Assembly (NCBI GenBank): GCA_021324735.1
Contig: JAJPIO010000013.1
Coordinates: forward strand, 1 to 64,000
Length of the DNA: 64,000 nt
Reading direction: 5' to 3'
From: Bacteroidota bacterium
Lineage (GTDB): Bacteria; Bacteroidota; Ignavibacteria; Palsa-1295
The position numbers and the translations under genes are program-made. Under the pieces are notes generated by a model. That model was not told where the DNA came from. It searched no databases and saw nothing but the letters and a program-made list of their open reading frames with translations. Of this stretch, positions 1 through 64,000 are shown piece after piece; the stretch's first letter is position 1, and each line of letters starts with the position of its first letter.

Positions 1-586
1 CCATCACGCAACTGGTCACGTCCTGCTCGACCATCTTAGAGAGTAACTCGGAAATATCTCGAGATTCCGGAGTCGTATGATCGGCCGGCAATTCAGTCTC
101 GTTGATCCAAATACCGTTCGTGCCGATGAGTCCTACCTTCTCACCTTTGGCAGCAAGCAGTTGTTTGATGAGTGTTGTAACAGTGGTCTTGCCATTGGTG
201 CCAGTCACACCGATAAGCCGAAGCTTTGTGCTTGGATGGCCGAATGCAGCTTCCGAAATAATGGCAAGCGCGCGCCTCGAATTTTCAACGACTACGCGCG
301 AAACCCCGGCAGCCTCCGCATCGTCACGTGAGAAGGCTGAAGCGTCCTCTATAACGATGGTCTTTGCACCGTTCGCTATCGCCTGTGAGATGTATTGGTG
401 TCCGTCCGTTGCAAACCCGCGAATAGCAACAAAGGCATCGCCGGGCTGGACGTTGCGCGAATCATATTGCGGCCGCGAGAGATCGGCCTCCCCGAACGAA
501 TCGAGAAGACCGATCTCTGCCGCGAGCCGCAGCGGATGAGGCGCATCTGCGTCCTCATTCACCCGCTTTTGCTCACTAAATTTCAT
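1..586 (-). CDS. murE: UDP-N-acetylmuramoyl-peptide ligase MurE, N-terminal part (continues beyond window)
   Basis: Reverse-strand translation from ATG at 586: MKFSEQKRVNEDADAPHPLRLAAEIG...DSRNVQPGDAFVAIRGFATDGHQYI...RLIGVTGTNGKTTVTTLIKQLL; Mur ligase GTNGKTT P-loop; follows ftsI in a dcw cluster. Confidence 0.9.
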   Translation of the reverse strand, partial: MKFSEQKRVNEDADAPHPLRLAAEIGLLDSFGEADLSRPQYDSRNVQPGDAFVAIRGFATDGHQYISQAIANGAKTIVIEDASAFSRDDAEAAGVSRVVVENSRRALAIISEAAFGHPSTKLRLIGVTGTNGKTTVTTLIKQLLAAKGEKVGLIGTNGIWINETELPADHTTPESRDISELLSKMVEQDVTSCVM

Positions 587-715
587 TTTTCAACGAACGC
601 CGCTTTGTAGTCCTCTGAAGAGATAACGATCGGCGCCAAATGATGAATTATGGATGATGAATTATGAAGTGGACCTATGGCCAAACATCATTCTTCATTC
701 AACTGTCACCACGTC

Positions 716-3205
716 CTACTGTTCTTCTCCAAAGAGCGTTAGGGTCGGACTTCCGTTCGGATCGTTCATGCTCAGGCGCGTACCGGCATCCGGAAATTGC
801 TTAGCAACATAACCGGCGCCGGACGTCTTTACACGAAAGCCATCCGCTGCCGCGAGCTTAATAGCACGAGCCATCGGCATACCCACCAGATTGGGCGCCG
901 CGGTGATCTGTGCCTTGTTTATTTGCTCGCCAGCCGCTGACTTATTATCTTCGCTCGCAAAAACGAAGCGAACGGTATCCCCTCCACACTTTTGTACATC
1001 TTCGATGATCGCGCGATCGCTATTCGCGTCCTTTCCGCCACGGACCACGAAGCCCTGGCTCGCCAACAGCGATCGTCCTTGCTCGCCGGTTAATCCACGC
1101 ACGTCCGACATCTGTCGTGCATCATTGTCTCGCACCGAGAGCACCGTCCCGTCGATATCGACAACACCTTCTGAAAGGACTGGCACATCCTGCCGTGGCT
1201 TGGCAATAGCATCCGGCGGCAACTTGCCAGTCATCGCTAAAATTTTGAGCGCGATCTCGCGGAAGATCGGGCCACTCACCGTACCGCCGTAGTAGCCATT
1301 GTGCGGCGAGCGAAGGATGACGCTGATGACATATTCCGGTTTATCAGCCGGGAATATTCCTGTAAAACTCGAGGTGTAATGCTCTTTGGACCAGTGACCG
1401 CCGACGAGCTGCTGCGCGGTGCCAGTTTTGCCGGCGATACGAACTCCTTTAATACGCGCAAGCGTGGCCGTACCGGAATCGACGACACCTTCCATGATAT
1501 TAAGTACTGTCCGGCATGTCTTCTCGCTTACTACCTGGCGAATTTCCTGCGGCTGAGTCACTTGCACTCCATTCGGGCCATCGCGCTTTGCGACGATATA
1601 GGGCTTCATCATCACACCCATGTTGGCAACCGTGGCATACGCAGTCGCCATTTGAATCGGTGTTGCGGTCAGTTCATAACCAAAGGCCATATAGCGTTTG
1701 GAATTTGCTTGCCATTGGTTGGGAGTATGCAATACGCCCTTTACTTCGCCTGGTAAGTCGATACCAGTAAAATTGCCCAGGCCGAAGTCACGCAAATATT
1801 TATAGAAGCGTCGTTTGTCGAGACGGTCCGAAATTTTTGCAAAGCAAATGTTACTCGATTTTTCGAGCGCTTGCCGGAAGGTGAGGATACCGTATTCATG
1901 CGTATCCGAAATACGCACGCCTTTTTCAGGCGCCCAATGACCGTGCTCTGCATCGATCTTATCGTCCGGTTTCCATGCACCGTCTTCAATAGCTGCACAT
2001 GCGGTGAGCACTTTTATGGTAGAGCCCGGCTCGTATGCGTCCGTGATCGCACGATTGCGGAGCATGTCGTTTGTCGCAGTGCTAAAGGAATTCGGATCGA
2101 AATCAGGGACGTTGGCGAGCGCCAAAATTTCACCACTCGAAGGCCGCATTACGATCGCAATACCTGCCTCCGCCTTCGCTGCTTCTACACCAGCTTTAAG
2201 CGCGGACTCTGCCGCAGCCTGTATCGACTCGTCTATAGTAAGAGTAAGATTCTCCCCATCCTGCGCTGGTATCTTATCATAATCGACGTCCGGCCTGCGA
2301 CCACCGCGGCCGTCGCGCTGCATGATCTGCCAGCCTTCCTTACCGGCAAGATCTTTATTCGCGATGAGTTCGATGCCGGCTAATCCTCGGCCGTCTTTAC
2401 TTGCGAAGCCAAGCACGTGCGACGCACGCTCACTGAACGCATAGTTGCGGCGCGAGTCCATCTCGCGAATGAGACCGTGGTCCTTTACGCTATCGAGACG
2501 CGAAGCGACTTCAAGCGGCACTTCTTTCTCGACAACGATATAGCGGCGAGCGGTATCGGCAAAGATCGACTCGTAGTATTTTACCGGCTTACCAAAGGTC
2601 TCTGAGAACTGCGCAGCAAGCTGTTCTTTATGCTGAATTGCTTTGGGATCGACAGCGAATTTTACGACGAAGGCATTCGCGGCGAGAATGATACCATTTC
2701 GATCGCGAATGAGCCCGCGTTTCGGTTTGATCAGCACTTCCATTCGGTATTGGTCTGCCGCTTCTTTGGAGAATGCAGCATGATCGAGCACCTGGATCTT
2801 AAAGAGCTTACCAACTACAAGCAGGAAGGCAATAAGAAAAAGCGCAAGAGCCGTGTAGAGCCGGCCATTCTTCTTTAAAGGATCGACCGGAGGCGGAACT
2901 GCAAAGAACCGCTCGACCATGCGCTCGTGCCATGGCGCATTCTTATCTGGCGGTGCAGAATTATTAGGTGGCTGTTCATTCGACTGGCGAGATCTATCGC
3001 TCGCTATACGGCGGGAGCTTGCATTGATATTACCAGCCGAACGCGTGTCATCAAAGGATGTCGAGGCAGGACGCCGGTTCGAACGTTCATACCGAGCACG
3101 TTCCGATTCACCAGAGGCGCGTGCGACATACTCGCTCACGAGCGCTTCTCGGCGCTGGGCGACGCTGATGTCGAAGGGCAGTTCGTCTTGGTCTCGGTAG
3201 GGCAT
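716..3205 (-). CDS. ftsI: Penicillin-binding protein / peptidoglycan transpeptidase FtsI with C-terminal PASTA domains
   Basis: 829 aa; N-terminal TM, PBP dimer domain, SxxK (EPGSTIKV), SSN (KSSNICF), KTGTAQQ motif; C-terminal PASTA-like repeats (MSDVRGLTGEQGRSLLASQGF, APNLVGMPMARAIKLAAADGF). Confidence 0.93.
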   Translation of the reverse strand: MPYRDQDELPFDISVAQRREALVSEYVARASGESERARYERSNRRPASTSFDDTRSAGNINASSRRIASDRSRQSNEQPPNNSAPPDKNAPWHERMVERFFAVPPPVDPLKKNGRLYTALALFLIAFLLVVGKLFKIQVLDHAAFSKEAADQYRMEVLIKPKRGLIRDRNGIILAANAFVVKFAVDPKAIQHKEQLAAQFSETFGKPVKYYESIFADTARRYIVVEKEVPLEVASRLDSVKDHGLIREMDSRRNYAFSERASHVLGFASKDGRGLAGIELIANKDLAGKEGWQIMQRDGRGGRRPDVDYDKIPAQDGENLTLTIDESIQAAAESALKAGVEAAKAEAGIAIVMRPSSGEILALANVPDFDPNSFSTATNDMLRNRAITDAYEPGSTIKVLTACAAIEDGAWKPDDKIDAEHGHWAPEKGVRISDTHEYGILTFRQALEKSSNICFAKISDRLDKRRFYKYLRDFGLGNFTGIDLPGEVKGVLHTPNQWQANSKRYMAFGYELTATPIQMATAYATVANMGVMMKPYIVAKRDGPNGVQVTQPQEIRQVVSEKTCRTVLNIMEGVVDSGTATLARIKGVRIAGKTGTAQQLVGGHWSKEHYTSSFTGIFPADKPEYVISVILRSPHNGYYGGTVSGPIFREIALKILAMTGKLPPDAIAKPRQDVPVLSEGVVDIDGTVLSVRDNDARQMSDVRGLTGEQGRSLLASQGFVVRGGKDANSDRAIIEDVQKCGGDTVRFVFASEDNKSAAGEQINKAQITAAPNLVGMPMARAIKLAAADGFRVKTSGAGYVAKQFPDAGTRLSMNDPNGSPTLTLFGEEQ

Positions 3206-3214
3206 GGTCGAGTA

Positions 3215-3685
3215 CTACGGTGTCCGGGACGCCGCTCCTTCCTTCGTGACGATTATGTCTTCTCCGGTTGCTTCCACCATTCCAAGTTTCGATTGCGCGA
3301 TCGCGCGAACGCGGTCGGGCGCCGATAGCTGCATTTCCTCGGCACGCTGCCGGATCAACCGTTGCTCGGTTTGAGCGATCTGGTCATCCAGCTTCACGCG
3401 TTCGGCCGTCAGTTTATTGACTTGCAGCGTATTCCAAATAATGAGTACGGCACACAGCACAACCACTCCAAAAAAAGCTATGACATAGAGCGTCGGCATA
3501 CGACGCACCGCCTTTTCGATCTCACCGGGTTGGTGCTTTGCGATGCGATCGGCTTTCGTCTCCTCGATGCCGGACCACGCCGGCTCTGGCTGACTCACTG
3601 GCACACTGACACCAAGAAGTTGGCGTACGCCACTCCCCGAACGATTTACACTTCCGGCTCTCGCTGCTATTGCAATGGGCGCCAT
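3215..3685 (-). CDS. ftsL: FtsL-like cell division protein
   Basis: 156 aa, single TM then coiled-coil, located between rsmH and ftsI. Confidence 0.65.
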   Translation of the reverse strand: MAPIAIAARAGSVNRSGSGVRQLLGVSVPVSQPEPAWSGIEETKADRIAKHQPGEIEKAVRRMPTLYVIAFFGVVVLCAVLIIWNTLQVNKLTAERVKLDDQIAQTEQRLIRQRAEEMQLSAPDRVRAIAQSKLGMVEATGEDIIVTKEGAASRTP

Positions 3686-3697
3686 AGTCCTGACCTC

Positions 3698-4642
3698 TTA
3701 TCTCCCTATTCGTTCAGCGGCTCTTAACTTTGCACTCCGAGCCCGTGGATTTCGAGCGATCTCTTCCTCACTTGGTGTGAGCGGCTTTTTTGTCAGCACT
3801 CGCAGACGTGCACGCGAGAGATCGACTCGTTCCTTCAGGGCTTTTACTTCGCCCGCTCCGAACTCCGGAGCGCTTTCCTGTTTAAAAAACTCTTTTACAA
3901 TTCGGTCCTCGAGCGAGTGATACGCCACGACGACCATTCTTCCGCCGCCGGCAAGCAATTCCACTGCCTGCTCGAGCGATGATTCTAAATTTTCAAGCTC
4001 TCTATTGACTTCGATCCTCAGCGCCTGAAAGATGCGCGAGAGCGTCTCATTCTTTTTATCTTCACGAATGCCTTCCGTGATGACGGCTGCTAGTTTCGTT
4101 GTCGTCTCGATCGGTTGTGTTGCCCGGGCCTGCACGATCTTTCTCGCGATCGGCCCGGAGTACGGCTCTTCCCCATACTTGCGAAAGATCCGCTTCAGCT
4201 CCTGCTCATCGTACTCTGCAATTATTTCTTTTGCAGAAATTGCCAGCCTCGGATCCAAGCGCATGTCGAGCGGCGCTTCTATGCGATAGCTTAATCCGAT
4301 CGATGTGGTATCAAGCTGATGACTGCTGACGCCAAGATCGTAGACGACACCATCGATGTGCGCGATGCCTTCACGAGCCAGTGCTTCTTTTAGCTTCGCG
4401 AAATTCTCTTTGATAAGAATAAATCGTTCGCCAAATGTTTGAAGTCGCTCTGTCGCAAACGCTTGTGCCGCAGGATCGGTATCGAAGCCAACGACCCGAG
4501 CATTATTCGATGCGAGCAGCATGGCTTCTGCGTATCCGCCACCACCAAGGGTTGCATCGATATAGACGCCATCCGTTCGCATCGCCAGTTGCTCCAGAAC
4601 TTCCGGAAGCATAACTGGCGTATGATACTCGCCCATTGTCAA
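3698..4642 (-). CDS. rsmH: 16S rRNA (cytosine(1402)-N(4))-methyltransferase RsmH
   Basis: YHTPVMLPEVLEQL...YIDATLGGGGYAEAML...VVAYHSLEDRIVKEFF; dcw synteny. Confidence 0.97.
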   Translation of the reverse strand: MTMGEYHTPVMLPEVLEQLAMRTDGVYIDATLGGGGYAEAMLLASNNARVVGFDTDPAAQAFATERLQTFGERFILIKENFAKLKEALAREGIAHIDGVVYDLGVSSHQLDTTSIGLSYRIEAPLDMRLDPRLAISAKEIIAEYDEQELKRIFRKYGEEPYSGPIARKIVQARATQPIETTTKLAAVITEGIREDKKNETLSRIFQALRIEVNRELENLESSLEQAVELLAGGGRMVVVAYHSLEDRIVKEFFKQESAPEFGAGEVKALKERVDLSRARLRVLTKKPLTPSEEEIARNPRARSAKLRAAERIGR

Positions 4643-4732
4643 AGAACTCTATCGATCATGAGTTACGAATGACGAATGAGGAGTTGAGAAGAGAACCTCT
4701 TCGCAATTCGTCATTCGTAATTTGTAATTCCA

Positions 4733-5185
4733 TCATTGTTTCTTCGTCCCCATGACGTGTTCGACCACCTTCTCGTAACTTTCTTTTTTCGACTCGATGT
4801 ACTTCTTAAAGTTCTCGGGCTTCCAGAGTTCGATGTGATCGAGCACACCGATAAAGAATACTTCTTTGCCGATCTCTGCAAAGTCCATAAGCGATTTCGG
4901 AATCAGCAATCGGAATTGTGAGTCCAATTGCACTTCTTCGCTCCATTGCATGAGCGTTCGGGCAAAGTATCGATCTTTTTCGTTCGATTGCGAAAGTGAA
5001 CGGATCGATTCCTCGAGCCGGCGCCACTCATCGAGCGGATAGGCATAGAGGCATTTTTCGAGTCCGCGAGTAACGACGAATGTTAGATTCGCCGCCGGAT
5101 CGATGTTCTTGCGCATCTTCGATGGAATGCTTACGCGCCCCTTCGCATCGACGACGTATGTATCGCTGCCTTTGAATGAAGACAT
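4733..5185 (-). CDS. mraZ: Transcriptional regulator MraZ
   Basis: 150 aa with two AbrB/MraZ-like motifs (DAKGRVSIPSKMR; DSQFRLLIPKSLM); first gene of dcw cluster. Confidence 0.95.
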   Translation of the reverse strand: MSSFKGSDTYVVDAKGRVSIPSKMRKNIDPAANLTFVVTRGLEKCLYAYPLDEWRRLEESIRSLSQSNEKDRYFARTLMQWSEEVQLDSQFRLLIPKSLMDFAEIGKEVFFIGVLDHIELWKPENFKKYIESKKESYEKVVEHVMGTKKQ

Positions 5186-5203
5186 TCAGTCGAAATAGGT
5201 AGG

Positions 5204-5233
5204 AAAGCACTTTGTCCCACTTTCCCCCACTTT
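5204..5233 (-). promoter_or_regulatory. Putative MraZ operator: TGGGN-type repeats with 10-bp period
   Basis: Reverse strand reads AAAGTGGGGG-AAAGTGGGAC-AAAGTGCTTT immediately upstream of mraZ. Confidence 0.75.
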
Positions 5234-5368
5234 GCTACAAATATAACTACAAAATGGTAAAATTGAGCCCCTTAATACCCACAAATATGGAAGAAACTCC
5301 AAAAAAAGCGTATTCTTTAGGCAAGGCAAAAGTGCCGCGTTGCAACTTGGGACACAGTTGGGGGTACT

Positions 5369-6601
5369 ATGGGTATGAAAATCATCCTTGTTCTTTCTCT
5401 TTGCGCTCTGTCGATCGTCGTCAGATCACAAGTCCCTAGCGATACCAGCATTCACTTGGACAGTTTGACAAAGGCGGAGCTAGATCGCAATCTCGGGGAA
5501 TATCAGCCGCGAAAATCTTCGCAAGATACCTTTGGCTCGAGAGGACTTGTGGTTCATGGTCATCGAGGGAGTTCAAATTCTATTCGAGTCAATGGTGTCG
5601 AAATCACCGATCCGTTGACCGGGAGAACAGGATCGCTGCAACAGTCCCTAAGTCGTCTCGCTATTTCAGAGATTAAGGTTATAAGTGGTGACAGCGCACA
5701 TCATCGAACGCGAGCAATCTGGGTACCGCGAGACTCCAATGCCCTGTGGTCTCATCGGGGGCCGGATACCGGAATGATCATGCTGACAATCAAGCGTGGC
5801 ATGGGTTTGACCGGCCATTTGATCTCAAGGGATTCACAGTGGGTAACTCTTGTGGGTTGGGATGGCGAAAAACATGAAATTCAAGCTTCTCAAATTAAAG
5901 CTGTTTCTGATTTGGTAACAGTGCCGGATACTGTTAGAAGTGTGTCACGATTGCCAATGACAACTCTTAATTCGGTTTATTCAACGCCTCATTTCGAGGC
6001 CTACTTCGCCCCGACCGTATTAGGTGGAATAATTTATCCGACCGGCAGCGGCGGTAGCGGATTCTTCGGCTCTGCTCTTGCCCTCCTTGCATTTCGCATT
6101 CCCCATGTATTATACAGTTATCTGGGCGAATTCTTTGGAGTGAGTTATGAATCACGCTCATTCCGGACTACCCCAACAGCCTCACAGGATGACTACTGGA
6201 ATGTTCGTTATGTCGCTATGACTCCAGGCATCAGCTATCGAGGAATTTTAAGTATCGGCCTGACCGTCGGAATCCCAGTGGGAGCCGATCTTACTTCTTT
6301 CGGCAGCACCCAACTATACGGTGCGACAAGTCCGTTGCGTTCGACGATGTCCAATTTATTACTCGAACCCAAAGTTATCGTCGGCTGGCCTTTAACCAGC
6401 CAAGCCTCCGACGGCGGCCTCTTGCTGCTTGCTGAGGCGGGTTACCCACTGGGTAATGCATTTAGCGATCTCCCATCTATTATTACAGGCCTTACATCAT
6501 CACAACCGAATACTGCGAACTTCATGCGCTTACCCCAAATCTCTCTCGGTTTGAGTTATGTGGTGAGGGTTACTTCATACCCAGTACAACTGGTTTACTA
6601 G
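5369..6601 (+). CDS. Hypothetical exported protein with TonB-plug-like segment and predicted beta-rich C-terminus
   Basis: Signal peptide MKIILVLSLCALSIVVRSQ; GLVVHGHRGSSNSIRVNGVEITDPLTGRTGSL resembles receptor plug sequences; alternative start at 5375. Confidence 0.6.
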   Translation: MGMKIILVLSLCALSIVVRSQVPSDTSIHLDSLTKAELDRNLGEYQPRKSSQDTFGSRGLVVHGHRGSSNSIRVNGVEITDPLTGRTGSLQQSLSRLAISEIKVISGDSAHHRTRAIWVPRDSNALWSHRGPDTGMIMLTIKRGMGLTGHLISRDSQWVTLVGWDGEKHEIQASQIKAVSDLVTVPDTVRSVSRLPMTTLNSVYSTPHFEAYFAPTVLGGIIYPTGSGGSGFFGSALALLAFRIPHVLYSYLGEFFGVSYESRSFRTTPTASQDDYWNVRYVAMTPGISYRGILSIGLTVGIPVGADLTSFGSTQLYGATSPLRSTMSNLLLEPKVIVGWPLTSQASDGGLLLLAEAGYPLGNAFSDLPSIITGLTSSQPNTANFMRLPQISLGLSYVVRVTSYPVQLVY

Positions 6602-6703
6602 ACGGCTGATTTATTTTCAAATTCTTATCAACCCCGACAGTATTGGGTAATAATCATCCAACAGTTGCGAATTCTTCGCTCTTGCCCTTGCGTGGCGTTC
6701 CAA

Positions 6704-6871
6704 AATGTATTATGTTGAATGCGTGATGATGGGCACCTGATTCAATTAAGAATGACGAATTACGAATGGAGGATACTCTACGAGCAAGTCGGCATCGAAA
6801 TTTTGTCAAACGGGAGGAAACCACGGTTAATGAACGGAATTCAAAAAACAAAATCAAGTTTTTTCGGCATT
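6704..6871. repeat. Left arm of ~170 bp inverted repeat (partner 12735-12909)
   Basis: aatgtattatgttgaatgcgtgatgatgggcacctgattcaatta...caaaatcaagttttttcggcatt is near-identical to the reverse complement of 12735-12909. Confidence 0.95.
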
Positions 6872-6921
6872 CGAAATTGGCAATCATCGATGAACTAATC
6901 TGTAGCTCGGCTGTTGGTTTG

Positions 6922-6935
6922 CTAACAAGCGTTAG
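6922..6935. promoter_or_regulatory. Putative TetR-family operator upstream of tetR-paa operon
   Basis: CTAACAAGCGTTAG pseudo-palindrome 12 bp before the regulator ATG (6948). Confidence 0.55.
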
Positions 6936-6947
6936 TTAGTGTCGCCT

Positions 6948-7520
6948 ATGAAAACGCTCGCACGCAAGGACCAAATTCGCCTGAAGGCCCAAATGCTCTT
7001 TCGAGAGCGTGGCTATAGCGCTACCTCTATGCGCGATCTGGCCGATGAGTTGGGTATCGAGGCAGCCAGCCTTTATAATCATATCTCTTCCAAAGAAGAA
7101 ATTCTTCAAGGCATTTGCTTTGGAATGGCGGAGTCGTTCTTTGCGGCTGTCGAACCGGTTACTTTGAGCGCACTGGACCCCAAAGCGAAATTACAATCTG
7201 CCCTCGAAGCGCATTTGCGCGTGATCGCCGAAAATTCGGATGCTTCCGCCGTCTTTTTGCATGAGTGGCGTCACTTAGGTGAGCCCTTCTTAAGCGACTT
7301 CAAACTAATGCGCCGCCGATACGAGAAGCTGTTCGTTACGCTCGTCGAGGAAGGTATCGCACGAGACAGTTTTAAGAAGATGGACGCGCGAGTGGTCGCA
7401 CGAACGATACTCTCCGCAACCAACTGGACGTTCGAATCCCAAAAGACTTCCAAGTCCGATGGGGACGCCACGATTCAGCAGATCGCCGAACTGCTTGTTG
7501 AAGGACTTATCAGAAGATAG
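6948..7520 (+). CDS. TetR/AcrR family transcriptional regulator (PaaR-like by context)
   Basis: [46 protein letters not shown]; first gene before paaA; ORF can also start at GTG 6939. Confidence 0.88.
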
Positions 7521-7527
7521 AAATACT

Positions 7528-8517
7528 ATGTACGGAAACGCCTACATCGAGAATGACACGAAGCTTGTACAGAGCGCGCAGGTTGAAGATCCCGAAAAAT
7601 TAGCGGAGTTCGAAGCGCGCATTGCGCGTGGCGAGAAGATCGAGCCCGATGATTGGATGCCGGCCGAGTATCGCCGCCAGGTGCTGCGTATGATCGAACA
7701 GCATGCGCATTCCGAGATCATTGGTGCATTGCCCGAAGGTACATGGATCACGCGAGCACCAACGCTTAAGCGTAAGCTTGCTCTCATTGCTAAAGTGCAG
7801 GACGAAGTCGGTCACGGTCATCTTCTGTATGCGGCTGCGGAAACGCTGGGCAAATCGCGTGAAGCGATGATAAACGATCTTCTGAGTGGAAAGTCGAAGT
7901 ATAGTAACGTCTTCAATTATCCTGCGAAGACCTGGGCGGACATCGCTGTCATCGGATTTTTGGTCGATGCCGGAGCCATCGTTAATCAACTTGCAAATGC
8001 AAAAGGAAGCTACGGACCGTACTGTCGAGCTTTGGAGCGCATTTGTTACGAAGAATCCTTCCATTTGAAGCAAGGATACGATGCGTTCGTGGCGCTTGCG
8101 ACTGGCACACCAATGCAGAGAGAAATGGTGCAGGATGCGCTGAACCGCTGGTGGTTTCCGCCGCTTATGCACTTCTTCGGTCCACCGGATACGATTTCGG
8201 TGCACACGGAAAAGTTGATGCGCTGGAAGGTGAAGATGATGTCGAATGAAGAAATGCGTCAGGACTTCATGGAACAGTACGTCCCCAAAATTTGGGAGCT
8301 TGGGCTCACGCTTCCCGATCCGAAACTCAAGAAAAAGGAAGATGGCTCATGGGAGTACACTCAACCCGACTGGGACGAATTCTTCCGCGTCATCAATGGC
8401 GATGGCCCGTGCAACAAGGAGCGTTTAGCCGTCCGACGTTACGCTGAGGAGAATGGCCGCTGGGTAAGAGAGGCGTTGATGAATCCAACTATTAAGCATA
8501 TCGTCCCGTACGCGTAA
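7528..8517 (+). CDS. paaA: 1,2-phenylacetyl-CoA epoxidase subunit PaaA
   Basis: [71 protein letters not shown]...[13 protein letters not shown]; diiron carboxylate motifs. Confidence 0.95.
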
Positions 8518-8525
8518 GGATAGAA

Positions 8526-9101
8526 ATGCCATCATCGATATATAGCAACACCTTAACATTAGGAGAAGGACTCGGGGAATACCTGAGTCGCTTTGGCTTG
8601 GGTGATGGTGGGTATCGTGATCCGAAATTTACGATTCCCTTCTTCTGGGTATTTGCATTACGGTTACCGAATATTCGTGTTCGAGTTGAGGCAGTAAAAA
8701 TTCACGACTTGCATCATGTGCTTGCGGAGTATCCAACAGGGTTGCTCGGCGAAGCAGAAATTGGCGCATGGGAGATCGCATCGGGCTGCGGAAAGTATTG
8801 GCCAGCCTGGATCCTTAACTTTGGGTCGTTTTTATACGGGGTCGTTCGTCATCCTTCCGAGACCTTTCACGCATTCGTTCGTGGGCGACATAGCGATAAC
8901 TTGTACCATCAAGCAGATTACAAGGAAGTCCTCGGACGTTCTATCGGCGAAATTCGCCAACGACTTCACATGTCTCACGGGATTCCGAGTAGCAGCATGA
9001 GTGATATAGTGAGCTTTGCATGCTGGTCTGTAGTGAGTTTCGTGACATTAGCACTACCATTTTTAGCGGTGATTTACTTCACCGCTATCATTCTGCATTA
9101 A
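8526..9101 (+). CDS. Coq4-family-like protein with C-terminal hydrophobic segments
   Basis: Contains HDLHHVLAEYPTGLLGE, an exact HDxxHx(11)E pattern characteristic of COQ4; inserted between paaA and paaB. Confidence 0.7.
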   Translation: MPSSIYSNTLTLGEGLGEYLSRFGLGDGGYRDPKFTIPFFWVFALRLPNIRVRVEAVKIHDLHHVLAEYPTGLLGEAEIGAWEIASGCGKYWPAWILNFGSFLYGVVRHPSETFHAFVRGRHSDNLYHQADYKEVLGRSIGEIRQRLHMSHGIPSSSMSDIVSFACWSVVSFVTLALPFLAVIYFTAIILH

Positions 9102-9112
9102 GAAAGATTTTT

Positions 9113-9520
9113 ATGGTAACAAGCCTCGACCCCCGCATTCGCCGCGCAGACCTCGAGCACTCGCCCGCTTCGAGTGGCCTCAATCCGAACGAGCATTGGG
9201 ATACCTTTGCGATATTCCATCAGGATAAGCGCGGCACGGCGCACGAGTTTGTCGGTATTGTGCATGCGCCCGATCCGGAGATGGCACTCGTATTCGCGAA
9301 AGAGCAATACGGCCGCCGCAAAAAGACGGTGAACATCTGGGCTGTGCGTTCAACCGATATTTACACCTTCCAGCATAAAGACGAAGATATGTTTTCGACC
9401 GTGCCGGAGAAGACCTATCGTGAAGCGAGCGGCTATCCGGTACGTAAGCGTATCAATAAATATTTAGAAGAACTCAAAGCGATGCGGCATAAGCCGGTCG
9501 AAGAGGAGGAAGAAGCATGA
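9113..9520 (+). CDS. paaB: 1,2-phenylacetyl-CoA epoxidase subunit PaaB
   Basis: WDTFAIFHQDKRGTAHEFVGIVHAPDPEMALVFAKEQYGRRKKTVNIWAV. Confidence 0.92.
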   Translation: MVTSLDPRIRRADLEHSPASSGLNPNEHWDTFAIFHQDKRGTAHEFVGIVHAPDPEMALVFAKEQYGRRKKTVNIWAVRSTDIYTFQHKDEDMFSTVPEKTYREASGYPVRKRINKYLEELKAMRHKPVEEEEEA

Positions 9521-10290
9521 TTGAGCAAGTAAAAATAAATGAAGCCATGAAAAATCTTCTCTATCGCATCGCCGATGATGAACTCATCATCGGACATCGC
9601 AATAGCGAGTGGACCGGCTTAGGGCCGATCCTCGAGGAAGACATCGCGTTTAGCTCTATCGCGCAGGACCAGATCGGTCATGCCGTTGCGCTCTATTCCT
9701 TGCTGCACGAGCAATTCGCCGAGCCAAATCCGGACGCGATCGCATTTGGCCGCAGCGAGTCGCAGTTTCACTCATCACAATTCGCTGAGCTTCCGAGCGG
9801 CGATTATGCGTTCAGCCTCGTTCGTCACTTTCTGTTCGATCACGCGGAAAGCCTACGCTATTCGATGCTTACGGAGTCATCGTTCGCACCACTCGCAGCG
9901 CTTGCGAAGAAGATCAAAGGTGAGTTAAAGTATCATGTGCTTCATGCCGACCTCTGGGTAGAAAAATTAAGTAAGGGTACCGAAGAGAGTCATGCCAGAA
10001 TGCAGTCAGCACTCAATGAAGCGCTCACCTATGCGTATGGTATGTTCGAACCAAGTCAGTATGAAGAACTGCTGATCGAACAGGGCATTTTCGGTGGCGA
10101 ACGAACGCTTCAGCAAAAATGGATGGAGGCGATCCTTCCGATCATTGAACGGGCGAATCTTACTCTTCCCATGATCTCTGGCATCGATCCTATCTTCGGT
10201 GGGCGTAGCGGATATCACTCCGATTATCTACAACCTCTTCTCGACGAGATGTCGGAAGTTTATAGAATGGACCCGTCTGCTACATGGTAG
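9517..10290 (+). CDS. paaC: 1,2-phenylacetyl-CoA epoxidase subunit PaaC
   Basis: LLYRIADDELIIGHRNSEWTGLGPILEEDIAFSSIAQDQIGHAVALY; 4-bp overlap with paaB. Confidence 0.93.
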   Translation: MIEQVKINEAMKNLLYRIADDELIIGHRNSEWTGLGPILEEDIAFSSIAQDQIGHAVALYSLLHEQFAEPNPDAIAFGRSESQFHSSQFAELPSGDYAFSLVRHFLFDHAESLRYSMLTESSFAPLAALAKKIKGELKYHVLHADLWVEKLSKGTEESHARMQSALNEALTYAYGMFEPSQYEELLIEQGIFGGERTLQQKWMEAILPIIERANLTLPMISGIDPIFGGRSGYHSDYLQPLLDEMSEVYRMDPSATW

Positions 10291-10835
10291 AGAATGTAGA
10301 ACAGCTATCCTTGACGGTCACTCGAGCCTCCAGTCCGAGTGACATAGACAAGAACGCCTGTGCCACTGATTCTGTACTCGAAGTGCTTTCTCAGGTCATG
10401 GATCCCGAAATCCCGACACTCTCCGTGGTCGATCTGGGAATGATCTCTGGTGTAGAAGTAAATGAAGGAGTTGTTCGGATCAAGCTTCTGCCAACGTTCG
10501 TCTCGTGTCCCGCAACCACTTATATTCGAAAGAATATTGAGTCTTCTCTTATCAAAGCGGGATATCCATTTGTGGTGGTCGAGATGGAGCATGAGATCTC
10601 GTGGTCCAGCGATCGCATTACAGATCGTGGCCGCCAGTTGCTATCGGAATTCGGTCTCGGCATACCCGTTCAAATCGATGGTGTGCTCGACCTTGCCACG
10701 ATCGAACATGTGAACTGCCCGCACTGCGGCAGCTCAAACACGACGCTCCGTTCGATGTTCGGGAGTACGCTCTGCCGCTCGATCCATTATTGCAATAATT
10801 GCAAGCAAGGATTCGAGCGATTTAAACCGCTCTAG
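10284..10835 (+). CDS. paaD: 1,2-phenylacetyl-CoA epoxidase subunit PaaD (MIP18/DUF59 domain plus C-terminal Cys cluster)
   Basis: VLSQVMDPEIPTLSVVDLGMI...TFVSCPATTYIRKNIESSL...NCPHCGSSNTTLRSMFGSTLCRSIHYCNNCKQGFERFKP. Confidence 0.93.
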   Translation: MVENVEQLSLTVTRASSPSDIDKNACATDSVLEVLSQVMDPEIPTLSVVDLGMISGVEVNEGVVRIKLLPTFVSCPATTYIRKNIESSLIKAGYPFVVVEMEHEISWSSDRITDRGRQLLSEFGLGIPVQIDGVLDLATIEHVNCPHCGSSNTTLRSMFGSTLCRSIHYCNNCKQGFERFKPL

Positions 10836-11329
10836 AAAGCGCATCCAAAGCTCACAGCTCCATACGGAATTATCTGGTCGCTGAAAAACAGTGGCGTCAA
10901 CGTAATGCGAAAAAGAATACCATCATCAGCGGACTGATATCGAAATCCCACGCCGAGCGAATAGTAGACGCCACTATTGTCCGCAGTTTCATACCAAATG
11001 CTCACTCCGCTACTATGATACACAAAACCGGCATCGAGTTCAAAACTGCTCGTTGACTGAGGACCGATCCCAGGAAGAAAATTGATAAAGACCGGAAGCA
11101 ATACCGCCCAATGCTGATCGTTCGCTTCAACAAGACTAAATCCCACGCGATAGCCAACGGTCGTAAATACCATTCGGTCGTAGTTGAACGAATAGTATAG
11201 CGCTGAACCACCCAACTCAGCGTATACCGCGTTCGTGGAAGGCATTGCATTAGCATGCAACGAATCAGATTGCGCCGCGGCAGTCGATGCACAAACCGAA
11301 ATTAGAAGACAGAGAAGTCCACTTCGCAT
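10832..11329 (-). CDS. Hypothetical exported protein, probable outer-membrane beta-rich
   Basis: Signal peptide MRSGLLCLLISVCASTAAAQ; aromatic/Gly-rich alternating strands; C-terminal F. Confidence 0.6.
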   Translation of the reverse strand: MRSGLLCLLISVCASTAAAQSDSLHANAMPSTNAVYAELGGSALYYSFNYDRMVFTTVGYRVGFSLVEANDQHWAVLLPVFINFLPGIGPQSTSSFELDAGFVYHSSGVSIWYETADNSGVYYSLGVGFRYQSADDGILFRITLTPLFFSDQIIPYGAVSFGCAF

Positions 11330-11431
11330 ATGTAAGCTGTTTCCCTCGCCAGTGTTGGCGATGTCAGCTTAGCGTTCTATCTTCCGGTAAGTTACAAAAC
11401 TGTGAGGTCACAAAAATGTGACCTCACGAAA

Positions 11432-12607
11432 TTACGCTGCCAGCGCCTGCGTCACTTTATTCGCTGCGTCAGTCATACCTTTGGCAACGAGGAAGTTGAG
11501 ACCACTCTTCTTCAGGATCTCGCCCGCTTCTTCGGCATTCGTACCCTCTAGGCGCACTACGATCGGCACCTTCGGATGCACTTCGTTCGATGCCGCAACG
11601 ACGCCCGTCGCAACGCGATCGCAGCGGACGATGCCACCAAAAATATTGATCAGGATCGCGCGCACATTCGGATCGCTGAGGATAATGCGGAAGCCCGCCG
11701 CTACCGTATCCTTATTTGCAGTGCCGCCGACATCGAGGAAGTTTGCCGGCTCACCACCTGCGAGCTTGATAATATCCATCGTTGCCATGGCGAGACCAGC
11801 GCCGTTAACCATACAGCCGACGTTACCATCGAGCTTGATATAATTCAAGTTCGATTTCGATGCCTCTACTTCCAGCGGATCTTCTTCCGCCAGATCGCGA
11901 AGCGCTGCGTATTCCGGATGACGGAAGAGCGCGTTGTCATCGAAGTTTACTTTCGCATCGAGGGCCAGCATCTTCTGGTCCTTTGTCAGCACCAGCGGAT
12001 TGATCTCGAAGAGCGATGCATCGGTCTCTTCGTATGCTCTATAGAGAGCTTTAAGGAACGCCACACATTGCTTGAACGCCTCGCCGCTAAGGCCTAAGGC
12101 AAACGCCAACTCACGCGCCTGGAAATCGCGGAAGCCGACAGCAGGATCGACGAACGCTTTCACGATCTTCTCCGGCGATTCTTCGGCTACCTTCTCGATC
12201 TCCATGCCGCCTTCGGTCGAGACCATCACGACGTTCTGCGCGGTCGCGCGGTCGAGGACGATACCCGCGTAAAACTCCTTCTGAATGTCCACGCCCTGCT
12301 CGATCAGGAGGCGCTGGACCTTCCGGCCTTCCGGTCCCGTCTGGTGCGTCACCAGCGTCATACCGAGAATATGCCGCGCCAGCGTGCGGACGTCTTCGAA
12401 CGACCGCGCGATCTTCACGCCGCCGCCTTTGCCACGTCCGCCGGCATGGATCTGCGCCTTTACAACGACAACGTCCGAGCCGGTCGATGCCTGCAGCTTT
12501 TCCGCAGCCGCCATCGCATCGTCAACCGTATAGGCCACGTACCCTTCCGGCACCGGCACTCCATACTTCTTTAAGATCTCTTTTCCCTGATGTTCGTGGA
12601 TTTTCAT
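11432..12607 (-). CDS. sucC: Succinyl-CoA synthetase (ADP-forming) subunit beta
   Basis: [25 protein letters not shown]...[16 protein letters not shown]...[35 protein letters not shown]. Confidence 0.97.
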
Positions 12608-12734
12608 TCGCTATCGCTATCTATTAAGCTCTATATAATAAGGAAGCGTCCCGCTTTTTGACGAGGAGGACGCTCAATCCCTGCAAAAATACGAAGAATA
12701 ATAGAGTGTAGAACGGATAGCAGAAACCGGACTC

Positions 12735-12909
12735 AATGCCGAAAAAACTTGATTTTGTTTTTTGAATTCCGTTCATTAATCGCCGCTTCCTTCCGTTTGA
12801 CAAAATTTCGATGCCGACCTGCTCGTAGAGTATCCTCCATTCGTCATTCGTCATTCTTAATTCGTAATTGAATCAGGTGCCCATCATCACGCATTCAACA
12901 TAATACATT
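12735..12909. repeat. Right arm of ~170 bp inverted repeat (partner 6704-6871)
   Basis: Reverse complement aligns end to end with 6704-6871 with few differences. Confidence 0.95.
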
Positions 12910-12975
12910 CTGAAGCGCCGCGCAAGGTGCCCTTTGAAGATTTTTGAAAATATTTGCTTGTAAGGGATTTGCTCT

Positions 12976-13031
12976 CAAATTGGCCCACTAGTCGATGAAA
13001 GTTCAGCAAATTTTGCCACTAGTCATGAAAG
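12976..13031 (+). promoter_or_regulatory. Two ~25-bp direct repeats upstream of TcmP gene
   Basis: caaattggcccactagtcgatgaaag (12976-13001) and caaattttgccactagtcatgaaag (13007-13031). Confidence 0.6.
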
Positions 13032-13068
13032 AGCATTATATTAATATACGGTTAAATAGGCACTTCCC

Positions 13069-14187
13069 ATGTCAAGCAAGAAAGAAGAAACACTTTGGAT
13101 AGCTGATCCGCACACGATTGCGAAAGTCGACATCCTTGAGAATTACCTGTCTCGTTACTTCCAGATTATTGGTAGCTTCAATAATAAGAGTATCGTTTAC
13201 GTGGACGGTTTTGCCGGACCGGGAAGATATAAGAATCATCCGACCGGTTCGCCTCTCGCTGCGTTGAAGGCAGCTAAAATTGCACTTTCATCGAAGAACC
13301 CAATTGTGAAAGCAAGCAAAATCCATTGCATATTTGTAGAGGAGAGAAAAGATCGATGCGAATTCTTGAATGATTTGATTGAACCATTCCGAAGTGAGCC
13401 AAGAATCGACATCCATATTTTTGAAGGTGATTTTGTCAAATCGCTTCCAAGAATTGAGGAGCTTTTCCCGCAATTATTTTCAACAAATTGGTCATTCTTC
13501 TTCATAGATCCGTTCGGCCCTACTGTTATTCCATTTTCGCTCATCGAACAGATCCTACGAAATAAATCATCCGAAGTGTTTCTTAATCTCGACGGAGACG
13601 GGATTGGACGTATCTTTCTTGCAGGTGAGAGTGCAAACTCCGAACAAAATCTTGAGTATATATTCGGAGGCAATAAGGATTGGCCATCTCTCTTTCGTCA
13701 GGCTTCTTCGCTTGACGAGTGTGCGCGTCAGGCGCTAGCACTTTATAAGACGAACTTATTTGGAATTCCTGGGGTCGATTATGCTTTTGCTTATGAAATG
13801 CGGGGTCGTCATAACAGTATTAACTATTTCTTGTTATTTGCATCACATCATCCATTAGGTCTCATAAAGATGAAGGAGGCAATGAAGTCAATTAACAAGA
13901 ATGGAAGTTACGTTTTTTCCGACGCGCGAGTAGGTCAACACGAATTATTTTCGTTTGATGATCCAACTTCATATGCAAACGAGATTTGGGAAAAATTCAG
14001 AGGTAAAAAGGTTGAGAGGCGAGAGGTTGAAAGATATGTTTTGAATGAGACACCTTGTTTGAGTATATCAGCACCGCTAAAAATGCTTGAGACTTCACAT
14101 CGAATCGAGGTTGAATTGTTTCCGAATGTGAGAAGAATTCGTGGCACATTCCCAGAAGAGAAAGTTAAGAGCATCCATTTTATTTAA
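13069..14187 (+). CDS. tcmP: Three-Cys-motif partner protein TcmP-like
   Basis: IADPHTIAKVDILENYLSRYFQII...VYVDGFAGPGRYKNHPTGSPLAAL...FFFIDPFGPTVIPFSLIEQIL; adjacent to DUF5131 gene. Confidence 0.85.
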   Translation: MSSKKEETLWIADPHTIAKVDILENYLSRYFQIIGSFNNKSIVYVDGFAGPGRYKNHPTGSPLAALKAAKIALSSKNPIVKASKIHCIFVEERKDRCEFLNDLIEPFRSEPRIDIHIFEGDFVKSLPRIEELFPQLFSTNWSFFFIDPFGPTVIPFSLIEQILRNKSSEVFLNLDGDGIGRIFLAGESANSEQNLEYIFGGNKDWPSLFRQASSLDECARQALALYKTNLFGIPGVDYAFAYEMRGRHNSINYFLLFASHHPLGLIKMKEAMKSINKNGSYVFSDARVGQHELFSFDDPTSYANEIWEKFRGKKVERREVERYVLNETPCLSISAPLKMLETSHRIEVELFPNVRRIRGTFPEEKVKSIHFI

Positions 14188-14190
14188 GTT

Positions 14191-14946
14191 ATGAGAAACG
14201 GCTCTTCCATCGAATGGACCGATTCCACCTGGAATCCAGTCACGGGCTGCACGAAGATCAGTGCTGGGTGCAAGAACTGCTATGCCGAGCGGATGGCGAA
14301 GCGGCTCTATGCGATGGGCTCCGATCGCTATCGCAATAAATTCAAAGTCACATTGCACGAAGATCTGCTTGATGCGCCACGGTCTTGGAAGCAATCTCGA
14401 ACGATCTTCGTCAACTCGATGAGCGATCTCTTCCACAAAGATATCCCTTTCGAGTTCATCCGCGATGTCTTTAAAACGATGGAAGAGACTCCGTGGCACA
14501 AGTATCAAATTTTGACAAAGCGAAGCGAGCGTCTCAGGGAGTTTGCGCCGTTGCTTCCATGGCCAGACAACGTATGGATGGGGGTAAGTGTCGAAGACAA
14601 GCGTGTAATTGACCGCATTGACGATCTTAAGCAAGTACCAGCCTCGGTACGATTTCTGTCGCTCGAACCACTTATCGGTCCGCTTGAGAATTTGGATTTG
14701 CGCGAGATCGACTGGGTAATTGTCGGCGGTGAATCGGGGCCAAAAGCGAGGCCAATGAAAAAGGAATGGGTAGAGTCAATTCAAGCTCAGTGCGAAGCTG
14801 CTGGGGTTGAATTCTTCTTCAAACAATGGGGTGGTGTCCGAAAGCACGAGACGGGCAGAGAACTGAACGGCAAGTTCTATGACAATATGCCATTCATTGG
14901 TCGCAGGCAATTTTTACCGCCTCTCGTTCAGATAGCATTACCCTAA
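14191..14946 (+). CDS. DUF5131 / phage Gp37-Gp68 family protein (three-Cys motif)
   Basis: [35 protein letters not shown]...[13 protein letters not shown]...[15 protein letters not shown]...FFKQWGG. Confidence 0.93.
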
Positions 14947-14999
14947 CCCAGAGTCTATTTCAATAGAACGGTTTGAATTAGCGCATAGCTAAATTAAAA

Positions 15000-15023
15000 G
15001 GCCGCCTCGAACCCGAGACGGCC
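15000..15023. terminator. Hairpin between convergent genes (possible bidirectional terminator)
   Basis: ggccgcctcg-aacc-cgagacggcc between stops at 14946 (+) and 15067 (-). Confidence 0.6.
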
Positions 15024-15066
15024 TCATTACGAATTGCTAAACAATTGCTCGTGATACGATCGCTTG

Positions 15067-15591
15067 TTACCGGCTTCGTTCTACGTGAGCCTGTCGGTAT
15101 GTAGTTGTGTGTCGCACTCGGTGATGCAGCTTTGCCGTTCGAATTCGTGTCGAATGAATACGGCTCGAAGCATAGGTCCTATTGGTAGAATAGGTTGTTG
15201 TTAGCTGCGTTTGTCGTGAAGGATGAAGCGTCCGGTTTGCCATGTCCCGTGTGGATGTGTAATTCCTGTTTGCAAACCGTTTCGTTGCGTTCAGATCCTT
15301 ATTGGCCATGTCCCGTGTGGACGTGTAATTCCTGTTTGCAAACCGTTTGGTTGCATTCACATCCTTCTTGGCCATATCTCGAGTAGAATAATAATTTCGC
15401 TTTGCAAAACGGCTGGTTGCGTTTGCTGCGCGATTGACGTCCGCTTTAGCAGAATAGTAATTCCGCGTAGTGAACCGCTTGGTATGCTGCCAAGCTGTGT
15501 CCGCCCGCGCGCCTAATGTTTGTGCTTGGCTGATAGCCGGCATAAAACACAGGCAGGCGGTTAGAATAAGATAATGCACATAGTTTCGCAT
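15067..15591 (-). CDS. Exported low-complexity protein with tandem 22-aa repeats
   Basis: Signal peptide; repeats KRFANRNYTSTRDMANKDLNAT; about four units. Confidence 0.7.
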   Translation of the reverse strand: MRNYVHYLILTACLCFMPAISQAQTLGARADTAWQHTKRFTTRNYYSAKADVNRAANATSRFAKRNYYSTRDMAKKDVNATKRFANRNYTSTRDMANKDLNATKRFANRNYTSTRDMANRTLHPSRQTQLTTTYSTNRTYASSRIHSTRIRTAKLHHRVRHTTTYRQAHVERSR

Positions 15592-15779
15592 AAATCACCT
15601 CTTTTATTTACGCAAAACATCCGCTCAACATCCAGACCCGAAAACTATCTCGGTATTCCGAGCGAATAGACTAATTCCTTTCATATTCCTATTCTCTCGA
15701 AAATATTTTTCGGCTACCGGGTAGCGTCTCTGCTTCAAATTTCCGACAAGCTTTTCAAAAGAATTTTCATTTTAAACCT

Positions 15780-17846
15780 CTATCTTTTCACTTCTACCGC
15801 CTCGCATTTCACGTTTCTGTTTTCTCGTATGACACAATAGTAGGTGCCTTGGGATGCTGTGCTTGCATCCCATACGAACGAGCGATCGCCGGAGGAAAGT
15901 ATACCGTTAAACAATCGCGCTACTTCAACACCAAGTTGATTGTAGATCGAGACCTCTGCATTGCCCGATGTGACGCTTGTAACATCGACATGAACGTTCG
16001 TCGTCGCAGGATTGGGATAAATGGTGAGGGATGCTTGTGGCATTGCAGGTCCGCTCAAGACGCGGCCATTAATTATCTCGGACAAGGAGCGGCGCCAAAC
16101 GCCGTTACCAAGTGTGCCGGCAAACAAATATCCGAGTCCGGAAGAGAGCGTTCGAACGTAATTCGTGGTAAGACCAGTATTAACCTGCCGCCAACTTACC
16201 CCATCATCACTGGACATGAGTACACCGTACCCGAACGATGCAGCGAAGAAGTAATTGTTATAATTGATAATATAGTATACGGTAAGATTATTGAAGCCGG
16301 TAAGTATGTTGTTCCAGGTTTTTCCATCGTCGGTCGAACGATACATTCCATTTCCGATGGTACCAACCACCAAAGTATGATTGTGTGCAGCAAACCCATA
16401 CGTGAGAGATAATTTTGTGAGTTGGCGGCTTTGGTACGTCCAGCTATCTCCATTATTGGTAGAGCGATAAATTCTGCCATCGAGCGTGCCGGCATACAGG
16501 TCAGTGCCATTGCCGGTTAAACCAAAGACAGACCCGCTATCGATACCACGCGTTATCGGAGTCCAGGTATCGCCATTATCGGTGGATCGGAATTCACCAT
16601 CACCACCAATGAATAAAGCGCCATTAGCAGCGGTCATAACATTGATGATGCGACCTGAAAGCATCGGATCGAGCGTAGTCCACGTACGGCCTGCATCATG
16701 GGAGCGATAGACAGCATCCGCTGCTGCAAATAAATACCCATTACTTGCGGCAACATTGACGACCGACATTTGAGCGGGAAGCCCGTTGGTGATCGGCAAC
16801 CAATGTCCACCGGTGCCGGTCGTTTGAGCAAGGCCATCTCCCCAGAGCCCCGCAAGAACTCCATCTTCGGAAACGGCGAGCGATGAGACGGATTCTGCGG
16901 TGAGTCCGCTATCAGATGCATTCCACGTTGCACCGGAATCGGTCGAAAGGAATAGCCCCTTGTGGCTACCTGCGATAACGGTCGGTCCAGTAACAGTGAG
17001 TGTCAGCGCGGAGGAATCACCATGCCAGGAATTGACTGCTACCCACGATGCACCAGCATCAGAAGAACGATACACGCCTTCGCCATTGTCGGCGATCAGG
17101 TACAAGCCAATGGCAGCGGCCGCTCGAACATTACTATGACCGACAGCCGTATCGACCATAGTCCAAGTGTTACCACTATCGTTGGAGCGATAAACTCCAG
17201 CAGAATAAGTGAACGCATACACACGATCGCCGTCTTGTAATAGCGAAGCGATCGAATTCGCAGGTATCGTAGCCGGAAGCGTCCAGGTTGCACCATCGTT
17301 TGCCGTTCGTGCAAGACCGCTTATTGTACCGGCCAGCACCACATTCCCCATTGTGATGAGCGTCGAGGGCTCTGCCGGCAACCCCGAGTTAGCACTTTTC
17401 CATGTTGCGCCATCATCCGTCGATCGGAACACTCCTCGTCCGTTAGCGACGGTGAAGATGGCATTTGGCGTTACCGTGAGCGCATTAAGGATCAAGTAAC
17501 TGCCGATCTTGAGTCCGCTATCGATCTCCTTCCAGGTTGCACCATTATCCTTTGAAGAAAAGAGGCCTTCGCCGGCTGCCGCAAGCACCTCCCCGGAGCG
17601 CGCCGCAAGAAGTTTAACGGAAGACATTGCACTCGGGCATGCCGACCACGACCGGCCGTTATCCGTCGATTTGTAAACGCCTCCGGCCGATGTGCCGATG
17701 AATAGGTTGCCTTCGGCAGCGATCGAGCATTGGACGCTACCGCCAAGCGGTCCGCCTGTCGAAACCCATTGGGCTCGCGGGGATCCATAGCTACACAGAA
17801 TCGCGACGATGACGATCATGACCTGCGGGACACGTTTTGTTTTCAT
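15780..17846 (-). CDS. Exported BNR/sialidase-like repeat protein with T9SS C-terminal sorting domain
   Basis: Repeated VYRSTDNGATWT motifs; C-terminal SLTIYPNPATTNVHVDV...GTYYCVIRENRNVKCEAVEVKR; likely start MKTKRVPQ at 17846 rather than ORF start 17897. Confidence 0.88.
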   Translation of the reverse strand: MKTKRVPQVMIVIVAILCSYGSPRAQWVSTGGPLGGSVQCSIAAEGNLFIGTSAGGVYKSTDNGRSWSACPSAMSSVKLLAARSGEVLAAAGEGLFSSKDNGATWKEIDSGLKIGSYLILNALTVTPNAIFTVANGRGVFRSTDDGATWKSANSGLPAEPSTLITMGNVVLAGTISGLARTANDGATWTLPATIPANSIASLLQDGDRVYAFTYSAGVYRSNDSGNTWTMVDTAVGHSNVRAAAAIGLYLIADNGEGVYRSSDAGASWVAVNSWHGDSSALTLTVTGPTVIAGSHKGLFLSTDSGATWNASDSGLTAESVSSLAVSEDGVLAGLWGDGLAQTTGTGGHWLPITNGLPAQMSVVNVAASNGYLFAAADAVYRSHDAGRTWTTLDPMLSGRIINVMTAANGALFIGGDGEFRSTDNGDTWTPITRGIDSGSVFGLTGNGTDLYAGTLDGRIYRSTNNGDSWTYQSRQLTKLSLTYGFAAHNHTLVVGTIGNGMYRSTDDGKTWNNILTGFNNLTVYYIINYNNYFFAASFGYGVLMSSDDGVSWRQVNTGLTTNYVRTLSSGLGYLFAGTLGNGVWRRSLSEIINGRVLSGPAMPQASLTIYPNPATTNVHVDVTSVTSGNAEVSIYNQLGVEVARLFNGILSSGDRSFVWDASTASQGTYYCVIRENRNVKCEAVEVKR

Positions 17847-17911
17847 AACCGTGAATGAGAGGATAAATACTGCCCCAAATATAATACACGATTTCAAAAA
17901 TGATTCAAACG

Positions 17912-17945
17912 AAAAAGGACGTGCCGAAACACGTCCTTTTTTCGC
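17912..17945. terminator. Rho-independent-type hairpin, T/A-flanked on both sides
   Basis: aaaaaggacgtg-ccgaaa-cacgtccttttttcg. Confidence 0.7.
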
Positions 17946-18621
17946 AAAGCTCTTTGTTCCAACGCCGTTTTTTTCCCAAGCTAATTTTCCGGAGGGTGTA
18001 ACAAAATTCGGTGAGGCGAATTATTAGATGCTCGCTGGCAATGCGGCAAAACCGCAGGCCATTTATCAATCACTAACCTCAAGTCTATTCCGCTACGGAA
18101 CAATGATTTGTGTACTGCAAAATAGCAACGAATTTACGGGCTTTCTAGCCCCGGGCGGTAAGCCGCGAACGACGAAGGATGGTCGCACATCCCCGGTCGT
18201 CCGTGCTTACGACGCCCTTTCGGTGCTATCGGACGATCGAACGTCGATCACGGACGACCGATCTTCCCAGGACGATCAGGCATAAGCGCCTCGATAAAAG
18301 TCCAACGCAGAGCCAACAACACAATCATTTTTCACCTGAGTTAAGCGGAATAGAACCATGCATTTTCATCACAGCGCTGCGCATCGTGCGCGGCATTCTC
18401 ATTCTCGGTATTCGAGCGAATATCCTGCACTCTTTGGTGCAGTACAGAACCAGGCGTACGAACCGCAAGCAGTCGAACAGTTCGAGCCACATCGAAGTGA
18501 ACTCGTGCGCCGTATCGTGCGAGCGATCCGGCACAGACTGAGAAAAAACGCGCGTTAACGTTGCAGTGCGGCATTTTAGATATTGTCGCACTTCCTTTTC
18601 TTCAACTTTTGTTTATACGAT

Positions 18622-19248
18622 ATGGCTAAAACCGTTCGCATTCCCGATCGCACACGTTTTGAAACTGCGTATGAAGGTGGCAATCAGCCGCCGTGGAATA
18701 TTCCTCATCCGCAAAAGCAACTGGTGGAAGTTGCAGACCGCATTAGTGGCACTCTGCTAGACTCCGGTTGTGGCACTGGCGAGAATGCCCTCTTCTTTGC
18801 ATCGCGCGGTGTGAAGGTCACGGGCATTGATTTTATCGCAGAAGCGGTCGAGCAAGCAAAACGCAAGGCGAAGGAGCGCGGCATCGATGTGGAATTCCTC
18901 GTTAAGGATGCGCTTACATTATCAGGCTGGGATCGGCAATTCGATAACATTATCGATAGCGGCGTCTTTCACGTCTTTAGCGATGAAGATCGCGCGCGGT
19001 ATGTCGAAGGACTCGCGCACGTCCTGAAATCTGGCGGTCACTATTATATGATCGTCTTCAGCGATGCAGAGCCTGGCACCCACGGCCCTCGCCGAATATC
19101 GAAGCAGGAGATCCTCAATGCGTTTACGAATGGCTGGACCATAGAATCGCTTGTGCCATCACGGTATGAAGTGCGAAAGGAAGCACAAGGCGAAGTGTTT
19201 AGTGAGGGCGGAGCGAAGGCATGGTTGGCGGTGATCCGAAAGAACTAA
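18622..19248 (+). CDS. Class I SAM-dependent methyltransferase
   Basis: LLDSGCGTGENALFFASRGVKVTGIDFIAEAVEQAKRKA; start MAKTVRIPDRTRFE. Confidence 0.88.
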   Translation: MAKTVRIPDRTRFETAYEGGNQPPWNIPHPQKQLVEVADRISGTLLDSGCGTGENALFFASRGVKVTGIDFIAEAVEQAKRKAKERGIDVEFLVKDALTLSGWDRQFDNIIDSGVFHVFSDEDRARYVEGLAHVLKSGGHYYMIVFSDAEPGTHGPRRISKQEILNAFTNGWTIESLVPSRYEVRKEAQGEVFSEGGAKAWLAVIRKN

Positions 19249-19589
19249 TTATATCCTTTTTCTCCGTAGGGCTGCAGGTCCTCCAACGTGAGTGCTTCAA
19301 GGCCGCTTAGTTCTGAGCGAATGTCAGTGGTTGAGTTATCGTCGAGCTTCAGCACGTGTAGTATCTGGAAATCGAATGCCTCAGCGCCGAGCGATTTCCA
19401 ATCGTGTTGGAGTCCTGCGTTCGGATAGTTACCGGAGTCGAGTCGAAAGCGGATGGAATTCCAGATCGTATCCAGCGCTGTGGATGAGCCGACGAATATT
19501 TTTCCATTCGCCTTATTTTTTATTTGAAATACCCCGACGTGCGGCGTGCGCTGTTTGTACTCCCGAGTAAGCTCTTTTCGTGTTTTCAT
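19245..19589 (-). CDS. GIY-YIG-like nuclease domain protein
   Basis: HVGVFQIKNKANGKIFVGSSTALDTIWNSIRFRLDSGNYPNAGLQHDWKSLGAEAFDFQIL. Confidence 0.75.
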   Translation of the reverse strand: MKTRKELTREYKQRTPHVGVFQIKNKANGKIFVGSSTALDTIWNSIRFRLDSGNYPNAGLQHDWKSLGAEAFDFQILHVLKLDDNSTTDIRSELSGLEALTLEDLQPYGEKGYN

Positions 19590-19778
19590 TGCTATTTTGT
19601 AACACTCCTCGTTCCAAAAAAAGTAATGAAGGGTCGCTCTCTGGCCTGCTATTGGTCTGGTTAATAATTTGCAGACTGTATTGAAAGAAGGCGCGCCATT
19701 TTGCCGCGCTCTTTTTTTGCCGCTCTCTTTAAGCTGTTGAGGGTCGGTGTTCGGTCGATCTACTCATCCATATAAACC

Positions 19779-22700
19779 GTGAGGCTGGGGACACGTCGTG
19801 CATTACTTATTTCGGTGGCCGCTCTCCTTGTTGTGATCGCGGCGGCGTGGATCGTTGCGACCTATTATTTCGATTCGTTCTTTAGCCGCATCGCCGAGCG
19901 CAAGATCGTAGCGGCCGTCGAGTCTGCTTCTCAAGGCAAATATCAACTGAGTTTTCGGACGTTTGCCTACTCCCATGGTGAAGTGCTTGCAAAAGGAGTA
20001 GACTTCAGGCGCATAGGCTATACAAAAAATGATCGGGGCGTTACCGTCCGGCGAATCTATTTGGATTCACTCCGAATTACTGGCGTTAACTGGATCAATA
20101 TACTTTTGGGAAGGCCGATCTCTCTGGATGAATTCGATGCTCACGGTCCACGCCTGGTTTTATCGGATATTGAATCGGAGCACGAACATCTTAAATTACT
20201 GCCGGATACCGTTCATCAAAAACGCTCGAACACGTTCTCGATCGCTTTCGAAACGGTCCGACTTCCGAACGCAGGAATTTACGGGCCGTATCCATCCAGC
20301 GATCATCCGGCGGGTCTCCTCTCCGTAACGATCGCCGGATTTCACTATCCTGACAAGTCGGGTACTATACTTCCATTTTATTCCAGGCGGATAGAACTGT
20401 CATCGCCATATCTCGAATATGCTGATTCTGACGCATCCCATGCGTGGCGTGTGCGTGGCCTTGCAATGTCGAGCAGTGACTCGCTGTTCCGTCTCGCAAG
20501 TCTCCGGTATACAGGAAAGAATGCATCCGGCAGCGATCCACTTGCGTTTCAAGCTGGCAATATTAGGGCAACCGGCGTTAATTATTCACGATTGCTCGGC
20601 GGTAGCGGTGTGTCGTTGCGTGATCTAACAATCAATTCACCCGCTATTGATATTCGCTCATCGGGGAAACAACGAGACACTTCAAAACACCGCTTCTCAC
20701 AGAGATATCTGGTAAAAGAAATCCCTATACCCGTACGAGCGAAGCACATTTCGATCGAAAATGGCAGCATTCAACTGCACGAAGCAACCTCATTACTTGC
20801 TGCCGAACATGTAACGATACAGAGTACTAATTTCAATATCAGACCACGGGAAGATTCTTCGCAGCCGCTCTTCTCTAAAGACGTTGAAATCCTGGCACCC
20901 AACGTTCGATACAGCAATAAAAAAAATATTCTCCTGCTTAAAGGAGTCCGAGGGGATGTAGCCAATTCATTGCTAACGGCAAATGAAGTATCCTCCTCGG
21001 AGGGAGGCTCGCACTATCATATAAACAACGCTCGGGCTGAAGGCATAAACTTCCCGGCATTAGTAAACGGAAAAGCTATTGCGCTCAACCTGCTCGAGGC
21101 GAAGGGATGGGTGGTCGATGGTTCGAACGGTCGGAAGACGAGCACCAGTCCAAGTGATAGGCACGGACACAAGCCTTTTTCCCAGGAAGAGATAGCGCAT
21201 TCTGTCTCCATTCCGATCGAGATCAAGCGGATCTCGTTACCGAATGGGCGTGTGCGCCTGTATGGGAATACACCGATCGACACGCATAACATTAATGTGC
21301 AAGCCTTTGAATTTCATCTCGATCCCAAGGCCCGTTCCTTCGATCCGCTTTTTTCACGGGATGTGACCGTCGAGGTCCCTCGGTTCAATTACAACGATCG
21401 CGGCGAACACCTTGCGGTAAGCGGAGTTCGTGCAAGCACGAGAAGTGGCTCTATCGTTGCGCACACTATAGATTATCCTAATAACGGCACTGAGTATAGC
21501 ATGAACGACCTGCGAGCTGCAGGCATCGATGTTATGAAGCTCCTGAACGGCAACGGTATTTATTTGCACACGCTCGGGTCATCCGGATGGTCGATCGTGC
21601 GAACCGCAAAGATCAATGCAGCTTCGGAAAGCGATCCAAATACCTCGCAAAGGAGGCAGCCGCTCCTTACACTTCCCATCGTTGTAAACGATCTTTCTTT
21701 CCCCGTCGGCACGATACGAATGATAGGACTCGACTCTGCTGGTAAACCCGCCTCACGGTTTCTGGTCCGGGATATTTCTTTCCATGGTACGGACATTCGC
21801 TACGATCCCAAGAAAGCATCATCGCGGCTAACGTTCGGTCAAGCATTATTCGGGACTCCGAGCATGACCTACGATGACAGCTCCGGATTCTACCGATTCG
21901 AAGTGCTCAATTTGCACGGTAATTTGCACGACGCCTTTGTCACGGCAGATACGCTGGGGTATATTCCGAAATATCCGACGGACCAGTGGGCGGCATTACA
22001 CCAGTATGCGACGGGTCGAAAAGATTTTCAATGTTTTGGCTTACGGGCTTCTGGTGTCGATGCAAGCGGCTTGCTCGATGGGAAAGGGATCGAAATCCAA
22101 AATATGTCATCGACAGGATGGTTGTTCGATTATTATAAAGACGAGCATAAGCCCGGCGATAAACGACCGATCGCTGCACACTTACTCAATGATTTTGCAC
22201 GCTCCGTAAAATTTCCGCTTACGGTCCATAGTATCGAACTTGATAGCGGATATATCTTATTTCGCGAACTCGCTGCACAGGCCCACAAGCCTGGTATTAT
22301 GACGTTCGATCGTCTTAATTTAAAACTGCATTCGTTTTCGACCGACCATACGAATGCTCTTTATTCGCAACCTACGCAATTCGATTTCAGCGGTATTTAT
22401 ATGGGCGAATCGCAGTTCGCCATTGCAGCCGAATACCCATTGCAAGACTCCGAGTTCAATATGACACTTCATGGGGTGGTCGGCCCGTTCGATGCAACTC
22501 GGCTCAACTCCTTTCTTCCGATGCACGAACGGAAAAAACTCCTAAGCGGACAATTCGACAGCGCGTCGTTAGCGATAGCGATCGTTAATGGCAATGCGAC
22601 GACGACCTTGACCCCTCTCTATCACGACCTCAAGATCAAGGTGATGCCGCCGAACCCGGAAGATAAGCCCGATATCGAAGAGGATGTTAAGACCTTTATT

Positions 22701-22859
22701 ACCAATGCGTTTATTATTCGCAAGAATAATCCGGAAAAAGGCGAGAAACCAGTTACCGCCGTTACAACACGCGCCCGTAAGGAGGAGGAGCAATTGATCC
22801 AGTTTATATGGTTTGCAATCCGCCAGGCGCTTGGGAAGGTCGTCGGCGGTTTTAGTTAA
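19779..22859 (+). CDS. Large AsmA/DUF748-like envelope protein with internal repeats
   Basis: 1026 aa; N-terminal TM LLISVAALLVVIAAAWIVATYYFD; four or more repeated ~160-aa units; C-terminal IRQALGKVVGG. Confidence 0.7.
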   Translation: MRLGTRRALLISVAALLVVIAAAWIVATYYFDSFFSRIAERKIVAAVESASQGKYQLSFRTFAYSHGEVLAKGVDFRRIGYTKNDRGVTVRRIYLDSLRITGVNWINILLGRPISLDEFDAHGPRLVLSDIESEHEHLKLLPDTVHQKRSNTFSIAFETVRLPNAGIYGPYPSSDHPAGLLSVTIAGFHYPDKSGTILPFYSRRIELSSPYLEYADSDASHAWRVRGLAMSSSDSLFRLASLRYTGKNASGSDPLAFQAGNIRATGVNYSRLLGGSGVSLRDLTINSPAIDIRSSGKQRDTSKHRFSQRYLVKEIPIPVRAKHISIENGSIQLHEATSLLAAEHVTIQSTNFNIRPREDSSQPLFSKDVEILAPNVRYSNKKNILLLKGVRGDVANSLLTANEVSSSEGGSHYHINNARAEGINFPALVNGKAIALNLLEAKGWVVDGSNGRKTSTSPSDRHGHKPFSQEEIAHSVSIPIEIKRISLPNGRVRLYGNTPIDTHNINVQAFEFHLDPKARSFDPLFSRDVTVEVPRFNYNDRGEHLAVSGVRASTRSGSIVAHTIDYPNNGTEYSMNDLRAAGIDVMKLLNGNGIYLHTLGSSGWSIVRTAKINAASESDPNTSQRRQPLLTLPIVVNDLSFPVGTIRMIGLDSAGKPASRFLVRDISFHGTDIRYDPKKASSRLTFGQALFGTPSMTYDDSSGFYRFEVLNLHGNLHDAFVTADTLGYIPKYPTDQWAALHQYATGRKDFQCFGLRASGVDASGLLDGKGIEIQNMSSTGWLFDYYKDEHKPGDKRPIAAHLLNDFARSVKFPLTVHSIELDSGYILFRELAAQAHKPGIMTFDRLNLKLHSFSTDHTNALYSQPTQFDFSGIYMGESQFAIAAEYPLQDSEFNMTLHGVVGPFDATRLNSFLPMHERKKLLSGQFDSASLAIAIVNGNATTTLTPLYHDLKIKVMPPNPEDKPDIEEDVKTFITNAFIIRKNNPEKGEKPVTAVTTRARKEEEQLIQFIWFAIRQALGKVVGGFS

Positions 22860-22903
22860 ATAGTATAGTATTACTTTCTCGCCATCGTTCTTCAGCTCTC
22901 TCC

Positions 22904-23632
22904 ATGTTATTTCAGTCCATCTTCGGAATTGCGTCGATAATTGGCGGTGCCATTGCCTCCGTTACCGGTTTTGGAATTGGCAGCATCCTTACTCCTACTC
23001 TCGCCGCTCAATTTGGTACCAAGTTGGCCGTTGCAGCGGTTTCGATCCCACACGCCGTCGGTACTGTCACACGGTTCGCGCTAATTTGGCGCAGTGTCGA
23101 TAAGCGCGTTCTTATTCGCTTCGGCATTGCAAGCGCACTCGGCGGACTTGCCGGCGCCCTGTTGCACACGGTCTTTACCAGTATTGTGCTGAATTATATA
23201 CTCGGCGTTTTACTCCTCTTTGCAGGAGTATTGAACATGTTCGGGCTCGCTTCTACGATGAGGTTTGGCCGCAGCGTTGCATGGTTCGCAGGGCTTACTT
23301 CGGGAGTGTTTGGCGGTCTGGTCGGCAACCAGGGAGGGATACGCTCGGCAGCCTTATTAGGCTTCGAACTCGACAAACAAGCATTCGTCGCGACCGGTAC
23401 CGCGATCGGTATCGTCGTAGACCTGGCGCGGATGCCGGTATACATCGCAGCCGAATCGCATCAATTGGTGGATCTCTGGCCGTACCTTCTTATCGGTACC
23501 GTCGGAGTTCTTATCGGCACCTTCCTGGGTAAAACGATCCTTACCAAAATTCCTGAAAATATTTTTCGACGGGTGGTCGGGACGATCGTTTTTTTATTAG
23601 GGATTGCTCTTATTGTTTATCCGAACCCATGA
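22904..23632 (+). CDS. TSUP/TauE-SafE family sulfite exporter-like permease
   Basis: 242 aa polytopic; VTGFGIGSILTPTLAAQFGTKLAVAAVSIPHAVGT; FGGLVGNQGGIRSAALL. Confidence 0.87.
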   Translation: MLFQSIFGIASIIGGAIASVTGFGIGSILTPTLAAQFGTKLAVAAVSIPHAVGTVTRFALIWRSVDKRVLIRFGIASALGGLAGALLHTVFTSIVLNYILGVLLLFAGVLNMFGLASTMRFGRSVAWFAGLTSGVFGGLVGNQGGIRSAALLGFELDKQAFVATGTAIGIVVDLARMPVYIAAESHQLVDLWPYLLIGTVGVLIGTFLGKTILTKIPENIFRRVVGTIVFLLGIALIVYPNP

Positions 23633-23636
23633 TCGT

Positions 23637-24869
23637 TTATTGTTTTACAAATCGTGCGACTTGCTTTTTACCGGACGATGTAAAAGCAACAGCGAAATAA
23701 TTACTGGTCACAAGGTTAGAAACAGGAACGAGCATCGTGGGACCACTCGCCGCGGACGCAAAAACTAACGCGCCATGCTCATCGAATATGTCCACTCGTT
23801 CGATATAATCATTCGTCGAAGTGTAATCGATCACTAAGTAATTCGTCGCAGGGTTCGGATATACACTGAGGACCGTTGAATCCGAAACACTCCCTACTGT
23901 CGCGGTAGGATCGTAGAGCAGCACCGGTTCACCTGGCGTTACGTGACCTGAACCGGGACCAACATCGGATGTCGTTACCACGCCATAGTAGGTTGGTCCC
24001 ACCGTATATGGATAGCCGGCGGTGCCGGTCGAATCTATCGTTACAAAATAGGCATAGATGCCGTGTGGATATTCCGGCGTAATGCAGAAGCGTCCGTTGT
24101 GCTCGTCTAAGTCTCCTGACCCTACCGTGTATTCGAAATCTTCGATGTAATATCCCAACGGATACTGCGCTGAAATAGCCGGACCATATTGATTGGCCGC
24201 GAGAGAAGTACCATTAGGCAGTGTAGTTCTATTGGTGATATTTCGCATCGCGTAACTCGATCGCATTCGTCGAATACCGCCGGTGCCGTTCGTATTCGCA
24301 AATCCATAAGCACCATAGATCGGATAGCCATCGAACGCATAGCCGATGATCGGCGAGTGATGCGTTGAATCTTTATCATTATATAAGCATACCGGATTCA
24401 AATGATGATGATATTCGCCGTTCGGTGCAGGATGCCCAAGGCATTCATCGAACGACGACCCTTCGACCACGATCGCATTCTGATTCCACACACCTGCATT
24501 ATTGTATGAATGTGCGTCTTTGGCATTGAAAATACTTACGCCATTCGACCAAATGCCGACATGCCCGAGGGGAGTGGCCGTTTTCGTACCCATATTGGGT
24601 TGAGGATCGCGAGTAATCTTGAATTCGAAATTCTGATTTTTCGGCGTGTTCGGGTTTCCGGGCCAGGGTCCGATGTCGTATCCCGGGATGCAACTACAGC
24701 TAATATAGACGTTACTATCCGAATATTGAACTCGCTGGACGTTGCTTGGTAAGTTATTATATCCGGTCGCGCTCGTCTGGTTAAGAATCCAACTGGAGAT
24801 CACAGGCGCAGTCGTTTGCGCGGAAACAGACGCGGCGAACAGGATCGGGAAAAAGGCGAGATATTTCAT
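23637..24869 (-). CDS. Exported YHYH-domain protein with T9SS C-terminal sorting domain
   Basis: GEYHHHLNPVCLY...SPIIGYAFDGYPIYGAYGF; C-term STVLSVYPNPATNYLVIDY...KKQVARFVKQ. Confidence 0.88.
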   Translation of the reverse strand: MKYLAFFPILFAASVSAQTTAPVISSWILNQTSATGYNNLPSNVQRVQYSDSNVYISCSCIPGYDIGPWPGNPNTPKNQNFEFKITRDPQPNMGTKTATPLGHVGIWSNGVSIFNAKDAHSYNNAGVWNQNAIVVEGSSFDECLGHPAPNGEYHHHLNPVCLYNDKDSTHHSPIIGYAFDGYPIYGAYGFANTNGTGGIRRMRSSYAMRNITNRTTLPNGTSLAANQYGPAISAQYPLGYYIEDFEYTVGSGDLDEHNGRFCITPEYPHGIYAYFVTIDSTGTAGYPYTVGPTYYGVVTTSDVGPGSGHVTPGEPVLLYDPTATVGSVSDSTVLSVYPNPATNYLVIDYTSTNDYIERVDIFDEHGALVFASAASGPTMLVPVSNLVTSNYFAVAFTSSGKKQVARFVKQ

Positions 24870-25085
24870 ATAAAAGCGAAAAAGACAACAAATTCATTAA
24901 CACCGGCAAGCTCATCCATATAACCGATAAGTGTTATTAGCCCCGCTGGAATTTCGAAAAATCTAATTTTTCTTGTCCGGGTTCTCAAAGGCCGGTCGTT
25001 ATTATAGTACACAACCGAATAGACGCACCGCCTAAAGCGGACGTTTAATCAGTAGATTATTCACTCTTTAATCATCGGAAAACTT

Positions 25086-25427
25086 ATGAATGAATTCGTA
25101 TTTCTCTATCGCGGCGGAATGAACGCCGGAGCGCCGCCATCACCGGAAGTAATGGAAGCGCAGATGAAGCGCTGGCAGACCTGGTTCGAAAAATTGGGAC
25201 AGGAAGGCAAGCTAAAGGACTGGGGAGCACCGCTTCAGCGTGAAGGTAAGCACGTCGCTGCGGGCGGCACTATTACCGATGGTCCCTTCGCCGAGGGCAA
25301 GGAAGTCATCGGTGGATACTCGATCATCAAGGCTAAGGACCTCGCAGAAGCGGCTACGCTCGCCAAAGGATGCCCGGTCTTCGAAACGGGTGGAAGCGTC
25401 GAAGTCCGACCGGTCGCACCGATGTAA
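25086..25427 (+). CDS. YCII/DGPF-domain protein (copy 1)
   Basis: MNEFVFLYRGG...GGTITDGPFAEGKEVIGGYSIIKAKDLAEAATLAKGCPVFETGGSVEVRPV. Confidence 0.92.
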   Translation: MNEFVFLYRGGMNAGAPPSPEVMEAQMKRWQTWFEKLGQEGKLKDWGAPLQREGKHVAAGGTITDGPFAEGKEVIGGYSIIKAKDLAEAATLAKGCPVFETGGSVEVRPVAPM

Positions 25428-25518
25428 GCAGAAATATCTGGGGACTCGAAGCATTATAGCGTCGAGTCCCACTACTTAGTTACAGCGTCATTTTTTTCAC
25501 TGCTAACGAATAAGTATT

Positions 25519-25962
25519 ATGGCAAAAGTAATTTTTGGAAACCACTCATCCGTTATTGTTCCAAGCAAGGACCGGGAGAACATTCACAAATTTTATGGTG
25601 ATGTCCTGGGTGGCACTATCATACAGCAGCCAGAACGGGATTTCATTCGAATCGGAGGTGATTTCTTTATCGTCTTTCTCTACGGGGACGTCCCCGATGA
25701 GAGCGAATTTTCGCGAACCGCTCGCGCGATCTGGTTGGAGATCAAGTCGGATAATGTTGAAGAAACGCGACGGAATATTCTTGAATCAGGACTTGTCCGA
25801 AAGTTAGAAGTACCGGACCCTCATCTTTACTTCCAAGCTCCGGGCGGACAATGCATGCGGCTCGTTGGTATCGATGAAGATCTTTCCTTTTATGAGGGAG
25901 CCGAAGCAGGTCCGGATGTCGCACGGATCAAGGAACGTGCCGCGATGGGATTTGAAGCTTAA
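25519..25962 (+). CDS. VOC/glyoxalase family protein
   Basis: SVIVPSKDRENIHKFYGDVLGGTIIQQPERDFIRIGGDFFIVF; PDPHLYFQAPGGQCMRLV. Confidence 0.8.
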   Translation: MAKVIFGNHSSVIVPSKDRENIHKFYGDVLGGTIIQQPERDFIRIGGDFFIVFLYGDVPDESEFSRTARAIWLEIKSDNVEETRRNILESGLVRKLEVPDPHLYFQAPGGQCMRLVGIDEDLSFYEGAEAGPDVARIKERAAMGFEA

Positions 25963-26439
25963 ATGGATTCACTTATGACCCGAGAGATTCTCAATTCGTC
26001 GTTCGATTACGTAACATATATCCGCACGACGCCGGAAAAGCTTTGGGAAGCGATCACCGACAACCGATTCATCCGCCAGTATTGGTTCGGCGCGATCACA
26101 CAGTGCGAATGGAAGAAGGGCTCGTCTTGGCGAATGCTCCACCCCGATGGACGCCTTATGGATTCCGGCGAAATCCTGGAGATCGATCCTCCGCGACGTA
26201 TCGTCATTCGTTGGCAGAACGAGTGGCATCCCGAATTCATGGCTGAAGGCCCGAGCCGCTGCACGATCGAGCTCGTTCCTATGGATAGCGCGGTGAAGCT
26301 AACGATCACACATGAAATGGAGCGGGCGGACTCCAAATTCATTGCGGCCATCTCCGCGGCGTGGCCGCTCACGCTCTCCAACCTGAAATCTTTGCTTGAA
26401 GCGGGAGAGATCGCTGTTACTACACATCCTGGGCATTAA
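25963..26439 (+). CDS. SRPBCC / AHSA1 domain protein
   Basis: FDYVTYIRTTPEKLWEAITDNRFIRQYWFGAITQCEWKKGSSWRM...WPLTLSNLKSLLEAGE. Confidence 0.9.
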   Translation: MDSLMTREILNSSFDYVTYIRTTPEKLWEAITDNRFIRQYWFGAITQCEWKKGSSWRMLHPDGRLMDSGEILEIDPPRRIVIRWQNEWHPEFMAEGPSRCTIELVPMDSAVKLTITHEMERADSKFIAAISAAWPLTLSNLKSLLEAGEIAVTTHPGH

Positions 26440-26478
26440 GGCATCCCGATGAACGCACACCTTAATTCTTGAAGTCGT

Positions 26479-26820
26479 ATGAACGAATTTGTATTTCTCT
26501 ATCGAGGCAGTGGCAACATGCAATCGAATCGCTCACCGGAAGAAATGGAAGCCAGCATAAAACGCTGGCAAGCATGGTTCAACAAACTAAGCGAAGAAGG
26601 CAAACTTAAAGACCGAGGCATTCCGCTTCTGCGCGAGAGCAAGTATGTGGCAGCAGGCGGTACGATCATCGATGGGCCATTCGCTGAAGGAAAAGAAGTT
26701 ATCGGAGGCATCTCTATTATTAAAGCGAAAGACTTAGCGGAAGCGGCCGAAATTGCAAAAAGTTGTCCCGTCTTCGAAGCTGGCGGAAGCGTGGAAGTCC
26801 GACCGGTCACGCCAATGTAA
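26479..26820 (+). CDS. YCII/DGPF-domain protein (copy 2)
   Basis: Paralog of 25086-25427 with near-identical motif order. Confidence 0.92.
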   Translation: MNEFVFLYRGSGNMQSNRSPEEMEASIKRWQAWFNKLSEEGKLKDRGIPLLRESKYVAAGGTIIDGPFAEGKEVIGGISIIKAKDLAEAAEIAKSCPVFEAGGSVEVRPVTPM

Positions 26821-26932
26821 TGCTTTATTTATAAGCGAACGGGAGCAAAATGGGATTTATACATCGCATCGCCTTAATAGCTTGCTTTATCGATCGCGTT
26901 ATTGCATGGTTCTTGGTTGAACAAGAATAACA

Positions 26933-27298
26933 ATGTACAACGAAGCTCTGACAAACCGCCTCCGAGAATCCTTCGATACGATCCTGCACAAGAGCGGTGA
27001 TAAACGGAAGATCGAAGAAAAACGAATGTTTCGCGGAGTAACCTTTATGATCGACGGTAAAATGTGCGCGAGCGTTGGAGACGATCGTTTTATGTTTCGC
27101 ATTGATCCCGCCCTACATGAAGAAGCAGTGGAAGAAGAGGGAGTAACGCCGGTCATTATGCGCGGTCGAAGCTTCAAAGGATACGTTCGAGTGCAGGAAG
27201 ACACCGTTAAAACAAAAAAGGCGTTGGACCGTTGGGTAATGCTTGCCCTCGATCATAATAAACAAGCAAGAGCATCCACTAAGAAAAAACGAAAGTGA
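26933..27298 (+). CDS. TfoX/Sxy N-terminal domain protein
   Basis: KRKIEEKRMFRGVTFMIDGKMCASVGDDRFMFRIDPALHEEAVE. Confidence 0.88.
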   Translation: MYNEALTNRLRESFDTILHKSGDKRKIEEKRMFRGVTFMIDGKMCASVGDDRFMFRIDPALHEEAVEEEGVTPVIMRGRSFKGYVRVQEDTVKTKKALDRWVMLALDHNKQARASTKKKRK

Positions 27299-27305
27299 TC
27301 GCTAC

Positions 27306-28556
27306 ATGAGCGAGCCGGTGCGCCAAGTCGTCGAGCATTTATTCCGAGAGGAATCCGGTAAGCTGGCATCATCGCTGACACGCGCGTTTGGCCTTGCCCG
27401 GCTGGAATCGGTCGAGGATATCGTTCAGGATACTCTGCTCGCAGCGCTTCGAAATTGGTCCTTTCGCGGGGTACCGGAAAACCCGACGGCCTGGCTACAT
27501 CGAGTAGCACGCAACCGGGCGATCGATATTCTTCGCAAGCGCCGGCGTGAGTCCGAAGAGAATGCGGAGTTAGTCCCCGGCCTTCGTGAGGCAGCATTCA
27601 CGCTCGAACTCGAACGCAATTTCCTCTCCTGGGAAATAGAAGATTCGCAGCTTCGAATGATCTTCGCCTGCTGCCACCCCGGCATTCCTGAAGAATCGCA
27701 GATCGCACTGGTACTCAAAACGTTGTGCGGATTTAGTGTTCGCGAGATCGCGAGCGCATTCTTTACACAAGAGTCGACGATCGAGAAGCGGCTGGGCCGC
27801 GCACGCAAATATTTTCGCGATCATCACGTCGAACTCGAAGCACCGACAGGCCTTGCTCTTACGGCACGATCGGAAACCGTGCTCGCTTGCCTCTACCTTC
27901 TCTTCAACGAAGGATACAAGCGAACGGAAAGTGAGGGTCTCATCCAGCGCGATCTCTGCCTGGAAGCGATGCGATTGACGCTGCTCTTAGCTAATCATTC
28001 GGAGACGCGATCTCCGAATGTATATGCGCTTCTTGCGCTGATGATGTTTCATGCCGCCCGGTTCGATACACGTACGAACGAGCAGGGCGAGATCGTGCTC
28101 CTTTCAGAACAGGACCGTTCGAAATGGAATAAGGAGCTCATAGCACGAGGCCTTCATTGTCTCGTCCATTCAGAGCCGGACCTCTATTCTTCCAGTTATC
28201 ACCTCGAGGCAGCGATCCAATCGCTTCACGCTACGGCAACTTCCTATAAAGAGACAAATTGGTCGGCCATCCTCGGACTGTACAAACGGCTGTATGCAAT
28301 AAAACCGAGTCCTATTGTGGCGCTGCACATGTCGGTTTCGCTCGCCGAGGTGCATGGCGCTAATGACGCAATAGCCTTACTTGAAGGCTTGCCTTTGACG
28401 AACTACTACCTATACTATGCGATCTTAGGCGACACCCTGCTCAAGGCGGACCGTCGGAAGGAAGCATCCGAAGCCTTTACGCGCTCGATCGAACTTACGA
28501 TGAACCCACGCGAGCGGCTGTTGCTCGAAGAGCGGCTGTCAAAAATCGAGGTGTAA
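27306..28556 (+). CDS. ECF sigma factor with C-terminal TPR-like extension (ECF42/SigJ-like, DUF6596)
   Basis: VEDIVQDTLLAALRNWSFRGVPENPTAWLHRVARNRAIDILRKRRRESEE...YLLFNEGYKRTESEGLIQRDLCLEAMRLTLLL; ~230-aa extension beyond sigma4; start MSEPVRQV. Confidence 0.93.
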   Translation: MSEPVRQVVEHLFREESGKLASSLTRAFGLARLESVEDIVQDTLLAALRNWSFRGVPENPTAWLHRVARNRAIDILRKRRRESEENAELVPGLREAAFTLELERNFLSWEIEDSQLRMIFACCHPGIPEESQIALVLKTLCGFSVREIASAFFTQESTIEKRLGRARKYFRDHHVELEAPTGLALTARSETVLACLYLLFNEGYKRTESEGLIQRDLCLEAMRLTLLLANHSETRSPNVYALLALMMFHAARFDTRTNEQGEIVLLSEQDRSKWNKELIARGLHCLVHSEPDLYSSSYHLEAAIQSLHATATSYKETNWSAILGLYKRLYAIKPSPIVALHMSVSLAEVHGANDAIALLEGLPLTNYYLYYAILGDTLLKADRRKEASEAFTRSIELTMNPRERLLLEERLSKIEV

Positions 28557-28702
28557 TCGGCAGTCCTGATGAAATCGAATAAACATTGGCTTAAAGGCAA
28601 ACTTTTCTTCCCGTTTTTGCCTATTACACGCGCTAACATGCCACAGTTCGCCTGACCTTCATACACTTCCCGATAGTTTCTCCTTATACTTTCCTTTAAC
28701 GA

Positions 28703-29557
28703 ATGGACCTTTCCTTTATTACCCACACGTGGTGGGGTGCTTTACTTTTTGTCGTTGCATGCGGACACATCACGATCATGTGCACATCGCTTTACATGCA
28801 CCGCTCGATGGCGCATCAGGGCGTAAAGTTCAACCCCGTTATTAGCTGGGCGATGCGCTTCTGGCTCTGGTTCTTTACCGGCATGAGCACACGCGAGTGG
28901 GTTGCCGTTCACCGGAAACATCACGCACATTGCGAAACAGAAGAAGACCCGCATTCGCCGGTCATTCATGGTTGGGCGCAAATTCTCTTTTTCGGAGTGA
29001 ACTATTACCGCAAAGCCTACCGCGACCCGGCAACGATGGAGCGCTTCACGAAAGGCTGCCCTAACGATGTCATCGAGCGAAAACTCTTCATGCCACACAA
29101 AGTATGGGGCATCTTAATATTGCTGGCCGTCGATATCGCTCTATTTGGATTTATCACCGGCCCACTCGTCTGGGGCGGACAAGTATTGTGGGTACCGTTT
29201 TGGGCGGCCGGTGTGGTAAACGGTTTGGGACACACGATCGGCTATCGCAATTATAAAGTGCGCGATGCCAGTCGTAATCTCATTCCGCTCGGCCTTTTAC
29301 TCTCCGGAGAAGAGCTTCACAACAATCATCACAAATTCCCCTCGAGCGCGCGCTTTAGTATGCGCTGGTTCGAGTTCGACATGGGCTGGTGGTACATTCA
29401 GGCGCTTCGCCTCATCGGTCTTGCCAAAGTAAAAGTCGTGCAATCCGGCGCTGCCGATTTCAAAGAGCGCGCCCGCTTGGCAAAAGAAGCGGCGATCGAC
29501 CGCGTCATCCATGCGGCCGTCGCACCAAAGATCGCCTCTGCCGCCGTCGACGCATAG
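28703..29557 (+). CDS. Fatty acid desaturase (acyl-CoA delta-9 type)
   Basis: Three His boxes HRSMAH, HRKHHAH, ELHNNHH. Confidence 0.92.
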   Translation: MDLSFITHTWWGALLFVVACGHITIMCTSLYMHRSMAHQGVKFNPVISWAMRFWLWFFTGMSTREWVAVHRKHHAHCETEEDPHSPVIHGWAQILFFGVNYYRKAYRDPATMERFTKGCPNDVIERKLFMPHKVWGILILLAVDIALFGFITGPLVWGGQVLWVPFWAAGVVNGLGHTIGYRNYKVRDASRNLIPLGLLLSGEELHNNHHKFPSSARFSMRWFEFDMGWWYIQALRLIGLAKVKVVQSGAADFKERARLAKEAAIDRVIHAAVAPKIASAAVDA

Positions 29558-29607
29558 CTTCTGACCCATAGCTGCTATTGAATGTTTGGGGTAACCCAGT
29601 GGTTACC

Positions 29608-29640
29608 AAAGCGACCGTATGGCCACCATGCGGTCGCTTT
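29608..29640 (+). terminator. Hairpin downstream of desaturase
   Basis: aaagcgaccg-tatggccaccatg-cggtcgcttt followed by gtaattt. Confidence 0.65.
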
Positions 29641-29647
29641 GTAATTT

Positions 29648-30943
29648 ATGGACCGCCGAACATTTTTAAAGATGACTGCAGCCTCCACCGCAACTCTGCC
29701 GTCTATCCTCCACACGTCTGCCGCCAACGGGTATAGCAAGCCACTCCTACCCATCGCCGAAGATGAAAAATATTGGAATGCTATTCGCGAGGATTTCCCG
29801 ATCACGCATAATCTCCTTTATTTCAATAATGGCACGATGGGTCCCAGCCCTCGCCAGGTAACAGAGCGAGTAACGAAGCGGGTCGAGCATGTCGATGCCA
29901 CAGGAGATTATGGTGGAGACTACGAGGGTATTCGTAAGGCCATTGCCCGAGTCATCCATGCCGATAGCGGCGATCATATTGCGTTCACTCACAATGTTAG
30001 CGAAGCGATCTCGATCGTGTCCAGTGGTATCGACCTTAAAGCTGGCGACGAAGTACTGCTGACTACGCAGGAACATGCTGGCAATGCGATCCCGTGGCTT
30101 GCTCGTAAGAACCGCGATGGCATTGTAATAAAGTTTGTATCGCTAACGGATTCGAATTGGAATCCACTGAGCGACGACGAGTTCGTTCAACGCGTAAGCG
30201 ATGCCATCACGCCGCGAACTCGCGCGATCTCCATGCCGCACCTGACCTGCACGACGGGCCACATGCTGCCTATTAAACGGCTCACTGCACTTGCTCGTGA
30301 AAAAGCGCAAAAGAATGGCGCACCCATTTGGTTTTTAGCCGATGGCGCTCATCCGCCGGGAATGCTGGAAACCGATGTACGCGATCTCGGCGTGCATGCC
30401 TACGCTTCATGTGGACATAAATGGTTGTTGGGACCCAAAGGTATTGGCTTCCTTTATATCTCCGAAGAATTTATTCCTCATGTGATCCCAACCTGGAGCG
30501 GCGGCGAAGCCGATAAATATTGGGGCTATGATGCACGGCTCGAATTTTTACCTACCGCTTCCAGATACGATTTTGCTACGCAAAATTTTGCTCTCTTCGA
30601 TGGCCTGGAAGCGGCAATTGAATACATGGAGAAGATCGGCTTCGATAAGATAGAAGCACGAGTACAATATCTCACTACCAAACTGCGTAATGGCTTGCGT
30701 GAGTTAGCGCCGGGTCACTTCCGATTTCTTACGCCAGAATCCTCCCTTACCGGCCTGACCACCATTAAGCTCGATAAGATGGATTATAAGAAGTTCGCCG
30801 AAGACCTTATAACGAAATATAAGATTCGCACTCGCATCGTGCCGGAAGGCAACCTGGAAGCCAATCGCTTCAGCGCGCATATTTATACCTCTCCGGAGAA
30901 CATAGAGAAGTTTTTGGAGGGGACGCGATCGGTGTTATCGTGA
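29648..30943 (+). CDS. Aminotransferase class V (isopenicillin N epimerase-like), Tat-type signal
   Basis: MDRRTFLKMTAASTATLPSIL Tat signal; FNNGTMGPSPRQV; ADGAHPPGMLETDVRDLGVHAYASCGHKWLLGPKGIGFLY PLP-Lys motif. Confidence 0.9.
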   Translation: MDRRTFLKMTAASTATLPSILHTSAANGYSKPLLPIAEDEKYWNAIREDFPITHNLLYFNNGTMGPSPRQVTERVTKRVEHVDATGDYGGDYEGIRKAIARVIHADSGDHIAFTHNVSEAISIVSSGIDLKAGDEVLLTTQEHAGNAIPWLARKNRDGIVIKFVSLTDSNWNPLSDDEFVQRVSDAITPRTRAISMPHLTCTTGHMLPIKRLTALAREKAQKNGAPIWFLADGAHPPGMLETDVRDLGVHAYASCGHKWLLGPKGIGFLYISEEFIPHVIPTWSGGEADKYWGYDARLEFLPTASRYDFATQNFALFDGLEAAIEYMEKIGFDKIEARVQYLTTKLRNGLRELAPGHFRFLTPESSLTGLTTIKLDKMDYKKFAEDLITKYKIRTRIVPEGNLEANRFSAHIYTSPENIEKFLEGTRSVLS

Positions 30944-30944
30944 T

Positions 30945-31080
30945 CATCAAAGAGATCCCTCTTCATCGATCCAGAAATCCATCTAATCGCAAAAATCCAG
31001 ATTCAAAAGATCGCAGAATTGGGATGAGTCGCAGCCAACCGATCCAGAAAATCCATCCAATCCCGCAAATCCTGGTTATG
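30945..31080. repeat. Dispersed short repeat segment (CCAGAAATCC / AATCCTGGTT type)
   Basis: gatccagaaatccatctaatcgcaaaaatccagattcaaaagatcgcagaattggg...gatccagaaaatccatccaatcccgcaaatcctggtt. Confidence 0.6.
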
Positions 31081-31083
31081 GAT

Positions 31084-31839
31084 TTACATACCCCAACTGA
31101 TAATTCCTTCGAGGCCTTCGACCTGTCGGACCAGTTGTTCGGTGGGCATTACGAATTCGGTGTGATGGAATCCACCCATGAGGCGCATCGCGGGCGAGAG
31201 GCGGATGCCAATCCCTGCCATACCGGATAAGTATTCGCGAAAATGCATTGTCGTCTCGAGTTCGGAGTAGAGGAAAATGTCATCTGGTGAGGATTGAAAC
31301 CTCACACGAATGAACGGTGCATCGACGAACGGCTCAGCACGATTGTTACCAGTCTGATAATGTGCCACACCGGCTGTAAGCAGGAACATACCATCGTTAT
31401 TGATATCGCTGGTGAGTCCGAACGAATAGAACAGTAAATGGTGGGCGACGTGCAGTGCCTGGGCTTGCATGCCCACATGCGTACCATCGAGCATCGCAAT
31501 GCGAGTATACTCGACCGCAATGCGCCCGTACTTGCCAAGTTCGTACGGATCGGTTGGAATATTTGTTGGTGGCGCAAGCGACATCTCGACACGAAGTCCG
31601 GGTGGCGTTGAAGCGACCTTCGGCAACATGCAAAATGGAACAACAGCGTTATCGGCTTCATCGGAGTGGTCGTTCGCCATTTCGGGACCACCAGCGGAAT
31701 ACGGAATATTCTGGGCGTGTGAGATCGTTGGCAGTACTGCCAAAGTGATCACTACAACCAGTATCGTTACGAGGCGAGCGGGTCGGTCTACGTTCGATGA
31801 GCGCTTAGGAGAGATCCGCTGGCAAACCTGGGCAATCAT
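31084..31839 (-). CDS. Hypothetical exported protein
   Basis: Signal-like MIAQVCQRISPKRSSNVDRPARLVTILVVVITLAVLPTISHAQ; possible upstream start at 31884. Confidence 0.6.
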   Translation of the reverse strand: MIAQVCQRISPKRSSNVDRPARLVTILVVVITLAVLPTISHAQNIPYSAGGPEMANDHSDEADNAVVPFCMLPKVASTPPGLRVEMSLAPPTNIPTDPYELGKYGRIAVEYTRIAMLDGTHVGMQAQALHVAHHLLFYSFGLTSDINNDGMFLLTAGVAHYQTGNNRAEPFVDAPFIRVRFQSSPDDIFLYSELETTMHFREYLSGMAGIGIRLSPAMRLMGGFHHTEFVMPTEQLVRQVEGLEGIISWGM

Positions 31840-32087
31840 AGTTGCTCCTTTTTCTCCCTCAATTGTTATAGTATACGAGGGCATGTTTCGGATAGTTTTA
31901 AACTAATTGATATTTAGCTCGTAAAAGGCCCCGAAATCGAGAAGTAGACACAAACCCAGAGACAATACTGTCGTATTTTTGTACAGAGAAAGACGATATT
32001 GTCTCACATTCACACAGCGAGAGTCTGCAACTTGCAGAACGGGACTTTGAGACGGTTTTTTAACGCATTGGATTCATAAAAGATTTT

Positions 32088-33491
32088 ATGGCTTACGATT
32101 ATGATGTGATAGTTCTTGGTGGTGGCCCCGGTGGGTATCCCGCAGCAATTCGTTCAGCGCAACTCGGTAAAAAAGTGGCTTGCGTCGAACGCGATCGCCT
32201 GGGCGGGATCTGCCTTAATTGGGGATGTATTCCAACCAAAGCGTTGCTCAAGAATGCAGAGATCTATCACACGATGCAGATCGCACCGGAAGAATGGGGA
32301 ATCGCCTACGATAATCTGCGTATCGATTTTTCAAAAGTGATCAAACGCTCGCGCGATGTTTCGGACCGCGTCGTTAAGGGCATTGAATTCTTATTCCGAA
32401 AAAACAAGGTCGATCACATCAAAGGCTTTGGAGTACTCACCGGAAAGAACTCGCTGGAAGTAACGGATGCAACGGGTGCCAAGCGTACGATCACTGCTCA
32501 GAATATTGTGATCGCGACCGGTGCACGCGCACGCCAGCTCCCGAACCTCAAACCGGATGGCAAACAGGTGCTCTCCTCTACCGAAGCCATGATCATGGAC
32601 CACATCCCAGAATCTATGACGATCATCGGAGCCGGCGCCATCGGAATGGAGTTCGCCTATTTTTATAAGACGTTCGGCACGAAGATCTCCATCGTCGAGA
32701 TGATGCCGAATTTACTTCCGATCGAAGACACGGAAGTTTCGACCGAGATCGAAAAGATCTACAAGCGGCAAGGATATCAGATCTTTACGAAGCACAAGGT
32801 CAATGACGTAAAGCTCGAAAAGAATTCGACAAAGGTCGAGATCGAAGCAGTCGATGGCGGTGCTAAGCAAACGCTCGAAGCAGAGTGCGTGCTCGTTGCC
32901 ATCGGTGTACAAGGCAATACTGAAAATATTGGCCTGGAGAAGCTCGGCATTAAAATGACGAAGGGCTTTATCGACGTCGATGATTATATGCAGTCCAGCG
33001 TACCGGGCATTTATGCGATCGGTGACGTTGCGGGTCCGCCGTGGCTCGCTCACGTGGCAACACATGAAGGTATTATCGCCGCCGAGCACCTTGCAGGTCA
33101 TCATCCACACGCGCTCGATTACGACAACATTCCTGGCTGTACGTATTGCCAGCCGCAGGTTGCCAGCGTTGGCCTGACCGAGCGTGCTGCAAAGGCTGCC
33201 GGCATCGAGTATAAGGTCGGTAAATTTCCATTCACGGCTCTTGGTAAAGCCCGTGCGGCCGGCGAGACCGATGGCTTTGTTAAGCTCATCATCGGTACGA
33301 AATACGATGAGATCTTAGGAGCACACCTTATTGGCAACGAAGCAACGGAAATGCTCCAGGAGCTTGTCATTGCACGTGCACATGGGGCTACTGGTATGTC
33401 GATCACAAAGACGATCCATCCGCACCCGACCTTCTCTGAAGCAGTGATGGAGGCGGCCTCTGTTGCAGAAGGCGAACCGATCCATTTATAA
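32088..33491 (+). CDS. lpdA: Dihydrolipoyl dehydrogenase
   Basis: YDVIVLGGGPGGYPAAIRSAQLGKKVACVERDRLGGICLNWGCIPTKALL; C-terminal HPHPTFSEAVMEA. Confidence 0.95.
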   Translation: MAYDYDVIVLGGGPGGYPAAIRSAQLGKKVACVERDRLGGICLNWGCIPTKALLKNAEIYHTMQIAPEEWGIAYDNLRIDFSKVIKRSRDVSDRVVKGIEFLFRKNKVDHIKGFGVLTGKNSLEVTDATGAKRTITAQNIVIATGARARQLPNLKPDGKQVLSSTEAMIMDHIPESMTIIGAGAIGMEFAYFYKTFGTKISIVEMMPNLLPIEDTEVSTEIEKIYKRQGYQIFTKHKVNDVKLEKNSTKVEIEAVDGGAKQTLEAECVLVAIGVQGNTENIGLEKLGIKMTKGFIDVDDYMQSSVPGIYAIGDVAGPPWLAHVATHEGIIAAEHLAGHHPHALDYDNIPGCTYCQPQVASVGLTERAAKAAGIEYKVGKFPFTALGKARAAGETDGFVKLIIGTKYDEILGAHLIGNEATEMLQELVIARAHGATGMSITKTIHPHPTFSEAVMEAASVAEGEPIHL

Positions 33492-33507
33492 TCGGTTCAT
33501 ACTCGCC

Positions 33508-34245
33508 ATGGAGTTTGTTGTCGAGAGTCGAAATCGTTTTGAGGGAGGGACCGTGGACGCGGTCTCTCTCTCGTTTCGAATAGAGGACGGCAAGCTCATA
33601 GCAGCGGATTCCGCAGGCATTCTTCCCTCTGTAACCGTTCAGGCGTTTCGTCCCGAGCATGATATTTTTTATCATACTCCAGAACCGCTTACACCAGCGG
33701 AGCTCCATGAAGAAGTAGCGATCCATATTCCGCAGACGCTGCATGAATCGCTGAACGATCGAGTCTTTCCGAGTACACTCGGCTCGCTTGTACTGATGCA
33801 ATACACAAATCCGGTCTATCCGTCGATCTCTCCTCTTGCGGCATTACGGGAAATATTGCTCGCAGATGGGAGTGTCAATTCGGCGATATTGCAAGCAGAT
33901 AACGGTGGGCTGCTGTTCGTCCGCAAAGCGGGCGAACATTTTGAAGCGCATGCTTCAGCCCACTCGTTAAAAACCTTTCTCGCTCTTCCGGAAGACGAAC
34001 GCGATACAATATTCCCTGATTTTGTCGCATCGGAGATCATCATGAGCGGCTACGATCTGGATCATTTCGAAGAACTCAATCTCGGTCCACTGGAAGAGTC
34101 GCGCCGAATTGCTGTTTCCGATTTTTTAAGCATCAGCACTTTTACGGAGGATGCGCTTAAAGCGGTCGAACTCGAGCCGCATCTTTATACTCTTTGCATT
34201 GGTGCCGCATCGGTGTTCGCGCAGATCACTAAAGAAGCGGCATGA
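33508..34245 (+). CDS. DUF3822-like family protein (upstream of rsmD)
   Basis: LSFRIEDGKL...; 4-bp overlap with rsmD; position matches DUF3822 context in Bacteroidota. Confidence 0.5.
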   Translation: MEFVVESRNRFEGGTVDAVSLSFRIEDGKLIAADSAGILPSVTVQAFRPEHDIFYHTPEPLTPAELHEEVAIHIPQTLHESLNDRVFPSTLGSLVLMQYTNPVYPSISPLAALREILLADGSVNSAILQADNGGLLFVRKAGEHFEAHASAHSLKTFLALPEDERDTIFPDFVASEIIMSGYDLDHFEELNLGPLEESRRIAVSDFLSISTFTEDALKAVELEPHLYTLCIGAASVFAQITKEAA

Positions 34246-34784
34246 GGATCGTCGCTGGGCGGTTTCGCAGCCGAACGCTCATCGCTCCAAAGACGAGTGC
34301 TACCCGCCCCACCACCGACCGAGCACGCGAGAGCCTGTTCAATGTCCTAACCAATCATATTTCGTTTGAAGGCATCCGAGTGCTGGACCTCTTCGCCGGC
34401 TCGGGCGCGCTTGGTTTCGAAGCGCTGAGTCGTGGCGCAGAACACGTGATCTTCGTTGAACGAGATAAGCAAGCGATCGACACTATCAAAGCCAATGCAG
34501 AAGCATTAGGCGTTACCCTTGAAATACAGATCAAGAAGGAAGATGTTTTTACCTTTGTCACACACCACCACGATCTATATGACCTCATATTGAGCGATGC
34601 ACCTTACGATAGTGCGCCGGCTCGCTTGCAGTTACCGACTACTTTAGTCCACCGAATAGCAACCGGGGGAGTAATTGCCATCGAGCACCGCACTGGCGAT
34701 GAAATCGTTCTACCGGAAGGCACTCGCCTGATCCGTGAGTTAAAGGCCGGGGAAGCCAGTTTTACGATCTTTCAACTATCGTGA
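34242..34784 (+). CDS. rsmD: 16S rRNA (guanine(966)-N(2))-methyltransferase RsmD
   Basis: MRIVAGRFRSRTLIAPK...RPTTDRARESLFNVL...VLDLFAGSGALGFEALSRGA...LSDAPYD. Confidence 0.94.
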   Translation: MRIVAGRFRSRTLIAPKTSATRPTTDRARESLFNVLTNHISFEGIRVLDLFAGSGALGFEALSRGAEHVIFVERDKQAIDTIKANAEALGVTLEIQIKKEDVFTFVTHHHDLYDLILSDAPYDSAPARLQLPTTLVHRIATGGVIAIEHRTGDEIVLPEGTRLIRELKAGEASFTIFQLS

Positions 34785-35296
34785 ACGAGCACAAAAAGAC
34801 TGTAGTGATCTATCCGGGCACGTTCGACCCGATCACGAACGGGCATCTTGATATCATCGAACGCGCCAGCGAGCTCTTCGACGAAGTGATCGTGGCACTG
34901 GCACGGAATAGCCAGAAATCGCCGCTCTTTTCGGAGCAGGAACGGCTCAAGCTTGTCGAACGAAGCCTGATGGAATGCTGCCCACACCGCACGAACATCC
35001 GCACCGATGCTTTCCAGGGATTGCTCGTCGAATACGCAACGGCTCGCAATGCGACGGCCGTCGTGCGCGGGCTACGCGCCATGAGCGATTTCGAATACGA
35101 ATTCCAAATGGCACTCATGAACCGCAAACTCGCACCCACGATAAGTACGGTTTTTCTCATGCCGCACGAAGAATACACCTATCTCAACTCGACGATCATT
35201 CGTGAGTTGGCGCGATATGGTAAAGATGTTTCCGACTTTGTACCGAACGTTGTCGCAGCAGCACTAAAAGAGAAGTTCGAGATAAAATATCACTAA
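34781..35296 (+). CDS. coaD: Pantetheine-phosphate adenylyltransferase
   Basis: [39 protein letters not shown] start overlapping rsmD stop. Confidence 0.97.
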
Positions 35297-35340
35297 AGAA
35301 GTCAAGCGCTAAGCAAGTAAACTTCTCTCAGATCCAACAC

Positions 35341-36225
35341 GTGGAAGCACCACACATAGCCCGGAGATCTCCACTGCTTCTAAATGAGGAGCAAACGTCG
35401 CACGTCCTCGAGATCTTTATTCGAGAAGAGGTTCGGCGTACCGGACTGAACAAAGTGGTTTTGGGCCTCTCGGGTGGCGTTGATTCCGCTTTGTCAACAT
35501 ACCTCGCAGTTCGCGCTCTGGGCCGCGAGAATGTGCACGTCGTACTCATGCCCTACCGCACTTCGTCACCCGAAAGCATTAGTGATGCTGAGACGGTCGT
35601 AAAGGACCTCGGCATTTCGTCAGAGGTCTTTGATATTACAAATGCAGCCGAAGGCTTTTTCAGCATACCACCGAATCCGTTTACGCAAGGTGATAGCAAG
35701 GATTGGAGCGACCCCTCGCTGCGCGGACGTCGCGGTAATATTTTTGCGCGCCTGCGTATGATCGTTCTGTACGACCGCTCGTTCGCTATGAACGCACTCG
35801 TGCTTGGCACATCGAACAAGACGGAATCGCTGCTCGGGTATACGACGATCTTTGGTGATAACGCGAGCGCTATTAATCCACTTGGCGATCTTTACAAAAC
35901 ACAAGTATGGCAGCTTTCGAAATATGTCGGCGTGTCACAGAGCATTATCGATAAGCAGCCTTCCGCCGATCTCTGGCCCGGACAAACCGACGAAGCGGAG
36001 CTCGGCCTGACCTATCGGGAAGTCGACGAACTGCTTTACTACATGGTAGACGAGCGATCGCGTGACGAGGAATTAGTGGCCCGAGGATTTAAGCCCGAAT
36101 TCATCGCGAAGATACGCGAGAAAATACGTCGTTCACAGTTCAAGCGCCGACCGCCGATCATTGCAAAAGTATCGAGCCGGACGATCAATGCAGATTTCAG
36201 ATATCCGAGGGATTGGGGGACATAG
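35341..36225 (+). CDS. nadE: NAD(+) synthase (ammonia-dependent type)
   Basis: [23 protein letters not shown]...[45 protein letters not shown] start. Confidence 0.95.
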
Positions 36226-36230
36226 AACCA

Positions 36231-36514
36231 AAACCAGGATTTACAGGATGCAAAAGATTATAAGGATTGATTTCAGGATTTATAAAAGGATGTCAGGAAT
36301 GGTAGCGATCTTTCGATGCGTCAAAATAAGAAATTTTGGTAAGAAGAGATTTTTAGATTCAAAAGATAAGGTATAAAAAAAGTGCAAGCGATGATAGAAG
36401 TTAGAAGATAATCCTTCCAAAATCTTTAAAATCAATCCTTACTATCTTTTGCATCCTGTAAATCTTGGTTTTGCATCTTGTAAATCCTGGTTTTGAATTT
36501 TGTAAATCTTGGTC
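36231..36514. repeat. Inverted plus tandem 22-bp repeat region between nadE and ispF
   Basis: Left arm 36231-36281 matches reverse complement of ~36421-36470; then tgtaaatc(t/c)tggtttt... at 36457, 36479 and 36501 (period 22). Confidence 0.9.
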
Positions 36515-36985
36515 ATGGTAGGATTCGGTTATGATGTTCATCGCTTAGCTGCTGGCGAGACGCTCGTCTTAGGCGGCGTTGTGCTGGAATCTCGATTAGG
36601 CACGGTCGCGCATTCGGATGGTGACGTGCTGGTCCATGCCATTATGGATGCGCTGCTCGGCGCATTGTCGCTCGGCGATATTGGGCTTCACTTTCCCGAT
36701 ACTAAAGAAGAATGGCGCGGCGCCGATTCTATTTCGATGCTAAAACGCGTGCATCACATAATTCAAAATGAAGGCGCCCATATTGTAAATATCGATTCGA
36801 CGATTGTTTTGGAAGCACCGCGTCTGCGGCCGCACATCGATGCCATGCGTGCCAGAATTGCAGAAGCAGTTGGGCTGGATATTAAACGCGTCTCTATAAA
36901 AGCAACCACGAGCGAGCGCCTCGGATTTGTTGGTCGAGAAGAAGGAGTGGCTGCCTACGCGATAGCTCAGGTCGAACTCGAATAA
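36515..36985 (+). CDS. ispF: 2-C-methyl-D-erythritol 2,4-cyclodiphosphate synthase
   Basis: MVGFGYDVHRLAAGETLVLGGV...HSDGDVLVHAIMDALLGAL...DIGLHFPDT...KATTSERLGFVGREEGVAAYA. Confidence 0.97.
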   Translation: MVGFGYDVHRLAAGETLVLGGVVLESRLGTVAHSDGDVLVHAIMDALLGALSLGDIGLHFPDTKEEWRGADSISMLKRVHHIIQNEGAHIVNIDSTIVLEAPRLRPHIDAMRARIAEAVGLDIKRVSIKATTSERLGFVGREEGVAAYAIAQVELE

Positions 36986-38163
36986 GAGCGTTCGATCGTG
37001 TGACTATCACCTGTTACCTGAAATGCAAGCAGCACGGCAATAGTCGAAAACACCGCGGCGACGTATAGCAGCCAATTCGGGTGCAGCGCACCGATGAGCC
37101 ATCCGCCTAAGATCGGGGTGATCGCTCGCGAAAAGCTTTCGAGAGAGGATGATACTCCGAGAGCTCCTCCTTTTCGGTTTGGCGGCGCATGCTGAGAGAT
37201 AAGACTGGAAATAACCGGACGTGTTACACCGGTACCAAAGGACAAGATCACCGCGACAATAATAAGCGTCGGCACGGTTTGACTGAATGCAAGCCCCAGA
37301 TGTCCGACAGTCATTGCTGCGAGTCCTAATCGCAGGGACTTGATCTCTCCCAAATTCTTGACAAGCGGTCGGATCACTCCCCCTTGCCACAATATCCCGA
37401 GCACACCAACGAAGCCAAGGAATAGACCGATATCCTCCGGCGTGAAGTTCAGCTTGATCATCGCAAAGAGCGAGAACATCGACATGAAAAGGGTGAACGG
37501 CAGAACAAAGAAGAGAAACGTCAGGAGCAACATGCGCAGACTCGGAATACGCAGATATTCGATAATGCGCGTGTAGTAATGGAATCCGAACGTGGTACTT
37601 TCGTCTCGAACGTGATGGTGCTCTTTGAGATAGAATGTGCTTAGCAATGTGCTCGAAAGCGCGAATGCCGCCCCGACCATCGCCGGTACGGCGTAGCCAA
37701 AGTGTTGAGCGAGCACGCCTCCGATCGGCATTCCAATGACAAATCCAACCCCGAACGCAATACCGATGATAGCCATGGCTTGAGAGCGCTCTTCGGGCTT
37801 CGTGACGTCCGCTATGTAAGCAGAAGCGATCGTTACATTACCACCACTGATACCATCAATGATTCGAGAGAGAAAGAGAATAGGGATCGAGTTCGCGACC
37901 GCAAGCAGAATAAACCCGATCATGGAGCCTATCTGCGAATAGATCAGGAGCGGCCGTCGTCCGAATTTATCGCTAAGACCGCCCAAGACCGGCCCGGCAA
38001 AGAACTGGCATACCGAATAACTCGCGAGGATATACCCGACCATTTCCGACGACGCGCCAAACTGCGCCGCGTAGAACGGGATCATCGGAATGATGATCGT
38101 AAAGCCGATGAGGTCGATCACCACGACGACCGCGATCGGAATGAGGGCCTTGTTCTTAAACAT
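36967..38163 (-). CDS. MFS transporter, TetA/drug-efflux-like
   Basis: 398 aa polytopic; GPVLGGLSDKFGRRPLL; ISSLISQHAPPNRKGGALGVSSSLESFSRAI. Confidence 0.92.
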   Translation of the reverse strand: MFKNKALIPIAVVVVIDLIGFTIIIPMIPFYAAQFGASSEMVGYILASYSVCQFFAGPVLGGLSDKFGRRPLLIYSQIGSMIGFILLAVANSIPILFLSRIIDGISGGNVTIASAYIADVTKPEERSQAMAIIGIAFGVGFVIGMPIGGVLAQHFGYAVPAMVGAAFALSSTLLSTFYLKEHHHVRDESTTFGFHYYTRIIEYLRIPSLRMLLLTFLFFVLPFTLFMSMFSLFAMIKLNFTPEDIGLFLGFVGVLGILWQGGVIRPLVKNLGEIKSLRLGLAAMTVGHLGLAFSQTVPTLIIVAVILSFGTGVTRPVISSLISQHAPPNRKGGALGVSSSLESFSRAITPILGGWLIGALHPNWLLYVAAVFSTIAVLLAFQVTGDSHTIERSYSSST

Positions 38164-38190
38164 CGACCGCCTTAAACACGTAGGCGGTCG
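38164..38190 (-). terminator. Hairpin downstream of sigma-54 regulator gene
   Basis: cgaccgcc-ttaaacacgta-ggcggtcg; no strong U tract. Confidence 0.4.
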
Positions 38191-38208
38191 CTACCATCCC
38201 GGAAGACT

Positions 38209-39921
38209 CTATGCCGCGACAGCCTTCTCTTCCGACTTCGCAATGATCGCAACGCCGTTCTCCGTCTCGATATTGTATTGTTCCAGGAAGCGGTACATCG
38301 TCGAGCGGCTGATGTCGAGCTTCATCGAAGCAGCGCTGATATTGCCATCGCAGGCAAGCAACGCATGATGGACTGCAAAGCGCTTGATCTCTTCCAGCGG
38401 CAGAACGACCTTGTTCTTTGCAGGATCGAAAAAGTCCTTCATGCCTTCGTACGCGCTCTCATCATCGCGCGCTTCATAGTATTGCCGGATCGGCAGCGGT
38501 AGATCGGCGAGCATTACAACATCGCCATCCGCAATAAGGACAGCGCGTTCGATCGTGCTTTCGATCTCGCGAATATTTCCCGGCCAGGGATAAGCGAGCA
38601 TCGCTTCCATAGCAGGTTGTGAGATCGAATCCACGTTCTTACCTTGCCTCTTACTAAAGCGCTTGAGGAAGGTATCGGCTAGTAGCAGGATGTCACCGCG
38701 TCGCTGACGAAGCGGCGGCAACATGATCGGAAAGGCCGAGATACGATAGTAGAGATCTTCGCGGAAACGGCGTTCCTGAATTGCCTCTCGGAGGTCGGTG
38801 TTCGTCGCGCAAATAATGCGTACATCGACATGTACGGACTCGGTGCCACCTACACGTTCGAACTCACGCTCTTGGATCGCACGCAACAGCTTTGCCTGAA
38901 GCGTAAGATCCATATCGCCGATCTCATCTAAAAATAGCGTACCACCATTAGCGGCTTCAAATTTACCGATCTTGCGTCCGATAGCGCCGGTAAAGCTTCC
39001 CTTCTCGTGACCGAACAGCTCACTCTCTAACAGCTCGTGTGGAATCGCAGCGCAATTGATGACCTGGAACGGACGGTCTTTGCGTGGGCCATTGGCGTGC
39101 AGCGCACGCGCGACCAGTTCTTTACCGGTCCCGGATTCGCCCAAAATGCAGACCGTGATGTCGCTATCGCACGCTTTACGCATGAGCTTAAAGACATCGT
39201 GCATTCTCGGGTCGGCCGAAATGATATTCGAAAAATCGTAACGATTGTTGAGCTCGGCCTGAAGCATCCGCAGTTTTTGGTGGAAGCTGTAAGCGGATAG
39301 TGCGTTACGAATAATGACTTGCAACCGCTCGGTGTCGATCGGCTTCGTAAGATAATCGTACGCTCCCGCTTTCAATGCTTCGACGGCAACCGTAATGCTT
39401 TCCTGCGCGCTCACCATTACGATCGGTAAATATTCATTCGCACTCTTCATTGCACGAAGCACATCGATGCCATTCAAGTCAGGCAATTGAATATCGAGCA
39501 GGACCATCCGGGGATGCTGTTCTCGCATTGCAATGATCGCTTCTTCACCTGTGTGTGCGATGATCGCAGGATAGTCCCATACGGTATTGACCCAGTGATA
39601 GATAAGATCGGCTACGAACGGCTCGTCATCCACGATAAGGATCGGTGCTTTACGGCCTTCATCGAGCAAATTTTGATCGTCACCAATAAGAATGGGCGCC
39701 GAACCAGATGATGAAGGCGTAGTAGAAAGTGATGGAAACATTTCCATTTTTCGAGAGCTACCAATATTCCCGAATCGAACGGGTGAGGGGGACTTCATAT
39801 TGTTGGCTATGTGGCTAAGAACTAAACGTGATACAAGATGCTGTGTGCTCATTGCGTCGCGGTGAACGCTGAACAATAACAGCGTTTCCGGCACATACAA
39901 TGACAACCGATTAATGTTCAA
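38209..39921 (-). CDS. Sigma-54-dependent response regulator (receiver, AAA+, Fis-type HTH)
   Basis: [69 protein letters not shown]-terminal [23 protein letters not shown]. Confidence 0.93.
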
Positions 39922-40427
39922 TTATCATACATGCGTTCCCATTCTTGTACACTTTTGAGATTATTCCTGAAATTTCTGAGTCAAAATTGATTAAACAAGC
40001 CAATTTAACCATTTTTTATCTAAGTTTTTAATTACGCTTGATTCTCAGAATCGTACAGATGGTTCACGGAACGGTAGTTCCTTATAATATCTTAGCAAAT
40101 AGCGACGGTCTTTTAATCCCTTAATTCTGGCAACTGAAGCGATCAATCCTGTTCTAATAGAATAATTATGAGCTCCATGTGTAATTTTTTACCGCGAGCG
40201 AAGTTATTTCGATTGGATTGGGGAGAATAGCCTAATAACTATCTGCTTGATCCGCGGCATCTGCCGGTTTACGTTCTGTTGGGGTATGCGGGGTTGCATG
40301 CCTCGGTTTGGGCGGTTAACGTCCATGCGTCCTTTTCAGGGATTGAGGGCGCCGGTAATGGTCGGGTACAGTGCGACTATTACTTTACGTGTGTAAGTGA
40401 TGCATTTTTAGGCGCGGCGGTAACGCC

Positions 40428-41336
40428 ATGAAGTCCGTAATAAGGCAGATGCACGAAGAGCGATTCACGGATGATCCATCGATGATGGGTGATCCGTCTT
40501 CAGACCCGAAGGACGATCGCCTGGCCCAATCGGGTGCAGGTGGGTCCGGCGCTTCTGATGCACCGTCGAACTCGGCATCGGATGGTGCCCCGGTCGAGGA
40601 TGAATGGATCGCAGAAGCACGCAGAGAAGCTTCACATCGTAAAGCCGGTGAAACAAAGAAGCGTCAACCTGCGTCCGAGTTCATTGACAGGATCGGCCAG
40701 CCAACCGTCGCGGCCGGGCCTTCGTCCGATCACACGGATGAAGCTCTCTTTCTTCGATATCAGAACGGTGATGAACGCGCCTTCTTCGCGATCTACGAGC
40801 GCTACAAGCAAAGCATCTATGCCTACTGTGCGCAGGTGCTCTTTAGTGCAGGGCTTGCTCGCGAAGCAGTGGAAGATACCTTCCAGGATGTATTCCTGCG
40901 GCTCGTGCAGTATCGTCACACGTTTACCGGTGGCGATTTCAAGCCGTGGATCTTTACGGTCGCTCGGCACTCCTGCCTGAGCACAAAGAAGCGTTCGTTT
41001 CGGCAGAATGCCAGTATGGAATACGCCGAAGACGGCGAAGATTTCGAAGATATCATTGCCGGCGACCTAAGAGCTACTGTTGCACGAACGGACGATCCGC
41101 TCGAGCAAATGACGAAGCAGGAGCAAAATGCTCTTCTGCTTTCTGCCATAGCCAAGCTGCCGGAAGAATTTCGTGAGGCGCTAATACTCAGTGAGTATGA
41201 AGGCCTTACGTATGAAGAGATCGGCCAGATGATGGGCGCATCGCTTTCAACGATCCGAATTCGGATCTTTCGAGCGAAAGCGCGGCTGCGAAAAATGCTG
41301 CTGCCCGTTATCGGGGATGGTCCGAAAAAAGTTTAA
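40428..41336 (+). CDS. ECF-type RNA polymerase sigma factor with long low-complexity N-terminal extension
   Basis: ALFLRYQNGDERAFFAIYERYKQSIYAYC...DTFQDVFLRLVQYRHTFTGG...EEFREALILSEYEGLTYEEIGQMMGASLSTIRIRIFRAKARLRKML. Confidence 0.9.
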   Translation: MKSVIRQMHEERFTDDPSMMGDPSSDPKDDRLAQSGAGGSGASDAPSNSASDGAPVEDEWIAEARREASHRKAGETKKRQPASEFIDRIGQPTVAAGPSSDHTDEALFLRYQNGDERAFFAIYERYKQSIYAYCAQVLFSAGLAREAVEDTFQDVFLRLVQYRHTFTGGDFKPWIFTVARHSCLSTKKRSFRQNASMEYAEDGEDFEDIIAGDLRATVARTDDPLEQMTKQEQNALLLSAIAKLPEEFREALILSEYEGLTYEEIGQMMGASLSTIRIRIFRAKARLRKMLLPVIGDGPKKV

Positions 41337-41357
41337 ATTAAGTCAGAGGGAAACGAT

Positions 41358-42128
41358 ATGACAACGCATGAAAACGAGATGATGACGAACGGTGCTACAA
41401 CGACCGAAGAGTTGATCGTTCAGTATCTCGATGGCGAACTCGTTCGCAAAGAGCTCGAAGTAGTTCTTTTCGAACGGCTTTCTCACTCGGAAGAGGCGCG
41501 AATGCTGCTTCGCGAATACCTGGTCGTGCGCGGCGCGATCCGCGTAAGCCGTGAAGACGAGCGCTTCCAGCTTTCCGAGGGCCTGGATGATCGGACACGA
41601 GTCCGCCTCGAACAGCTTCTCGAGTCTATCACGGAAAAAGCCGAGCCCGCTCGCTTCCTCGATGATCGCCCTGCTGTGCAGACTATTATTACTGGCCGTC
41701 GCATGAAGCGCTGGGTACTTCGCCCGAGCGTTGCAGCATTAGTATTGCTTCTTGCGATCGGCACGACGTGGCTTGTTACGCATACTGCCGACGACCACGC
41801 TGCTCCGCATCAAATGGCAGCTGCTCCGCAGCAATCGTCGATAGAGGCGCCACAGACCATCGCTCCTACGCCGACAGCACAGCCGGAACAGCCAGCAACC
41901 GAAGTGGTTACGAAAACGCACAGCACGCATCATGCGGTACTGACCCAAGTGCGTCAAGCTGCAGCTCCATCGTATGCGCAGAATGCCGCCTCCGCACAGG
42001 CTAAGCCCGCCGCTCAACCCGAGCAGACGACGAATCCTGAGGATGTGATGCTATCGCGACGTTATACAAAGATTTTAAACGCAGCCGAGAAACGCGAGAT
42101 CGTGGTTTCGAGCCGCGATCGCCTCTGA
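41358..42128 (+). CDS. Putative anti-sigma-like single-TM protein
   Basis: Cytosolic N-term TTEELIVQYLDGEL, TM VLRPSVAALVLLLAIGTTWLV, Pro/Gln/Ala-rich C-term; immediately follows ECF sigma. Confidence 0.6.
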   Translation: MTTHENEMMTNGATTTEELIVQYLDGELVRKELEVVLFERLSHSEEARMLLREYLVVRGAIRVSREDERFQLSEGLDDRTRVRLEQLLESITEKAEPARFLDDRPAVQTIITGRRMKRWVLRPSVAALVLLLAIGTTWLVTHTADDHAAPHQMAAAPQQSSIEAPQTIAPTPTAQPEQPATEVVTKTHSTHHAVLTQVRQAAAPSYAQNAASAQAKPAAQPEQTTNPEDVMLSRRYTKILNAAEKREIVVSSRDRL

Positions 42129-42161
42129 GGCGCCCCAGATACTTCGTTTCTTCGGACACCC

Positions 42162-43910
42162 GTGCGTAAGCTTCGATCCATAGCGGCCCATTGCACGAGC
42201 ACGGTTATCGTGCCCGTGCTTTTTGCGTTGATACTATGTGTGGGTCGAACTGCTAACGCTCAACATTCGAATACCCAGCAAGCCCGGGTAACTCCTCCAA
42301 CTCCTGAACGCTATCGCGACGTTGATGCATCGGACGATGCGTCGATCGAAGATCTTATTACCAATCGGATCCGAAAAGCGTGGAATGACCTGGGACCAAA
42401 CTTTCGGCCCGAGCTTCTTCGTACCGAGGCAAATTATGCTCGGTTAAGCGCTACCTCGCGCGATGCACTTTACGAGGCAAGCTTCCATCTTCGTCCTCAG
42501 TATTTTAGCCACGGTTCTACCGGGCCTGACACTTCCTCACGTATCTATGGCGAGCAGCCGATCATGTATTATATCGGTTCGGCGCGCACACCACTGGCCC
42601 TTCCGATGGTCAGCAATATTTCGAAAGCGCTTGGAGGCGATGAAGCATCCTACACGATCAACCTCGGGGTACTTCCCCTTCCGATCGTAGGCGCTCCCGA
42701 CTCGATGCGCTATTACGTCGTGATCGAACGAATGATCGAATCGAACCACACCGATGCGTCGGTACGTCTCGAACGGTTTGCGAAGGAATTTTCGGCAAAG
42801 GTCGATGAGCCGGTCTTTCTTCGTTTAGCGAACGAACCGCTCGCCAAAGGTAAGTATATCGTCCAACTCGAAGATAATTCTGTACTCGATTTCTACGACG
42901 ACTTTTCGCGCTTTATCGAGGAGCATATAATTTTAGAGGGTCATCGGCTGTCGTTTGGCCTGGGTACACAAACGATCTCCGATATTTCCGAGCGGCTATC
43001 GATTCCTTACTCGGTCGCTCAGACCTGCCTGGCAAAAGTAGAATTGTTAAGTGTCGTTGATACGGCCCATCCGCGCACCATCGTCGACACTCTTCGTCAA
43101 CCGGCCGATTATTTGGCCGAGATCGATATGTCAAAGTTCTCGACTGGACCTTATCGCTATCGCTTTACGGCCACAGAACCTGGCACTGGCAAAGTGCTCT
43201 ATAGCGAGACGCATTCCTTTAATAAGACGGCGCCTGTCGTCTTTGTTAGCGGCAGCCGGTTAGGAAGCGGTGACACCTTAAAAGTTGGACGCAAGCAGAT
43301 CGATTATGCGGCTATGGTCCGCGAGCTGCAGCAACAGAACGCGGAAATTCAGATCAAGGACGACCGCGATAATGCCGCGCGCGAAGCGGCAGAGCGAGAA
43401 AAACAGAGATTAGAAACGATCGTACTCGCAAACAAAAAAAGTACTATCGCCGATGTGCATGGGCGTATCGGTGTTGGCATCGGTAGTGTAGCCGGCGATA
43501 ATTTCTTTATTGGAATTGAGGCGAACCGTCCGGCACTATCATTCGATGTCTCGTTCGGATATCTGTATGCCGGCGCACCATATCTCGATTACGACCATCC
43601 GCAGATATTCTCGCAGATGTTCTCTTCTCCTAAATCGCTTGGCTTCCAACTTACATGGATACCAGTGAAATTCTTCGATGGCCTGCTCGAACCTCAAGTT
43701 GGTGTCGGGTATTACGGAATATGGACTACACCAACTTCTGGCGGACTCGGCTCCGCCACGCTCCTCTCGGGCCAGATCGGCGTTGCCTGCGAGCCGCTCG
43801 GTGAAGTACATGGCCTCGGGTTTAGCTTGTCCTATGGCGCCGCGTATGGTCTTGGACTAACTCCATCGAACGTTGGCGATTTTAGCGTGAAGGCGTATGT
43901 GAGGTTTTAA
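42162..43910 (+). CDS. Hypothetical exported protein with coiled coil and C-terminal beta-rich domain
   Basis: GTG start; signal peptide VPVLFALILCVGRTANAQ; coiled coil LQQQNAEIQIKDDRDNAAREAAEREKQRLE; terminal YVRF. Confidence 0.65.
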   Translation: MRKLRSIAAHCTSTVIVPVLFALILCVGRTANAQHSNTQQARVTPPTPERYRDVDASDDASIEDLITNRIRKAWNDLGPNFRPELLRTEANYARLSATSRDALYEASFHLRPQYFSHGSTGPDTSSRIYGEQPIMYYIGSARTPLALPMVSNISKALGGDEASYTINLGVLPLPIVGAPDSMRYYVVIERMIESNHTDASVRLERFAKEFSAKVDEPVFLRLANEPLAKGKYIVQLEDNSVLDFYDDFSRFIEEHIILEGHRLSFGLGTQTISDISERLSIPYSVAQTCLAKVELLSVVDTAHPRTIVDTLRQPADYLAEIDMSKFSTGPYRYRFTATEPGTGKVLYSETHSFNKTAPVVFVSGSRLGSGDTLKVGRKQIDYAAMVRELQQQNAEIQIKDDRDNAAREAAEREKQRLETIVLANKKSTIADVHGRIGVGIGSVAGDNFFIGIEANRPALSFDVSFGYLYAGAPYLDYDHPQIFSQMFSSPKSLGFQLTWIPVKFFDGLLEPQVGVGYYGIWTTPTSGGLGSATLLSGQIGVACEPLGEVHGLGFSLSYGAAYGLGLTPSNVGDFSVKAYVRF

Positions 43911-43915
43911 AACCC

Positions 43916-44827
43916 TCATTCTAAATACACCAGTTTACTCGTCCTCGCTGCGCTTCCAAAGATGCCGAGGCCACCCTGTACGTGAAGCGTATTATTGTTG
44001 AATTGCGAACCAGAGAGATACAGGCCAAGAATAAAGTCTTCGAAATTTCGGTCGATCGCAAGAGCGCGAACAGCATTCAGTCCAAACCGGGTAAACTGCG
44101 GCCACAACACTTCCTCGTTCGTCGATAGGATAAAGAAGTGATATCGGCCATTCGCGGAAGTATCCTGAAGCTGACCGGTAATGAGGTCTTTGATCGTATC
44201 CGCGTTCGGATCGAGCGATAACGCCTCGAGTGCATAGCCGGCAGCGTTAGAACTGGACGACCACCACAAATGCACGCTTGGCGATTGTAAGCTATCGACG
44301 ATCACCGGATAGACCACAGTGTCAATTGCTGTAATCGAAAGCCTGCGACCTCGATAGGTCGCCGAATCGAGATGAATAGCAAATGGCACCGTTGTCGAAG
44401 ATGTAACCGTAGGATATCCCGACACCTGTACCAGCAGATTGTACGTCTTCCCCGGTTGTATAATTATACTGTCTTTTGCTATATAGCGGCCTGCAGCACG
44501 GCTGGACGACACATCCTCGCGAAGCGTATCGCCCCCGGCATCGCTTGAAATAACAACGAGCGCTCCGCTAACACGATCGTTATCGCCAGTCGACCCGATA
44601 GGTATCGTTCTTCGCACGACGATCGAATCGAACGGTTCATTGGCATACAAGTATCCTTGCACGACCAACTGCGGCGTATATGCCGACTCATTGACGCTCG
44701 TGCAACCCGCCCATAATAGAAGGATCGCAACCAAAGCGGCCGGATTTACAAAATAAGAGTTTAAGGCATAAGGATAGCACGCTCTTCCCAACCCTTCACT
44801 ATTCATTCTTAATTCTTCATTCTTCAT
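43916..44827 (-). CDS. DUF4249-like outer-membrane-associated lipoprotein
   Basis: LVAILLLWAGCTSVNESAYTPQLVVQGYLYANEPFDSIVVRRT; overlaps upstream TonB receptor stop (TAATG). Confidence 0.75.
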   Translation of the reverse strand: MKNEELRMNSEGLGRACYPYALNSYFVNPAALVAILLLWAGCTSVNESAYTPQLVVQGYLYANEPFDSIVVRRTIPIGSTGDNDRVSGALVVISSDAGGDTLREDVSSSRAAGRYIAKDSIIIQPGKTYNLLVQVSGYPTVTSSTTVPFAIHLDSATYRGRRLSITAIDTVVYPVIVDSLQSPSVHLWWSSSSNAAGYALEALSLDPNADTIKDLITGQLQDTSANGRYHFFILSTNEEVLWPQFTRFGLNAVRALAIDRNFEDFILGLYLSGSQFNNNTLHVQGGLGIFGSAARTSKLVYLE

Positions 44828-47088
44828 TAGTATGTTACCTCCATTCCAAGTGTAGGAATAATGGGAAGTAATGTCACGTCCGAAACGACCGGCGGCTGCA
44901 TCTTGGTATCGACAACCCTAAACCATACATTACGGTGACTATAGATATTGAAAATATCGAGCGATGCCTTGGCATCCTTGCCAAAAAATTTGAACGCATA
45001 CGTTAGGCTTGCGTCAGCTCTGTGGTAATCTGGTAAACGTTGTGCACCCATCGCTCCGGGAATTTCCAGATCGTGCTCGAAGCCGATCTCATCAAAAGCG
45101 GTGCGGTAATATCCGAGATCGGCGGTGTAAGCCTGACCGGTTGCATAGGTCCACGTTGCGCCAACGGTCCAGCGATCGGATAGTTTATAACTCAGCACAA
45201 GCTGTATATCATTACGCTGGTCGTACTTTGGATAGAACGTCTCGCCATTATTCATGGCCGGAATATTTTCGGTCACCCTGGAGAGCGTATAGCCGATCCA
45301 GCCGGTAAAATCATTTACACGCTCCCGCAGGAAAAGCTCAATTCCATAAGCTTCGCCAGTACCACGCGGAAAGATCTCTTCGATATTATTCGACAGGAAT
45401 TTCGTCTCGTTATATTCGACAATATTATTCAGCTTCTTATAATAGGCTTCACAGGAGACGAAATACGGATCGGCAGGATAGCCACTAATGCCCAGAATAT
45501 ACTGTGTGCTCATACTCGGCGGAAGCGGAGCCGTACCTGGAATCCAAAGATCGAAGAACGCGAAATCGCCGGCAGTAACGAGATGCAAGAACTGATGGTA
45601 AATACCGGTGGAAGCTTTGAGCGTCCACGAGGGATTCAATTGATAGGCTATCGTCAGCCGCGGGTCGAACGTAACAGCATTTGCGAGATCCAACAGTTCA
45701 GCACGAAGACCATACGTCGCCGTGATGCGGTCGGTTGGCTGCCACTCATGTTGCATATAAGCAGAGACGTATTTCGGTACACCGCCCGTGTCATTCAATG
45801 CCTGATTGGTCGAGCCTAACCGATTAAAAAAATGGAATTTAAATTGAGAAAGCCCAGCTCCGAAGCGAACGTCATTCTTCGTATTCAATCGCCAATCGAC
45901 ATCTTCTTTTAAAGACAATTCCTGAATGCCATTATCGAACTCGAACGGGTTTGCTGTGATCGTCCCACTGGATGATGACGAGTAAGCGCTATACCCAGCG
46001 AAAGTACGGGCATATACGTTATCGGAGAAGATGTGCGTCCATTCAGCACTGGCGAGTTGATTGCCCCAGGTAAGTGTGATATCGACGAAGCCATTCGAGG
46101 GATAGAGCAAATGGTCGGCACCAAGATAGCCGCTAACGCTTAGGCGATCGGAAGCACCCAGGTCCTCATCGATCTTTGCATTAAGATCATAGAAATAATA
46201 GCGCGGCAGTTGAGTAGAATCACCAAAGATCTTATCGGCATTCACTGCATTAAGGAAAGCGTCGATGTACGTGCGGCGTCCGGAAACAAGCATGGAGCCA
46301 GACGGCAACGGAAATTCGAGTGTTTGCCGTGCACTGATAAGGCTGATCGACGTCTTGCCGTGTACCTCGTTTCGGTCCCCTTCTCGTGTCGTCACATTGA
46401 GGACACCGGTTAATCGCCCTCCATATTCCGGCGGATAGCCGCCTTTGATCAGATCGACATCCTTAATAGCATCGGTGTTGAAGGTCGAGAAAAAGCCGAA
46501 TAAGTGCGAGGGATTATAGACAACATTATTATCGAGCAGGATGAGGTTCTGGTCGGGAGGGCCGCCGCGGATATAAAGTCCGCTCGATACTTCGTTTAGC
46601 GCTTTCACACCAGGCATAAGCTGAAGCACGCGGAAGAGATCGCTTTCACCGCCTACGGCAGGTACCTGCTCAATTATGTTCGGTGTGAGAGTGATGCGAC
46701 TAACGCTGGTCTTTTCGATCTCTCGCTCTCGTTCACTTTCGATAGTGATCTCTTTTCCCTGGACTACCGCAGAATGAAGATCGAATGTAACCTTTGTCTC
46801 CAATCCTTGGGCTAACAGTACTATCTGCTTCTCGACCGTATATCCCAGCAGATGCACTTCGACATCGATCGCGCCCGCAGGCAAATTCTTAATGGTGAAA
46901 TCACCGGAAATATCCGAGATCGCACCACGATGCAAATCTCGAAGCTCTATTCGAGCACCCGCCAGCGCTTCATGGGTAGAGGCATCGCGAACATGACCGG
47001 AGAAGGTCGACGAACTCATCTGTGCCACTGCAATAGCTGCTGGCCATACCATCGCAATGAGATACGCGATGATTCGTTGAAAGGTCAC
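44827..47088 (-). CDS. TonB-dependent receptor with N-terminal carboxypeptidase-regulatory-like domain
   Basis: FSGHVRDASTHEALAGARIELRDLHRGAISDISGDFTIKNLPAG; GLYIRGGPPDQNLILLDNNVVYNPSHLFGFFSTFNTDAIKDVDLIKGGYPPEYGGRLTGVLNV. Confidence 0.95.
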   Translation of the reverse strand: MTFQRIIAYLIAMVWPAAIAVAQMSSSTFSGHVRDASTHEALAGARIELRDLHRGAISDISGDFTIKNLPAGAIDVEVHLLGYTVEKQIVLLAQGLETKVTFDLHSAVVQGKEITIESEREREIEKTSVSRITLTPNIIEQVPAVGGESDLFRVLQLMPGVKALNEVSSGLYIRGGPPDQNLILLDNNVVYNPSHLFGFFSTFNTDAIKDVDLIKGGYPPEYGGRLTGVLNVTTREGDRNEVHGKTSISLISARQTLEFPLPSGSMLVSGRRTYIDAFLNAVNADKIFGDSTQLPRYYFYDLNAKIDEDLGASDRLSVSGYLGADHLLYPSNGFVDITLTWGNQLASAEWTHIFSDNVYARTFAGYSAYSSSSSGTITANPFEFDNGIQELSLKEDVDWRLNTKNDVRFGAGLSQFKFHFFNRLGSTNQALNDTGGVPKYVSAYMQHEWQPTDRITATYGLRAELLDLANAVTFDPRLTIAYQLNPSWTLKASTGIYHQFLHLVTAGDFAFFDLWIPGTAPLPPSMSTQYILGISGYPADPYFVSCEAYYKKLNNIVEYNETKFLSNNIEEIFPRGTGEAYGIELFLRERVNDFTGWIGYTLSRVTENIPAMNNGETFYPKYDQRNDIQLVLSYKLSDRWTVGATWTYATGQAYTADLGYYRTAFDEIGFEHDLEIPGAMGAQRLPDYHRADASLTYAFKFFGKDAKASLDIFNIYSHRNVWFRVVDTKMQPPVVSDVTLLPIIPTLGMEVTY

Positions 47089-47112
47089 GCGAGAGAATCT
47101 TTAGACAGGTAG

Positions 47113-47904
47113 TTAGCGAACCTCTTCCCACACCTGGTCCGACGATCGGTGGCGGAATAACACCGCCCAGCCGTTACGGATCCAATCGAAGTACACATGC
47201 ATGTAGCCGTACTTGCGGTAGCGGCGAGGCGACTCATAGACGAGCAGTTTGCCATCGTACTTCACTTTGCCAATGGATCGAAGCCGCCGATACAGATCGA
47301 AATCTTCGCCTGCCGCCATGGTGGCGTTATATCCATTCAACGCTTCGAACGCTTTGCGGCGAACGATCTGGCACTCGCCGCGGCCCATACCAAGGCCGAT
47401 ACCATTCGCTATCTTTACGTAGCGATTGAAATACGCATGAAACAGGACGTCGCTTCCTTTGCGCACGTGCGGCATTACTTCCACACGTGTTGCGATCGCT
47501 GAAAGCGACTCATCCACTGCGAAACGTTGTAGTGCTCGTTCTAAAAACTTTTCAATGTCAGCAATGATCGTATCCGCATTAAGGAACATCAACAGATCGG
47601 CATGCGCAAGCTCGGCACCACGGTTGCGTCCTTCCGCAATGGTTTGTCGCCGGTCGAGCTCGTGGGTCGCGATAAAATCGGCGTATGCGGTGGCAATACC
47701 TATTGTATCGTCCGTCGAGCCGCCATCGCTAACGATGATCTCGATACGATATCGGTTCTTTATTGCTGGAGTGAATTGCTGAAGACATGTTTCGAGGAGC
47801 TTCTCCTCATTCTTCGTCGGAATGACAACAGAAATACGCGGCCGGTCCGGAAGATCGATCTGGACTGGCAGCGACCGTGTACGATAAATTCTTCTCTGTG
47901 CCAT
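47113..47904 (-). CDS. Glycosyltransferase family 2
   Basis: RISVVIPTKNEEKLLETCLQQF...IEIIVSDGGSTDDTIGIA...FLNADTIIAD. Confidence 0.92.
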   Translation of the reverse strand: MAQRRIYRTRSLPVQIDLPDRPRISVVIPTKNEEKLLETCLQQFTPAIKNRYRIEIIVSDGGSTDDTIGIATAYADFIATHELDRRQTIAEGRNRGAELAHADLLMFLNADTIIADIEKFLERALQRFAVDESLSAIATRVEVMPHVRKGSDVLFHAYFNRYVKIANGIGLGMGRGECQIVRRKAFEALNGYNATMAAGEDFDLYRRLRSIGKVKYDGKLLVYESPRRYRKYGYMHVYFDWIRNGWAVLFRHRSSDQVWEEVR

Positions 47905-49995
47905 TTATAACTCTTCGAACTTCACTTGAAGTGAGGCATCCCACGTGCCATCCGGAGCAAGCTCAACGTTCCATATCGGCATGACGATCGAGCCCTGGTA
48001 TATTCGCTCGAACCCGCCTTCACTCATCGAGACCGATTCGATCGGAAATCGAGCGACCTCTTGTGCGGCCTCTGGACGAACGTCGATCGCGAGCTTCAAA
48101 TATTCATCTACCAAGCGCAGATTTTTGCTCTCAGCGATCACTCCCGAACTATTCAAATTTGAATCCGACAGCTTCTCGCCATTCGCCTCATAATATCGGT
48201 CCGAAGCAGCACCGGCAAGCAGATTGAACGCCCATTCGGAAGCAAATTGAAAACGAAGCGTCGTGCCCGATTCGTTCGTAAGCCGGTAGGTCACTTTAAG
48301 GTCACTTTTCGTCGAAAGTTGTACCTTTTTGACCAATTTAATTCCTGCCGCGACGGCGGTTAGCTCGAGCGTCTTTTCCTCTTCTATCCAACCCCAGTCA
48401 AATGCCGAAGTAACAAAGCTCGTGGCATGATGGAAGAAATTCATCGAACGGAGATCCTCTAATGAGATGCCGTGCCAAAGTATATGCTCGATAAGACAGC
48501 CATGACGATACGGATCGTAAACGATCAGCTTTTCGAGCCCTCGTTCCTTCGCTTCGATGCGGTCGTGGATCGACGCGGCGTTCTGGTCATCATCGGCATG
48601 AACAGCTTGCGTTATTTTCGAATGATATGCTTCTTTATGCCGCGATATGATATTAGTTGCGTGAAAGCTGCGCGGTTTAAAGTCGATCTCGGCGAGCATT
48701 CCTCCCTGTTCCGGCTTGCAGTAGAGGGAAAGCATTTTGGATTCGAGGACGACCTCATTCGAACCATCACAATCAATATCACCCGTTTCGACTCGTATCC
48801 CCTTTAGTTTTTCAGCTTTGTCGAGCAACGCATCAGCAGCGACAAGCGCTGTGTAATTCGCGTGACGCAAGTTCGAAAGATAGATACCACCAAAGACTCC
48901 GTGCCAATACGGATCGTTACATTGCGCGCGCAATAGTTGATCGATGGCCGCTGCGTCTTGCTTCTTTAGCTTTGCAGCACGCGCACTCGTGCGAAGCATG
49001 TGTTTATGCAGGTGATTTGCCTCTGGATACTTGACAAAGAAATTTCGCCAATACCCACCACGAATGAACGGGCGTTGCCACTGCCACTCCGCACTATTTT
49101 TATCGAAGGCATGCACCAGTTGCTCGTAGGATTCGAATGCCTCGGTCGTCGGCAAGGACCACTGCATCATCTCCTCATAGCTCGCATTCGGCAAATAAAT
49201 TCTGCCGATGGGCTTGACCTGCTTTAATACTTCGCCTGGCGGCAGCATCCGAATCCAATGCGAATTCTCCGAGATCTTACGGAAAAATTCCTCCAGCCAG
49301 CCGTCGCGATAAACGTGATCGTAGGTCCTCGGCCAGACACCGAATTTCTCTCCATCATCGGCGAACGTTACCACGTTAGTACCGGATTCGCTCGCCGCAT
49401 CACCCAACACGCGCAGCGTCTCATCGACGTTAGCGAACGGTATGGTATAGCGGAGTTGCTTGGAGATCGGGAAGACCGCTAATGTTTTGCCCCTATCCTC
49501 GGTAAGATAATAACCGTTGAGGTCGCGCTCACGCAGTCCGGCATGGAGGAAATGGGTATCGTCGAGTAAGACGTAGCGGATGCCGGCTTCATTCAATACC
49601 GAAGCAAGCGGTTGCTCCCATACCCGCTCGGCCAGCCACATTCCTTGCGGTTCTGTGCCAAATAGCTGAGCGATCTTCTGCGAGAGCAACGATATTTGCG
49701 CCTGTTGATCCTGTCGTGGAATGACCGAAAGAATCGGCTCGAAATATCCCCCGGAGATCAACTCGAGCTTACCACTCGAAGCCATCTCCCGTATGCGTAC
49801 GATATGATCCGGATGATGTGCTTCCATCCATTCCAGCAAGATACCGGTAAAGTGCGTAGCAAAGCGGATCGGGTAATTTGCAGCAAGTTCGAAGAATGGC
49901 CGGTACGAGCGCTCGTAGGATTCTTCGAAAATATGATCGAAGTTGCCAAGCGGCTGATGGTTGTGTGTGGCAAACGAGAAGATAACAGACTTCAT
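47905..49995 (-). CDS. GH57 family alpha-amylase / 4-alpha-glucanotransferase-like (DUF1925/DUF1926)
   Basis: SFATHNHQPLGNFDHIFEESYERSYRPFFEL...MWLAERVWEQPLASVLNEAGIRYVLLDDTHF...VTFADDGEKFGVWPRTYDHVY. Confidence 0.93.
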   Translation of the reverse strand: MKSVIFSFATHNHQPLGNFDHIFEESYERSYRPFFELAANYPIRFATHFTGILLEWMEAHHPDHIVRIREMASSGKLELISGGYFEPILSVIPRQDQQAQISLLSQKIAQLFGTEPQGMWLAERVWEQPLASVLNEAGIRYVLLDDTHFLHAGLRERDLNGYYLTEDRGKTLAVFPISKQLRYTIPFANVDETLRVLGDAASESGTNVVTFADDGEKFGVWPRTYDHVYRDGWLEEFFRKISENSHWIRMLPPGEVLKQVKPIGRIYLPNASYEEMMQWSLPTTEAFESYEQLVHAFDKNSAEWQWQRPFIRGGYWRNFFVKYPEANHLHKHMLRTSARAAKLKKQDAAAIDQLLRAQCNDPYWHGVFGGIYLSNLRHANYTALVAADALLDKAEKLKGIRVETGDIDCDGSNEVVLESKMLSLYCKPEQGGMLAEIDFKPRSFHATNIISRHKEAYHSKITQAVHADDDQNAASIHDRIEAKERGLEKLIVYDPYRHGCLIEHILWHGISLEDLRSMNFFHHATSFVTSAFDWGWIEEEKTLELTAVAAGIKLVKKVQLSTKSDLKVTYRLTNESGTTLRFQFASEWAFNLLAGAASDRYYEANGEKLSDSNLNSSGVIAESKNLRLVDEYLKLAIDVRPEAAQEVARFPIESVSMSEGGFERIYQGSIVMPIWNVELAPDGTWDASLQVKFEEL

Positions 49996-50054
49996 GGTGA
50001 GTAACAAGAGCTATGATACGCGATCATAGCTTATCCAGGTCAACTTCTTAACAG

Positions 50055-51074
50055 TTATTGCGCCGGTTCTAATCGAACTCCGACGGATTTTACGCGCTTA
50101 CCGAAATGTGTTACAATTCCTAACATGGTTCGCACGTCGAGCGGAAACTCCAAGAGCACGTGTAACGCACTTAACGTAAACAGAACCCGCAAGCCGAGGT
50201 CATAATCTATAAAGTAGAAGATAACGGCTGCGATCCATAGGCTTAATACCAAGCCCATCCGCAACTTCGAAACTTCGTGCCAACGGATGATCTTCGTTTT
50301 AGAGAACCAGTTCAAATAATGATAGAGATAGGCAAACGCGATAAACCGCATAATGGCCACGGCACCGGCTGAAAATTCGAACGGATCACTCGCTGTAACC
50401 CCGAGCGGAGAAGCGTTAAAAGCGCGCAACAATACGACATTAACGTCGCCAAATCCTCGGCCATAATGCTGAACGACAAAGCTATCGGCGACACCGCCCG
50501 AGGGCAGCGATCGGAATAATAACAAAAAGAGGGCAACTGCAACGAACACACTAAACGAGATATAACCTGATCTACTGTGTGATCGCATTGAACCGATGAG
50601 AATAAAACATCCGGTAAAGACGAAGACGTGAAAGATGGTGAGCAGCATCATTGCTACGATCAAGGTGCTTAAGCTCATCGGGACGATAAATACCAACGCA
50701 CTCCCCGCAACGATCAGCGCAATTCGAGCAAACCAATTAGCAGTAAATACCAGAATGAATGAGCCAACCAACGCCAGAAGGATCATATTCGGTATGATCT
50801 TCAATGCACTGTAACCCAAGACGACCATCGCGCCATATAACACACCGATAACGAGGAGAAACAGCGCATCCGATTTGCGGCTGGTGTAATACTGATGATC
50901 GTGCAACCACGATATTTCCGTTAGATAATGGAGAGGCCCAAGGACGGCATAAGCGACCAGGAACAGATAGAACGGCCACGCGTACGCCAGAAGCGCCGAC
51001 AATAGCATCAGCGCGATGTTTATAATATTGATTCGGTCAGTGGAATTTCTGGCGCTTTCGGGACTCATCGCCAT
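50055..51074 (-). CDS. Polytopic membrane protein with conserved-looking His motifs
   Basis: Multiple TM segments; GPLHYLTEISWLHDHQYY; LYHYLNWFSKTKIIRWHEVSK. Confidence 0.65.
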   Translation of the reverse strand: MAMSPESARNSTDRINIINIALMLLSALLAYAWPFYLFLVAYAVLGPLHYLTEISWLHDHQYYTSRKSDALFLLVIGVLYGAMVVLGYSALKIIPNMILLALVGSFILVFTANWFARIALIVAGSALVFIVPMSLSTLIVAMMLLTIFHVFVFTGCFILIGSMRSHSRSGYISFSVFVAVALFLLLFRSLPSGGVADSFVVQHYGRGFGDVNVVLLRAFNASPLGVTASDPFEFSAGAVAIMRFIAFAYLYHYLNWFSKTKIIRWHEVSKLRMGLVLSLWIAAVIFYFIDYDLGLRVLFTLSALHVLLEFPLDVRTMLGIVTHFGKRVKSVGVRLEPAQ

Positions 51075-51111
51075 AGAATAGCAGGAAAGGTAGAACTTTG
51101 GTGCCGTCTAC

Positions 51112-51792
51112 TTACGGTCCAAACACAGCCTTAACGAGCTTTTTATCTTCCGTTACAAAATTATCAAATCCGGCAAGACTCAAGGGTATTTCTTCAACGC
51201 TCACGATATAGTTAAGTCGCCTAGTACGCTTAATTTCCTCAGTTAAGTCGCCACCTTTAAGCGAGAATAGAGCGCCACCGGTCTTTAGCAATCCTCGTCC
51301 CCATTTTACCAGCTCATCCATAGGGGCGACAGCTCGCGAAATAATGACATCGAAGGAATGAGCATATTCTTTTTGCTTCGCCAATTCTTCAGCGCGCCCC
51401 ACGACCGCAGAAATACCATTCAGCTTAAGCTCTGCGATCATAGCAGAGCAAGCAATAATCTTTTTTTGAATCGAATCAATAAGCGTGACTTCGGCAGACG
51501 AGGTTACGATCTTAAATGGAATGCCGGGCATGCCACCACCAGTACCGAGGTCGGCTACGCGTTTATTGGAAAAATCATAATCGCAAATAGTTGGCATTCG
51601 AAGTACGAGCGAATGCAAAATGTGGCGATCGAGGATGTGATCTTCGTCCTTACGCGAGATGAGATTGATCTTTGAATTCCACGAAAGCAATTCATCGGCA
51701 TATTTCCGCAAAAGCGGCAACGCCGACTCATCGACGGTAAGGCCGTTCTTACCACAAATACTTACCAGATCCTCCCACGTCATTACGGCCAT
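51112..51792 (-). CDS. rsmG: 16S rRNA (guanine(527)-N(7))-methyltransferase RsmG
   Basis: LLSWNSKINLISRKDEDHILDRHILHSL...VADLGTGGGMPGIPFKI...VIISRAVAPMDELVKW. Confidence 0.94.
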   Translation of the reverse strand: MAVMTWEDLVSICGKNGLTVDESALPLLRKYADELLSWNSKINLISRKDEDHILDRHILHSLVLRMPTICDYDFSNKRVADLGTGGGMPGIPFKIVTSSAEVTLIDSIQKKIIACSAMIAELKLNGISAVVGRAEELAKQKEYAHSFDVIISRAVAPMDELVKWGRGLLKTGGALFSLKGGDLTEEIKRTRRLNYIVSVEEIPLSLAGFDNFVTEDKKLVKAVFGP

Positions 51793-51876
51793 GAACAGAC
51801 GTGCGCTTTATTAACTTCCACTCACTGCGCTTTTTTATTGCTATCTTGTTCTCAATATTAGGAGCACCTTTTTCTT

Positions 51877-52926
51877 ATGAGCACGTCACGCGGGACCGAA
51901 CTCCGGCCCCAAAACCGGTTCGAAACGACCTCTCTCGAAGCATTCGATGACGGCTGGGATTCTCCCGACCACATCGAATTGCCGGTCGTTCAAACCCAAT
52001 TTCTCGAGGATACAACGAAGTCCATCCTGGCTAAGAATGACAGTCCGGACCTCGGTTTTAGCTACTCTATTAACGCATACCGAGGCTGCGAGCATGGGTG
52101 CGCCTATTGTTATGCCCGACCATCACACGAATATCTCGGGTTCAATGCCGGTATCGACTTCGAGTCGAAGATCATGGTGAAACATGACGCGGCAAAATTG
52201 CTTCGCGAAGAATTTTCCCGCAAATCGTGGAAGCCGCAGGTAATCATGATGAGCGGCAATACGGATTGCTATCAGCCCGCGGAACGGGAATTCAGAATCA
52301 CCCGGCAAATCCTGGAGGTATTACTGGAATTCAGAAATCCAGTGGGAATTGTGACGAAGAACACGCTCATCTTACGCGACGTCGATATTCTTAGCGAGAT
52401 GGCGAAGCTCGATCTTATCGCGATTCACTTTTCGGTCACGACGCTCGACCGGAAGCTTGCCCGCAAACTTGAGCCGCGCACACCAACACCCGAACGACGC
52501 CTGCAGGCAATGAAAACGCTCAACGATGCTGGTGTACCGGCTGGCGTGATGATCGGCCCTGTTATTCCGGGACTCAATGATGAAGAAATACCGGCCATAC
52601 TTCGCACCTCGCGTGAGGCCGGTGCGACGAGTGCCGGTTATAACATTGTGCGGTTACCGTTCGCTGTTAAATCCATTTTTGAAGAATGGCTTGAAAAGAA
52701 CGTACCGCTCGAAGCGAAAAAAATAATGACACGCATTCGTATGGTGCGCGATGGCAACATGAATGATCCTGAATTCGGCTCGCGGATGTCCGGCACCGGT
52801 GGTTATGCGAAGTACATCGAAGACCTCTTTGATAAAACGTGCAAGCGGCTGGGATTGAACGAGCGGGGGCGGGGGCTAACGGTGAAGCATTTTAGGAGAA
52901 GTGGAGAGACAGGGCTTTTCGATTGA
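51877..52926 (+). CDS. Radical SAM protein, PA0069/SplB-like family
   Basis: YSINAYRGCEHGCAYCYARPSHEYLGFNAGIDFESKIMVK; VIMMSGNTDCYQPAERE. Confidence 0.93.
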   Translation: MSTSRGTELRPQNRFETTSLEAFDDGWDSPDHIELPVVQTQFLEDTTKSILAKNDSPDLGFSYSINAYRGCEHGCAYCYARPSHEYLGFNAGIDFESKIMVKHDAAKLLREEFSRKSWKPQVIMMSGNTDCYQPAEREFRITRQILEVLLEFRNPVGIVTKNTLILRDVDILSEMAKLDLIAIHFSVTTLDRKLARKLEPRTPTPERRLQAMKTLNDAGVPAGVMIGPVIPGLNDEEIPAILRTSREAGATSAGYNIVRLPFAVKSIFEEWLEKNVPLEAKKIMTRIRMVRDGNMNDPEFGSRMSGTGGYAKYIEDLFDKTCKRLGLNERGRGLTVKHFRRSGETGLFD

Positions 52927-52959
52927 GCTAATCGGTTCGTTAGAACTGTTCTCTCTCTG

Positions 52960-54237
52960 ATGATCCCAAAAATTGCAATCATCGGCGGAGGTGCGGGCGG
53001 CATTTGCTCGGCGTTAGCAGCGGGTAAAGCTGCGAAATCGCTGGATGCGAGTGTGGAGGTGCATCTCTTCGAGCGCAATCCGCGATTGGGGATTAAGATA
53101 CTGATCTCAGGTGGAGGCAAATGCAACATCACTCATGCAGGGTCGGTAGAAGAAGTGCTTCAGGATGGATTCCCTCATATTAAAGAAGCACGCTTCCTCA
53201 AACATGCGATGTACCGCTTCACCAACAATGACATTCTCGACATGCTCCGTAGGCGCGGCGTTGAATGGTATGTTCGCGAGAACGGACGAGTGTTTCCTAC
53301 ATCGAGCCGGGCTGAGGACGTGCTCGTCGCCTTTGAAGCTGAGCTTAGGGAAGCACAGGTAGTTATTCATACAAAGTCGCGAGTTGAATCGATAGAGCGA
53401 AGTGATAACTGCTGGCTACTCACCATCAATGATAATACGTTTGAAGCAGATGCTGTAATTCTAGCTACGGGTGGTACAAGTTATCGCAAAGTGGGCACAA
53501 CCGGCGACGGAATCGATTTCGCAGCGAGGCTTGGTCATATGATCGTACCGCTTCGAGCAGCGCTCGCACCGATCTATCTTAAGCAGAAGCCTCATCAGGA
53601 TCTCGTCGGTGTGGCGATACGTAATGCTGTACTCTCCGTCACAAAAGGGAATAGATCGCTTGCGCAAGCGTACGGAGATATTCTCATAACTCATCGTGGC
53701 TTATCGGGTCCGGCCGCACTCGATCTCAGCCGGGAAGCGGCAATGCACTTTGAGAACGACTTGATTTCGATCCACGCGAATCTACTTAATCGCACTACAG
53801 AAGAAATTCGTGCTCTGCTTATCGACGAGCAACAATCTGGCTCGCTCCAGCACGTAAAGACGTGGTTAGAAGGATTGCTTCCAAACGCTTTCGTGCCTTA
53901 CGTATTGAAGCAAGCTGACATTCCTCTCGATCGTAAATGGAATGCACTCACACGCTCGGAGCGCGACCATTTAACAACTGCACTTACGGATTACGATTTT
54001 GGCGAAGTAAGCGAAATACCGATCGATCGCGGCGAAGTAACCGCCGGCGGTGTTGACTTAAAAGAGGTCGACCCAAAAACGATGATGTCGCGCCTGCATT
54101 CCGGACTCTTCTTTGCCGGAGAAATGCTCGATATTGCCGGTGAGATTGGGGGCTATAACTTGCAAGCGGCGTATTCAACAGGGTGGGTTGCTGGGGAAGA
54201 GGCGGTGAAATTCGTTGTCACCTCACCAGTGCAATAA
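52960..54237 (+). CDS. HI0933/BaiN-family flavoprotein (NAD(P)/FAD-dependent oxidoreductase)
   Basis: KIAIIGGGAGGICSAL; LGIKILISGGGKCNITHAG; LFFAGEMLDIAGEIGGYNLQAAYSTGWVAG. Confidence 0.95.
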   Translation: MIPKIAIIGGGAGGICSALAAGKAAKSLDASVEVHLFERNPRLGIKILISGGGKCNITHAGSVEEVLQDGFPHIKEARFLKHAMYRFTNNDILDMLRRRGVEWYVRENGRVFPTSSRAEDVLVAFEAELREAQVVIHTKSRVESIERSDNCWLLTINDNTFEADAVILATGGTSYRKVGTTGDGIDFAARLGHMIVPLRAALAPIYLKQKPHQDLVGVAIRNAVLSVTKGNRSLAQAYGDILITHRGLSGPAALDLSREAAMHFENDLISIHANLLNRTTEEIRALLIDEQQSGSLQHVKTWLEGLLPNAFVPYVLKQADIPLDRKWNALTRSERDHLTTALTDYDFGEVSEIPIDRGEVTAGGVDLKEVDPKTMMSRLHSGLFFAGEMLDIAGEIGGYNLQAAYSTGWVAGEEAVKFVVTSPVQ

Positions 54238-54258
54238 TCCCCACGACTCCACCCCCTG

Positions 54259-54291
54259 CCCCCTCCTCATCGCTTCACTCTGAGGAGGGGG
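54259..54291. terminator. 11-bp stem hairpin downstream of HI0933-family gene
   Basis: ccccctcctca-tcgcttcactc-tgaggaggggg. Confidence 0.45.
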
Positions 54292-54322
54292 TGTGCGATG
54301 CAAATAGTTATAAAAAACGGAA

Positions 54323-54341
54323 GCCCACCTTGTGGGTGGGC
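54323..54341. terminator. Hairpin between convergent genes
   Basis: gcccacc-ttgt-gggtgggc. Confidence 0.55.
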
Positions 54342-54414
54342 CTGCGTTCTTTGTTCTGCTGCTTCTGATTTTTACTACCAGCAACCATGAGCTGATAGTA
54401 GGGATTGGACACTC

Positions 54415-54825
54415 TTAGTTCGTCGATTGCTGTGGCGTTTGCTTGGTTGCTTCCACCTCACGCATTGTGACCGTGAAGTCCTGCGTGAGCTTTTCAGTGT
54501 GATCGACCGGCGGGGTGCTAACCAGCACGTCCTGCGTCAGGATCGAATCACCTTCCAAATGTACCCAGTATTTTTTACCGGGTTGCAATACGACGAGATA
54601 CTTACCCGTTTGGCTGTTCGACGTGCTGCGCGTGATTTCGCGCGCTGTGTCGCCCGCCTCGCGGATACTGACTTTAACCGACGTCGGTTTCGCATTCTCT
54701 TCCGAGATCACGGTGCCAGTCATAACGACAACCGCATGCGAGAATTGTGCGTGAGCCATAGGGGCAAACAATATGGAGCCCGCAACGATAAGAGCAGCGC
54801 TGGTGAAAGTGATTATTGATTTCAT
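54415..54825 (-). CDS. Hypothetical exported protein
   Basis: MKSIITFTSAALIVAGSILFAPMAHAQ signal peptide; beta-rich GTVISEENAKPTSVKVSIRE...GKYLVVLQPGKKYWVHLEGD. Confidence 0.7.
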   Translation of the reverse strand: MKSIITFTSAALIVAGSILFAPMAHAQFSHAVVVMTGTVISEENAKPTSVKVSIREAGDTAREITRSTSNSQTGKYLVVLQPGKKYWVHLEGDSILTQDVLVSTPPVDHTEKLTQDFTVTMREVEATKQTPQQSTN

Positions 54826-55191
54826 TCTAACTATTATAGGTGAATATATTGACGACGTTGAAACTAAACTATTCGTCCGATTCGGGATGGTGGCCGATTC
54901 GAATGCGCTGCAAAAATCCGAATCAGCCATCATGCCGTTATTACTTCAGTTTATCGATACGATTATCTTAGATTCTGTTCACTAAACCCTTCAACGGGGC
55001 GTGTATTATGCTATTATGTCCATTTGAATGCCATCGGTTGAAAAGCTGGGTTTTGCACAAAACGTACTTTTCTTCGCTAGGTCGCGTGCAGCGCGGTGCA
55101 TGGTCAAATGGACAATTTTGGTTTGTTACTGTATAGTCATGCTGTTTTCGAAGATTTGTTACTTTTTTCACAAATCACGTAGAGTTCGTTC

Positions 55192-56052
55192 ATGTCCGCT
55201 TTTCGAATTACCATAGTATTAATAATCACCGCTGCCATAGCGGCGCTTACAGGGTGTGCATCCGCACCACGCACGACAACGAGCACCGTACCGGTGCACG
55301 TCGAAACGAGTACTTCTGCTATTCCTTTAATTCGATCCTGGCTCGAAGCACGGCGGGCGCTCGCGCATTCGATGAATGTCTCCGGTGATATTACCGTCGA
55401 TCAAAATGGTGAGTCGAATTCTGCCAGCTTTTCGATGAAGAGCAAACGGCTCGCGGAGCAAACGAACGCGCGTATCGATTCGCTAAGCGTCAGCGTATAC
55501 GGCCCATTCGGGATCAATGTTGCAAAATTTCTCGCTTCTCCGCAAGAATATCAATTTTATGATATCCTCCATGGTGAAACAATGCGAGGGGCTACCGACA
55601 CTCACTCGCTGGAAGAGCTTACTCGTCTGCGTGGGGTATCGCTAACGGCTATGAGTGATATCATCTACGGATTACCGGCAGATGATCTCAACAGTGCTGA
55701 TTCACTTCAATTATATTCCAACGGCAATCATCATATATTAGTGATCCAGGACCCGGTACGATATACGACATCCTCCCTCGATCTTTCCGGTACGCTTACC
55801 AGCGACTCCTCGATACCGAACCTCTCGCTCGTTCGCTATCGCAGATGGAACGGCATTGTCGATCCGACGCGAAATGCTCCCGCACCCAATGTTACGGTCC
55901 GGTTTGGGGAACCGGCACTTGTCAATGGTATGTCTATTCCCCAGCATATCGAAGCAACTGCAGGGCAGAACAAGTTAACGATGGAGTACACTCATATCGA
56001 CCTTAACCCTGCAGATCTGGTTGTCCGAATTAAAATGCCCGAGCAACATTGA
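55192..56052 (+). CDS. DUF4292/LolA-like lipoprotein
   Basis: Lipobox ALTGCAS; SLSVSVYGPFGINVAKFLASPQEYQFYD; co-directional with ABC transporter. Confidence 0.7.
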   Translation: MSAFRITIVLIITAAIAALTGCASAPRTTTSTVPVHVETSTSAIPLIRSWLEARRALAHSMNVSGDITVDQNGESNSASFSMKSKRLAEQTNARIDSLSVSVYGPFGINVAKFLASPQEYQFYDILHGETMRGATDTHSLEELTRLRGVSLTAMSDIIYGLPADDLNSADSLQLYSNGNHHILVIQDPVRYTTSSLDLSGTLTSDSSIPNLSLVRYRRWNGIVDPTRNAPAPNVTVRFGEPALVNGMSIPQHIEATAGQNKLTMEYTHIDLNPADLVVRIKMPEQH

Positions 56053-56819
56053 TCGACATTCTTCATTTAAGTAAAAGCTATGGCGATACGCTTGCCGTAG
56101 ATGACCTTTCGGTTCAAATACCATCGGGAGAAATATTTGCGTTGCTTGGTCCGAACGGAGCAGGCAAATCGTCGACGGTTAAGGTCCTGACGGGCCTTAT
56201 GCAACCGACGACTGGCGTTGTCCGCATTGCCGGATTCGACGTCGTCGAAGAGCCGATCGAGGTAAAGAAACGCATTGGCTACGTACCGGAAAACGCAATA
56301 CTCTACGAGAGCTTGACCGCCGATGAATATCTCGATCTTGCCGGCACTCTTCGGCATCTCGATCCTGATAAATTGGCAGAGCGCCGGGAAGAGCTATTCA
56401 CGTTGTTCGAACTTTCAAAAGCCGATCGTAAGAAACTGCTCGCCGAGTTCTCGAAGGGAATGAAGCAGAAAGTCCTGCTGATCGCTGCACTCATACACAA
56501 CCCCGAAGTGCTCATCCTGGATGAACCGCTTTCCGGACTCGATGCCAATGCTGCGCTCATCTTTAAGGAGGTACTTCGCAAGTATGCGCATGAAGGCGGC
56601 AAGACGATCTTTTTCTGCTCGCATGTCCTCGATGTCGTCGAGCGTTTGTGCGATCGCATCGCGATCATCAATCACGGAACATTAGCGGCGATCGGTACTC
56701 CTTCCGAATTGCTGCAGGAATCTGGCGAACTTTCGCTCGAACGCGCATTCCATCGCCTGACAGGCGGCGCCGATATTGAGCGCTCCACGGAAGACATTCT
56801 TCGCGCCCTTTCACAATAG
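56049..56819 (+). CDS. ABC transporter ATP-binding protein
   Basis: Walker A GPNGAGKSS, signature EFSKGMKQKVLLIAAL, Walker B LILDEPLSGLD; TTG start overlapping upstream stop. Confidence 0.95.
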   Translation: MIDILHLSKSYGDTLAVDDLSVQIPSGEIFALLGPNGAGKSSTVKVLTGLMQPTTGVVRIAGFDVVEEPIEVKKRIGYVPENAILYESLTADEYLDLAGTLRHLDPDKLAERREELFTLFELSKADRKKLLAEFSKGMKQKVLLIAALIHNPEVLILDEPLSGLDANAALIFKEVLRKYAHEGGKTIFFCSHVLDVVERLCDRIAIINHGTLAAIGTPSELLQESGELSLERAFHRLTGGADIERSTEDILRALSQ

Positions 56820-56831
56820 CTCTTTCCTTCT

Positions 56832-58493
56832 ATGTTTGGCTCGGTCGATTTTCGTCAGGTAAGGATTCTCACGCGATTTGCGCTTAAAAGCGAATGGCGC
56901 TCGGCCAGTTTACGGATGCGTTCGAGCCGAAAAAAAATGAGCCGCTCCTGGGCCTACTGGACGATGGTAAGCTATCTGGGAATTGGTGCGTTTTCGATCC
57001 GGCTGTTCGCTCATAATTTTTCCGGCGACGCGTATGTCACAGCCGCTGGATTCTTTATGCTCTATGTCGCCTTCATCAGCGCGAGCAATATTTTCTTGTC
57101 CTTCGGCACAGGATTCCTCTCGCCGGACGAATCACAGATCATTTCGATGCTGCCCGTGGGAAGCGAAACATTCTTCTTCTCACGACTCGCAGTCCTCATC
57201 ACCTATACTACAACGATCGGATTTCTCGTCTCTATTGGGCCATTCATCGGACTTCAATTCTTTTTTCGGCCAGACCTCTTCGCTAATCTTGCCTTTCTTG
57301 TAGTATCAATACTTACTAGCGTCGGTGCGGCAATGACCGTCATTGCGCTGTATGGCCTAATGCTGCGCAGGCTTAAGCCATCGGTCATCACCAGAATGAT
57401 GGGGTATGTGCAATTTCTTGGCTCGTTCGTAGTAGCGATGAGCTTTGTACTGCTTACCCGTGCTGAATACTCGTTCGACTTTCATACGTTCAATATAACG
57501 ACGGAGCCGTTGCTCGCGCTGCTGCCTGCGTTCTGGTTCGCATCCCTTGCGGGCATTGTAACTGGAGTTACCTCGGGCATCTATGTGCCATTAGCAATCG
57601 GCTCGATCGCGCTGCTCGTATTGGTTGCAGCGGCATCGCATCTTTTGCTTGGCAAGCATTATCAGAATGAAATTTCAGAGCTTTCCGCTTCTGCATCGAC
57701 TAGCACAAAAGAGAAGAACGCTAGCGATCGCGCAGCACATGCGATTGGTGGTGGCTTTCTCTTTCGCACTTACACTCGCTTTGCTCGTTCCTTCGAAGCG
57801 CGGGCCGTCTTTATGCTCCTGAGGGCTCAGTTCCGATACGATACAAAATTCAGGATGCAGCTTTTGGCAACACTGCCTTTAACCTTTGTCTATTTATTTA
57901 TAGCCATCATGAGCGGTGGCGTAGGCGATCCATTTACGGCGAGCATAAAGCAGGTAGCGAGGGCTAATCTGTTATACATGATCGCGCTATTAATGCCGAT
58001 GATGCTCATGCAGAATGTATCGCAATCCGCAAACTATAAAGCGGCATGGATATTTTTTTCGGCACCGCTCGACCGCGCGAAGTTATTGCTGGCAGTTCGC
58101 AATGCTTTATTGATATCGCTTATACTTCCCTATATGATCGTGCTGGCGATCACGTTCAGCTTTTTTATGCCCGTCTATCATGCCATCGAACACGTGCTCG
58201 TGCTTGGAGCGATTGCCGGACTTCTCTTCCAGCTCTATATCATGATGGCACCTCGGATGCCTTTTGCACAGCAGCGGCGACCGAACCGCGGTAACCTGGC
58301 CGTTACCATCGGCTTGAGCTCACTGGGTATTTTCGCGGTGGCGCTGTTAGGACTCGAGATCTATTTTGGCTACCGCTCGGCTGCCCGATATTGGCCAACG
58401 TTTGCATTGATCGTCACGATGTCCGCCGTGCTGGAACAAGCCGTACGCGCACGAGTGCGTAAGAAATTAGAGCAAGAAGAATTCGAAGGCTAA
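56832..58493 (+). CDS. ABC transporter permease (ABC-2-type-like)
   Basis: 553 aa polytopic protein immediately after ATPase. Confidence 0.8.
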   Translation: MFGSVDFRQVRILTRFALKSEWRSASLRMRSSRKKMSRSWAYWTMVSYLGIGAFSIRLFAHNFSGDAYVTAAGFFMLYVAFISASNIFLSFGTGFLSPDESQIISMLPVGSETFFFSRLAVLITYTTTIGFLVSIGPFIGLQFFFRPDLFANLAFLVVSILTSVGAAMTVIALYGLMLRRLKPSVITRMMGYVQFLGSFVVAMSFVLLTRAEYSFDFHTFNITTEPLLALLPAFWFASLAGIVTGVTSGIYVPLAIGSIALLVLVAAASHLLLGKHYQNEISELSASASTSTKEKNASDRAAHAIGGGFLFRTYTRFARSFEARAVFMLLRAQFRYDTKFRMQLLATLPLTFVYLFIAIMSGGVGDPFTASIKQVARANLLYMIALLMPMMLMQNVSQSANYKAAWIFFSAPLDRAKLLLAVRNALLISLILPYMIVLAITFSFFMPVYHAIEHVLVLGAIAGLLFQLYIMMAPRMPFAQQRRPNRGNLAVTIGLSSLGIFAVALLGLEIYFGYRSAARYWPTFALIVTMSAVLEQAVRARVRKKLEQEEFEG

Positions 58494-59024
58494 TTATTTT
58501 TTGTCAAACTTCAAGGCCACCGAGTTCATGCAATAGCGCAGACCGGTCGGCTTCGGGCCATCGTCGAACACATGCCCTAAATGAGAGCCACACCGAGCAC
58601 ATAGAATTTCGGTACGTTCCATACCATAAGAGTCATCGCCTTTTTGCACTACACGGCCGGGTTCGATCGGAGCCCAGAAACTTGGCCAGCCAGTGCCTGA
58701 CTCAAATTTCGCTGACGAGCTGAACAATGGGTTGCCACAGGCGGCACAAACGAAAATTCCATTGCCATGCTCGTTGAGCAATAAGCCAGTGAATGGCCGC
58801 TCCGTGCCAGCTTCGCGCATTACGCTAAAGGCTTCCGGCGAAAGTTGCGCTCGCCATGCGGCATCGCTCTTCTCAACTTTATCATTCGCCTTAGGATACA
58901 TCGATAGATCGAGACCCGTCGGATTACCCGAAACAGCATTTCCAGAAGTGGCAGGCTTTTGCGCGCATGCTGTGAGTGACAGAAGCGAAATGACAACTAC
59001 AATCAAAAGACGGCGATATTCCAT
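58494..59024 (-). CDS. msrB: Peptide-methionine (R)-S-oxide reductase MsrB with lipoprotein signal
   Basis: LLSLTACAQ lipobox; GNGIFVCAACGNPLFSSSAKFESGTGWPSFWAPI; ILCARCGSHLGHVFDDGPKPTGLRYCMNSVAL. Confidence 0.95.
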   Translation of the reverse strand: MEYRRLLIVVVISLLSLTACAQKPATSGNAVSGNPTGLDLSMYPKANDKVEKSDAAWRAQLSPEAFSVMREAGTERPFTGLLLNEHGNGIFVCAACGNPLFSSSAKFESGTGWPSFWAPIEPGRVVQKGDDSYGMERTEILCARCGSHLGHVFDDGPKPTGLRYCMNSVALKFDKK

Positions 59025-59062
59025 ATTGTTTATTCCTTCCGATGTATAACTTCCATCACAGG

Positions 59063-59791
59063 TTATAAGGCCTCATCTTCTTCAACCATAACTTCTTCGA
59101 CAAGTTCTTCCCCTTTCGCCCGGCCACTAAGGATGACTACGCATTCCCCTTTCACCGATTCCGGGAATCGCTTTTCGACGGAGGCCAAAACTTCGGAGAT
59201 CGTACCGCGCACGAATTCTTCGTGTACTTTCGTAATTTCACGAGCCAATGCAACCGTGCGTGCGGGGCCGCAGACCAAGCCTAATTCTTCGAGCAGCCGC
59301 TTAATGCGGTGTGGTGATTCATAGATAACGACCGTTCGATCTTCATTTGCTATCTGGATGAGCCGCTTACGACGACCTTTTTTTAACGGCAAAAACCCTT
59401 CGAAGGCGAAGCGAGTGGTATCCATTCCGCTGGCACTTAAAGCAGCGATCGCTGCACAGGCTCCCGGCACCGGCACGACCTCGATACCCAGTTTGATGGC
59501 CTCTTTCACGATCGCCCATGCCGGGTCCGATATGCCGGGAGTACCGGCATCGGTTACGATCGCAACCGTTGCACCGGTCGCAAGATCTTCCGATAGCTCG
59601 ACCGCTCGCGATTGTTCGTTGTGGGAATGGTAGCTGATGAGCCGTCGAGGGCGAATGCCGTGACGTTCGAAAAGGACTCGGGCGTGCCGTGTATCTTCGC
59701 ACGCCACAATATCGGCTTCCTGAAGCACCCGAATTGCTCGTAATGAAATATCTTCCAGATTACCGATGGGTGTAGCGACGAGGTATAGCAC
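59063..59791 (-). CDS. rsmI: 16S rRNA (cytidine(1402)-2'-O)-methyltransferase RsmI
   Basis: LYLVATPIGNLEDISLRAIRVLQEADIVACEDTRHARVL...VTDAGTPGISDP. Confidence 0.96.
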   Translation of the reverse strand: MLYLVATPIGNLEDISLRAIRVLQEADIVACEDTRHARVLFERHGIRPRRLISYHSHNEQSRAVELSEDLATGATVAIVTDAGTPGISDPAWAIVKEAIKLGIEVVPVPGACAAIAALSASGMDTTRFAFEGFLPLKKGRRKRLIQIANEDRTVVIYESPHRIKRLLEELGLVCGPARTVALAREITKVHEEFVRGTISEVLASVEKRFPESVKGECVVILSGRAKGEELVEEVMVEEDEAL

Positions 59792-60130
59792 AAAAAATGT
59801 CGATTTTAGTCAGAATGCTTGATCGGGCACCCAAAAGTGCCTAATTTTGCAGGGTTGGCCTTATCTATTTACTTGTCCGTATGGCACGGTTATTCCACGC
59901 TGATGAGCTGACAGTAACGAGTTCAACTACTGGAGCGAAATTCGCATCCCAAAAGAGGGCGAACTTCTATAATCCAATAGGAAGAGCGGTCGTAAGCATG
60001 ATCCCTTATTCGCCCTTCGAAATGGCTTGTTATCTCTTTCTCCTGGGGTCTAACAGAGACGCGAGGTTGCAAAACTCCCGTCCATGGATACGAAGAAATA
60101 CTGCTTCTCGATAATTAATAGCAAGTCGCA

Positions 60131-61309
60131 TTGGCATCTGTTGTTCGAGTGATCGGTCCGGCGTTTCTCCAGGAGGAGAACGAACGAGCATTTCGTAAGA
60201 TCGAGGAATCGGTACGGCAATATTGCGCTCACTCACGGGACTCGGTCTCACTTATTCGCCGGCCACTCTCCGAAGAGCGCGACCATTTTGCACTGGTCTG
60301 GTCGCATGGGGTTTCGTTGGTGGCCATGTACCCGTATGGTGGCATTGTACAAGTTTCCAAGACAGGCCGGTGGCAAGGCGATGCACCTTCCACTGCTGAG
60401 ATCGATACATCAAACGGTACGAACCACCCTGCTCCAGGGACCCGCATTTTTTTTGATAACCCCCATGCCACACTCGTAAAGGCGTTCGCCGAATTAGCGA
60501 GCACCTTGGATGGCCTGGTACTGGAACATGCCACAGCGGAAGTGACGAACGAACGTTATTCTACTATACCGCAAGCGGAGGTGATCGAATCCGCCGAGCC
60601 GCGCGTCACCCTTATCGCGCTTTTCACCTCTCCCGTACGTGAATTTCGATCGGAAGAGCCGATCGGCGACCCGAATTTTGCGATGATGACGCTCGATTAT
60701 GCCGTCTCGCGAACGATCGTTCACATGCCGAATATATTGCGAGTCGCCGAGCAAAAAGGTGTACAATATACTACGGCTGACCTCGAAATACTCGGAGATT
60801 CGTTACAGCGTTCTGCGCAATTACATGCCTCGCGTGGGGTCGCGCGAAAAGAAGAGACGATCACAGAAGCGGAACGTCGCCGAAGAAGATCGCCGCTAAA
60901 AAAGTGGGCGTTGCCGGTTGCGGTACTCATTATCGCGATCGTAGTTTATCTGATCTTTTCCGGGCATCCGAATGAACCGGCCGCGACGGTCGATTCATCT
61001 CGAACCACCCCACAAGTATCACATCGGCCCAGCACGATCGTTCTGGAGTTACCGCAGGAAGTCGAGTTGTTCGTATCACCAAACGTTTATACATCCAGGC
61101 TTGAACTGGACCGTGCGTTAGCTCGTGGCGAAGGACAGCGATATCTTCCCGATACCCAACAGGTCATTCAAATGGATAGCGTTGTTTTTGCTAAGGGTGT
61201 GTACGGATACTTTAAGGTAAATGACGTGTGGCGAAAAGGCAAGCTGCTCGAAACACTTCACCCGATCGATACGATACGAATCGTCGAATTTCTCGATCCA
61301 CTTCACTAA
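60131..61309 (+). CDS. Hypothetical single-TM protein with C-terminal SH3-like region
   Basis: TTG start (uncertain); TM WALPVAVLIIAIVVYLIFSG; C-term VELFVSPNVYTSR...QMDSVVFAKGVYGYFKVNDVWRKGKLLETL. Confidence 0.6.
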   Translation: MASVVRVIGPAFLQEENERAFRKIEESVRQYCAHSRDSVSLIRRPLSEERDHFALVWSHGVSLVAMYPYGGIVQVSKTGRWQGDAPSTAEIDTSNGTNHPAPGTRIFFDNPHATLVKAFAELASTLDGLVLEHATAEVTNERYSTIPQAEVIESAEPRVTLIALFTSPVREFRSEEPIGDPNFAMMTLDYAVSRTIVHMPNILRVAEQKGVQYTTADLEILGDSLQRSAQLHASRGVARKEETITEAERRRRRSPLKKWALPVAVLIIAIVVYLIFSGHPNEPAATVDSSRTTPQVSHRPSTIVLELPQEVELFVSPNVYTSRLELDRALARGEGQRYLPDTQQVIQMDSVVFAKGVYGYFKVNDVWRKGKLLETLHPIDTIRIVEFLDPLH

Positions 61310-61324
61310 CTTTTCTTCTCTGGT

Positions 61325-62035
61325 ATGAAACGGTTGGAAGCAAACATAAAGCGGTTATTTTATAGAGTGAATGTGGCTCGCGCGATGCTAATATTTTCTG
61401 CTGCATTTACGATCTTCCTTAGCACGAGCCTCACGGGCTGCACCTATTATATCCCTGCTAAGCTCGAAGCAAGCCGAACGAGTGATACGCTTTCGGTCGC
61501 AATAGGCGGACGGGGTGCCCACCGTTGGGATCCTCGACGAGACAGCCTGATCATCGATTGTCCCGATTGTGAGATCGGAGGCAGACAGCTTGTCGAGCAT
61601 TTCGACGATCGCTCAGCAGCGCAATATCTCATTCCTTCCGCTGAAGGAGTGAAGCTTACACTCTACTCACTGGGTCATCGCGATACGTTAGATCTGCCAG
61701 GCACTGGAACAGCAGAAGAACATCCGACCATGCGCCGGCTCGCGACACGACATTATCGCCCGGTTACGGCACCGGTTGAATCGAACGCCGAGCAAAAACA
61801 TACTGTAGAAAATACTGAAACCGTCGAAAAAGCACCGAAAAAGGTTGCGACGATCAAGGTAACAGCCCCCGAGGGGGTGGCCGTCTATAAGGATAAAACA
61901 AAGCGTGAGGTACTAAAAATATTGCCACAAGGGAGTACGATCCCATTGTTAGCACACGAAGGTGATCTTTATTCTGTTACGGTCGATGGACAAGAAGGCT
62001 TCGTTGAAGCGGAAGCCGTACAAGTGCAGGAGTGA
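61325..62035 (+). CDS. Hypothetical lipoprotein, CxxC motif plus C-terminal SH3-like domain
   Basis: Lipobox LTGCTY; DSLIIDCPDCEIG; VAVYKDKTKREVLKILPQGSTIPLLAHEGDLYSVTVDGQEGFVEAEAVQV. Confidence 0.65.
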   Translation: MKRLEANIKRLFYRVNVARAMLIFSAAFTIFLSTSLTGCTYYIPAKLEASRTSDTLSVAIGGRGAHRWDPRRDSLIIDCPDCEIGGRQLVEHFDDRSAAQYLIPSAEGVKLTLYSLGHRDTLDLPGTGTAEEHPTMRRLATRHYRPVTAPVESNAEQKHTVENTETVEKAPKKVATIKVTAPEGVAVYKDKTKREVLKILPQGSTIPLLAHEGDLYSVTVDGQEGFVEAEAVQVQE

Positions 62036-62053
62036 CTTATCATTTCAAAGAAT

Positions 62054-62692
62054 ATGCTTACGAGGTTTAGGGCATGGGGAAGTAGATTGATCGAACGGGT
62101 AACGCGTTGTGTCCTCGACCTTAAACACTATGCACTATTAACGGTCCTCTCTGCGCTCCTCTTTGGTTGCGGCAGTGATGGTAATCCCGATGTTTATCAT
62201 ATCGGCCAACACCGGTGGGTAGGCGATTCTATTGTCGTCCATCTTTATCGTACATCGGATTCTCTCGATCGCTTCAGTTCACGCAAGCTTACGATCGAAT
62301 GCAAGTCCTGCAATTTGGTAGAAGATCCGATCGTCACAAGAACGGATAACGAGCAAAATGCTCATATCTATATTCCAGAAACTGCACAGGAGATCAGCGC
62401 ACGGCTACACGTTCACGGCGGCGGCATCGATACTACGTTCATTCAAAAGCAGCGATCGCCTGAGGAAGCGATGAGCTTTTACAACCTCAGCCGTCCTCTC
62501 ATTGGTCGCGTAATGGTAAATAACCTCGCCGTACTCTATCGCGATACAACGCAGGATTCCGTGATGGCGGTGTCGCTCGTCGGCGATGAACTTAATATCT
62601 TTGCCACACACAATTCGTTTTATGAAGTTCATCACCCGAACTTTCAGGCTCCGCTATTTCTGTTAAAAGAAAATGCTGTGCGTCTTTATTGA
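62054..62692 (+). CDS. Hypothetical lipoprotein, distant paralog of 61325-62035
   Basis: Lipobox LFGCGS; RKLTIECKSCNLV; LAVLYRDTTQDSVMAVSLVGDELNIFATHNSFYEV. Confidence 0.65.
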   Translation: MLTRFRAWGSRLIERVTRCVLDLKHYALLTVLSALLFGCGSDGNPDVYHIGQHRWVGDSIVVHLYRTSDSLDRFSSRKLTIECKSCNLVEDPIVTRTDNEQNAHIYIPETAQEISARLHVHGGGIDTTFIQKQRSPEEAMSFYNLSRPLIGRVMVNNLAVLYRDTTQDSVMAVSLVGDELNIFATHNSFYEVHHPNFQAPLFLLKENAVRLY

Positions 62693-62702
62693 CACACAGC
62701 AT
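62673..62702 (+). terminator. Hairpin overlapping the 3' end of CDS 62054-62692
   Basis: atgctgtg-cgtctttattgaca-cacagcat. Confidence 0.45.
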
Positions 62703-62719
62703 CTCTTATGAAAACCCCC

Positions 62720-63997
62720 TTATCGCATAAGCACGATGCTCTTCTCTGAGTGTTCGCCGGATTCGGTATCGATCGTACAATGATAGATACCGTTGGGAGT
62801 GTCCCGCAATTCGACCTGCATCGCATGTGGTCCGATGGAAAGTACACCATCATACACGTCAGAAACTTCGCGTCCTAATACATCCGTCACGCGAATGCGC
62901 ACCTGCTCGTCTTGCGACAAAGTAAAGTAAACGAGCGTCGAATTCGAGAATGGATTGGGTGAGTTAGCGATCGAAAGTTCTGAAGCAGTCCTGTTGCTGT
63001 TCGAATGGACTGCCGAACCGCCTACATTATAATCTACAATACCCGATGCATCCGAAACAGCGCTGATCGTGTACGATCCGGAATTCCCGCCAGCGCTAAT
63101 AACGCTGCCCCGAGCATTCCACGATGCAGGAGCGGCAAGATATTGAAGCGAATCCTGCGGCGATTTAAGCGTAAAGACGCCTTGATTTGACGTGATAACT
63201 GCGGTTGTTGTCCCTGGCAAGAAGGATACACCATACGGGATGAAACCCGCCGGAGCTTTCGTGTAAAGGCTCCAGGCAGCGCCGTGAGTCTGCGAGAAAA
63301 AGAGACCGGCACTATCCACACTTGAACCATAAGCACGGACCGAAGCATAACCCGTAGAGTTATCCGTCGAGAATCCGACGTTCATCACGTTCACCTGCTT
63401 GTTGGTGCCATTTTGCAATCTGATCGGAATCCAGCTCGCGCCATTGTTCGCCGTATAGTATACCTGGCCCTGGTTCGTGCCGATCCATCCGTATGTGCCA
63501 TTCCAGAATGCTCCATTCGTAAAACTATACTCGTTTGGATTTGCGGCAGAAGCAGACCCCATCGTCCAGCTTTGGCCGCCATCATTGGAGTTATAGATCT
63601 GCCAGCGGCCATTCGATTCGCCTACGATCATTCCGTTATTTGCACTGGTGAAATGAATGCTTCGAATCGGCGTGGAAGGATGTGATACATTCCAACTATT
63701 ACCACCGTCCGCGGTAAACATCACTATCGGCTCCTGAGTGGTCGATGCGCCACCAAACCACGCATGCTGCGCGTCGATCGCATCGACCGTTGTTGCTGGA
63801 TTCGAACCATCATCGATATCGGCAGGGATCGTCCATCCGGTATCGTTGCGGACGGAATATTGGCTGACGAGGATCACCGAGTCTGTATTTTTTTCGGGAT
63901 CGTGATAATTCAGGTAGTAACCGAAACCGGCCCATCCGGTCCGCGCATCGACCTGCTTTACACACGTCGCATGCTGTACGAGCAAGCGGTGTGTCAT
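62720..63997 (-). CDS. Exported BNR/YCF48-like repeat protein with T9SS C-terminal domain (5' end probably outside window)
   Basis: SNDGGQSWTMGSA, TANNGASWIPI repeats; C-term ELSIANSPNPFSNSTLVYFTLSQDEQVRIRVTDVLGREV...GIYHCTIDTESGEHSEKSIVLMR. Confidence 0.85.
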   Translation of the reverse strand: MTHRLLVQHATCVKQVDARTGWAGFGYYLNYHDPEKNTDSVILVSQYSVRNDTGWTIPADIDDGSNPATTVDAIDAQHAWFGGASTTQEPIVMFTADGGNSWNVSHPSTPIRSIHFTSANNGMIVGESNGRWQIYNSNDGGQSWTMGSASAANPNEYSFTNGAFWNGTYGWIGTNQGQVYYTANNGASWIPIRLQNGTNKQVNVMNVGFSTDNSTGYASVRAYGSSVDSAGLFFSQTHGAAWSLYTKAPAGFIPYGVSFLPGTTTAVITSNQGVFTLKSPQDSLQYLAAPASWNARGSVISAGGNSGSYTISAVSDASGIVDYNVGGSAVHSNSNRTASELSIANSPNPFSNSTLVYFTLSQDEQVRIRVTDVLGREVSDVYDGVLSIGPHAMQVELRDTPNGIYHCTIDTESGEHSEKSIVLMR

Positions 63998-64000
63998 ACC

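Follow-up and report, generated by a model that had tools for sequence, protein, structure and literature searches.

A Coq4-superfamily gene between paaA and paaB of an Ignavibacteria bacterium lies in a recurrent insertion slot

The phenylacetate (paa) operon of a Bacteroidota bacterium of the class Ignavibacteria (assembly GCA_021324735.1, contig JAJPIO010000013.1) contains an extra gene between paaA and paaB, whose product is a distant member of the Coq4 superfamily. We think it likely that this protein is membrane-anchored, binds metal and acts on a hydrophobic substrate, and that its gene was placed in the operon by insertion into a variable slot. The gene would thus probably be transcribed with the paa genes but have no role as an epoxidase subunit. 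The gene is missing from the paa operons of the relatives examined and many unrelated genes occupy the same junction in this genus; it therefore looks like a passenger gene. This removes a tempting lead, a Coq4-type subunit of phenylacetyl-CoA epoxidase, and the variable slot cautions against reading function from operon position in one genome.

The window analyzed here is a stretch of 64,000 nucleotides, and the operon lies on its forward strand. A TetR-family regulator (6939-7520; PF00440 and PF17932) stands at the operon head, followed by paaA (7528-8517), which encodes the catalytic subunit of 1,2-phenylacetyl-CoA epoxidase (TIGR02156, 457 bits, E 2e-137). The next ORF (8526-9101, + strand) begins with ATG and encodes the Coq4-like protein of 191 aa. 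It is separated by 8 nt from the paaA stop codon (8517) and by 11 nt from the ATG of paaB (9113), exactly as the original prediction had it. Downstream are paaB for the bridging subunit (9113-9520; PF06243, E 1e-22), paaC for the structural subunit (9517-10290; TIGR02158, 243 bits, E 3e-72) and, as the final gene, paaD for the Fe-S assembly-type subunit (10284-10835; TIGR02159, 147 bits, E 4e-43). The established phenylacetyl-CoA epoxidase is PaaABCE (PMC4498308). Compared with the PaaABC(D)E operon, paaA, paaB, paaC and paaD are here in the usual order, but one extra gene separates paaA from paaB and paaE is absent, the gene after paaD lying on the opposite strand. At 0.46, the GC3 value of the Coq4-like gene is below that of the four paa genes (0.55-0.61), a difference in keeping with its insertion. 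Between the Coq4-like ORF and its paa neighbours, no sigma-70-like promoter was detected; together with the short gaps and the intact reading frame, this makes co-expression with paa probable, and leaves room for a recently recruited role. Elsewhere in the window (13069-14946), a 372-aa ORF with no Pfam match is followed 3 nt downstream by a DUF5131 gene (PF07505, E 7e-104).

The Coq4 assignment had been proposed from an HDxxHx11E motif, which we read as HDLHHVLAEYPTGLLGE at residues 60-76 (8703-8753, + strand) with H60, D61, H64 and E76 in place. The spacing falls within the HDxxHx10-13E pattern of Coq4. The expected chance occurrence of this putative metal-binding signature at such composition is about 0.0008 per protein. 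The hydrophobic C-terminus that had also been pointed out is borne out by a best 19-residue KD mean of 2.45 at residue 172 and by a predicted helix at residues 158-190. With the single sequence, the Pfam search gave Coq4 (PF05019) at 13.1 bits (E 0.06, residues 58-86), short of the gathering cut-off of 22.9, and the alignment spanned only model positions 124-152. Apart from Coq4, no Pfam family matched the single sequence at E<=1; NCBIfam gave no match, nor did phmmer with the single sequence against the PDB, where a profile was required.

Relatives were gathered from whole genomes and from 85,462 species genomes, the latter yielding 38 loci. In the alignment of 36 relatives (A2), P48, N49, R53, H60, D61, H64, E76, E83 and G120 are invariant. 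Conservation of HDxxH is partly by construction, since the search pattern for the 38 loci included it; E76 and E83 lay outside the pattern. Pfam Coq4 is matched at E<=1 by 24 of the 36 relatives (best 1.2e-4). Searched against the PDB, the A2 profile returned exactly two matches at E<=10, both of them Coq4: 3MSQ (E 1.7e-5) and 6E12/Alr8543 (E 1.5e-4). They cover the motif-bearing half, residues 120-221 of the Coq4 chain. The AlphaFold2 model built on A2 was confident (pLDDT 94.8, pTM 0.88), and Coq4 was its only credible fold match in the PDB, Foldseek finding the chains 6E12 and 3MSQ with probability 1.00 (E about 7e-3) and the next best with 0.06. The TM-scores of the model to Coq4 are modest (0.37-0.44). 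The profile matches and the Foldseek result thus identify the protein as a distant, half-length member of the Coq4 superfamily with a C-terminal hydrophobic helix. The earlier assignment holds at the superfamily level by profile, fold and invariant motif; it does not extend to a Pfam score above the cut-off or to the full-length, two-part Coq4 architecture (a model of about 220 aa), of which the C-terminal half alone aligns.

In COQ4, an enzyme that converts a ring carboxylate to a hydroxyl on polyprenylated CoQ precursors, metal is proposed to bind at the HDxxHx11E motif. The Coq4-like protein shares with COQ4/Coq4 (PF05019; Alr8543 PDB 6E12, 3MSQ) this site, the fold of its helical C-terminal half and the sequence that follows the motif (profile residues about 55-146). 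It differs in its half-size N-terminal part, in the added C-terminal hydrophobic helix and in its score under the Pfam cut-off. Two Mg ions are bound at the equivalent residues of Alr8543, which also has a lipid-like ligand between its hydrophobic helices (PMC9774615). Human COQ4 decarboxylates CoQ precursors oxidatively at ring carbon C1 (PMC11495197). On this analogy, a divalent metal is the most likely ligand of the HDxxHx11E site in the Coq4-like protein, and a hydrophobic, lipid- or quinone-like compound its most likely substrate. We take the protein to be self-contained and probably membrane-anchored.

Half-length Coq4-like proteins above the Pfam cut-off were found in 19 of 396 Bacteroidota genomes, the best of them matching about positions 117-219 only. 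These proteins (e.g. in G269, G320 and G024) resemble the paa-locus protein in covering the C-terminal half of the Pfam model and in size, their open frames being mostly 150-190 aa, but unlike it they pass the cut-off. The relatives gathered here put on record, in bacteria (Bacteroidota, Myxococcota and others), a family of half-length Coq4-like proteins whose metal site is invariant.

The motif and the Coq4 fold would also suit a genuine Coq4 orthologue with a part in ubiquinone biosynthesis, a reading we regard as extremely unlikely. Besides the missed Pfam cut-off and the half-length alignment, most tested relatives of the same taxonomic family lack the gene. The source genome gave no COQ7 match and only sub-cut-off UbiG matches, and it has two strong MqnA/MqnD-type matches. 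The quinone genes therefore suggest the futalosine route to menaquinone, with no canonical pathway to ubiquinone. Unlike Coq4 itself, the protein thus resides in a host where no ubiquinone-specific genes were detected, an occurrence that could help distinguish COQ4-site chemistry from ubiquinone synthesis.

We examined how the Coq4-like gene is distributed relative to paa. In six congeners, whose PaaA is about 91% identical, the gene was not found anywhere in the genome by single-sequence or profile searches. It is also absent from the paa operons of five other family members with paaA, and was not seen within about 1.5 kb of paaA in any of 21 more paa loci from the class. Within the same taxonomic family, homologues occur in three sister-genus genomes (G012, G004 and G011), with 53-65% identity over the matched part and in unrelated surroundings; each of these genomes has a paa operon too, and the Coq4-like gene is not in it. 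In two other class members (G416 and G426), the homologue and paaA are on separate contigs, and the surroundings of the homologue are again unrelated. The 38 homologous loci come from Bacteroidota, Myxococcota and others, and none of them has a relative of the TetR regulator, PaaA, PaaB, PaaC or PaaD (BLASTP E<=1e-6) within flanks of up to 6 kb. No recurring functional partner was found near the homologues; such neighbours as they share are accounted for by vertical synteny (Tenacibaculum, Polaribacter) or by shadow ORFs. The Coq4-like gene shows no conserved co-occurrence with paaA, paaB and paaC, and its position between paaA and paaB is particular to the source genome among those examined.

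This distribution bears directly on the original proposal that the protein is a new accessory subunit of phenylacetyl-CoA epoxidase, or a substitute for PaaE in electron delivery. Its position inside the operon with short gaps speaks for such a role, as does the lack of a strong PaaE in the source genome, where the best TIGR02160 match (E 6.7e-12) is far under the cut-off. However, congeners without the Coq4-like gene also lack a strong PaaE, whereas a strong PaaE match (E 1e-72 or better) coexists with a Coq4-like gene, located elsewhere in the genome, in each of the sister-genus genomes G004, G011 and G012. The gene does not track PaaE loss: the two are not anti-correlated, and the Coq4-like gene is not found specifically where PaaE is absent. 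Replacement of PaaE was therefore rejected on distribution. We know of no electron-transfer role for a Coq4-type metal site. No examined homologue lies near paa genes, and a partnership with the epoxidase is not supported, given that the gene is absent from paa in all relatives examined and that the junction is a variable insertion slot. Absence from the paaA neighbourhoods of relatives is also what the original proposal had named as refuting it. Among open-licence papers, our literature search found none on a Coq4-type component with phenylacetyl-CoA epoxidase, and nothing relevant on Kapabacteria and phenylacetate. Overall, we consider a subunit or PaaE-substitute role very unlikely.

Insertions recur at the paaA-paaB junction in this genus: six of its seven genomes carry inserts there, all different. 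In the source genome the spacer (window 8518-9112) holds the Coq4-like gene. The 982 nt spacer of G008 (L032 1080-2061) holds a PIN-domain ORF, the 1045 nt spacer of G009 (L033 4304-5348) a 348-aa ORF without Pfam match, and the 2270 nt spacer of G007 (L034 4835-7104) two ORFs, one weakly RHS-like. A GIY-YIG ORF occupies the 537 nt spacer of G005 (L035 2676-3212), and the spacer of about 2.8 kb in G010 (L036 2473-5279) contains a MazE-like ORF (weak match), an NOV_C ORF and others. The remaining genome, G006, has a 90 nt spacer with no insert; in the sister-genus genomes G002 and G003 the spacers are 15 nt and 6 nt. In more distant members of the class, the junction holds a PIN ORF preceded by a small ORF in L177 and 23S rRNA-intervening-sequence (four-helix bundle) proteins in L179 (2573-2950) and L186 (2551-2922). 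An excess of more than 400 nt was seen in only 2 of the 26 class genomes outside the genus's seven, counting those with paaA and paaC on one contig.

The frequency of splitting was compared with that of 54 tight co-directional gene pairs from sampled regions of six genus genomes, a small baseline with mechanical ORF calls. With the source genome excluded, paaA and paaB are split in 5 of 6 congeners as compared to 7 of 72 comparisons for the other tight pairs (Fisher p 2e-4). Three of the inserts contain copies of the ends of their flanking genes: a stretch of 71 nt from the 3' end of paaA in G010 (90%), and stretches of 65 nt and 47 nt from the 5' end of paaB in G007 (95%) and G008 (85%), respectively. 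Duplicated flanks were looked for in seven split pairs outside paa and not found. In the window spacer, around the Coq4-like gene, neither a duplicated flank nor a repeat was detected, and no mobile-element trace is visible at this copy. Because the window spacer has no such flank, it is the comparison of genomes alone that suggests the Coq4-like gene was inserted between paaA and paaB, at a slot that in this genus has repeatedly received unrelated genes. Its transcription with paa would then be probable.

Two other accounts of the insert also start from its place in the operon. The junction may be a dedicated gene-capture slot, in which cassettes are swapped in with short duplicated paaA/paaB ends (47-71 nt in 3 of 6 inserts). 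Homologous recombination between strains might be the mechanism, and the Coq4-like gene would be one such cargo, expressed under phenylacetate control. We offer this version tentatively and would sooner doubt it than adopt it. Alternatively, the gene could encode an enzyme of phenylacetate or aromatic side metabolism, recently recruited in one species, selected into the operon and acting apart from the epoxidase. The tight, probably co-transcribed position is compatible with recruitment, and COQ4 chemistry is itself an aromatic oxidative decarboxylation (PMC11495197). However, the PIN, GIY-YIG, 23S-IVP and RHS-like genes in the same slot of relatives do not suggest a metabolic role, and the arrangement was not seen in a second genome among those examined, so that we judge recruitment unlikely.

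Extra ORFs are also seen at the neighbouring junction of the operon. GIY-YIG nuclease ORFs lie between paaB and paaC in two congeners (L035 3615-4177 and L034 3925-4464). In G005, the spacers on the two sides of paaB are related, the one between paaA and paaB also carrying palindromic ATTCCCGCG...CGCGGGAAT repeats.
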